Below the pieces are notes generated by a model. The model was not told where the DNA came from. It saw nothing but the letters and a program-made list of their open reading frames with translations, and ran no database searches. A stretch of 41,000 nt of DNA from Acidobacteriota bacterium (GTDB taxonomy: Bacteria; Acidobacteriota; UBA6911; RPQK01; JAJDTT01), in the NCBI GenBank assembly GCA_022827025.1, contig JAJDTT010000015.1, forward strand, positions 1 through 41,000, written 5' to 3'. Below, piece after piece: positions 1-41,000 of this stretch. The position numbers and the translations under genes are program-made. Positions within the stretch are counted from its first letter, which is position 1. Each line of letters opens with the position of its first letter.

Positions 1-2480
1 AGCCGGACCGGCTCGCCGAAGGTCACCGAGACCGGACCCCTCCTGGGCCATCGGCTGCCGGCCGGGAACACCCGGAACAGTCCCTCCACGAAGACCGGAA
101 CCACCGGGACTTCCAGCCGCACGCCCATGAGGCCGATTCCGGGCTGGAAGCGACCGAGGGCGCCGTCGCCAGACCGCCGGCCCTCGGGAAAGACCAGGGG
201 GCAGTGGCCGCGGTCCAGGAGCTCGCCCGTGTAGCGGAGACTGCGCCGGATCCCTCCCATCCTCTGGGGCAGCGGATAGGCGTTGAAGCAGCCGCACGCC
301 AGGACGTACTGGAGGCTGGCGGAAAGCCGCTCTCCCCACGAGAACCCGCGGGGGCGAAAGTGAGGCAGGAACCATTCCTGGACCATGGCCGGGACCACGC
401 GCCGCCGCCAGGCCGGGGGCAGCGCCGCCAGAATCACCGGCGTGTCCAGGTGGCTGACGTGATTGGCGGCGAAGATCACCGGTGGCCGGAGCCGCTCCAG
501 CCGGTCGGCTCCGGTGACCGTCAGGGGCAGCCGGTTGCGAAGGAGCGGAAGCATGAAGCCCTCCCGCAGTCCGGTCCGCGCCCAGCGGACGGGTGCCCGG
601 CGGGTCCAGTAGGGCAGGGCGGTCTGGGGCCGGTCACGGGGAGGGGAAGCTTCTGGGCTCCGTGCCTCCTGCGCCTCTGCGGAACCCGGACCCGCCGCCG
701 GTCCGGTCAGCGTTGCCTCCAGTTCCTGGACCGTGCCGATGCGGGCCAGTCCCTCTTCGTCGAGCTCCAGTCCCCGGCGGTCCTCCAGCCGGGAGAGGAA
801 GTCGACCCGGTCCAGGGAAGACAATCCCAGGTCCTCGTCCAGACGCTGGTCTCCGCGAATCTGCCGCGGGTCGCGGCCAGTGAGCTGGGCCAGGATCGCG
901 CGGGCCGGGGAAACCGTCTCCCGGCGGAGAGTCCCGAGCCCTTCGGCGACCCGCCGGGCCACCTGATGACGCCGGACCTTCCAGGTCGACGGTGTCCTGG
1001 GGAAATCCTCTTCGGGCCAGACCGACCAACTCCTGACTCGCTGGTGGGCTTCCAGGCGGCCGTTGGCAAGACGGATGCTCTCGGCCGGGTCCGAACTCCC
1101 GTCCGCCGGGATCAGAGCCGCGTGCACCACGTCGCCCACCGGGCTGGGGATGGGCACGACCACGCTGTCCCGGATGCCCGGAAGACGGTTCAGGACCGAC
1201 TCCACGTCCTGGGGATGGACGTTGAGGCCGTCGGCCGTCACGATCACGTCCTTCTTGCGGCCCTTGTAGTAGAGCACTCCCGTCTCGTCCAGCTCGCCCA
1301 CGTCGCCGGTTCGAAACCAGCCGCGGTCCAGGATCTCCTGGGTCTCGCTCCTGGCGGTCAGGTACTCGGTGGCGACGCTCTCCCCCCGGACCAGGATCTC
1401 GCCGTCCGGAGCCAGCCGGACCTCCTGCCCGGCCAGTGGGCGTCCCAGGGCGCCGCGCCGGGGCCGGAACGGGTGGTTCACGGCCACCACGGGACTGCTC
1501 TCGGTGAGCCCGTAACCCTGAAGCAGCGCGAAACCCAGCCCGGCCCACCACTCTTCCTGCCGCAGCTCCAGCCGGGCGCCGCCCACGACGATGGCCCAGA
1601 ACTTCCAGCCCAAGGTCCGGTGCACCTGCCGGTACTTCCACCAGCGGACGGCCACCCCAGGCAGCCCGCGTCTCTTCACCGTGCCCGGGGGAATCGTGAC
1701 GCTCTTGCGGACCCGCCGCTCCAGACTGGTCAGGACCCGGGGCACCGAAACCAGGACCGAGACCCGGTGCCGGCGGATGCAGTTCAGGATCGCCGCCGGG
1801 TGGAGTTCGGTGGTGAAGACCACGCCGCCCCCCAGGATGAGGGGAATGAAGAGTCCGGCCGACTGGCCGAACATGTGGCTCAGAGGCAGCAGGTTCAGGA
1901 ACCGGACGGGCTGGAAGGGCCGCGCGTACTTCCGGTAGCGGGCGATCTCGCGGGCGAAGGGCGCCAGGTTGGCGCAGATGTTCCGGTGGCGGTGGATGAC
2001 CCCCTTGGGGGAGCCCGTGGTGCCGGAGGTGAAGACGATCTCCACCGGGTCGTCGGGATCCAGCGGGACCCGGGGGAGCGTCTCGCTCCTGGGTTCGAGT
2101 GCGGCCAGGTCCCGGAACGACAGGCGTTCCACGCGGGTCTCCGGTCTGACCTCCCGGCCGTGAACCAGCAGGCGCGCCTGGACCTTGGCCTGAATCCGCT
2201 CCACCAGCGCAGAACTGGAGGCGGGATCCACCGGGACGACCTGCACTCCCTGGGAGACGCAACTCCAGAAAACGGCGACCCACTCCGGTCCATTCTCTCC
2301 CCAGAGCAGGAGCCGGTCTCCCTTCCGGATGCCCCTCTCCCTGAGATGACAGGCAAAGGTGATGATCCGGCGCCACAACTCGGGGTAGGAGAGGATGCGG
2401 GTGCGAAGGCCATCGTCGAAACGAACCGCTTCACCGGCCTGCCCCTGTAGATGGGGGATCAGGTCGAGAAGGGTCCGCAT
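1..2480 (-). CDS. AMP-ligase / ACP / PlsC acyltransferase fusion (3' end cut by window edge)
   Basis: About 826 residues lie in the window, starting at an ATG at 2480; the C-terminus is beyond base 1. Residues ~1-500 are an acyl-adenylate-forming ligase: the P-loop TSGTTGSPKG is near residue 150, followed by a GYGLTES block, a WFRTGDVG block and a C-terminal PRTPSTWKVRR. Residues ~510-590 read as an acyl-carrier domain with LGLSSLDRVDF, whose serine would take phosphopantetheine. From ~630 a PlsC/LPLAT acyltransferase follows, with NHVSHLD (HX4D box) and FPEGRRSG. Known family roles suggest that it activates a fatty acid, holds it on its own ACP and transfers it to a lysophospholipid or other acceptor at the membrane. 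Domain order is the reverse of E. coli Aas (acyltransferase first). No clear Shine-Dalgarno precedes the ATG. It lies 62 bases after a secreted hypothetical gene on the same strand. Substrate unknown. Confidence 0.9.
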   Translation of the reverse strand, partial: MRTLLDLIPHLQGQAGEAVRFDDGLRTRILSYPELWRRIITFACHLRERGIRKGDRLLLWGENGPEWVAVFWSCVSQGVQVVPVDPASSSALVERIQAKVQARLLVHGREVRPETRVERLSFRDLAALEPRSETLPRVPLDPDDPVEIVFTSGTTGSPKGVIHRHRNICANLAPFAREIARYRKYARPFQPVRFLNLLPLSHMFGQSAGLFIPLILGGGVVFTTELHPAAILNCIRRHRVSVLVSVPRVLTSLERRVRKSVTIPPGTVKRRGLPGVAVRWWKYRQVHRTLGWKFWAIVVGGARLELRQEEWWAGLGFALLQGYGLTESSPVVAVNHPFRPRRGALGRPLAGQEVRLAPDGEILVRGESVATEYLTARSETQEILDRGWFRTGDVGELDETGVLYYKGRKKDVIVTADGLNVHPQDVESVLNRLPGIRDSVVVPIPSPVGDVVHAALIPADGSSDPAESIRLANGRLEAHQRVRSWSVWPEEDFPRTPSTWKVRRHQVARRVAEGLGTLRRETVSPARAILAQLTGRDPRQIRGDQRLDEDLGLSSLDRVDFLSRLEDRRGLELDEEGLARIGTVQELEATLTGPAAGPGSAEAQEARSPEASPPRDRPQTALPYWTRRAPVRWARTGLREGFMLPLLRNRLPLTVTGADRLERLRPPVIFAANHVSHLDTPVILAALPPAWRRRVVPAMVQEWFLPHFRPRGFSWGERLSASLQYVLACGCFNAYPLPQRMGGIRRSLRYTGELLDRGHCPLVFPEGRRSGDGALGRFQPGIGLMGVRLEVPVVPVFVEGLFRVFPAGSRWPRRGPVSVTFGEPVR

Positions 2481-2542
2481 CGATGGAAATTCAGGAACTC
2501 AAGATAAATGGGGCCGGGCGGCCGATGGGGGATGGAATCGGC

Positions 2543-3040
2543 TCACCACATGGACTGATCCATCTCCACGCCGTCTTCCAGGTACCACAGGCCGCCACCG
2601 TAGTCGCGCGAGATGAGCAGGTAGACCTTGGTGATTTCCTTGGCGTCGGCCCGGGCGATCATCACCCGGAGGGTGAGCCGCTCCCCCGCATCGGGCAGGT
2701 TGGCGCCCTCCAGATTCCAGCCGCGGACAGAGATCTCCGGCACGCTCCACCACGTGTCGGTGTGACCTTGGACGAAATCCATCATCGGGATGGGCACGTC
2801 TTCCGAGCCCTTGACCAATTGCAGCCGGGCCTTGACCTGGCCTTTCGCGGCGCCGAACCCGAGCCGGTAGGAGTTGCCGGACGAGAACCCGGTGAGGTCG
2901 ACGGAGAGGATGATGTCATCGACCGTCGTCCTGATGACCGGAGACGACATTTCGACGCGGTCCTGGCCCAAGACCGGAAATGTCAGAAACATGACCAACA
3001 AAACGAACAGGGCCGCTCTCGGCATCTTCATCCCCTTCAT
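2543..3040 (-). CDS. secreted hypothetical protein, ~165 aa
   Basis: I do not recognise a family. The reading frame is open to 3244, but the ATG at 3040 is preferred because it begins MKGMKMPRAALFVLLVMFL followed by FPVLGQD, a good signal peptide with cleavage after the Gly/Gln. ATGs at 3031 and 3025 would give nearly the same product. The mature part is about 140 residues, beta-rich by eye, with many alternating hydrophobics and Trp-Trp/Trp-Tyr pairs and no cysteines. It ends just upstream of the ligase/acyltransferase gene on the same strand, so the two may be co-transcribed and this may be an exported partner, but that is only positional. Confidence 0.65.
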   Translation of the reverse strand: MKGMKMPRAALFVLLVMFLTFPVLGQDRVEMSSPVIRTTVDDIILSVDLTGFSSGNSYRLGFGAAKGQVKARLQLVKGSEDVPIPMMDFVQGHTDTWWSVPEISVRGWNLEGANLPDAGERLTLRVMIARADAKEITKVYLLISRDYGGGLWYLEDGVEMDQSMW

Positions 3041-3143
3041 TACAGTCGCTTGACGAACCTTAATTTCCGGCATCATAACACCAAGAGGAAAAATGAGGAA
3101 ACAGGAAAGAGAAAAGAGAAAAAGCGGGAGTTCGTGGAATATC

Positions 3144-3162
3144 GGGCGGAATGGTTCCGCCC
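3144..3162. repeat. perfect 8-bp inverted repeat in a divergent intergenic region
   Basis: GGGCGGAA and TTCCGCCC are separated by 3 bases. The stem lies in the 242-bp gap between the secreted hypothetical gene (minus) and the quinone reductase gene (plus). A T-rich run (3171-3187) follows on the plus strand, and a polypurine stretch (about 3086-3130) precedes it. It could be a terminator-like or operator site; no gene reads into it on the plus strand. A TATACT box (3194-3199) just downstream could be the -10 of the quinone reductase gene, although its -35 is poor. Confidence 0.5.
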
Positions 3163-3282
3163 CGGCACTCTTTTTTCTTTTCTCCCCTAAAGCTATACTC
3201 CGCGCCAAAACAAGGATCGGATTCTGAGACGAAGTTGTCTTCATACATCGCCTGAATCCGGGCCGTTGACTGGGATCAGCCT

Positions 3283-4254
3283 ATGAAAGCCATCCGTGTG
3301 AACGAAAACGGGGGGCCCGAAGTCCTCCGGTACGAAGAGACGCCCGAACCGCAAACCGGTCCGGCCCAGGCGCTGGTGGAGTTGGAAGTCGCCGGGATCA
3401 ACTACATCGACACCTACCATCGGTACGGCCTTTATCCCGTGCCCGTACCCTTCACTCCCGGCGTCGAAGGCGCCGGGACGGTGCTCGAAGTGGGATCCCA
3501 AGTGGAGGGGGTCCGCCCCGGCGATCGTGTCTCCTACGCCATGACCCTGGGCTCGTATGCCCAACGGGCGGCGGTGGACGCGTCGAAGCTGGTGCTCCTG
3601 CCCGACGAAATGGACGCTTCCGTCGCGGCCACCCTCATGGTGCAGGGACTCACGGCCCACTATCTGGCCCACGGGTCCTACCCTTTGGGCGAGGGAGACA
3701 CGGCCCTGGTCCACGCCGCCGCCGGCGGCGTCGGCCTGCTTCTGGTGCAGATCGCCAAACGGCTGGGGGCCTCCGTCATCGGGACGGTCTCGACCGAAGC
3801 CAAGGCGGAACTGGCCCGGGAGGCGGGCGCCGACCATGTCATCCTCTATACGGAGCAGGATTTCCAGGTCGAGGTGGAACGACTGACCGGCGGGACCGGA
3901 GTGAACGTGGTCTACGACTCGGTGGCCAAGACCACCTTCGAGCGGAGCCTGAACTGCCTGCGGCCCAGGGGCTACCTGGTCCTCTTCGGCCAGTCCAGCG
4001 GGCCCATAGGCCCCTTCGATCCCCAGATCCTGAATCAGAAGGGCTCCCTTTTCCTGACGCGTCCCAGCCTGAATCACTACGCCCTCACCCGCGAAGAGCT
4101 GATGGGCCGCGCCGACGACCTGTTCCGGTGGTACGCTGAAGGAGGCCTGAAGGTGCGCATCGGTTCGACCTACCCCTTGGCGGAGGCCGAGGCGGCGCAC
4201 CGGGCGCTGGAGGGAAGGAAGACCACAGGCAAAGTTCTTCTGCTGACTTCCTGA
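3283..4254 (+). CDS. NAD(P)H:quinone oxidoreductase, zeta-crystallin type
   Basis: This 323-residue protein is a zinc-free medium-chain dehydrogenase of the quinone reductase (QOR) family, the usual length. It shows the GroES-like N-terminal half ([19 protein letters not shown], then a [14 protein letters not shown] block) and the Rossmann dinucleotide motif [13 protein letters not shown] at about residues 144-156. The structural zinc cysteine cluster is absent, as expected for QOR. Family members reduce quinones or enals with NADPH in the cytosol. The start ATG is the first residue of the conserved N-terminus. A polysaccharide deacetylase gene follows after 25 bases and is probably co-transcribed, with no obvious functional link. 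Confidence 0.92.
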
Positions 4255-4279
4255 CCTCCGGAATGGAGGAACAAGGAAT

Positions 4280-5215
4280 ATGAGGCGACTCGGCCGGCGA
4301 ATCGGTTTGCCGCTCCTACTTTTCTTTCTATTGCCGGTTCCCGGACTTGCCGAGCCGGATCGAAAAATCGCTCTGACCTTCGACGATCTCCCGGTCTTGG
4401 GACCCTTGGGCTACTGGCGGCCCCGGGAAATCAGCAACATGATTCTGCGCACTCTGAAGGCGCAGGACATTCCCGCCGCCGGCTTCGTGGTGGAGGAGCG
4501 GATCCAGGACGATCTGGCCACCTTCGTCGTGCTGGAGGACTGGGCGGACGCGGGGCACATCGTGGGCAACAACACCTTCGCCCACGTCGATCTTCACCAG
4601 TTGAAGGCCAACGAGTTCCTGGAGCACGTGGGCGACGGCCAGAAGTACCTGAAGCTGCTCAGCCGTAGCCGGAGGGGGTTCAAATACCGCTACCTGCGGT
4701 TTCCCTACCTCCACCAGGGGGACAACGAAAAGAAGAAGAACCGGGTGGCCAAGGCCCTCTACCGGGCCGGTTATGAGATTGCCCCGGTCACCATCAAGAC
4801 CGGAGGCCGCCGGTTCAACCGGATCTTTCTCGACGTCGAGAACGACGACCATGTCAGGGAGAGGCTCAAGGCCATCTACCTGACGCACGTGGGCGAGGCG
4901 GTCGATTACGGCGAGGCCCAGTCCCAGGCCGTGTTCGGCCGGAACATCCCCCACATCCTCTGGCTCCACTGCGCCATCGCCACCGCCAGTTTCCTGGAGG
5001 ACACGATTCAGATGCTCCGGGAACGGGGGTATTCCTTCATCTCCATGGCGGAAGCCCTGGAAGACCCGGCCTTCAAGACTCCCGAGACCTACGCGGGACC
5101 CCTGGGGCTGAGCTTCATCGACCGGGTGGCCGCCACCCGAGGACTCCCCTACGACGCCGACCACGGCGAGATCCGAGTGAGTTGGATCGAGGACCGGCTC
5201 CAGCAGGAGCCTTGA
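4280..5215 (+). CDS. secreted polysaccharide deacetylase (NodB-type, CE4)
   Basis: The protein has 311 residues. Residues 1-24 are a signal peptide (basic RRLGRR, then a Leu/Phe core ending PGLA). The NodB homology domain follows: motif 1 is TFDD at 33-36 with its catalytic and metal aspartates, and motif 2 is AHVDLH with metal histidines 102 and 106. The RFPYLHQGD segment around residue 140 corresponds to motif 3. Known relatives remove acetyl groups from N-acetylglucosamine or similar sugars of peptidoglycan or exopolysaccharide, using a divalent metal outside the inner membrane. A GGAGG/AAGGA ribosome site lies just before the ATG. It is convergent with the aldolase gene that ends at 5264. 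Exact substrate unknown. Confidence 0.88.
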   Translation: MRRLGRRIGLPLLLFFLLPVPGLAEPDRKIALTFDDLPVLGPLGYWRPREISNMILRTLKAQDIPAAGFVVEERIQDDLATFVVLEDWADAGHIVGNNTFAHVDLHQLKANEFLEHVGDGQKYLKLLSRSRRGFKYRYLRFPYLHQGDNEKKKNRVAKALYRAGYEIAPVTIKTGGRRFNRIFLDVENDDHVRERLKAIYLTHVGEAVDYGEAQSQAVFGRNIPHILWLHCAIATASFLEDTIQMLRERGYSFISMAEALEDPAFKTPETYAGPLGLSFIDRVAATRGLPYDADHGEIRVSWIEDRLQQEP

Positions 5216-5263
5216 CCCAAGACGCAAATCCTGGTCGAGATTCGCGGAAGCCGGCGCCGGACC

Positions 5264-6157
5264 TCAACTGCGCCGGTCCAGTCCCAGTTCGGTCATCCGG
5301 CCCACGACCAGGTCCGTGTCCTGGCGGGTCAGCGGGCGGATCGGCCGCCGGACCTCTCCCACCTCGAATCCCAGGTGCCGCAGCAGCACCTTGGCCGCGG
5401 AGAGGGTGGAGCCGCTGATCCCCAGCAGGACGTCGATCATGGCGCAGGCCTTCCATTGCAGTTCCCGGGCCCGGCGCAGGTCGCCCGCGCGGAAGGCCTT
5501 GTAGATTCCGACGAAGAGCTGCGGCATGAAGTTGTAGGTCAGGCCGATCCCTCCGTTGGCCCCCATGACCAGGCCGGACAGGAAGACCTCGTCATTCCCG
5601 GAATAGACCAGCAGGTCCGATCCCAGCAGGCCGATCTGCCGCATCAGGAAGTGGTTGTAGTCGCTGAACTTGATCCCCTTGACCGTGGGCAGCCGGAGCA
5701 GTTCGGTCATGAGGCCCACGGTCATCCGGGAATGGGTGGCCGCGGGAATGTGATAGACGATGAGGGGCAGAGGCGTCGCCGAGGCGATGGCCGTGTAGTG
5801 CCCCACGATGGATGCCGGATCGGTGCCGTAGTAGATGGGCGGGATGGCGCTGACGGCGTCGGCGCCCGCCGCGGAGGCGTGACGGGCCAGATCGACGGCC
5901 GCCCGGGTGGAAACGTGCCCCACGTGGACGATGACGGGAACTCTCCCGCCGGCGGCCCGGACGGTCGCTTCGGTGAGTTCCTTGCGTTGATCCTGCGTCA
6001 GCAACAGGCCTTCTCCGGTGCCGCCGGCGATGTAGAACCCGTCGACCCCGGCCTCCAGGTGCCACTCCATCAGGTCCCGCAGGGCTCCCGTCCGGATGTT
6101 TCCGCGGTCGTCCACGGGAGTGACCAGCGCCGGATAAACTCCCTGAAATCGCTTCAC
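5264..6157 (-). CDS. dihydrodipicolinate synthase / N-acetylneuraminate lyase family aldolase
   Basis: The product has 297 residues, typical for this class I aldolase family. I chose the GTG at 6157 because AGGAG lies just upstream and the family start (KRFQGVYPALVTP) begins there, although the frame is open further up. Visible motifs are GGTGEG at 45-50 (pyruvate carboxylate binding), Tyr135 in IVYHIP and the Schiff-base Lys163 in VKGIKFSDY. The family condenses or cleaves pyruvate with an aldehyde in the cytosol. The biosynthetic dapA role is not assured: sequence around Lys163 and the neighbouring LysR gene, transcribed divergently, favour a catabolic sugar-acid or sialate-type lyase. The substrate cannot be read from sequence. 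Confidence 0.88.
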   Translation of the reverse strand: MKRFQGVYPALVTPVDDRGNIRTGALRDLMEWHLEAGVDGFYIAGGTGEGLLLTQDQRKELTEATVRAAGGRVPVIVHVGHVSTRAAVDLARHASAAGADAVSAIPPIYYGTDPASIVGHYTAIASATPLPLIVYHIPAATHSRMTVGLMTELLRLPTVKGIKFSDYNHFLMRQIGLLGSDLLVYSGNDEVFLSGLVMGANGGIGLTYNFMPQLFVGIYKAFRAGDLRRARELQWKACAMIDVLLGISGSTLSAAKVLLRHLGFEVGEVRRPIRPLTRQDTDLVVGRMTELGLDRRS

Positions 6158-6374
6158 TTTCGGATCTCCTCTCAAGAGCAGACAGCCACGAATCCCACGC
6201 GCTGCCGGTTGTAGTGCCAGGTCATGAGGCCGTTCGGGTCCGGCAGGTCCGCGCCGGAGTCGGGCTCGCTCCCGACCGGCAAGATGATACGCGCGGGAGG
6301 GCATCCGGTAAACGGGTGCTCCGCATTTCTCGTTGCCCTTCCGCAGCTACGGCACGGTCGGGACAGGGTTTGAG

Positions 6375-6398
6375 TAGTTATTCATTTATCTAATACTA
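6375..6398. promoter_or_regulatory. imperfect AT-rich dyad, candidate LysR operator
   Basis: TAGTTATT and TAATACTA face each other across 8 bases, in an AT-rich island just upstream of the lysR -35 box and in the aldolase/lysR divergent gap. LysR regulators commonly bind imperfect T-N11-A dyads in such gaps and repress their own gene. The assignment rests only on position and base composition. Confidence 0.4.
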
Positions 6399-6400
6399 GA

Positions 6401-6428
6401 TTGACGCCGTATAAGAATTGTGTATACT
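6401..6428 (+). promoter_or_regulatory. sigma70-like promoter of lysR
   Basis: TTGACG at 6401-6406 and TATACT at 6423-6428 are 16 bases apart. The expected transcription start is about 6434-6436, only some 5-7 bases before the ATG at 6441, so the mRNA would be nearly leaderless. That fits the absence of a Shine-Dalgarno. Confidence 0.65.
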
Positions 6429-6440
6429 ACGCCCAAATCC

Positions 6441-7435
6441 ATGCGTATTGAGTGCCTGAAATTGTTTTGTGACGTGGTGCGCCTTCGCAGCTTTTCTCAG
6501 GCTGCGCGCCTCAACGGACTTTCACAGTCCGCCGCCAGCCAGGCCATGCTGCAGTTGGAGAGGACCCTGGGTGTCAACCTGATCGACCGTTCGACCCGGC
6601 CGCTGCAGACCACGGAGCTGGGCAAGGTCTATTACCGGGGCTGCAAGAAGATGCTCGACGAGTACACGGACCTCGAGGCGTCCATTCGCCAGGAGGGGGA
6701 GCGGATGGAGGTCTCGGTGCAGGTGGCGGCCATCTACTCCGTGGGACTCAGGGACATGGGGCAGTACGTGGAGCGCATTCGGAAGAGCTACCGGAACGCG
6801 GAGGTCCACATCGACTACCTGCATCCGGACCGCGTCTATCGGCGGGTTGTGGAAGGGACGGCGGACCTGGGACTGGTCTCGTTTCCCAGGAACACCCGGG
6901 AGCTCACGACTCGTCCCTGGAGGGACGAGCCCATGGTGCTGGTCTGTCCCCCGGAACACCGCCTGTCCAGTCTGACCCGGGTTCACCCCAAGGACCTTGC
7001 CAAGGAGAGTTACATCGGTTTCGAGAAAGGGCTGGTGATTCGGCGCGAGGTCGATCGTTTCCTGCGGGAGCAGGGAGTGGCCGTGAACGTGGTGCTGGAG
7101 TTCGACAACATCGAGAACATCAAGGAAGCCGTGGAAGTGGGGGCCGGCGTGGCCCTGCTGCCCGAGCCCACGTTGCTGCGGGAGGTCCGGTCGGGAACGC
7201 TCGCCGCGGTGCCTCTGGTCGAGCCCGGCATGGTCCGGCCCCTGGGTGTCATCATTCGGCGCCACGCCCGTTTGAGCCTGGCCGCCCACCGGTTCATGGA
7301 ACTCCTGAAAAACTCGGGGAACCACAACGGCAAGGACCGCTCCGCGAGGCTGACCGGCGGCCAGACACTTCCCGCACCGGGTCAGCGGCGCGCACCCCGG
7401 GGCCGTTCCACCGGGGTCCGCACAGGGGGAGCGTC

Positions 7436-7439
<4 letters not shown>
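6441..7439 (+). CDS. LysR-family transcriptional regulator heading the glutamate synthase operon
   Basis: The product has 332 residues from the ATG at 6441; a GTG at 6420 would add seven residues but lies on top of the promoter -10 box. Residues ~1-65 form the winged HTH ([19 protein letters not shown], then a [18 protein letters not shown] helix). The rest is the periplasmic-binding-protein-like effector domain typical of LysR. A basic Gly/Arg-rich tail of about 35 residues after NSGNHNGKD is unusual and probably disordered. The stop overlaps the gltB GTG start (GTGA), so regulator and enzyme are translationally coupled. By analogy with GltC of Bacillus it may control glutamate synthase; the divergent aldolase gene is a second likely target. 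The effector is unknown. Confidence 0.9.
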
Positions 7440-12034
<4,595 letters not shown>

Positions 12035-12069
12035 TGTCTCCCGGACAGGAAGGATGAAGAGGACGCCAG

Positions 12070-13551
12070 ATGGGTAAGCCCACCGGCTTCATGGAATATG
12101 AGCGGGAGCCGCTTCCGGTCCTGACTCCAGGCGAGCGGATCGGAACCTGGCAAGAGTTCCACGAGCATCTGCCCGATTCCTCGCTGAAGCGCCAGGGAGC
12201 CCGCTGCATGGACTGCGGCGTCCCCTTCTGCCACACCGGGGAGGTGATGGGCGGGATGGCCACCGGCTGCCCTATCCACAACCTGATCCCGGAGTGGAAC
12301 GATCTCGTCTACCGGGGGCTCTGGCGGGAGGCCCTGGAGCGCCTCCACAAGACCAACAACTTCCCCGAGTTCACGGGACGCGTCTGTCCTGCTCCGTGCG
12401 AGGGCTCCTGCGTCCTGGGCATCATCGAGCCGCCGGTCACCATCAAGAGCATCGAGTGCTCCATCGTCGACCGGGGATTCGAGGAGGGTTGGATCGTCCC
12501 GCGGCCGCCGTCCCGCCCGACCGGCAAGAAGGTCGCCGTCGTGGGTTCGGGCCCGGCCGGTCTGGCCTGCGCCGACCAGCTCAACCAGGCCGGGCACGAG
12601 GTCACCGTCCTGGAGCGGGCGGACCGGATCGGAGGACTCCTCACCTACGGCATCCCGGCCATGAAGCTGGACAAGGAAGTGGTGTGGCGCCGGGTCGAGC
12701 TCCTGGCGGCGGAGGGCGTCCGCTTCCTCACCGGGATGGACGTGGGCGGAAACTACCCGGCCTCCCGGCTGCAAGGCGATTTCGACGCGGCCGTCCTCTG
12801 TTGCGGCGCCACCAAGCCCCGGGACCTGCCGGTGGAGGGGCGCCATCTGGACGGCGTCCACTTCGCCATGGACTACCTGCACGCCAACACCCAGAGCCTG
12901 CTGGACAGCAATCTCCAGGACGGAGAGTACATTTCGGCCCGGGACAAGGATGTCATCGTCATCGGCGGAGGAGACACGGGCACCGACTGCGTCGGGACCG
13001 CCCTGCGCCACGGCTGCCGCAGCCTGGTCCAGTTCGAGATCCTTTCCCGGCCCCCCGACAGCCGGGCGCCGGACAACCCCTGGCCCCAGTGGCCGCGGAT
13101 CTACCGCATGGACTACGGGCAGGAGGAGGCCGCCGCCCTCTTCGGAGCCGACCCCCGCCGCTTCTCCATCATGACCGTCAAGATGGTGGGCGACGCCTCA
13201 GGCCGCCTGCAGGAGGTCCACACCGTGGGGATCCGGTGGTCGCGGAACGGCTCGAGGCCGTCGTTCGAACGGATTCCGGGAACCGAGCGGGTGTGGCCCG
13301 CCCAACTGGTCCTGCTGGCCATGGGATTCCTGGGACCCGAGGACCGGCTCCCCGATCAACTGGGCCTGGAACGTGACCCGCGCTCCAATATCAAGGCCGA
13401 CACCAGCGACTACGCCACCACCGTGCCGGGCATCTTCGCCGCCGGCGACGTCCGCAGAGGACAGAGCCTGGTGGTCTGGGCCATCCGGGAGGGCCGCGAA
13501 GCCGCCCGGGAATGCGACCGCTTCCTCATGGGGTCGACGCGCTTGCCGTGA
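12070..13551 (+). CDS. gltD: glutamate synthase small subunit
   Basis: The product has 493 residues, the usual size. The N-terminal iron-sulfur region has Cys46, 49, 54 and 67 (CMDCGVPFC, then [14 protein letters not shown]) and a second set in [10 protein letters not shown]. The FAD-binding motif [16 protein letters not shown] is near residue 157, and the NADPH motif [15 protein letters not shown] is near 297. It oxidises NADPH and passes electrons through FAD and the 4Fe-4S clusters to GltB. Purine-rich ribosome sites (AGGAAGGA, AAGAGGA) lie in the 35-base gap after gltB. The gene is convergent with a tiny membrane protein gene. Confidence 0.98.
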
Positions 13552-13578
13552 TTTCAGGAATCGGAGTCCCCGTCGTTC

Positions 13579-13749
13579 CTACTCGATCAGATCTTTCAGA
13601 GACTTCAGAGCCAGGGCCGCCCCTCCCAGCGCCAACACCAGGCCGATCAATCCGAAGAGCAGTAGTACGATGATCTTGAGACCGTCGAATCCTTCGAATA
13701 CGACGACCAGGCCGATCAGCAGTGCGACGACGATGAGGAATTTCTTCAT
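13579..13749 (-). CDS. small hydrophobic membrane protein, 56 aa
   Basis: The frame reads MKKFLIVVALLIGLVVVF, a short EGFDGLK turn, a second hydrophobic run rich in Leu/Ile/Gly and the tail LKSLKDLIE. This makes two closely spaced membrane helices with a short loop. A good ribosome site (GAGGAAG) lies a few bases before the ATG at 13749. The ATG overlaps the stop of another possible short reading frame upstream (ATGA), which suggests coupling. No family is recognised. It sits at the end of the aminotransferase/PIG-L gene group on the same strand, about 190 bases after it. Confidence 0.6.
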   Translation of the reverse strand: MKKFLIVVALLIGLVVVFEGFDGLKIIVLLLFGLIGLVLALGGAALALKSLKDLIE

Positions 13750-13898
13750 GTGTCTTCCTCGTCTCGATTGGAAACGAGGGGATACGTGGTCTTGACCAGA
13801 TCATACAGCAGGCAGCTTGAGACCAGAATGGTCTCCGGCGCAGCTTTCCTGTGATTTCGGTACCGCTCCTTGCACACTTCATCCAGGAGGCTGTCCAA
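13746..13898 (-). CDS. possible small protein, ~50 aa, coupled to the next gene
   Basis: From a TTG at 13898 the frame encodes a charged, soluble-looking peptide (LDSLLDEVCKERYRNHRK, later YDLVKTTYPLVSN) and ends in TGA overlapping the ATG of the 56-aa membrane protein. The composition looks protein-like and the ATGA overlap is typical of coupled genes. However, no ATG and no clear ribosome site support the start, and the open frame actually begins earlier, at the end of the PIG-L gene. It could be a decayed or leader reading frame. Confidence 0.33.
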   Translation of the reverse strand: MDSLLDEVCKERYRNHRKAAPETILVSSCLLYDLVKTTYPLVSNRDEEDT

Positions 13899-13937
13899 GC
13901 ATAGACGGTTTTCGGAGATGACTTCCCAACGCCCGGA

Positions 13938-14735
13938 TCAGCGGACCGAGGGGAGCAGCCGGGTCACGTGGGGCCCGCGGGCGATGAACTCTTCGGCGTA
14001 CCGGCACCCGCTGAACAGTCCGTAGTGGCCCTCCACGCTCTCGAGCCGGCGGTTCAGATACTCGGGTGTGGAGTAGCCCTTGCCCTGGTATTTCTGCGTG
14101 GCGAAGGCCTTGAGCGCCTCCCGCTTCTGATCAACGACGCTTTCGATGTCAACGACGTGGGAGGCTGCGACGCCCACCGTGCCTCGGTTGATCCGCACGT
14201 CGCGCCGGTCCTGGGTGCCGTAGTAGTAGACGGTGGGCACGTCGTAAGGTTCCAGCCGCGAACCCTCCAGCCACCGCGCGGCGGTGACCAGCGCCCGGGC
14301 GGAGGCGTCGCCCACTTCCGGGTGGTCGTGGTGGTTCTGCTCGGTGCGGTGATGGGTGATGAGGATGTCGGGCCGGACCGTCCGGTAGAGCTCCGCCAGC
14401 CGCAGGATGACGCTGCGAGTGGCCACGAAAGGTTCGTCGTCCTCTCCCAGGAAGTGGGTCGCGGTGGCGTCGACCGCCCGCGCGGCGGCTTCGAACTCCT
14501 GCTTCTTCTCCTGGATGATCTCCTGGAGTAGCTGGGCTTCTCTCGCTTCGTCCAGGGCTTCCTGCTTGTCATCGTAGATGCTGGGAGCGTGGGAACGGGC
14601 CCCGTGGGTCACGGAGGCCACGTGGACCTGGTCCCCGCGTTGCCGGTGCAGGGCGATGGTGCCTGCGGCCAGGTCGAACGCGTCGGCCGGGTGGGCCGTG
14701 ATCACGAGCAGGGTCTTGGTGTTTCCGTCTGTCAT
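13938..14735 (-). CDS. PIG-L/LmbE-family deacetylase-like hydrolase
   Basis: The protein has 265 residues, a typical length. The first metal motif is ITAHPADAFDLAAG (His15, Asp18) rather than the common HPDDE. The second histidine cluster is NHHDHPEVG (His135, 136, 138). The deviating first motif resembles the GalB branch (4-oxalomesaconate hydratase, gallate degradation) more than sugar deacetylases, as far as I recall that family. Members are zinc enzymes of the cytosol that remove acetyl groups or hydrate keto acids. The start overlaps the stop of the upstream aminotransferase gene (ATGA), so the two are translationally coupled and probably act in one catabolic pathway. Confidence 0.85.
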   Translation of the reverse strand: MTDGNTKTLLVITAHPADAFDLAAGTIALHRQRGDQVHVASVTHGARSHAPSIYDDKQEALDEAREAQLLQEIIQEKKQEFEAAARAVDATATHFLGEDDEPFVATRSVILRLAELYRTVRPDILITHHRTEQNHHDHPEVGDASARALVTAARWLEGSRLEPYDVPTVYYYGTQDRRDVRINRGTVGVAASHVVDIESVVDQKREALKAFATQKYQGKGYSTPEYLNRRLESVEGHYGLFSGCRYAEEFIARGPHVTRLLPSVR

Positions 14736-16081
14736 TTGGGTTCTCCTGATTCGGTTCCAACGGACTGGAGCGCCACCGGGCGCGATTCCCCGTGAACCAG
14801 CCGCCTGAAGGCATCCTCGGCTGCGGACAGGGTGCGATCGATGTCCTCTTCGGTGTGGGCGCCGCCGATGTGGCTTCGTTTGAGGCTCATGGGCAGTTTG
14901 AAGATGCCCTCTTTCAACAGCAGTTGCCGGTACCGGACCTGTTGCCGGTCGTCGTTGTTCAGCAGGTCTTCGTAGGAATGCACCGGGCCTTCCAGAAAAT
15001 AGGTGAGGAAGACGGAACCGAAACCGGCCACGTGGGCCTTGATCCCGGACCGGGCCACGATTTCCCGAAGCCCTCGTCTCATTCGCTTTCCCAGCCGGAA
15101 GATGTGCCGGTGCACTCGCCCGTCCTCCAGTTCTGCGATGGTGGCCAGGGCGGCGGCACAGTTGATGGGGTGGCCGTTGTAGGTCCCGGCGAAGAAGACG
15201 TCTCCCCCTTCCCGGGTGGCGAACCGCTCCATCAGCTCCCTCCGCCCGCAGATGGCGGCGATGGGGTAGCCGTTGGCGATGCTCTTGCCCAGCGTCGTGA
15301 GGTCGGGGGTCACGCCGCTGACCCTCTGGTAGCCGCCGATGGTGTGCCGGAACCCGGTGATGACCTCGTCGAAGGTGAGGATGACCCCGTGTTGCCGCGT
15401 CAGTTCCCGCAGGCCTTCCAGGTAACCGGGGCGGGGCAGGACGCAGCCGATGTTGTGCGGAATCGGTTCCAGGATCAGGCCGGCGACCTGGCCCCGGTTC
15501 CGGTCCAGCGCCTGGGCCACGGCGTCGAGGTCGTTGAAGGGCAGCACGATGGTGTTCTCGACCGCCTCCCGGAGCATCCCCGCCGAGCCCGGATCATGGC
15601 TGCCGATCTTGTGCCGGGGAGTGATGACGTTCATGCAGAGGTAGTCGTGCCAGCCGTGGTAGCACCCCTGGAACTTGATGAATTTCCGGCGCCCCGTCGC
15701 CGCCCGGGAGAGGCGCACCGCGTGGTGGGTCGCCTCCGAGCCGGTGTTGCAGAGGAGGGCCATCTCCGCCGAAGGGACGTGCTGGACGATCTTCTCGGCG
15801 AGCCGGATCTCCCCCTCGGTGGTCCCCACGCCCAACAGGTCGATCTCGTCCAGCGTTTCCCGGACGCACCGATTCACGCGCTGGTGGCAGTGGCCCAGGA
15901 TGGCCGGTCCGAAGGCGGCGTGGTAATCGATGTATTCCCGGCCGTGGACATCGTAGACGCGGCTGCCGGCGGCCCGGCTCCAGACCGGCATGGGTTCGAC
16001 CCGGCGAATGGAGGTGTTGACCCCGCCGGGGGTGACTCGTCGGGCACGCTCCAGGATCGCGGCGGAAGTGGGGTGGTTCAT
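14732..16081 (-). CDS. class III PLP aminotransferase (glutamate-1-semialdehyde aminomutase-like)
   Basis: The product has 449 residues from the ATG at 16081. The family start (SAAILERARRVTPGGVNTS) follows directly, although the frame stays open far upstream through the repeat array. The PLP-binding features are CNTGSEATHHAVRLSR, the aspartate in LTFDEVITGFRH and the Schiff-base lysine (about residue 266) in TLGKSIANGYP. The N-terminus looks like HemL, but the GTYNGHPINCAAALATI segment is unlike true HemL, so it is more likely a general aminotransferase or aminomutase. It is the first gene of a coupled pair with the PIG-L gene and has a convincing promoter at 16140-16168. Confidence 0.9.
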   Translation of the reverse strand: MNHPTSAAILERARRVTPGGVNTSIRRVEPMPVWSRAAGSRVYDVHGREYIDYHAAFGPAILGHCHQRVNRCVRETLDEIDLLGVGTTEGEIRLAEKIVQHVPSAEMALLCNTGSEATHHAVRLSRAATGRRKFIKFQGCYHGWHDYLCMNVITPRHKIGSHDPGSAGMLREAVENTIVLPFNDLDAVAQALDRNRGQVAGLILEPIPHNIGCVLPRPGYLEGLRELTRQHGVILTFDEVITGFRHTIGGYQRVSGVTPDLTTLGKSIANGYPIAAICGRRELMERFATREGGDVFFAGTYNGHPINCAAALATIAELEDGRVHRHIFRLGKRMRRGLREIVARSGIKAHVAGFGSVFLTYFLEGPVHSYEDLLNNDDRQQVRYRQLLLKEGIFKLPMSLKRSHIGGAHTEEDIDRTLSAAEDAFRRLVHGESRPVALQSVGTESGEPK

Positions 16082-16139
16082 GGCGGTCTGTCCGCGCTCG
16101 CCGGGCTGACCGAGTCCGGCGCCGGACCAAGGCGGACTC

Positions 16140-16168
16140 AAAATAGCGAAGGCCCGAAAACGTGTCAA
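16140..16168 (-). promoter_or_regulatory. sigma70-like promoter of the aminotransferase/PIG-L operon
   Basis: On the minus strand TTGACA (16168-16163) and TATTTT (16145-16140) are 17 bases apart. The -35 matches the consensus exactly. The predicted leader is about 50 bases. The hairpin-repeat array starts 9 bases upstream of the -35 box. Confidence 0.65.
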
Positions 16169-16176
16169 ACTCGCGG

Positions 16177-16376
16177 ATGGAGCGGCGACATGGAGCGGCG
16201 ACATGGAGCGGCGACTTTCTAGTCGCCGACCGGGACCGGCGTCCGGAGCGGCGTCTTTCAGGCGCCGACTGGGACCGGCGTCCTTCCGGGCGCCGGGAAT
16301 GGCGACGTGGAGCGGTGACATGGAGCGGCGATTTTCTAGTCGCCGACTGGGACCGGCGTCCTTCCGGGCGCCGGGA
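16177..16376. repeat. array of short GC-rich hairpin modules (block 1, forward part)
   Basis: Three tandem copies of the 13-mer ATGGAGCGGCGAC (16177, 16190, 16203) lead into hairpin modules. Stem 16210-16216/16221-16227 is GGCGACT/AGTCGCC. Stem 16250-16256/16260-16266 is GGCGTCT/AGGCGCC. Stem 16275-16283/16288-16296 is CCGGCGTCC/GGGCGCCGG. The first and third kinds recur at about 16326-16376. Loops are 3-4 pyrimidines. Stem changes compensate between modules (A-T, T-G wobble, C-G swaps). It resembles bacterial REP/palindromic repeat families. It lies in the 579-base gap (16082-16660) between the aminotransferase gene and the TPR gene; that gap holds no other gene. Confidence 0.85.
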
Positions 16377-16440
16377 ATGGCGACGTGGCGACATTCCTGT
16401 CGGCGGCCAGGGCGGCCAGGGCGGCCAGGGGGGGCGGAGG
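16377..16440. repeat. hairpin GGCGACA/TGTCGGC plus 9-bp tandem repeat and G-run
   Basis: A further module (GGCGACA, loop TTCC, TGTCGGC with one mismatch) at about 16388-16405 is followed by three copies of GCGGCCAGG (16403-16429) and a run of seven G (16428-16434). The sequence CCAGGGGGGG, then CGG and a few bases later TACACTTC, also ends the second repeat block near 28692-28732. This may mark a shared boundary of the dispersed element. Confidence 0.7.
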
Positions 16441-16528
16441 CCCTACACTTCCGGGTCGCCGGACTCCAAGAGCGACATGGAAGAACGGGGAACAAGACTG
16501 TCCCTTCCAGTTCGCGTCGGGCCGCTCC

Positions 16529-16630
16529 GGCGCCCGGAAGGACGCCGGTCCCAGTCGGCGCGTAAAACACGCCGCTCCGGAGCGGCGCGTGAAACCCGGC
16601 GCTCCAGTCGGCGCGTGAAACACGGTGCTC
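16529..16630. repeat. hairpin modules in inverted orientation (block 1, reverse part)
   Basis: 16529-16561 is the reverse complement of the module found at about 16263-16294 (GGCGCCCGGAAGGACGCCGG, then TCCCAGTCGGCG). It is followed by GGCGCGT/ACACGCC and two related GGCGCGTGAAACCCGGCGC-like units just upstream of the TPR gene. Block 1 is therefore two oppositely oriented arrays around about 16441-16528, which contains no gene I can support. Confidence 0.75.
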
Positions 16631-16660
16631 CGCGTGCCTGATTTGGAGGCGGGACATAGT

Positions 16661-18094
16661 ATGGGGTTCGTGGGTTTTCAGGGCGGTTCGAGACTCGCGG
16701 CGGCGGCGCTCGTGCTGGTCATCGGCGCCGTCTATCTCAACTCCTTTCCGGCGGCCTTCCACTTCGACGATTACGCGCTGATCCTGGAGAGCCCGCTGGT
16801 GACCGGGAGCTTCGACTACGGGACATTCCTGGAACAGTATGGCGGCCGGCCGCTGACGCTCTGGACGTTCCATTTGAACTACCTGGTGGCCGGTCCCGAG
16901 CCATGGGCATTTCACCTGGTGAGCGTCCTTTTCCATCTTGGCGTCGTCCTGCTCCTGTTCCGCCTGGTTCTGGAGCGGTTCCGAAATCCAGGCCTGGCCC
17001 TGACGACGGCGCTGCTGTTCGGGCTTCATCCGTTGCAGACTCAGGCCGTGAACTACGTCTGGGCCCGCTCGGTGCTGCTCATGGGCGGTTTCGGCCTGGC
17101 GGCGCTCCTGCTGGCGGCGCGTCGGCCATGGGCCGCCGTCTTCTGCTTTCAGCTTGCCCTTTGGAGCCGAGCCGAAGCCGTTGTCCTGCTGCCTTTTCTT
17201 TGGGTTCTGAATCGGGAACGATGGCGCTGGTGGGCCGGATTGACCCTGGCCAACGGGTTGGCGCTGGCGTGGTCGCTGGTCAAGTACTCGCCGGCGGGAA
17301 TGGCGTGGAACCATCCCGATCCGGCCGGTTACTGGCTGTTGCAGCCGGTGATGTTCTGGAAGGGTCTGGGGCTGTTTCTTTGGCCGGCCGACCTGAACCT
17401 GGACCATCAGGTCCCGGAGCCGAACCTGCTGCCGACGGTGATGGCCGCGGCCGCGATACTCGCTGTGGCGATCACGGTGATCGGCTCCCGTTGGCGCCGC
17501 TCCGCATTGGGGACAGGACTGCTCTGGGTCCTGGCTTTCAGTCTGCCGACGTGGGTCCTGCCCAACCTGGATCCCTTCAGTGAGACGCGGCTCTACCTGC
17601 CGTCGGCCGGATTGGCCCTGGTGGCGGCTTGGTTGCTGTTTCACCGCCGGATGAATGGAAGTTGGCCGAACCGTGTGCAGTGGGTGGGAATCGGGATCCT
17701 GGCGGCCGTTCTGATTCCGCCGACGCTGGCGCGCAACCGGGTCTGGAACGACGACCTGCTGCTCTGGCGCGACGCGGTGGCCAAGAGCCCGGGAAAAGCC
17801 CGTCCGCACTACAACCTGGGAGTCGCACTGCTCCGGGACGGCCAGGTCGAAAAGGCGGGCGAATCGTTCCGGGCCGCGGTGTCCCTCGACCCGGATGACG
17901 ATTACAACTGGGCAGCCCTGGGGTACCTGTCGGAGTTGGCGGGGGACCTTGCCGGCGCCCGTGCGCACTACGGCCGCGCCGTGGGCATGAACCCGGACAA
18001 CCGGTACGCCCAAGAAGGTCTGAAGCGCGTCGGACAGAGGGGTCCGAATATGCTGCCGGCCCCCGAATCAGGTTCGGATCAGCCTCCGAAGTAG
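16661..18094 (+). CDS. polytopic membrane protein with C-terminal TPR repeats (TMTC/DUF1736-like)
   Basis: The product has 477 residues from the ATG at 16661; GGAGG lies 11 bases upstream. An earlier ATG at 16625 is in the repeat array and is rejected. The N-terminal two thirds have about eight to nine membrane helices, starting with LAAAALVLVIGAVYLNSFPA and then FHFDDYALIL, a pattern of glycosyltransferase-C-fold proteins of the TMTC type. Residues ~385-460 carry two TPR motifs (HYNLGVALLRDGQVEKAG and NWAALGYLSELAGDLAGA). Relatives are possible O-mannosyl or polyprenyl-dependent glycosyltransferases, but the activity is unproven. It is convergent with the redoxin gene, whose end it overlaps by 16 bases. 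Confidence 0.75.
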   Translation: MGFVGFQGGSRLAAAALVLVIGAVYLNSFPAAFHFDDYALILESPLVTGSFDYGTFLEQYGGRPLTLWTFHLNYLVAGPEPWAFHLVSVLFHLGVVLLLFRLVLERFRNPGLALTTALLFGLHPLQTQAVNYVWARSVLLMGGFGLAALLLAARRPWAAVFCFQLALWSRAEAVVLLPFLWVLNRERWRWWAGLTLANGLALAWSLVKYSPAGMAWNHPDPAGYWLLQPVMFWKGLGLFLWPADLNLDHQVPEPNLLPTVMAAAAILAVAITVIGSRWRRSALGTGLLWVLAFSLPTWVLPNLDPFSETRLYLPSAGLALVAAWLLFHRRMNGSWPNRVQWVGIGILAAVLIPPTLARNRVWNDDLLLWRDAVAKSPGKARPHYNLGVALLRDGQVEKAGESFRAAVSLDPDDDYNWAALGYLSELAGDLAGARAHYGRAVGMNPDNRYAQEGLKRVGQRGPNMLPAPESGSDQPPK

Positions 18095-18663
18095 GCCGGC
18101 TCGTTGCCCGGCTTCCACTTGATGTTGCAACCCAGGCTGGGCTGCTGTTCCGGATCGGGAGTGTCCCCGGCCAGGACGGCGTCGAGGGCTCCTCTCAGGT
18201 CTTCACCGGTCACCGGAGTGCCGGTTCCGGGCCGGCTGTCGTCCAACTGGCCCCGATAGGCCAGGCGCCGGTCCTGGTCGAAGACAAAGAAGTCCGGCGT
18301 GCAGGCCGCCGTGTAGGCCTTGGCGATCTCCTGGGACTCGTCGAAGCAATACGGGAACTGGAACCCGTGTTCCCGGGCCATGCTCTTCAGCTCGCCGGGG
18401 GCGTCTCCCGGGTAGGCTTCCACGTCGTTGGCGCCGATGGCCACCACGCCCACGTCCCGGCCCTGGTACTCGTTCCCCAACCGCGCCAGTTCCTCCTGGA
18501 CGTGGACCACGTAGGGACAGTGCTTGCAGATGAACATGACCAACAGGGCCTTGTTCTCCGAAAAACTGTCCAGCGAAACGGTCTCGCCGGTGGTCACGTC
18601 CGGCAACTGGAAGTCCGGGGCCTCGATGCCGAGACCCAACATGGTCGATGCAGTCAAAACCAT
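18079..18663 (-). CDS. thioredoxin-fold redoxin (AhpC/TSA-like)
   Basis: The product has 194 residues. The ATG at 18663 is chosen because AGGAG lies seven bases upstream and the domain begins right after it (GIEAPDFQLPDVTTGETVSL). The redox motif is FICKHCPYVVHVQEEL (CxxC near residue 45), in the position of the resolving pair in thioredoxin-like peroxiredoxins. No signal peptide is convincing (MVLTASTMLGLG is too short). Family members reduce peroxides or act as thiol-disulfide oxidoreductases. It is the last gene of the long minus-strand operon and follows the ornithine-cyclodeaminase-like gene by 28 bases. Physiological partner unknown. Confidence 0.88.
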   Translation of the reverse strand: MVLTASTMLGLGIEAPDFQLPDVTTGETVSLDSFSENKALLVMFICKHCPYVVHVQEELARLGNEYQGRDVGVVAIGANDVEAYPGDAPGELKSMAREHGFQFPYCFDESQEIAKAYTAACTPDFFVFDQDRRLAYRGQLDDSRPGTGTPVTGEDLRGALDAVLAGDTPDPEQQPSLGCNIKWKPGNEPAYFGG

Positions 18664-18691
18664 TGCTACGCTCCTTTCTTGCCTCACCGGA

Positions 18692-19669
18692 TCAGAGTGG
18701 AAGGACGGTTCCCACCCCCTGGTCCAATGCACTCGTGTAGATCAATTGGGCCGTGGCCACGTCTTCCGCGCCCAGGCCCAGGTTGACGGATATGATCCGT
18801 TGCTTCTCCTTGTGGCGTCCACCCCGTCCCCGAACCACGTCGCCCAGGTCGGACAACCCGTCGGGGAGGCCCTTGAAGTACCCCACGCTGCGATAATAGT
18901 CGAGCTGCGCCACGTCGTCCGTCACCAGCAGATCGGCGGCGTGAAAGGCCGCGGGCGTCACGTAGGCGTCGAAGTCCAGGACGCAGACGAAGACGCCGTC
19001 CGCGAGCCAGTCCGGTTCGATCACGGGTGCGGGCGGACTCGGCATGGGGCCTGCGGTGACGACAACGTCCGCAGTTTGGACCGCCTGCCGGGGGGAGGCG
19101 CAGACCGTGCAGGAGAGTTCGTGACGCTTGACACACTCCCGCGCGAAGGCGTGCGCCGCTTCCAGCCGGACGTCGTAGACACGGATGTCCCGGAGTTCGG
19201 GGAGGACCACCGTCAGCGCCTCCAGGTTGGACCGGCCCTGGACGCCGCACCCGAGAATGGCGGCCGTCAGGGAGTCCCGGCGGGCCAGGTGCCGAGCCGC
19301 CACCGCCGTGGCCGCACCGGTGCGGACGGCCGTGATCCAGGTGGCGTCCATCACCGCCAGGGGGACTCCGGACTCCGGGTCGTTCAGGATCATGAGGCCC
19401 GTAATGTAGGGAAGGCTCCGGGCCGAGTTGCCCGGATAGCCGCCGACCCACTTCAATCCGGCGGCGCCCGTGGTTCGGATATACGCCGGCATGGCGTGGA
19501 TGAACGCACCGGGCCGGGTATGGATGCCCGGCTTCGGCGGCATCTCCACGTTCCCCGATCCCTTCTGGACCAGGGAGTCCTCCACCGCCTCGACGATGCG
19601 GGCCACCGGCAGGCCGATCCGCTCGATGTCAGCGCGCGACAGGTACAGGAGTTCTCGGGCCGGCTCCAC
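18692..19669 (-). CDS. ornithine cyclodeaminase / mu-crystallin family protein
   Basis: The product has 325 residues, a normal length. It starts at a GTG (19669) with GAGGAG about 12 bases upstream. It shows the substrate-site lysine in AAGLKWVGGYPGN, a TAVRTGAATAVAARHLAR block and the Rossmann motif AAILGCGVQGRSN near residue 137. Family members are NAD(P)-dependent: ornithine to proline, alanine dehydrogenase or reduction of cyclic imino acids. The exact reaction is not decidable. It stands next to a D-threonine-aldolase-like gene (56 bases upstream), a pairing that points to amino-acid or hydroxy-amino-acid catabolism. Confidence 0.92.
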   Translation of the reverse strand: MEPARELLYLSRADIERIGLPVARIVEAVEDSLVQKGSGNVEMPPKPGIHTRPGAFIHAMPAYIRTTGAAGLKWVGGYPGNSARSLPYITGLMILNDPESGVPLAVMDATWITAVRTGAATAVAARHLARRDSLTAAILGCGVQGRSNLEALTVVLPELRDIRVYDVRLEAAHAFARECVKRHELSCTVCASPRQAVQTADVVVTAGPMPSPPAPVIEPDWLADGVFVCVLDFDAYVTPAAFHAADLLVTDDVAQLDYYRSVGYFKGLPDGLSDLGDVVRGRGGRHKEKQRIISVNLGLGAEDVATAQLIYTSALDQGVGTVLPL

Positions 19670-19725
19670 GATGCTCGAATCTCCTCACCATCGCTGGGTC
19701 AGGCGGTGTCCAGGTCCGGTTCGGC

Positions 19726-20820
19726 TCACTGCACGGCGCCCCGGGCGCTCACCTGCCATTCGGTCACCACATCGTCGTCCCGGATCCCGTAGATGCGGTC
19801 GTGCATGTTCACGCAGGCGCAGACGTGGTTGGGGATGACCCGGACCCGGTCCCCGACGCGGTATTGCCGGGAGGCATTGGCCAGAACCAGGTGGCCGTGC
19901 TCCTCGGAGAGATATTCCACCACCGTGCCCGGATCTCCTATCACATGGCCGAATCCCACGCCGTCGCCGGAGAGGAACTTGTCGCTGGAGAAGGTCTTGC
20001 TGCCTCCGTCGATGGCGGCCTTGCCGGGAACGCTGGTGCTCACCACGGTGGCCAGGACGGAAACGGCGCAGTCTTTCAGGTCGGCGGCCTGGCAACCGAT
20101 GGTATTCCGGTCGTTGAAGATGTAGGTGCCCGCACGGACTTCGGTGATGTTCTTGAACTGGTGCGACATGTATGCCGTCGGGGTCGAACTGGCGCTGATG
20201 ACCGGATAGGGGATCCCGGCGTCGTTCAGCAGGTCCAGCAGAGTCGAAAGCTGCCGGTTTTCCACTGCCAGAAGCTGTTTGCGCCGCTCCGGGTCCTTCA
20301 GGAAGTGCCCCGGGTAAATCAACAGCCCCTGGTAATCCAGTGCCGGAAGCTCCGCGATCCGCTCCACGACGGGTATGGCCTCTTTGCCGATGGCGAAGCC
20401 GCAGCGGCGCATTCCGGTGTCGAACTCCACCAGGATGGGAATCCGGACTCCACCCTCCCGGGCGTGCCTCGAGATGCCCTGGGCCACCTCCAGCGAATCC
20501 AACGCCACCGAGATGCGGGTCCGGCGGGCCAGGGCGGCCAGCCGCTTCCACTTGATCTCTCCGTACACCGGATAGGCCAGCAGGATGTCCTCGATGCCGC
20601 CGTCGGCCATGACCTCGGCCTCGCCCAACTTGGCCACGGTGACCCCCACGGCGCCTTTCCTGATCTGGAGCTGCGCCAATTCGGGATTCTTGTGGGTCTT
20701 GACGTGGGGCCTGAGATTCAGGCCGTGATCCCGGCAGTAGGAGGCCAACCGGTCCAGGTTCGCGGTCATGATATCCACGTCGACCAGGACCGAGGGTGTG
20801 TCCAGCCCGTCCAGCTTCAT
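19726..20820 (-). CDS. D-threonine aldolase / D-serine dehydratase-like PLP enzyme
   Basis: The product has 364 residues. The alanine-racemase-type N-terminal barrel begins LDTPSVLVDVDIMTANLDRL and carries the PLP-lysine motif RPHVKTHK (37-44). The GFGHVIGDPG segment and the C-terminal metal motif PNHVCACVNMHD (about 330-341, His-x-Cys) match the D-serine-dehydratase-like beta domain of D-threonine aldolases. Such enzymes cleave D-beta-hydroxy amino acids to glycine and an aldehyde or dehydrate D-serine, with PLP and a divalent metal. It lies between nadA and the ornithine-cyclodeaminase-like gene, all on one strand with gaps of 55-60 bases. True substrate unknown. Confidence 0.92.
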   Translation of the reverse strand: MKLDGLDTPSVLVDVDIMTANLDRLASYCRDHGLNLRPHVKTHKNPELAQLQIRKGAVGVTVAKLGEAEVMADGGIEDILLAYPVYGEIKWKRLAALARRTRISVALDSLEVAQGISRHAREGGVRIPILVEFDTGMRRCGFAIGKEAIPVVERIAELPALDYQGLLIYPGHFLKDPERRKQLLAVENRQLSTLLDLLNDAGIPYPVISASSTPTAYMSHQFKNITEVRAGTYIFNDRNTIGCQAADLKDCAVSVLATVVSTSVPGKAAIDGGSKTFSSDKFLSGDGVGFGHVIGDPGTVVEYLSEEHGHLVLANASRQYRVGDRVRVIPNHVCACVNMHDRIYGIRDDDVVTEWQVSARGAVQ

Positions 20821-20878
20821 GGTCTATTCTCTGCAGCAGCCCAGTGGTGTTCCGGCCAATCCCGACCCGGATTCCGAA

Positions 20879-21946
20879 TCAGCCGATACTCAGCATCCGT
20901 TGGATGGCTCCCAGGGAGGCCCGGCGGATCGGCTCCGGGACCTCCACTTCGTAGACCTCATGCTCCAGGCTGTGAAGGATCTTCTCGAGACTGATTCTGC
21001 GCATGTGGCGGCAGAATACGTTGCAGGTTCTCACGAACTCCACCTGAGGGAATTCGGTGGCCAGATTCGCCGCCATCTCGCACTCGGTGGCCATGTAGAC
21101 GCGGCGCAGTTCGGCGTGATTCTTCACGTAACCGGCCATCTGGGAGGTGCTGCCGTAGAAATCGGCCTCTTCCAGGACCTCGGGCAGGCACTCCCAGTGC
21201 ACCAGGACCGCGGCGTCGTGCCCTCCCCGGGGGATGTCGTACTGTTTCCGAATGTCCCGGATGTGGCTGGCGGTGAACTTCTCGTGGACCTCGCATCGGC
21301 CGAAGTTGCTGTCGTACTTGCCCGGGTAGATCAGATCCAGATCGGACCCCCTCCGGACCAGCTCCTGTTGCAGGTTCTCGCCCATCAGGGAATCGGGCAG
21401 GAAGACCACCTGTTCCGTGCCGAACTCCCGGGCCGCATGCTCGATGACCTTGAGCCCGTTGGCGGAGGTGCAGCAGTAGTCCGATTCGGCCTTGATCTCG
21501 GCGTAGCTGTTGATGTAGGTGACCACCGGGGCTTGAGGATAGCGCTTCCGATAGAACCTCACGTCCTCGGCCGAGAAGGGGTCCGCCAGACTGCAGCCCG
21601 CATTCAGGTCTGCGATCAGCACCTTCTTTTCCGGATTCAGGATCTTGGCCGTCTCCGCCATGAAGAGGACGCCGTCGAAGAGGATGATGGGCTTGTCCGA
21701 CTTGGCGGCGTAACGGCTCAGCGCCAACGAGTCGCCTCTCTCGCCTTCGCCGGACAGATGGAAGACCAGCGGCTCCATGTAGTTGTGGCCCAGGATCAGG
21801 ACGTTCTTGAGGTCCCGCAGATAGAGAATCCGCTCGATGATGTCCTTCTTGCTCAGGAAATCCAGATGCTGATCGGGATGCGGCCGCAGCGACCTGCCGA
21901 TCGACTCCAGCCGGTCCTTGTAGGTCTCGACGTTTGTTTGTTGCAT
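20879..21946 (-). CDS. nadA: quinolinate synthase A
   Basis: The product has 355 residues. It condenses iminoaspartate with dihydroxyacetone phosphate to quinolinate, the second step of de novo NAD synthesis. It shows the HNYMEP motif near residue 54 and the three 4Fe-4S ligands: Cys118 in LNAGCSLAD, Cys218 in GRCEVHEKF and Cys308 (or 312) in RTCNVFC. The N-terminal extension of about 40 residues before the first domain is longer than in E. coli. It follows the FmdB-type gene by 25 bases in the citrate synthase operon. No nadB or nadC is visible in the window; nadD is present at 26193. Confidence 0.97.
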   Translation of the reverse strand: MQQTNVETYKDRLESIGRSLRPHPDQHLDFLSKKDIIERILYLRDLKNVLILGHNYMEPLVFHLSGEGERGDSLALSRYAAKSDKPIILFDGVLFMAETAKILNPEKKVLIADLNAGCSLADPFSAEDVRFYRKRYPQAPVVTYINSYAEIKAESDYCCTSANGLKVIEHAAREFGTEQVVFLPDSLMGENLQQELVRRGSDLDLIYPGKYDSNFGRCEVHEKFTASHIRDIRKQYDIPRGGHDAAVLVHWECLPEVLEEADFYGSTSQMAGYVKNHAELRRVYMATECEMAANLATEFPQVEFVRTCNVFCRHMRRISLEKILHSLEHEVYEVEVPEPIRRASLGAIQRMLSIG

Positions 21947-21971
21947 CTCTTGGCGCCGTCCGGACGATCAG

Positions 21972-22199
21972 CTAGTTGACGAGCTGTCCGCACATCCCCC
22001 GCTGGGGCGCTCCACAGCCGCAAGGGCCGGTCTCCTTGAGGGCGGATTCCATGGACCCGCCGCCGACTGCGAATGAGGAGAAGAGCTGCTCGAAGCGGTC
22101 TCCGCTGCAACTGGGACACTCGATGTCGTCTTGGGCGCCCAGGACGATCTGCTCGAAATGAGTGTCGCAGTCCAGACAGCGGTATTCATAAATCGGCAT
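21972..22199 (-). CDS. FmdB-family zinc-ribbon protein
   Basis: The product has 75 residues from the ATG at 22199 and starts MPIYEYRCLDCDTHFEQ, the hallmark of the FmdB family. Cys pairs CLDC and CPSC form the zinc ribbon. The C-terminal part (SGPCGCGAPQRGMC-like) has extra cysteines, as often seen. It is a putative regulatory or chaperone-like protein; the family's role is poorly defined. It lies between the citrate synthase and nadA genes with short gaps. A TATACT box at 22211-22206, six bases before the ATG, may be a weak internal promoter. Confidence 0.9.
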   Translation of the reverse strand: MPIYEYRCLDCDTHFEQIVLGAQDDIECPSCSGDRFEQLFSSFAVGGGSMESALKETGPCGCGAPQRGMCGQLVN

Positions 22200-22227
22200 C
22201 GGACCAGTATACCGCAACTGCCGGGAG

Positions 22228-23514
22228 TCAAGAAGGTGCGACTGGCGAGGATTTCCGGACCGGGACGTCCCTCACCGGAGGCCCCTCGTAGATCTGCCGC
22301 GGCCGGGCGATCTTCTGTTCCCGGTCCCGCGCCAACTCCTCCCATTGAGTCAGCCAGCCGGCCGTCCTGGCCAGGGCGAAGAGGACGGTGGACATGGAAG
22401 GCGGGAAACCGAGAGCCTGGTAGATCAGGCCGGAATAGAAGTCGACGTTGGGATAGAGCTTCCGCGAGATGAAGTAGTCGTCCTGCAGCGCGATCCTCTC
22501 CAGCTCCAGCGCCACGTCCAGCAGAGGATCCGACCCGGTGACCTCGAAGACCTCGTGGGCCAATTGTTTGATGATCTTGGCCCTGGGATCGTAGTTCTTG
22601 TAGATGCGGTGTCCGAAGCCCATGAGGCGGAGTTCGCCTTCCTTCACCCTCTGCACGTGTCCGGGCACCCGGTCCTTGGACCCGATTCCCTCCAGCATCC
22701 GGATGACCGCTTCGTTGGCTCCTCCATGCAGGGGGCCGGACAACGCGCCGATGGCGGCCGCCGTCGTCAGATACGGGTCGCACTGGGAGCTGCCGACGCC
22801 TCTCATGGCGCTGGTGCTGCAGTTTTGCTCGTGGTCGGCATGGAGGATTAAGAGGGCATCCATTGCCTTTTCGACCACCGGCTCAGGCACCTGGTCGAAC
22901 GCCATCTGCAGAAAGGTTCCGGCGTACGAGAGTCCGCGCGCGGGCTGTGTCGGGGGCAAGCCCTGGAGGCGGCGGAAAACCTGGGCCGACAGGGCCGTGA
23001 CCTGAGCCAGAAGCCGATGGATCTGGAGCAGGCGCACCTGCGGGTCCAGCACGGAACGGCCTTCAGGATAGAAGTTGGAGAGAGAGGCCACCGCCGTCGC
23101 CAGCATGGCCATGGGAAATCCTCCGGGAGGGAAGCTCCGAATCAACTGAAGGACAGCCGGCGGCAACTCGATATGTTTCCGGATGTCGTCACTCCATTGC
23201 CGGAACTCGGCTTCGTTCGGAAGCTCCCCGTACAGGAGCAGATACGCCACCTCCAAGTGGCTGTGCTCCCCCACCAGTTGCTCGATGGGGTAGCCGCGAT
23301 AGCGCAGGATGCCCTTGTCTCCGTCGATGTAGGTGATGGTGCTCCGGCAGGATGCCGTGTTGAGGAAGGAGGGATCATAGGCCATGAGACCGAAGTCGTC
23401 CTCCGACGCCTTGATCTGGCGCAGTTCTATGGCGCGAATCGTACCGTCCGAAACAGCCAGCTCGTACTGTTTCCCGGTCCGGTTATCGGTAATGGATAGG
23501 CTCTCGTCGGGCAT
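22228..23514 (-). CDS. gltA: citrate synthase (type II-like)
   Basis: The product has 428 residues, matching hexameric bacterial citrate synthases. Residues include GILRYRGYPIEQL near 68-80, the HADHEQNCSTSAMR block, the catalytic histidine in GALSGPLHGGANEAV, GFGHRIYKNYDPRA and the catalytic aspartate in YPNVDFYSGLIY. It condenses acetyl-CoA and oxaloacetate, the entry step of the TCA cycle. AAGG lies about eight bases before the ATG. It heads the minus-strand operon with FmdB, NadA, two amino-acid enzymes and a redoxin, and has a consensus-like promoter at 23634-23662. Confidence 0.97.
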   Translation of the reverse strand: MPDESLSITDNRTGKQYELAVSDGTIRAIELRQIKASEDDFGLMAYDPSFLNTASCRSTITYIDGDKGILRYRGYPIEQLVGEHSHLEVAYLLLYGELPNEAEFRQWSDDIRKHIELPPAVLQLIRSFPPGGFPMAMLATAVASLSNFYPEGRSVLDPQVRLLQIHRLLAQVTALSAQVFRRLQGLPPTQPARGLSYAGTFLQMAFDQVPEPVVEKAMDALLILHADHEQNCSTSAMRGVGSSQCDPYLTTAAAIGALSGPLHGGANEAVIRMLEGIGSKDRVPGHVQRVKEGELRLMGFGHRIYKNYDPRAKIIKQLAHEVFEVTGSDPLLDVALELERIALQDDYFISRKLYPNVDFYSGLIYQALGFPPSMSTVLFALARTAGWLTQWEELARDREQKIARPRQIYEGPPVRDVPVRKSSPVAPS

Positions 23515-23633
23515 GCTGGATTACCTTTTGGCAGGTACGGGTATTGATCTGAAGAGACGCTCACGAGTCGGTCGAGCCTGGGGAATCCGCCGCCCGGTTG
23601 TGCGCTCTGTTTCTCCTTCCGGAACGAGGCTAT

Positions 23634-23662
23634 AGGATAGCCAACGGCAAGGCGAAACTCAA
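23634..23662 (-). promoter_or_regulatory. sigma70-like promoter of gltA operon
   Basis: On the minus strand TTGAGT (23662-23657) and TATCCT (23639-23634) are 17 bases apart, each matching four of six consensus bases. The predicted leader to the ATG is about 110 bases. Confidence 0.5.
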
Positions 23663-23702
23663 TGAGCCTCACTCCTCCTCTTCCTGTTAGACTGGCGGCG
23701 GG

Positions 23703-24359
23703 ATGAATCGGTCTGCCGTCCCTCTCGACCCTCAACCGGCTGCCCGGTCCTTGCCGGGGCGGGTCAGCCCGTCATTCTCGATCCACCTGTTGAAGATCGG
23801 CTTTCCAATCGCGTTTCTTCTCGTTTCCATGCCGGCTCTGGAAGGGGGACGGACGCTGCGCATCAGGGGTCTGGACTATTCCTTTCTGGTGACCGAACCA
23901 TCGGGCTGGACCATCGACGTGGGGTCGGCGATTCAGGTCGCCAACTTCGTCATGCACCCGGAGGGGACTCACTGGAGAGAGGCCGATGTCGTCGCCTTCT
24001 CCCGGTTCTTCCCCAGGAATCAGGATGAGGACCTGGAGAATTTCCTGCAGTCCGAACTGGCCGGGCAGGAGGTGCTCTGTCCGAAACTGGAGATCAGTGA
24101 CCTGCATTTGGACCTGGAACTGAATCCTGAGACGCGCGAACGGCCCAGATTCGTGGCCAAATCGTGTGCCTGCCCCGGCGGCAAGCAGGAAGTCGTCGCC
24201 TTTACCGAAGTCACGGACTACTTCGTCATCTTCGTCCTGTCGGCTCGCGACGAGTCGTCGGTTTCCCAAGCGCTTCCCACTTTCCAGCAGTTGATCTCGT
24301 CGTTCCGCTGGCTGGGCCGGCCTCGATCCGCCGTCGAATCGCCCAGATCCAATCCGTAG
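23703..24359 (+). CDS. secreted or membrane-anchored hypothetical protein, 218 aa
   Basis: I do not recognise a family. The ATG at 23703 gives a 28-residue N-terminal stretch rich in Pro/Arg, then a hydrophobic segment (LLKIGFPIAFLLVSMPAL, about 29-47), so it is probably exported with a long signal anchor. The mature domain of about 165 residues has one Cys-x-Cys pair (KSCACPGG) and no known catalytic motif. It is divergent from gltA and upstream of rplU, with its own 140-base gap. A shorter product starting at a TTG or GTG nearer the hydrophobic segment is possible. Confidence 0.6.
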   Translation: MNRSAVPLDPQPAARSLPGRVSPSFSIHLLKIGFPIAFLLVSMPALEGGRTLRIRGLDYSFLVTEPSGWTIDVGSAIQVANFVMHPEGTHWREADVVAFSRFFPRNQDEDLENFLQSELAGQEVLCPKLEISDLHLDLELNPETRERPRFVAKSCACPGGKQEVVAFTEVTDYFVIFVLSARDESSVSQALPTFQQLISSFRWLGRPRSAVESPRSNP

Positions 24360-24436
24360 GGTGAGATCCACGCCAGGCGGCCGGGAAAAACCGGCACGGG
24401 CGGCTGCCGGCGGGGCACCTCGCGGGGGGTGGATTT

Positions 24437-24464
24437 TTGACAGGATGGGGTTGGCAAATATACT
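24437..24464 (+). promoter_or_regulatory. strong sigma70-like promoter of the rplU-rpmA operon
   Basis: TTGACA (24437-24442, perfect) and TATACT (24459-24464) are 16 bases apart. The leader to the rplU TTG is about 30 bases. This is the best promoter in the window and fits highly expressed ribosomal protein genes. Confidence 0.8.
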
Positions 24465-24501
24465 ATGCACCTTCTGAAAACGTGGATTCGGGAGAATCGG
24501 T

Positions 24502-24837
24502 TTGTACGCAATCATTCGCAGCGGCGGGAAACAGTACCGGGTCGCCGAAGGGGATCGGGTCCGGCTGGAGCGCATCGCCGGAGAGGTGGGCGACGAGGTC
24601 AGTCTGAAGGACGTGTTGTTGGTCGGCCATGCCGACTCCACCCGGGTCGGCACCCCGTCTCTGAATGACGTCCGCGTCACCGGGACCATCGTCGAGCAGG
24701 GTAAGGACCGCAAGATCACGGTCTTCAAGTTCAAACGCCGCAAGATGTATCGACGCAAGCAAGGTCATCGCCAGCGCTTCACCGAAGTGGAGATCGGGCC
24801 GATTCGGATCGCGGGAGAGGGCACGGACCAGGAGTAG
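24502..24837 (+). CDS. rplU: 50S ribosomal protein L21
   Basis: The product has 111 residues, starting [17 protein letters not shown] after a TTG at 24502; GGGAG lies six bases upstream and no ATG fits. The C-terminus carries the typical basic block ([19 protein letters not shown]). L21 binds 23S rRNA near domain V and partners with L20. It is followed by rpmA after 5 bases, the near-universal order. The TTG start of a ribosomal protein is unusual and may limit its rate. Confidence 0.96.
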
Positions 24838-24842
24838 ATGCC

Positions 24843-25094
24843 ATGGCACACAAGAAGGGTTTGGGCAGCTCTCGAAACGGCCGGGACAGCCATTCCAAGC
24901 GTCTCGGCGTCAAGCGATTCGACGGCCAGTTGGTGACGGCCGGCTCTATTCTGGTCCGCCAGCGGGGAACGCCCATCAAGCCCGGGAACAATGTGGGCCG
25001 GGGCCGCGATGACACCCTTTTCGCCCTCACGACCGGGAAAGTCCGGTTCCAGCGCCGGGGACGGCTGGGGCGGTTCGTCCACATTATCAGCTAG
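24843..25094 (+). CDS. rpmA: 50S ribosomal protein L27
   Basis: The product has 83 residues and begins [16 protein letters not shown], then [13 protein letters not shown]; the residue after KKG is Leu rather than the usual Gly. The N-terminal tail reaches the peptidyl-transferase centre. The end is [11 protein letters not shown], a little shorter than many orthologues. A strong hairpin begins at its stop codon. Confidence 0.96.
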
Positions 25095-25133
25095 GAGTCT
25101 GCGCGGTAGATCAATTTCTGCCGCGCAGGCTCC
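25094..25133 (+). terminator. 13-bp hairpin after rpmA (terminator-like or attenuating)
   Basis: GGAGTCTGCGCGG (25094-25106) and CCGCGCAGGCTCC (25121-25133) pair with a single T-G wobble across a 14-base AT-rich loop. There is no downstream T-run, so a classical intrinsic terminator is doubtful. It could instead stabilise the upstream ribosomal mRNA or reduce read-through into obg, which starts 61 bases further on. Confidence 0.55.
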
Positions 25134-25194
25134 AAGCCCGCAGAATTTCGGAGACCGGCCCCTGGGCAGGCTCCTGGATCTCCACTTTGCGTGC

Positions 25195-26196
25195 ATGTTT
25201 CTGGACCACACCAGAGTTTTCGTCAAGGCTGGTGACGGGGGAAACGGTTGCCTGGCATTCCGCCGGGAGAAGTTCGTTCCCCGGGGAGGACCCAGCGGCG
25301 GCGACGGAGGCGATGGGGGAAACGTCTACTTCCGCAGCACCAACCATCTGAACACCCTGCTGCCGTTTCGCTACAAGCGGGAGTTCCGAGCCGGCAGCGG
25401 TTCTCCCGGGTCCGGCTCCCAGCGGCATGGGAAGAACGGCAAGGACCTGGTCATCGATCTCCCCGTCGGAACGCAGATCTATCTCGAGAGCACGCGCGAG
25501 CTCCTGTACGACCTGGACCAGCCGGGTCTCAATCGCCTGGTGGCCAAGGGCGGCCGGGGGGGACGCGGCAACGCGGCCTTCGCCACGTCCACCAACCAGG
25601 CTCCCAGAAGGTGGGAAGCCGGGCGGGCGGGGGAGGAGAAGCACCTCCTCCTGGAGCTCAAGGTGCTGGCCGACGTCGGGCTGGTCGGACTCCCCAACGC
25701 GGGAAAATCGACTCTGATCTCGGTGATCTCCTCGGCTCGCCCCAAGATCGCGGACTATCCTTTCACCACTCTGACGCCCAATCTGGGAACGGTTTCTCTG
25801 GGAGATTTCAAGACCTGCGTCGTCGCCGACGTCCCGGGCCTGATCAGGGGCGCCCACGAGGGTCACGGTCTGGGCGACCAGTTTCTGAGGCACATCGAAC
25901 GTTGCCGGTTCCTGCTCCATCTCGTGGACGTCACCGACTTCGGTCCGGAGAATCCCGTCATTGCCGTGCAGACGGTTCAGGAGGAGCTGCAGGCCTATGG
26001 AGCCGACCTGCCGGCCAAGCCTCATATGGTGGCGGCCTCGAAGATGGATGCCGCCAACCCGGCGAAGGTGAAAAGACTCCAGGAGTACTGTTCCCGGCAA
26101 GGTGTCCCTTTTGGCCGCATTTCGGCGGTCCGGGGTGACGGAATCCTGGAATTGAAACGGTCGTTGGCTGAGCATTTGGGAGCCATCAAGGGTTGA
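25195..26196 (+). CDS. obg: GTPase Obg (CgtA), short form
   Basis: The product has 333 residues from the ATG at 25195. The glycine-rich Obg N-terminal domain (VKAGDGGNGCLAFRREKF, then RGGPSGGDGGDGG) covers ~1-155, followed by the G domain: G1 GLPNAGKSTL, G2/switch FTTLTPNLG, G3 ADVPGLI, and ASKMD in place of NKxD for G4. The C-terminal OCT domain of Firmicutes is absent, as usual in Gram-negative groups. It is a ribosome-associated GTPase in 50S assembly and stress control. Weak ribosome site. It overlaps nadD by 4 bases (TTGA). Confidence 0.96.
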   Translation: MFLDHTRVFVKAGDGGNGCLAFRREKFVPRGGPSGGDGGDGGNVYFRSTNHLNTLLPFRYKREFRAGSGSPGSGSQRHGKNGKDLVIDLPVGTQIYLESTRELLYDLDQPGLNRLVAKGGRGGRGNAAFATSTNQAPRRWEAGRAGEEKHLLLELKVLADVGLVGLPNAGKSTLISVISSARPKIADYPFTTLTPNLGTVSLGDFKTCVVADVPGLIRGAHEGHGLGDQFLRHIERCRFLLHLVDVTDFGPENPVIAVQTVQEELQAYGADLPAKPHMVAASKMDAANPAKVKRLQEYCSRQGVPFGRISAVRGDGILELKRSLAEHLGAIKG

Positions 26197-26855
26197 GGGT
26201 CGGGATCTACGGGGGCACCTTCGACCCGGTCCACCGGGGGCATACGTATATCGCCCACCAGGTTCGGCGCCGGCTGGCGCTGGACCGGGTCCTCCTGATG
26301 GTGTCCCGTCTGCCGCCCCACAAGCCGCGGAACGGAGTGGCCGCCCGGCATCACCGGCTTGCCATGGTGGCGCTGGAGACCCTGAAAGAGTCCCACCTGT
26401 ACGCTTCCGGCTTCGAGCTCAGGCGCCGCGGACCCAGCTACACCGTCCGGACCATGGCGCTCTTGCGCGAGAGCTACCCCGGCCACCGCTTCTGCTTCAT
26501 CGGCGGCAGCGACTCGTTGCGGGACATCCATATCTGGAAGGACTATTCGGCGCTGTTGCGGGACAACTGCTGTGTCTTCGTGCAGCGAGTGGGAGCACGG
26601 GTCGATGCCGCCCATTTCCCCGGAATTCGGCTGGAGAGGCTGACGTCGAGAGGTTCCTCAAGTCCGGAGATCCGCCCCGGAAACACCTTCCTGGTGGACA
26701 TCGGGGCGCCCGACATCAGCTCGAGCCAGGTCCGGGAGAGCCTTGCCGGAAGGGGCCGTCCCCTTTCCGGCCAGATTTCGTCCAAGGTTTTGCAGTACAT
26801 ACGGAAGTACCACCTCTATGAAGACAACACGAGAATTGCTGACCCTGGTCTGTGA
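26193..26855 (+). CDS. nadD: nicotinate-nucleotide adenylyltransferase
   Basis: The product has 220 residues, starting TTG at 26193 (RVGIYGGTFDPVHRGH). HRGH is the HxGH nucleotidyl-transfer motif, GGSDSLRDIHIWKDY follows, and the C-terminal SSSQVRESLAGRG is the ISSTxIR-like motif. It converts nicotinate mononucleotide and ATP to deamido-NAD. It is coupled to the upstream obg through the TTGA overlap, and its end overlaps rsfS by 38 bases. It joins the nadA gene of this window in NAD synthesis, although they are in separate operons. Confidence 0.95.
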   Translation: MRVGIYGGTFDPVHRGHTYIAHQVRRRLALDRVLLMVSRLPPHKPRNGVAARHHRLAMVALETLKESHLYASGFELRRRGPSYTVRTMALLRESYPGHRFCFIGGSDSLRDIHIWKDYSALLRDNCCVFVQRVGARVDAAHFPGIRLERLTSRGSSSPEIRPGNTFLVDIGAPDISSSQVRESLAGRGRPLSGQISSKVLQYIRKYHLYEDNTRIADPGL

Positions 26856-27174
26856 GTCGATTCAAGAAAAGAAGGGAGAGGACGTCCTGGTCGTGGACAT
26901 CTCCGAGATCTCGTCCTTCACCGACTTCTTCGTGATCTGCCAGGGGAGCAACCAGCGACAGAATCAGGCGATCTGCGACGAGATCCGGCACCGCCTGAGG
27001 AACCAGGAGAAGGTCAGGCCCACCCATATCGAGGGGTACGAGGGGGGCGAGTGGATTCTCCTGGACTACCTGGACTTCGTGGTCCACATCTTCTCGCTGC
27101 GTGCGCGAGCCTTCTACCAATTGGAGAAACTGTGGGGCGACGGCCGGATGCTGGCGCTCACTCCGCACGCCTGA
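26818..27174 (+). CDS. rsfS: ribosome silencing factor RsfS
   Basis: The product has 118 residues. The ATG at 26818 gives the canonical start (MKTTRELLTLVCESIQEKK); the open frame extends upstream within nadD but adds no family residues. The DUF143 core shows DISEISSFTDFFVIC, then GSNQRQNQAICDEI and the WILLDYLDFVVHIF block. It binds L14 and prevents 30S-50S joining in starvation. The 38-base overlap with nadD is unusually long but consistent with the family start. Confidence 0.95.
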   Translation: MKTTRELLTLVCESIQEKKGEDVLVVDISEISSFTDFFVICQGSNQRQNQAICDEIRHRLRNQEKVRPTHIEGYEGGEWILLDYLDFVVHIFSLRARAFYQLEKLWGDGRMLALTPHA

Positions 27175-27284
27175 TCCCCGGATTTCGGACGTCCGCAGCG
27201 TCCGTCCGCAACCGGCATACCGGAACCTGAACTTTTTGCGGAGCCTGTCGTATATTGAGATACACAAAGTAGTGGAGGTATGGC

Positions 27285-27644
27285 ATGACCCACAGCGACC
27301 TGAACTACTTCAAAAAACAGCTCCTGGAAAAGAAGACGGAACTCATCGACGTCGTCCACAAGACCGAGAGTTACGGCCGGGAGATGGACAGCGAAGCCGA
27401 GGCCATGGACATGGCGGATCGGGCCTCCAAGTCCTACGCCAAGGAGTTCATGTTCAGCCTCAGCAACCTGGAACGGCAGATGATCATCCTGGTTGAGGAG
27501 GCCCTGGATCGAATCCAGGAAGGCTCTTACGGTGTATGCTCCCACTGTGGCGAAACCGTGGGGCGCCGGCGGCTGGAGGCTGTGCCCTGGGCACTTCTCT
27601 GCGTCCAATGTCAGGAACTCAAGGAGTCGGGTCGGCTCGCCTGA
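27285..27644 (+). CDS. DksA/TraR-family zinc-finger transcription regulator
   Basis: The product has 119 residues with GGAGG six bases before the ATG. The N-terminal coiled coil (FKKQLLEKKTELIDVVHK, then the acidic AEAMDMADRASK) is followed by a four-cysteine zinc finger, CSHCGETVGRRRLEAV and LCVQC, typical of DksA. It enters the secondary channel of RNA polymerase and modulates initiation, often with ppGpp. Shorter than E. coli DksA (151 aa) but a common size in other phyla. The 110-base gap upstream has a small GGACG/CGTCC hairpin. It is followed by comF-like gene 64 bases downstream. Confidence 0.9.
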   Translation: MTHSDLNYFKKQLLEKKTELIDVVHKTESYGREMDSEAEAMDMADRASKSYAKEFMFSLSNLERQMIILVEEALDRIQEGSYGVCSHCGETVGRRRLEAVPWALLCVQCQELKESGRLA

Positions 27645-27707
27645 CGCGCCTCCTGGGGAATTCCCAACTCTCGTCGCAGGTTTTCCGGGCCAGACGTTCC
27701 AGTCAGT

Positions 27708-28703
27708 GTGTCTTCCGGTCCGGAACCCAGATCCGACGAGGCAGGGGCCAAGGTTCCGGAGCGCTCCCGGCGGACTCTGAGCGCGCGGCTCTTCCAGGTC
27801 CTCCAGGTCCTCTTTTTTCCCCAAAGCTGTGTCCTGTGCGGCCGCTGGGTCGCCAATCCGGATGCCAGTCCCCTTTGCGCCGAATGCTTCCTGCAACTGC
27901 CCCGGTTCCGGAGCAGCCTCTGCCCGATATGTGGCGTGCCCGCACCGGCCGGGGACTTGCCGTTTCCGAATCGGGAGACCGATCCCGGGGCTCCGGGACC
28001 CTGCCCGTCCTGCCGGGGGCAGCGAACCTTCCATCACTCGACCCAGGCGTGGGGTCCGTACGCCGGAACCCTGAGAGAGCTGATCCATCGCTTCAAGTTC
28101 TCCAGCCACCGCCGCCTGGCCCATCCTCTGGCCACGCTGCTCGAGAGAGCCTACGAGGCGCGGCCCGACCCCTTCTCCCCTTCCTGCCTGGTGCCGGTCC
28201 CTTCCCATCCGCGGCGCCGGAGAAAACGGGGATTCGACCAGACGCTCCTCCTGACGCGGACCCTGGGCCGAAGACTGGACCTTCCCGTGTTCCCGGGCCT
28301 TCGCAGGTCGCGTCCGACCCTGCCCCAGTTCGGTCTCGACTCGAAGGCCCGAAGGAGGAACGTGCGCAACGCCTTCCGGCTCCGGCAGGCGCGCCGGCTG
28401 AAGGGACAGGATCTCGTCCTGGTGGACGACATCCTCACCACGGGCGCCACCTCCCGCGAGATTTGCAAGGTCCTCAAGCGGGACGGCCAGGCGGGCCGGA
28501 TCCTGATCCTGACCGTAGCCCGTGTCGTCCAATGGAGCGGCGACTTTTTGGTCGCCGAGGAGCGGCGTGTTTTACGCGGAGCGGCGTCTTTCAGGCGCCG
28601 ACTGGGATCGGCGTCCTTCCGGGCGCCGGGAGCGGCGGCGTGGCGGCGACATCCTTGTCGCCGGGGGAGCGGCGGCATCCCTGCCGCCGACCAGGGGGGG
28701 TAG
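27708..28703 (+). CDS. ComF-family phosphoribosyltransferase-like protein with repeat-derived tail
   Basis: The product has 331 residues from a GTG at 27708. Four CxxC pairs form the zinc ribbon (SCVLCGRW, PLCAECF, LCPICGVP, PCPSCRG). The PRTase domain has the PRPP motif LVLVDDILTTGAT near residue 242 and ends RILILTVAR, where relatives normally stop near residue 272-275. Here the frame runs on into the hairpin-repeat block (28531-28703) and adds about 57 low-complexity residues (SGDFLVAEERRVLRGAASFR, then RRRLGSASFRAPGAAAWRRH). It is related to DNA uptake protein ComFC; its role outside competence is unknown. The start codon is uncertain. Confidence 0.82.
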   Translation: MSSGPEPRSDEAGAKVPERSRRTLSARLFQVLQVLFFPQSCVLCGRWVANPDASPLCAECFLQLPRFRSSLCPICGVPAPAGDLPFPNRETDPGAPGPCPSCRGQRTFHHSTQAWGPYAGTLRELIHRFKFSSHRRLAHPLATLLERAYEARPDPFSPSCLVPVPSHPRRRRKRGFDQTLLLTRTLGRRLDLPVFPGLRRSRPTLPQFGLDSKARRRNVRNAFRLRQARRLKGQDLVLVDDILTTGATSREICKVLKRDGQAGRILILTVARVVQWSGDFLVAEERRVLRGAASFRRRLGSASFRAPGAAAWRRHPCRRGSGGIPAADQGG

Positions 28704-28711
28704 GGGGGGCG
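28531..28711. repeat. hairpin-repeat block 2 (overlapping the 3' end of the ComF-type gene)
   Basis: The modules, in order, are: GGCGAC/GTCGCC with a TTTTTG loop (28540-28556); GGCGTGTTTTACGC; GGCGTCT/AGGCGCC (about 28583-28599); CGGCGTCC/GGGCGCCG; GGCGACA/TGTCGCC (28645-28662); GGCGGCA/TGCCGCC (28671-28687). Each follows an AGCGG-type spacer. The block ends in GGGGGGG TA GGGGGGG (28694-28709), where the ComF-frame stop codon lies. It shares modules and the right-hand G-run/TACACTTC end with the 16.2-16.6 kb block. Confidence 0.85.
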
Positions 28712-28805
28712 GCAGTCCCCTCTTTACACTTCGATTCCACACTTCGTCCCCACCTCCTCCACTGGAGGCTCGCCACGGACCGGTAATAGACTGCCCTGAA
28801 GGAAT

Positions 28806-29756
28806 ATGCGAAAGCACAACGACCGTGGACGGCAGACGCCCCCACTGGCCGAGTGCGTCATCAACGTCAGCGAGGGCCGAGACCAAACCAGTCTCCACGA
28901 TCTGGCCCGGACCGCAAGATCCATCCCTGGCGCTGCCGTGCTCCACTGGGACGCCGACATCGACCACCACCGGACCGTGTTCACCTTGGCGGGCTCGCTT
29001 CCCGGCCTCGAACAGGCCGCGGCCGCACTGTGCCGCCGGGCCGTCGACCTCCTGGACCTTTCCCGCCATCAGGGCGTCCATCCCCGGATCGGCGCCGTGG
29101 ACGTCATTCCGTTCGTGCCCATCCGCGGAGTCTCCATGTCCGACTGCGTCCGGAGCGCTTGCCGCCTGGGAAGGGCCCTGGCGGAAAAGATCCGACTCCC
29201 GGTCTATCTCTATGAACAGGCGGCCACCTCTCGGACGCGAAGATCCCTGGCGAACCTGCGGCAGGGAGGTCTGGAGTCGCTGCGCCGGCGCATGGCCAAG
29301 GACCCGGACTGGGCCCCCGACTTCGGTCCCCCGCGCCCTCATCCGACGGCCGGGGTCAGTTGCGTCGGCGCGCGGGACTACCTGATCGCCTACAACATGT
29401 ACCTCGAAGATCCGGATCCGGCCGCGGCCCGCAAGGTGGCCGCCAGGATCCGGGAACGGGACGGAGGACTGCCCGGCGTCAAGGCGCTGGGGTTGTGGAT
29501 GGCGAGCCGGAACCAGGCGCAGGTCAGCACCAATCTCACCGACTATCGCAGGACTTCCCTGGTCCGGCTCTTCGAGGTGACGGACCGCCATGCCCGCGAA
29601 CTGGGCACCAGGGTCTCCTCCTCGGAGATCGTGGGCCTGGCCCCTCAGGAAGCTCTGGGCAAGGACGCGGGCGCTCGCCTCCGGCTGGAAAACCCGGCTT
29701 CGGAGTCGATTCTGGAAACGCGGATTCGACAGGCTTGGCCCGGAATCCACATTTGA
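28806..29756 (+). CDS. ftcD: glutamate formimidoyltransferase
   Basis: The product has 316 residues with AAGGA just before the ATG. It covers the formiminotransferase N- and C-terminal subdomains (ECVINVSEGRDQTSLHDL, DIDHHRTVFTLAG, HPRIGAVDVIPFVPI, AQVSTNLTDY). It moves the formimino group of formiminoglutamate to tetrahydrofolate, a late step of histidine breakdown. The cyclodeaminase domain of mammalian FTCD is absent. No other histidine-degradation gene (hutH, hutU, hutI) is in the window, so it seems to stand alone. It is convergent with the DUF3830 gene, 40 bases away. Confidence 0.95.
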   Translation: MRKHNDRGRQTPPLAECVINVSEGRDQTSLHDLARTARSIPGAAVLHWDADIDHHRTVFTLAGSLPGLEQAAAALCRRAVDLLDLSRHQGVHPRIGAVDVIPFVPIRGVSMSDCVRSACRLGRALAEKIRLPVYLYEQAATSRTRRSLANLRQGGLESLRRRMAKDPDWAPDFGPPRPHPTAGVSCVGARDYLIAYNMYLEDPDPAAARKVAARIRERDGGLPGVKALGLWMASRNQAQVSTNLTDYRRTSLVRLFEVTDRHARELGTRVSSSEIVGLAPQEALGKDAGARLRLENPASESILETRIRQAWPGIHI

Positions 29757-29796
29757 GGCCGGAGTGCCCGGCAGACGAGATTCTGAATTCCGCCGG

Positions 29797-30306
29797 CTAC
29801 GGCTCGATGCCCCAGGCCCGCAACGCGTCTCCCTCGAGGCGGCTGTAGGCCAGAGTCTCCCCCACCGCCCCTTCGCGCCAGACGCTGTTGCCCCCGTCGC
29901 GTATCGCGTCCCGGTTCTTGATGATGGTGGCGAAGACGTTGCCGGGCGTCGGCCCCATCTTGGGCGAGAGGAGCAGATTGTCCCGGTCGTAGAACACGGC
30001 GAGATCGATGACCGGAGCCCCCGAATCGGACCGGACCGGCAGTTGGAGGCCGGCCCCCAGCGTGAAATACATGACGTCTCCGGCCGCCGGAACCATCGAA
30101 CAGTTCTCGGGACCCGGCTCTTCGGGAGCGAAGCCGGGGACCAGGATGTAGATCTCGTTGCTGGCGTACTTGGCGTGGTACACGTCTCCCTCTTGGGGCA
30201 GGGCGTTCCAGACCGCCTCGCAGGTCCGGGGCGCCTTCTCGTCCAGGAGCCGGGCAACGCAGCTGATCTTGCGCTTCTTGAGTGTGATTTCGATATATCG
30301 CGCCAT
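29797..30306 (-). CDS. DUF3830 family protein
   Basis: The product has 169 residues. The pattern ITLKKRKISCVARLLDEKAP, then RTCEAVWNALPQEG and HAKYASNEIYILVPGF, is that of DUF3830, a cyclophilin-fold family of unknown function. GAGGT lies near the ATG. It is 56 bases downstream of a fumarylacetoacetate-hydrolase-family gene on the same strand. DUF3830 genes are often found with FAH and other catabolic enzymes, from what I recall, so a role in the same degradation route is likely. Confidence 0.8.
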   Translation of the reverse strand: MARYIEITLKKRKISCVARLLDEKAPRTCEAVWNALPQEGDVYHAKYASNEIYILVPGFAPEEPGPENCSMVPAAGDVMYFTLGAGLQLPVRSDSGAPVIDLAVFYDRDNLLLSPKMGPTPGNVFATIIKNRDAIRDGGNSVWREGAVGETLAYSRLEGDALRAWGIEP

Positions 30307-30362
30307 GATGACCTCGACCTCGATTGCGAATCAGGATTGAGTTACGGCCGGCCGGAGGACGG

Positions 30363-31307
30363 CTACCTGGAACTGGCGGCGACCGGGTTTCCCAGAACGC
30401 CGATTTTCGAAATCTCCACCTCCACCCGGTCCCCCGGTTTGAGGTACTCGCCGGTGACGTATCCGACGCCGGAAACGGTGCCGGTGCTGATCACGTCTCC
30501 CGGCTCCAGAGTGACGAAAGCGGAGATGTACTCGATGAGGTTGGCCACCGGAACCAGCATCTGACTCGTATTGTTGTGCTGTTTTCTGTCTCCGTTGACG
30601 TAGGTGCTGATCTGCAGGTCCTGGGGGTCGCCGATCTCGTCGCCGGTGACGATCCAGGGCCCCATGGGCGCGGCGGAGTCCAGCCACTTCCCATTGAGCC
30701 AATCGAACCACCTGTCCTGGGGGCGATCCTCGCTCCGGGGCCAGATCTTGAGCTTCCGTTCCGAGACGTCGTTCATGTTGGTGTATCCGGCGACGTAGTC
30801 CAAGGCCTGGTCCCGGGGGATCCGCTTGCCGCGCCGGCCCAGGACCACCGCCAGTTCTCCCTCCCAGTCGATGGCCCGGGCCACGGGTGGAATCCGGATG
30901 CTGTCCTCCGGACCGATCACGCAGGTGCTGGCGGGCTTCATGAAGAAGCGGGGGGTCTCCTTGTCCTGGGAGTCCATCTTCTTGCCGCCCTCCTCGATGT
31001 GGTCCTGGAAGTTGCCGGCGAGGCAGAAGAGCTTCCGGGGCGTCGGCACCGGAGCCCTCAGACGCACGCCGGAGAGGGGGTGCACGGCGGATCCCTCCCG
31101 GGCTTCCCGGACGGCCTTTTCGGCGGCCTCCCGGGCCTGGCTCCCATGCTCCAGAAAGTCGATCATGTTGTGGAAGAACGCGTGGGGAGGCCTCGCCTCC
31201 TCGCGGGCCAGCTCGGCGTCGGCGGCAGCCAGGTCCACGACCCGTCCGTCTTCCGTGGCTACGGCGACGAAGGACCGGTCCTCCAGGCTGCAGGTAGCTA
31301 GTTTCAT
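30363..31307 (-). CDS. fumarylacetoacetate hydrolase family protein
   Basis: The product has 314 residues with AAGGAG upstream of the ATG at 31307. The FAH fold is clear: KLFCLAGNFQDHIEEGG, then FFMKPASTCVIG, the metal glutamates in IDWEGELAVVLG, an AGYTNMNDVSER block and LEPGDVISTGTVSGVG at the end. Family members use Mg2+ to hydrolyse, decarboxylate or isomerise 2-keto acid derivatives. It is probably co-transcribed with DUF3830. A likely promoter is at 31373-31400. Confidence 0.92.
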   Translation of the reverse strand: MKLATCSLEDRSFVAVATEDGRVVDLAAADAELAREEARPPHAFFHNMIDFLEHGSQAREAAEKAVREAREGSAVHPLSGVRLRAPVPTPRKLFCLAGNFQDHIEEGGKKMDSQDKETPRFFMKPASTCVIGPEDSIRIPPVARAIDWEGELAVVLGRRGKRIPRDQALDYVAGYTNMNDVSERKLKIWPRSEDRPQDRWFDWLNGKWLDSAAPMGPWIVTGDEIGDPQDLQISTYVNGDRKQHNNTSQMLVPVANLIEYISAFVTLEPGDVISTGTVSGVGYVTGEYLKPGDRVEVEISKIGVLGNPVAASSR

Positions 31308-31372
31308 ATCGTTTCTCCTTGCGAGCGGGCGAGGCGCGCTCCCGGCGTCCTCACCCTCTGTTGAACCCGTCT

Positions 31373-31400
31373 ATGGTAGCAGCCGTTCTCCCGGTGTAAA
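31373..31400 (-). promoter_or_regulatory. candidate promoter of FAH/DUF3830 operon
   Basis: TTTACA (31400-31395) and TACCAT (31378-31373), 16 bases apart on the minus strand, match five and four of six consensus bases. The region 31308-31470 is a divergent gap holding promoters for both sides. Confidence 0.45.
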
Positions 31401-31437
31401 GCGTGGATGGTATTCTCAAGTTCCAAGAATTTCGGGC

Positions 31438-31443
31438 TATAAT
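31438..31443 (+). promoter_or_regulatory. perfect TATAAT -10 box before the MutL gene cluster
   Basis: The only perfect TATAAT I noticed in the intergenic regions of the window. No good -35 lies at the normal distance (TTCTCA at 31413 is 19 bases away), so an activator may be needed. The putative start is about 20 bases before the TTG of the first gene. Confidence 0.5.
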
Positions 31444-31470
31444 CTTCTGCACTGTCCCGGGGACCTCAGA

Positions 31471-31812
31471 TTGTCGAAAAAAGAGCAGAGAAGGCCGGGG
31501 AAGGGTTGGCGGCACGCCTTTGCCGTGGACGCTCCGACCGAGTTCCAACCCTCGGACCAGCAGCGGCAGGTGGCCGACCGGATCTGCCGGGAGCTGGTGC
31601 GGCGCCGGCTGACGACGCCGGCCCTCATGTTTCTTGAAATGTCCCGGCCCCTCAACTTCCTGGGTTCCCAGTTGCTGCATTTCCTTTCGCCCGTGCTCTC
31701 GGGGCTCACCCAGTCCCATGGCCACCGGCACCTGGCCGCCTTTCTTGAGCATCGGGGCTCGGTGGACTATCTTTGTCGCCGGATCGAAGAACTCGATTCG
31801 GCCGGCAAATGA
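31471..31812 (+). CDS. small conserved-looking protein preceding MutL, ~113 aa
   Basis: From TTG 31471 (GGGGA eight bases upstream) the product has 113 residues; a GTG at 31525 would give 95. The core (DRICRELVRRRLTTPALMFL, then MSRPLNFLGSQLLHFLSP and YLCRRIEELD) is predicted helical with a hydrophobic middle. I recall similar small proteins beside acyl-CoA mutase or MutL-type genes but know no function. Its stop overlaps the ATG of the mutL-like gene (ATGA), so the two are coupled. It begins the seven-gene cluster 31471-38452. Confidence 0.68.
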   Translation: MSKKEQRRPGKGWRHAFAVDAPTEFQPSDQQRQVADRICRELVRRRLTTPALMFLEMSRPLNFLGSQLLHFLSPVLSGLTQSHGHRHLAAFLEHRGSVDYLCRRIEELDSAGK

Positions 31813-33623
31813 AGCAGATCGATCCCGACTCCGTCAACGTGATCCTGGCCACCGACTGCGGGAGCACCACCACCAAGGCCATCCTCATCCGGAAGGTCGA
31901 CGGAGAGTACCGGCAGACCCACCGGGGCGAGGCTCCCACGACCGTGGAGGAACCGGCGGCCGACGTGACCCTGGGCGTCGTCAACGCCGTCGCCGAAGTG
32001 GCCGAAATGGCCGGACGCCGCCTCATCGACGATGCGGGCCGGATCCTGAGGCCGGCTTCCGGCGGTGAAGGATGCGACCTCTACATCTCCACGTCCAGCG
32101 CCGGCGGCGGCCTCCAGATGATGGTGGCCGGAGTGGTGCGGGAGATGACCGCCGCCAGCGCCAAACGGGCGGCCCTGGGGGCGGGCGCCATCGTCATGGA
32201 CGTCCTGGCCTCCAATGACCGCCGCCTCCCCCACGAGCAGATCCACCGGATCCGGGAGCTGCGGCCCGACATGGTGCTGATCTCGGGGGGAACGGACGGC
32301 GGAACCACCCGCCACGTGGTGCAGATGGCCGAGCTCATCGCGCCGGCCCGTCCCCAGCCCCGCTTCGGTGCCGAGTACCGGATGCCGGTGATCTTCGCCG
32401 GGAACCGCGACGCGGCGCCGCTGGTGGAGCAGACCTTCGACGAGTCGGTCCAGCTCTCCATCGTCCCCAACCTGCGTCCGGTCCTGGAACGGGAGAATCT
32501 GGGACCGGCCCGGGACAAGATCCACGACCTGTTTCTGGAGCATGTCATGGCCCATGCCCCCGGGTACGACCGGCTGATCCGGTGGACCGACGCCCCCATC
32601 ATGCCCACGCCGGGGGCGGTGGGAAACATCCTGCAGAGGATCGCCCAACAGCAGCGGATCAACGTGGTCGGCGTGGACATCGGCGGGGCCACCACCGACG
32701 TCTTCAGCGTGTTCGACGGCACCTTCAACCGGACCGTGAGCGCCAACCTGGGAATGAGCTATTCCATCTCCAACGTCTGCGCCGAAGCGACGCTGCCCTC
32801 CATCCTCCGTTGGGTCCACCTGGAAATGGAGGAGGGAGAGTTGCGGAACCACGTCAAGAACAAGATGATCCGCCCCACCACGATTCCCCAGACCCGGGAA
32901 TCCCTGTTCTTCGAGCAGGCGGTGGCCCGCGAGGCCCTGCGCCTGGCGTACGACCAGCACAAGCAGTTCGCCACCACCCTCAAGGGCGTGCAGCAGCAGA
33001 GGACCGTGGGCGACACCTTCAGTCAGGAGGCCAGCGGCCAGACGCTGGTGGACAACATGAAGCTGGACCTGTTGGTCGGTTCGGGCGGAGTCCTCTCCCA
33101 TGCTCCCTTGATGCAGCAGACGGCGGCGCTCCTGGTGGACGCCTTTCAGCCCGAGGGAATTACCTGGCTGGCCAAGGACAGCATCTTCATGATGCCCCAC
33201 CTGGGAGTGCTGGCCCAGGTCCATCCGGAGGCGGCGCTCCAGGTGTTCCGGAGGGATTGCCTCATCTCCCTGGGAACCTGCGTGGCCCCCAGGGGAACCG
33301 GCGCCTGGGGCAGCCCCGCCTTCCGCTACGCGATCTCCGGCGGCGGTCTGGAGGAGGAGGGCGCCCTTTCCTTCGGCGAAATCAAGCGGTTGCCGTTGGG
33401 CCTGGGAGCCAGCGCCCGAATTGTCGTGGAGCCGGCGCGGAAGGTGGACGCGGGGGCGGGTCCCGGCCGGCCCCTGGAGGGTGAGCTCAGGGGCGGGACG
33501 GTGGGAGTCCTGCTGGACGCGCGGGGACGCCCGCTGGCGCTGCCCGATGATCGAGAGGCCTGCCGCAAGGCCATGGCTCAATGGGTCCGGGATCTGGATC
33601 TGGTCCCCCCGGTCCCGGCATAG
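31809..33623 (+). CDS. MutL/GlmL-family actin-fold ATPase
   Basis: The product has 604 residues from the ATG at 31809, which overlaps the preceding stop; an in-frame ATG at 31773 is inside that gene. ASKHA-type ATPase signatures are visible: phosphate-1 loop ATDCGSTTTKAILI (about 14-27), a second loop VGVDIGGATTDVFSV (about 287-301), and LISGGTDGGTTRHVVQM. GlmL and MutL are accessory proteins of B12-dependent glutamate mutase and relatives, probably for reactivation. No mutase subunit is present here, so an alternative partner is likely, in the first place the downstream membrane genes. The next gene starts 21 bases after. Confidence 0.9.
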   Translation: MKQIDPDSVNVILATDCGSTTTKAILIRKVDGEYRQTHRGEAPTTVEEPAADVTLGVVNAVAEVAEMAGRRLIDDAGRILRPASGGEGCDLYISTSSAGGGLQMMVAGVVREMTAASAKRAALGAGAIVMDVLASNDRRLPHEQIHRIRELRPDMVLISGGTDGGTTRHVVQMAELIAPARPQPRFGAEYRMPVIFAGNRDAAPLVEQTFDESVQLSIVPNLRPVLERENLGPARDKIHDLFLEHVMAHAPGYDRLIRWTDAPIMPTPGAVGNILQRIAQQQRINVVGVDIGGATTDVFSVFDGTFNRTVSANLGMSYSISNVCAEATLPSILRWVHLEMEEGELRNHVKNKMIRPTTIPQTRESLFFEQAVAREALRLAYDQHKQFATTLKGVQQQRTVGDTFSQEASGQTLVDNMKLDLLVGSGGVLSHAPLMQQTAALLVDAFQPEGITWLAKDSIFMMPHLGVLAQVHPEAALQVFRRDCLISLGTCVAPRGTGAWGSPAFRYAISGGGLEEEGALSFGEIKRLPLGLGASARIVVEPARKVDAGAGPGRPLEGELRGGTVGVLLDARGRPLALPDDREACRKAMAQWVRDLDLVPPVPA

Positions 33624-33644
33624 GAACGGCGAGGTCGACGCAGG

Positions 33645-34769
33645 ATGGCCCACGCTTACACTCCCGGTCTGAAGGTCAGTCCCCGGACCCGGTACCGGTG
33701 CCGGCGGATCCTGCCCATCAAGGGAGAGGTTCTGGTTCGAACGGGACAGCAGGTGGACTCCCGCGACGTGGTCGCCCAGACGTTCATGCCGGGAAACATC
33801 ACCCCGGTCAACGTGGCCAACCTCCTGTCGCTGCCCCCCGCGGACGTCCCCGAATGCATGCTCAAAGAGCCTGGAATGCGAGTCGAGGCCGGCGAGGCCC
33901 TGGCCCGGACCAAGGGCATATTCGGGATGTTCAAGTCGGAGTGCAAAGCCAGGGTTTCGGGGACCATCGAGTCCATTTCCCAGGTCACCGGACAAGTCAT
34001 CCTTCGCGGGGAACCGATCCCGGTCCGGGTTCTGGCCTATCTGGCCGGCCGAGTGGTTGAGGAGATCCCGGGAGAGGGCGTCGTGCTGGAGTCGGAAGCC
34101 ACCTTCATCCAGGGGATCTTCGGAATCGGCGGCGAAGCCTTCGGGCCCGTCCGGATGGTCTGCCGGAACGAGAAGGAAGAGTTGACGGCCGAGCGGCTGG
34201 ACGAAGGGATGAAGGGAGCCGTCGTGGTGGGCGGCAGCCGGATGACGGGAGAAGCCGTCCGCAAGGCGTTTCGGATCGGCATCTCGGCTCTGGTCTCGGG
34301 AGGCATGGACGATGCGGACCTGCGCCAGATCCTGGGTTACGATCTGGGAGTCGCGGTCACCGGATCGGAACCGGTGGCGACGACCCTGATCATCACCGAA
34401 GGGTTTGGCCGTATCGCCATGGCCCGCAAGACCTTCCGGTTGCTGGCCTCCCGGGAAGGGGCCCCGGCGTCGGTCAACGGCGCCACTCAGATCCGGGCCG
34501 GCGTCCAGCGGCCGGAAATCGTGATTCCGTCGCCTGCCGGAGACGCCGGCGAAGTGGACGCGGCTCGTACTGCCGGCCTGCTGGAGGTGGGGACGCCGGT
34601 CCGGGTCATCCGGGACCCGCATTTCGGAATGATCGGGGTGGTCTCCGGGCTTCCGGCCGAACCCCGGGTCCTGGGCTCCGGTTCGCGGGCGCGGGTCCTG
34701 GAGGTCCGATTGGAGTCGGGCCGGCGGCTGGTGGTGCCGCGGGCCAACGTGGAACTGATCGAGGCGTGA
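33645..34769 (+). CDS. hypothetical protein with beta-barrel-like N-terminus and KOW-like C-terminus
   Basis: The product has 374 residues. Residues ~20-130 resemble a barrel-sandwich/lipoyl-like fold (ILPIKGEVLVRTGQQVDSRD, then VEAGEALARTKG, then VILRGEPIPVRV). The middle shows a GxGGEAFGPV strand and MKGAVVVGGSRMTGEAVRKA, a possible Rossmann-like module. The end (VGTPVRVIRDPHFGMIGVV, then LPAEPRVLG and RRLVVPRANVELIE) reads as a KOW/SH3-like motif. No signal peptide or membrane helix, so cytosolic. It is linked to mutL (21 bases) and to the next gene by a GTGA overlap. Function unknown. Confidence 0.75.
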   Translation: MAHAYTPGLKVSPRTRYRCRRILPIKGEVLVRTGQQVDSRDVVAQTFMPGNITPVNVANLLSLPPADVPECMLKEPGMRVEAGEALARTKGIFGMFKSECKARVSGTIESISQVTGQVILRGEPIPVRVLAYLAGRVVEEIPGEGVVLESEATFIQGIFGIGGEAFGPVRMVCRNEKEELTAERLDEGMKGAVVVGGSRMTGEAVRKAFRIGISALVSGGMDDADLRQILGYDLGVAVTGSEPVATTLIITEGFGRIAMARKTFRLLASREGAPASVNGATQIRAGVQRPEIVIPSPAGDAGEVDAARTAGLLEVGTPVRVIRDPHFGMIGVVSGLPAEPRVLGSGSRARVLEVRLESGRRLVVPRANVELIEA

Positions 34770-35986
34770 ACAAGATGGACAAATCGATTTTCTTGACGGT
34801 GCTGGCCGCCGGTCTCTTCTCTTGGGGCGGGGCCTCTCCGGTCCTGGCCCAATCCCCCCGGCCGCCCGGTGAAGTTCGGGCCGCCGACTTTCCCAACGAC
34901 GCCGGGGACGCGGTGCGGGTCGAGTGGGAGCTGTCCCCCGACGACCAGCCCCAGCCTGCCGAACGATTGGTCGTCGCCTACGAGATCCTGAGGCGGGAAG
35001 CGGGCGAGGAGGCGTTCACCCGGATCGGAGAAGAGACCTACCAGACCCGGTCCTTCAAGGACGACGGGTGTACGCCGGGAGCAAGCTACTTCTACCAGGT
35101 GGTGGCGCTGGGCCCGGACGGGGCACGATCGCCGGCCGCCGCCGCCGGGAGTCCGGTGACGCCGGTGATGCAGTACTTCGACTTCTCCCAATTCTGGTTC
35201 GGCGTGATCCTGCTGATCGTGGGGGGGAGCGTCATCTACTTCATCCAACTGGCCCGGAGCGGGCGCGAGTTGAAGGTCCGCCCGATCGCCGGTTTGGAAG
35301 CGGTGGACGAAGCCGTGGGGCGGGCCACCGAGATGGGGCGTCCCTGCCTTTACGTTCCGGGAATCCTGGACATCAACGACATGCAGACCCTCGCCGGCGT
35401 GACGGTCCTGTCGCGGGTGGCCGGACTGACGGCCGAGTTCGACGCGCGGCTGGACGTCCCCACCTGCCGCTCCCTGGTCATGACGGCGTGCCGGGAGACG
35501 GTGGAGGCGGCGTACCTGGGGGCGGGCCGGCCCGACGCCTTCAACGAGGACTCAGTCTACTACCTGACCGACGAGCAGTTCGGCTACGTGGCCGGCGTCA
35601 CCGGGAAGATGCTCCGGGAGCGGCCGGCGGCCTGCTTCTACATGGGCGCCTTCTTTGCCGAGTCGCTGATTCTGGCCGAGACCGGCAACGCCGTCGGAGC
35701 CATCCAGGTGGCCGGGACCGCCATGCCCTCGCAGTTGCCCTTCTTCGTGGCGGCGTGCGACTACACCCTCATCGGCGAGGAGCTGTTCGCCGCCTCGGCC
35801 TACCTCTCCGGGGAGAGCCACCAACTCGGCAGCCTCAAGGGACAGGACGTGGGAAAGGTCCTGGGAGGAACGCTGGTGGTCGTGGGATGCTTGTTGTCCA
35901 CGGCCGCGGTCTTGACCGATGCCGCGTTGCTGAACCAGGTGCTGTCCTATCTGACCGATCACGTCCTGGGAAACCAGGGCTGGTAA
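34766..35986 (+). CDS. fibronectin-III/DUF6754-type membrane protein
   Basis: The product has 406 residues from GTG 34766 (overlap GTGA), or from the ATG at 34775. Residues 1-29 are a signal peptide, ~30-130 a fibronectin type III-like domain (VEWELSPDDQPQPAERLVVAY in part), ~141-162 a membrane helix (FWFGVILLIVGGSVIYFIQL), and ~165-370 a conserved domain I believe is DUF6754 (GLEAVDEAVGRATEMGRP, PGILDINDMQTLAGVTVL, GAIQVAGTAMPSQLPFFVAA). A second helix lies at ~364-388. The N-terminus should be outside and the DUF domain in the cytosol. Sits third from the MutL ATPase; function unknown. Confidence 0.8.
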   Translation: MNKMDKSIFLTVLAAGLFSWGGASPVLAQSPRPPGEVRAADFPNDAGDAVRVEWELSPDDQPQPAERLVVAYEILRREAGEEAFTRIGEETYQTRSFKDDGCTPGASYFYQVVALGPDGARSPAAAAGSPVTPVMQYFDFSQFWFGVILLIVGGSVIYFIQLARSGRELKVRPIAGLEAVDEAVGRATEMGRPCLYVPGILDINDMQTLAGVTVLSRVAGLTAEFDARLDVPTCRSLVMTACRETVEAAYLGAGRPDAFNEDSVYYLTDEQFGYVAGVTGKMLRERPAACFYMGAFFAESLILAETGNAVGAIQVAGTAMPSQLPFFVAACDYTLIGEELFAASAYLSGESHQLGSLKGQDVGKVLGGTLVVVGCLLSTAAVLTDAALLNQVLSYLTDHVLGNQGW

Positions 35987-35999
35987 GGAACGAACACAT

Positions 36000-36686
36000 A
36001 TGAAGAGAACTTTACCCCTGCTCATTGCCGCGGTGACGGGATTCGTCCTCATCGGGGCCCACTTCGTCCCCTACACCCAGTCGTGGGGCGAAGAGGCCAT
36101 GATCTGGTTCGACATCCTGGCCGCCATCGCCTTCATTCTGGGGGGCGCCAACCTGGTGAGGCTCAACCTGCAGAAGATCTCGGACCGGAGGGCCGGCTGG
36201 GGCTACGCGGCCGTCACCGTCATCGCGTTCTTCCTGACCCTGGTGGTGGGCATGGCCAAGATGGGGGTCCACCCCAGCGCCCAGTTTCCCCAGTTCGCCT
36301 GGTCGGGGGACTACGTTCAGGAGGGCAGCTCTTTCTGGTTCATTTACCAGTACGCCTTCTACCCCCTGGGGGCCACCATGTTCGCCCTGCTGGCCTGCTT
36401 CATCGCCTCGGCCGCGTTCCGGGCCTTCCGGGCCAAGAACACCGAGGCCATCATCCTGCTCTCCACCGCCTTCATCGTCCTGGTGGGGCGGACCTACGCC
36501 GGCACGGCCCTGACGGGATGGATGCCCGAGGCGCTCCAATTCGACAACCTCACCGGGACCATCATGAACGTCTTCAACCTGGCGGGGAACCGGGCCATCA
36601 CCATCGGTATCGGTCTCGGGGTTGTCTCCCTATCGCTGAAGATTCTGCTGGGCGTCGATCGCTCCTATCTGGGAACGGAGGAATAG
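36000..36686 (+). CDS. six-helix membrane protein of the MutL cluster
   Basis: The product has 228 residues. Predicted helices are at about 4-24, 33-55, 68-88, 115-140, 148-168 and 190-215. A conserved-looking loop, QFAWSGDYVQEGSSFWFIYQY, lies between helices 3 and 4. No known family. It follows the DUF6754-type gene by 13 bases and precedes the next by 3 bases, so it is surely part of the same transcript. Possible core or anchor of an envelope complex. Confidence 0.75.
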   Translation: MKRTLPLLIAAVTGFVLIGAHFVPYTQSWGEEAMIWFDILAAIAFILGGANLVRLNLQKISDRRAGWGYAAVTVIAFFLTLVVGMAKMGVHPSAQFPQFAWSGDYVQEGSSFWFIYQYAFYPLGATMFALLACFIASAAFRAFRAKNTEAIILLSTAFIVLVGRTYAGTALTGWMPEALQFDNLTGTIMNVFNLAGNRAITIGIGLGVVSLSLKILLGVDRSYLGTEE

Positions 36687-36689
36687 TTC

Positions 36690-37550
36690 ATGAATCTCAC
36701 CGAATTCTTCCGCAATCTGGACCGGCGCTGGATCTTCCTCCTGATGCTGTTGTCCATCCTGATTCCGCTTCTGTTCGGGCTCCGGTTTCCCGAGAGTCCG
36801 TCGCCCATGGTCCTGAACGTCCGTTCGGCCATCGAGGAACTCCCCGAGGGATCGGATGTTCTGATGGCCTGGGACTTCGACCCCGCCAGCCGGGGCGAGT
36901 TGAGTCCCATGGCCGCCGCTTTCGTCCGCCACTGCGCCTACAAGAAGCACAAGCTCTACTTCTTGACGCTGTGGGCCACCGGCGGTCCCTTGATCCAGGA
37001 GAGTATCGACATCCTGAATCGCGAGTTTCCCGGCTACGAGTACGGGCGCGACTACGTGAACCTGGGCTTCCGTCCCGGCGGCGAAGGGGTCATCAAGGTG
37101 GTGGTGGGGGACCTGAAGAAGCTCTTCGCCAACGACGTGGACGGAACCAGTCTGGACGAGCTGGCGCTCACCCGGAATCTGAAGAACATCCGCCAAATGG
37201 ACCTCATCGTCAACGTGAGCGCGGGCTATCCGGGCACCAAGGAGTGGGTGCTCTATGCCGCAACCCCCTACGACCTGGAGATCGTCGGGGGGACCACGGG
37301 AGTCTCGGCCCCGTCACTGTATCCCTATATTCCAGGGCAATTGACCGGCCTGCTGGCGGCCATCAAGGCGGCGGCCGAGTACGAGCAGGCGGTCATCGAC
37401 CTCTATCCCGCCCTGATGGAGAATGACACGGCGCAGGAGGGACTGCGGCGAATGGGTCCACAGCTCCTGGCCCACATGCTGGTGATCCTGCTCATCGTTG
37501 CAGGCAACGTCATCTACTTCTGGGAGCGGAGAAAGGGGGTGGCGTCATGA
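36690..37550 (+). CDS. membrane protein with ~220-residue extracytoplasmic domain
   Basis: The product has 286 residues: helix ~13-32, a soluble domain (~40-250) and a C-terminal helix ~255-278 (MLVILLIVAGNVIYFWERRK). By the positive-inside rule both ends are in the cytosol and the large domain is outside. That domain has alternating beta/alpha patterns (VLMAWDFDPASRGELSPMA, KKHKLYFLTLWATGG, KEWVLYAATPYDLEIVGGTT) and resembles no family I can name. Its stop overlaps the next start (ATGA). Confidence 0.75.
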   Translation: MNLTEFFRNLDRRWIFLLMLLSILIPLLFGLRFPESPSPMVLNVRSAIEELPEGSDVLMAWDFDPASRGELSPMAAAFVRHCAYKKHKLYFLTLWATGGPLIQESIDILNREFPGYEYGRDYVNLGFRPGGEGVIKVVVGDLKKLFANDVDGTSLDELALTRNLKNIRQMDLIVNVSAGYPGTKEWVLYAATPYDLEIVGGTTGVSAPSLYPYIPGQLTGLLAAIKAAAEYEQAVIDLYPALMENDTAQEGLRRMGPQLLAHMLVILLIVAGNVIYFWERRKGVAS

Positions 37551-38452
37551 GCCGCTCCGGTTGGATTTGGACGGCATTGATGGTGGTGGCCGGGATCTAC
37601 CTGTTGGTGAGGCTGGCGACGGGAGGCATGGGACTGGTCTACGTTCAGGACCAGCCGGTGGAGGTCCAGGAACCGGGACAGGAATCCTGGAGCCGGGCCG
37701 TGGGTGTGGATCCCAAGCGCCAGGGTGAAGCGGGGGTCCGCGTGAGTTGGTCCCGAACCGTGGGAACCTGGCTGGCCGCCCTCTTCACGCTCTGCATCCT
37801 CTCCTTTCTCTATGGAGACAATCCCCTCTACAAGTTGGCTGAGGCCGTCTTCGTCGGGGTCTCGGCGGGCTACTGGATGGTCGTCGGGTTCTGGACCGGA
37901 ATCGTTCAGAACCTCTTCAGCAAGCTGGCTCCCGATCTGATCCGGAGTTCGCTGCTTCCGGGCCTCCCCGAATCCCAGGACCAGGAACTCATCTACCTGT
38001 TTCCGCTCCTGCTGAGCGTCCTGATGTTGATGAGGCTCTCCCCGGTCGGGGGGTGGATCTCCCGCTGGGCCCTGGCCTTCTTCATCGGCGCCACTGCCGG
38101 GATCCGGCTGTTGGGCTATCTCCAGAGCGACTTTCTCCGGCAGATCCAGAGCACGATCCTTCCCCTGGTGGTGGTCGGGTCCCAGGGATTCGATTTTTCG
38201 GCCTCCCTCCAGAATCTGACCATCGTGGTGGGAGTCTTGTCGTGCCTGACCTATTTCTTCTTTTCCATCGAGCACAAGGGGGTCGTGGGAGGCGTCTCGC
38301 GCCTGGGAATCTGGTTCCTCATGATCACCTTCGGGGCCGGATTCGGCTACACGGTGATGGGGCGCATCGCGCTGATGGCCCAGAGGCTGGAGTTCCTCGC
38401 GGACGATTGGCTCTGGGTCATCGATCCGGCGAGTCGGCGGCTCGGCATGTAG
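37547..38452 (+). CDS. polytopic membrane protein, last gene of the MutL cluster
   Basis: The product has 301 residues with about seven helices: ~7-25, a polar loop to ~70 with VYVQDQPVEVQEPGQ, then helices at ~72-90, 94-120, 148-165, 170-190, 225-245 and 255-275. The segment LYGDNPLYKLAEAVFVGVSA and the C-terminal DDWLWVIDPASRR are notable but unassigned. Overlap with the previous gene (ATGA) shows coupling. Function unknown. Confidence 0.75.
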   Translation: MSRSGWIWTALMVVAGIYLLVRLATGGMGLVYVQDQPVEVQEPGQESWSRAVGVDPKRQGEAGVRVSWSRTVGTWLAALFTLCILSFLYGDNPLYKLAEAVFVGVSAGYWMVVGFWTGIVQNLFSKLAPDLIRSSLLPGLPESQDQELIYLFPLLLSVLMLMRLSPVGGWISRWALAFFIGATAGIRLLGYLQSDFLRQIQSTILPLVVVGSQGFDFSASLQNLTIVVGVLSCLTYFFFSIEHKGVVGGVSRLGIWFLMITFGAGFGYTVMGRIALMAQRLEFLADDWLWVIDPASRRLGM

Positions 38453-38480
38453 GCTTCGGGTATCGAGTAAGGAGCGATCC

Positions 38481-39974
38481 ATGAAATCGATTTTGCGGAT
38501 GTTTGTATTGCTGGTTCTGGCGGGCGGTTCCGGCGCCGGGGCGTCGAGTCACGGGAAGAAGGCCGCCGATTCCGTCCCGGCTCCCGACCTGGGGAACCGC
38601 CTGGAGCTTTTCGTCGACGACACCCTCATCGAGTCCATGGACGGCGTGGAGCTGGAAGTCCAGCAGCCCCGGCGCGCCGAGAAGGTCTTCGTCTTCGACC
38701 AGCCCTGGGAAGGGAACATCCCCTTCCACGTGGCGGTCTTCAAGGACGACGAAATCTACCGCATGTACTACCGGGGCAGCTCCGCGGTCGACTACATCCA
38801 CCGGGAAGAGCTGGAGCCGGGGGAGACCTGGGTCGCTGCCCACGAGAAGGTCGTCTGCTACGCCGAGAGCCGGGACGGCATCCACTGGACCCGTCCCTCC
38901 TTGGGGCAGGTGGAGTTCAACGGCTCCCGGGACAACAATATCCTGGAGGTCCGGGGCGCCGCCAAGCTGAATCCCTTCCGGGACGACAATCCGGCGGCTC
39001 CGGCCGAGGCCCGCTACAAGGCGGTGGCTTTCGCCAAGCCCGGGAACCACCGGGGCCTGGTGGCCCTGGCCTCTCCCGACGGTATCCGCTGGAGCTGGAT
39101 GCGTGAGGTTCCGGTCCTCACCGACGGCGCCTTCGACTCCCACAACGTGGCCTTCTGGGATGGAGAGCGAGGCGTCTACGTAGCGCTCTACCGGGATTTC
39201 CTCCACGGGGTCCGGACCCTCAAGTACGCCACCTCAAAGGACTTCGTCGAATGGTCCGAGGGCCGGTGGGTGGACTACGGCGACTCTCCCACCGAACATC
39301 TCTACACCAATGCCACCGTGCCCTATTTTCGGGCTCCCCATCTCTACCTCTCCTTTCCCAAGCGCTTCGTGACCTACCGGATTCCCCAACATCTGGATCC
39401 CGCACTTGCCGCGGAATGGCCCGGCCTCTCCGACGGTGTCCTGATGAGCAACCGCGACGGCGTCCATTGGCACCGCTTCATGGAAGCCTTCATCCGCCCC
39501 GGAAGGGACCGGCGCAACTGGATCCACCGGAACGGCCTCGTAGCCCGGGGCATCGTGCCCACGGCGCCGGGGGAGCTCTCCCTCTACCTGGTGCAGCATT
39601 ACACCTATCCGTCGGCCCACCTGCAGCGCATCGTGGTCCGGACCGACGGCTTCGCCTCCGCCAGCGCCGGCTACCCGGGAGGAGAGCTGATCACGAAACC
39701 GTTCCGTTTCAGCGGAGAGAACCTGGTCCTGAACTACTCCACTTCCGCGGCCGGCTCCATCCGGGTGGAGATCCAGGACGTCAACGGCAACCCGGCGCCC
39801 GGACTTTCGCTGACCGAATCGGTCCCGATCTGGGGAGACGAGCTGGAGGGGAAGGCGGGATGGGTTCACGGCGGCAAGGTTCGTGGGAAACCCCTCCGTC
39901 GAATCGCCGGAAAGACGGTCCGCCTGCGCTTCGTCCTGCAGGACGCCGATCTCTACTCGTTCCGTTTCCGATAG
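38481..39974 (+). CDS. secreted glycoside-hydrolase/sialidase-like propeller protein
   Basis: The product has 497 residues with AAGGAG before the ATG. Residues 1-21 form a signal peptide (ILRMFVLLVLAGGSGAGAS). The body shows repeated beta-propeller-type blocks (DEIYRMYYRGSS, YAESRDGIHWTRPS, ALASPDGIRWSWMREV, YATSKDFVEWSEGR, LMSNRDGVHWHRFMEA), like GH32/43/sialidase-superfold proteins abundant in Acidobacteria, Planctomycetes and Lentisphaerae. The last ~110 residues look like a beta-sandwich carbohydrate-binding module. Substrate unknown. It is only 28 bases after the MutL cluster and might be expressed with it; a GGCCGC/GCGGCC hairpin follows at 39989-40006. Confidence 0.75.
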   Translation: MKSILRMFVLLVLAGGSGAGASSHGKKAADSVPAPDLGNRLELFVDDTLIESMDGVELEVQQPRRAEKVFVFDQPWEGNIPFHVAVFKDDEIYRMYYRGSSAVDYIHREELEPGETWVAAHEKVVCYAESRDGIHWTRPSLGQVEFNGSRDNNILEVRGAAKLNPFRDDNPAAPAEARYKAVAFAKPGNHRGLVALASPDGIRWSWMREVPVLTDGAFDSHNVAFWDGERGVYVALYRDFLHGVRTLKYATSKDFVEWSEGRWVDYGDSPTEHLYTNATVPYFRAPHLYLSFPKRFVTYRIPQHLDPALAAEWPGLSDGVLMSNRDGVHWHRFMEAFIRPGRDRRNWIHRNGLVARGIVPTAPGELSLYLVQHYTYPSAHLQRIVVRTDGFASASAGYPGGELITKPFRFSGENLVLNYSTSAAGSIRVEIQDVNGNPAPGLSLTESVPIWGDELEGKAGWVHGGKVRGKPLRRIAGKTVRLRFVLQDADLYSFRFR

Positions 39975-39988
39975 GGAGCGACCCTTGT

Positions 39989-40006
39989 GGCCGCCCTCCC
40001 GCGGCC
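39989..40006 (+). terminator. 6-bp GC hairpin after the secreted protein gene
   Basis: GGCCGC and GCGGCC flank a six-base C-rich loop 15 bases after the stop codon. There is no T-run, so it is only a weak terminator candidate. Confidence 0.3.
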
Positions 40007-40055
40007 GGAATCTATCCTCAACGGGTCGTTCCCGTGTGCCTTCGGAAATCTATCC

Positions 40056-40286
40056 TGAAAAAGGGGACAGTCCATTATTCCGGGCCGGTCATTTTTCTGG
40101 GGCGGGAGGCACCATGGGTCTCGAAGAACGAGCCGACATCGTGATCGGTCTCTTCAGGAATCTGTTTGCAGTGAAAAAGGGGACAGTCCATTATTCTGGG
40201 CCGGTCATTTTTCTGGGGCGGGAGGCACCATGGGTCTCGAAGAACGAGCCGACATCGTGATCGGTCTCTTCAGGAATCTGTTTGCA
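40056..40286 (+). repeat. 116-bp tandem duplication (two copies, one mismatch)
   Basis: 40056-40170 and 40172-40286 are identical apart from position 40081 (C) versus 40197 (T). Each copy contains TGAAAAAGGGGACAGTCC, a ribosome site GGGAGG, and the first 19 codons of the hypothetical gene at 40230. The period of 116 is not a multiple of three, so the first copy is frameshifted. Confidence 0.95.
40114..40260 (+). pseudogene. truncated duplicate of the 5' end of the downstream hypothetical gene
   Basis: The ATG at 40114 starts the same first 19 residues (GLEERADIVIGLFRNLFA) as the intact gene, then shifts frame at the duplication joint and stops at 40260 after about 48 codons. It has its own copy of the GGGAGG ribosome site. 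It may still be translated into a short peptide. Confidence 0.65.
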
Positions 40287-40877
40287 TGCGAGGGACGGCA
40301 ATTCGGCAGTCGGTCGCTTGGCGTATTGGGCATCTCGGACGGTTGCGAGGGCGTACAGTGGAACGCTGCGTACCACGAGCGCGACCAGACCGCCAGGTTG
40401 GGGGTCAACCTTGAGGGCTTGAAGTACGATGGCTGGCCCATTGCTCGACTCATCGAACGGGAGATCTTCCATCCTCTCCTCCTGACCGAATACCGCGACA
40501 GGGTTCCGAGACCGCAGATGGTCACCGTGAGGTGGTGGCGGGATGCTTGGCAGGTCTCCAGTCGCGTCCCGATCAAGGAGTCAAGGCTCCCGCCAACCCC
40601 GATTGCGCTGGATCGACTTGATGGCGAGGGCTGGGCGCATGCACTGCGCCAAGCGAGGGAATGCCTGGATCCCGAGCGCGGGTATCGAGGCCGCCGCCGA
40701 ACCAAGGTCACGCTGCGCCCTTCGAGTCGGATCGTTGAAAAGTGGGTGAGCCCCCATCTTCAGTTCACTGCCCGGTTCGCCGAAGACTCAACTCGCTCAC
40801 TGCGACGGGCGAAGGACGACCTTGAGGTGCTTCGCGAATTCGCCGTTCGCCAAACGCGACCCGCCATGCGCCAATGA
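40230..40877 (+). CDS. hypothetical protein, 215 aa, less GC-biased codons
   Basis: No family is recognised. The ATG at 40230 has GGGAGG seven bases upstream. The protein is mixed alpha/beta, with no cysteine cluster, signal peptide or membrane helix; it contains VQWNAAYHERDQTARLGVNL, a WWRDAWQVSSRVPIKES segment and an Arg-rich C-terminal third (YRGRRRTKVTLRPSSR). Codon use is clearly less GC-biased at third positions than that of the genes to its left, and a tandem duplication marks its 5' end. This suggests recent acquisition. It overlaps a possible converging frame at the right edge. Confidence 0.6.
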   Translation: MGLEERADIVIGLFRNLFACEGRQFGSRSLGVLGISDGCEGVQWNAAYHERDQTARLGVNLEGLKYDGWPIARLIEREIFHPLLLTEYRDRVPRPQMVTVRWWRDAWQVSSRVPIKESRLPPTPIALDRLDGEGWAHALRQARECLDPERGYRGRRRTKVTLRPSSRIVEKWVSPHLQFTARFAEDSTRSLRRAKDDLEVLREFAVRQTRPAMRQ

Positions 40878-41000
40878 GTTTCGTGAGGATCTCCCCCAAC
40901 ACCTGCGCACGGTTGGCGGCGGTCAGCGCGAAGAACGGCGGCGACCATGATGGTGCATCGCTCAGCCACGGGTGCACCGGGGCGGGGTTCGGGCGACGGC
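40765..41000 (-). CDS. possible C-terminal part of a gene entering from the right edge
   Basis: The minus-strand frame is open from the window edge to a TGA at 40765 and contains HPWLSDAPSWSPPFFALT, then LGEILTKLIGAWRVAF, which look protein-like. However, it overlaps the 3' end of the hypothetical gene at 40230-40877 by 113 bases. Only about 78 codons are visible and no family is recognised. It could be a shadow frame. Confidence 0.25.
   Translation of the reverse strand, partial: RRPNPAPVHPWLSDAPSWSPPFFALTAANRAQVLGEILTKLIGAWRVAFGERRIREAPQGRPSPVAVSELSLRRTGQ

Follow-up and report, generated by a model that had tools for sequence, protein, structure and literature searches.

Seven consecutive genes (A to G) of an Acidobacteriota genome, contained in the 41,000-nucleotide stretch of DNA analyzed here (the window), probably encode a hitherto unknown cell-membrane machine. 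In the favored reading, to which a probability of about 0.5 is assigned, they constitute one dedicated inner-membrane system in which a cytosolic unit formed by B, a MutL-type ATPase, and C, a putative adaptor, would use ATP on a complex of the four membrane proteins D, E, F, and G through the DUF6754 domain of D. The ATPase family is known; the link of MutL to the membrane quartet and the paralog arrays of the latter appear to be undescribed.

Layout of the cluster in the window

The preliminary description of this DNA reported seven consecutive plus-strand genes that overlap or are separated by gaps of 3–21 bases, and this layout is borne out at 31471–38452 (Table 1), where all the overlaps are of 4 bases. 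In particular, the junctions measure, in bases, −4 for A/B (ATGA), +21 for B/C, −4 for C/D (GTGA), +13 for D/E, +3 for E/F, and −4 for F/G (ATGA). The start of B is the ATG at 31809, inside the first of these ATGA overlaps, the TTG at 31773 merely giving the longest frame. A fixed stoichiometry, which had been deduced from the chain of overlaps, cannot be read from gene overlaps.

Table 1. Genes of the cluster and predicted features of their products
Gene	Predicted product	Coordinates	Strand	Length and remarks
A	Small soluble helical protein	31471..31812	+	113 aa, TTG start; conserved first cluster gene; no TM segment predicted
B	MutL-family ASKHA ATPase	31809..33623	+	604 aa; PF13941 match; DUF6754-associated clade
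C	Putative cytosolic adaptor	33645..34769	+	374 aa; barrel-sandwich hybrid, middle domain, and C-terminal KOW/SH3-like domain, weakly detected
D	Signal peptide, FnIII (outside), TM, DUF6754 (cytosolic), TM	34766..35986	+	406 aa; PF20539
E	Membrane protein, six TM predicted	36000..36686	+	228 aa; directly 3' of D, conserved
F	TM, Rossmann-like extracytoplasmic domain of about 220 aa, TM	36690..37550	+	286 aa
G	Polytopic membrane protein, about six TM predicted	37547..38452	+	301 aa; directly 3' of F, conserved

A family search gave no Pfam family above cut-off for A, C, E, F, and G of the window. Gene conservation and order were studied by running profiles of all seven window proteins over the best 80 of at least 543 D relatives, which were obtained by scanning genome contigs with the D alignment and were taken with 10 kb flanks. 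Homologues of each of the seven proteins are found in the same gene setting in other phyla, so that none of the genes, the short A included, is a chance open reading frame (ORF). A, for which the profile search of the PDB gave nothing convincing, has homologues in 27 of 82 loci; in Planctomycetota, Marinimicrobia, and other groups it is the gene immediately 5' of B. In 13 loci (e.g., L024:5202–5747), A is itself directly preceded by a small membrane protein that matches no Pfam family and is a possible eighth component of the system; it is absent from the window, where the left neighbor of the cluster, preceding A, is a FAA hydrolase gene on the opposite strand.

On the right side, the next gene (38481–39974) starts 28 bases past G and encodes a secreted protein of about 500 aa with no Pfam family; the sister genome G003 (L135) also has a homologue 3' of its cluster, and the protein was not found among the recurrent cluster neighbors in other phyla. 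The window also carries, at 40056–40286, a near-perfect tandem duplication of 115 bases, 99% identical and with a spacing of 116.

Distribution, co-occurrence, and gene order

The best 80 loci belong to Planctomycetota, Zixibacteria, Marinimicrobia, Gemmatimonadota, Latescibacterota, Coatesbacteria, WOR-3, Myxococcota, and Acidobacteriota, and DUF6754 was not found in the plasmid collection. In the phylum of the window the domain is present in 4 of 297 genomes, and among the relatives of the window genome it is confined to the same genus (4 of 60, the window's own genome included). D, E, F, and G of the window in their trees, and B by its nearest rows, sit among Planctomycetota sequences; this position makes a transfer from Planctomycetota into this genus the likely history of the window copy, which was probably acquired in that way.

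The preliminary description proposed a dedicated system in which a membrane complex is linked to a MutL-type ATPase; this proposal is sustained in two respects: the membrane genes are not widespread without MutL, and no recognized mutase accompanies the homologous clusters (see below). MutL is present in 49 of the 50 genomes with DUF6754; the exception is G325 (L048), a Zixibacteria genome consisting of a single-record closed chromosome with two D-E-F-G quartets and no MutL match. Among 199 evenly drawn Planctomycetota genomes, 49 contain D, 47 contain C, 50 contain F, and 48 contain the window type of B, once three weak GlmL-like matches are dropped. D and B are both present in 44 of these genomes, D only in 5, some of which may be incomplete MAGs, B only in 4, and neither in 146 (Fisher 1e-33); for B and C, the corresponding counts are 46 with both, 2 with B only, 1 with C only, and 150 with neither, and F is present in 49/49 of the D genomes. 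The Fisher values overstate independence, since the genomes are related; the signal is nonetheless clear. In Thalassoglobus G313, moreover, the genes are spread over different contigs and B, C, D, and F are nevertheless all present; co-occurrence is thus not dependent on linkage.

The gene order, which was expected to be fixed, is kept in most genomes, whereas the genes are scattered in some Planctomycetaceae and rearranged in Zixibacteria. Of the 95 cases, drawn from several phyla, in which enough sequence is available downstream of D, 90 have E-F-G after it on the same strand, and the full A-B-C-D-E-F-G order occurs in Planctomycetota and Marinimicrobia; in many Zixibacteria, B-C is divergent from two to four tandem D-E-F-G quartets. 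C is located just downstream of B in 28 of 32 unfused cases according to a strict distance rule, and two of the four cases failing the rule (L011 and L021) also show C adjoining B. A single ORF of 993–1006 aa encodes B and C as a fusion in four Marinimicrobia loci.

Some local arrangements accompany this general picture. In L032 and L042 (Thalassoglobus and Planctomicrobium) C and D are paired and E, F, and G are away from D, with F and B on other contigs of the L032 genome. L066 (655–1449) and four other Zixibacteria loci have, beside C, a secreted protein with a weak PsbP-like match and a C-terminal TM helix. In Phycisphaerae (L014, L023, L035, L053, and others) the cluster is followed on its 3' side by fatty-acid synthesis genes, which on sequence inspection look like plsX, fabH, fabD, fabG, acpP, and fabF; they were dropped as a functional hint, being confined to Phycisphaerae.

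The ATPase, the adaptor, and the membrane quartet

B matches the Pfam MutL family (PF13941) with 426 bits over positions 1–450 of 450, and the motifs DCGSTTTK, GGATTD, and SGGVLSHAP, corresponding to the motifs for phosphate-1, phosphate-2, and adenosine, do not vary across the alignment of B-type proteins, whose mean column identity is 70% across phyla. The full-length match and the nucleotide motifs assign B, at the level of sequence, to MutL within the ASKHA superfamily. Of the designation as a MutL/GlmL-like ATPase only the MutL part stands: against the GlmL model NF040745, B scores 234.1 bits, about half of the cut-off of 475, whereas true GlmL proteins of the same phylum reach 475–564 bits. 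Likewise, a profile of the window-type MutL gives 998–1175 bits with DUF6754-associated MutL proteins and 102–162 bits with GlmL types. The MutL tree, in which two GlmL rows have very long branches, separates DUF6754-type proteins, GlmL-type proteins, and lone fusions into three groups (SH-aLRT 99, 100, and 100%). As judged from its separate clade and its score below cut-off, the B of the window is not a GlmL. The lone MutL-C fusions, of 936–982 aa, come from two Zixibacteria genomes (L138:6013–8958 and L139:6454–9261), have no adjacent DUF6754 quartet, and are a third MutL type.

To our knowledge, those members of this MutL family that have been characterized assist B12-dependent mutases. B shares the Pfam family, the full-length match, and the nucleotide motifs with the GlmL/MutL accessory proteins of glutamate mutase (NF040745, TIGR01319) and with OR-4 of ornithine mutase (NF040744); however, it forms its own clade, is about 100 residues longer at the C-terminus, falls far under the GlmL/OR-4 cut-offs, and has C and the membrane quartet as partners. 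Neither glutamate mutase E (GlmE, PF06368) nor ornithine mutase E (OraE) is found above cut-off in any of the 54 system-bearing genomes, the window's own included. In the phylum of the window, 13 other genomes have MutL without DUF6754; in L129, L131, and L133, family models detect a MutL at the GlmL level and/or adjoining methylaspartate mutase genes.

C had been described as a barrel/KOW protein; the barrel is confirmed as a biotin/lipoyl-type barrel-sandwich hybrid and is joined by a conserved middle domain, while the KOW domain is weakly detected. Among the 36 members of the C family, profile matches to Biotin_lipoyl occur in 31 and to RnfC_N in 18; a C-terminal KOW (PF00467) is matched in 6, weakly, with a best E of 0.0032, and the C profile gives weak matches to the KOW of NusG/SPT5 (E 0.04–0.06) and a weak match to RNAP beta'. 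No Lys is conserved in ≥90% of the 36 members, hence there is no biotin/lipoyl site, and no conserved cofactor-bearing Cys or His is found in them either. The N-terminal barrel-sandwich hybrid of RnfC and NqrA is of the same domain type, with weak to moderate matches, but C differs from these proteins in its middle domain and putative KOW end, and the seven genes include no other Rnf/Nqr subunit.

The identification of D as a signal-peptide/FnIII/DUF6754 protein is correct. D is an unambiguous member of PF20539 (398.9 bits, gathering cut-off 27), a family with no assigned function, and the FnIII domain is recognized both by sequence (phmmer to titin, E 2e-5) and by fold (Foldseek to titin FnIII, E 3e-7, TM-score on target 0.81); in the Foldseek search of D, FnIII domains swamped the matches. 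The placement of the FnIII domain and of the domain of about 220 residues of F outside the membrane agrees with the topology predictions, based for D on charge distribution, and DUF6754 itself is predicted to be cytosolic. Near-invariant columns amount to 79 of 192 in the cytosolic DUF6754 part versus 6 of 100 in FnIII. The AlphaFold2 model of the DUF6754 domain has an alpha/beta layout with low confidence in residues 309–337, the most conserved stretch, and the client site of DUF6754 is therefore not captured by the model. The window D lacks the cobalamin motif DxHxxG, as do 40 of 41 aligned members, and the only match, in the remaining member, is not conserved.

F is modeled with high confidence (AlphaFold2 mean pLDDT 93.9) and has no convincing PDB match by Foldseek or profile search; low-TM Rossmann/GT-B matches, the only ones given by Foldseek, were not taken as an identification. 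Profile searches gave no convincing Pfam or PDB relative for E and G. Between D (cytosolic domain) and F (outer domain) a homology seemed plausible by eye, given the common layout and a G-T-A...YP/LPFF pattern, but it obtained no support from profile-profile comparison; the same is true of a homology between E and G.

The tandem arrays of the D-E-F-G module in Zixibacteria were not foreseen by the preliminary description. In the tree of D (110 locus proteins and the window), array positions 1, 2, and 3 largely coincide with three clades common to the genomes, with 20 position changes against 50 expected in shuffles, and the trees of E, F, and G have the same clustering by array position; all are quick FastTree runs whose branching details are not secure. 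This clustering of the copies in the four proteins indicates that the quartet was duplicated early as one unit and that the copies have been kept in order. The D proteins of single-copy Planctomycetota, of Marinimicrobia, and of the window join the position-2 side. Such ordered and diverged copies fit one machine composed of diverged modules or three parallel machines.

Proposed mechanism, alternatives, and significance

Co-occurrence, the B-C fusion, the predicted topology, and the pattern of conservation point to a physical complex. D, E, F, and G would form a membrane assembly with DUF6754 turned inward and two domains, the FnIII of D and the Rossmann-like one of F, turned outward; B and C would act as one cytosolic unit, ASKHA ATPase and barrel-sandwich/KOW adaptor, which may bind DUF6754 on its nearly invariant cytosolic face and spend ATP on loading, opening, remodeling, or reactivating the assembly. 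By analogy with MutL/GlmL and the other ASKHA reactivases, which work on an alpha/beta partner, a membrane client would here replace the B12 mutase. A more far-reaching version, advanced tentatively, considers the system as an ATP-driven inner-membrane machine of a hitherto unknown class, with D-E-F-G modules powered by the MutL-type ATPase together with its adaptor, whether fused or paired; in Zixibacteria the three diverged and ordered copies might build one hetero-multimer of up to twelve membrane subunits, while the window and Planctomycetota might retain a single module, the one related to the middle copy.

B and C could instead be an enzyme pair, comparable to the subunits of ATP-dependent hydantoinase/oxoprolinase or acetone carboxylase, phosphorylating or ring-opening a metabolite imported or exported by D-E-F-G. 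B does exceed the Hydantoinase_A cut-off (28.6 versus 22.9 bits), the barrel-sandwich hybrid fold of C resembles carrier or electron-transfer subunits, and substrate handling is conceivable for a membrane quartet that has a Rossmann-like domain on the outside; however, C has no conserved Lys, Cys, or His for a cofactor, a HyuB/AcxB-type partner was not noticed among the recurrent neighbors, and the putative KOW domain would be unusual in a metabolic enzyme, so this explanation is considered unlikely. PilM and FtsA are ASKHA proteins through which the nucleotide state in the cytosol is tied to an assembly of the inner membrane that has outer domains, and the overall layout of the PilM-PilNOP and FtsA assemblies, a cytosolic ASKHA protein with inner-membrane proteins bearing outer domains, is the same as that of the B system. 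B might then be a scaffold which, in its ATP-bound form, recruits or positions the membrane complex with no reactivase action; this is slightly less probable still, in that B is a full-length MutL, matching the profile at each of its 450 positions and having every nucleotide motif, and no pilus, secretion, or division (divisome) gene was noticed recurring beside the cluster. B belongs to MutL and not to PilM or FtsA, and these assemblies are not classed as its relatives in sequence.

The idea that B is an ordinary MutL/GlmL reactivase of a B12-dependent mutase encoded elsewhere, with the membrane genes hitchhiking, has in its favor the Pfam family common to GlmL and the proteins with B12-binding domains of the system genomes (weak domain-only matches). 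It is very improbable in view of the separate clade and low GlmL score of B, the lack of GlmE and OraE above cut-off in the system-bearing genomes, the strict co-occurrence of B with DUF6754, and the fact that true GlmL in the examined Acidobacteriota genomes adjoins methylaspartate mutase. A chance neighborhood of unrelated genes carried by one transfer could account for a cluster found, in Acidobacteriota, chiefly in the window's own genus and for D, E, F, and G lying among Planctomycetota sequences, but the same genes recur in many phyla, mostly in the same order, and co-occur even when scattered, which leaves this reading hardly credible.

The literature search, which did not extend to subscription journals and preprints, found no paper mentioning DUF6754, and MutL with related terms gave nothing on this system; MutL, mutase, fibronectin, and KOW do not appear in the main text of the P. 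limnophila essential-gene paper (PMC10632474). The dedicated ATPase–membrane system favored here concerns a deeply conserved branch of MutL tied to membrane proteins without recognized relatives, and it is present in about a quarter of the Planctomycetota sample and in several largely uncultured phyla. Given this frequency, it probably belongs to core envelope physiology in these organisms, and the existence of cultured carriers, such as Thalassoglobus neptunius strain KOR42, makes genetics and biochemistry possible.
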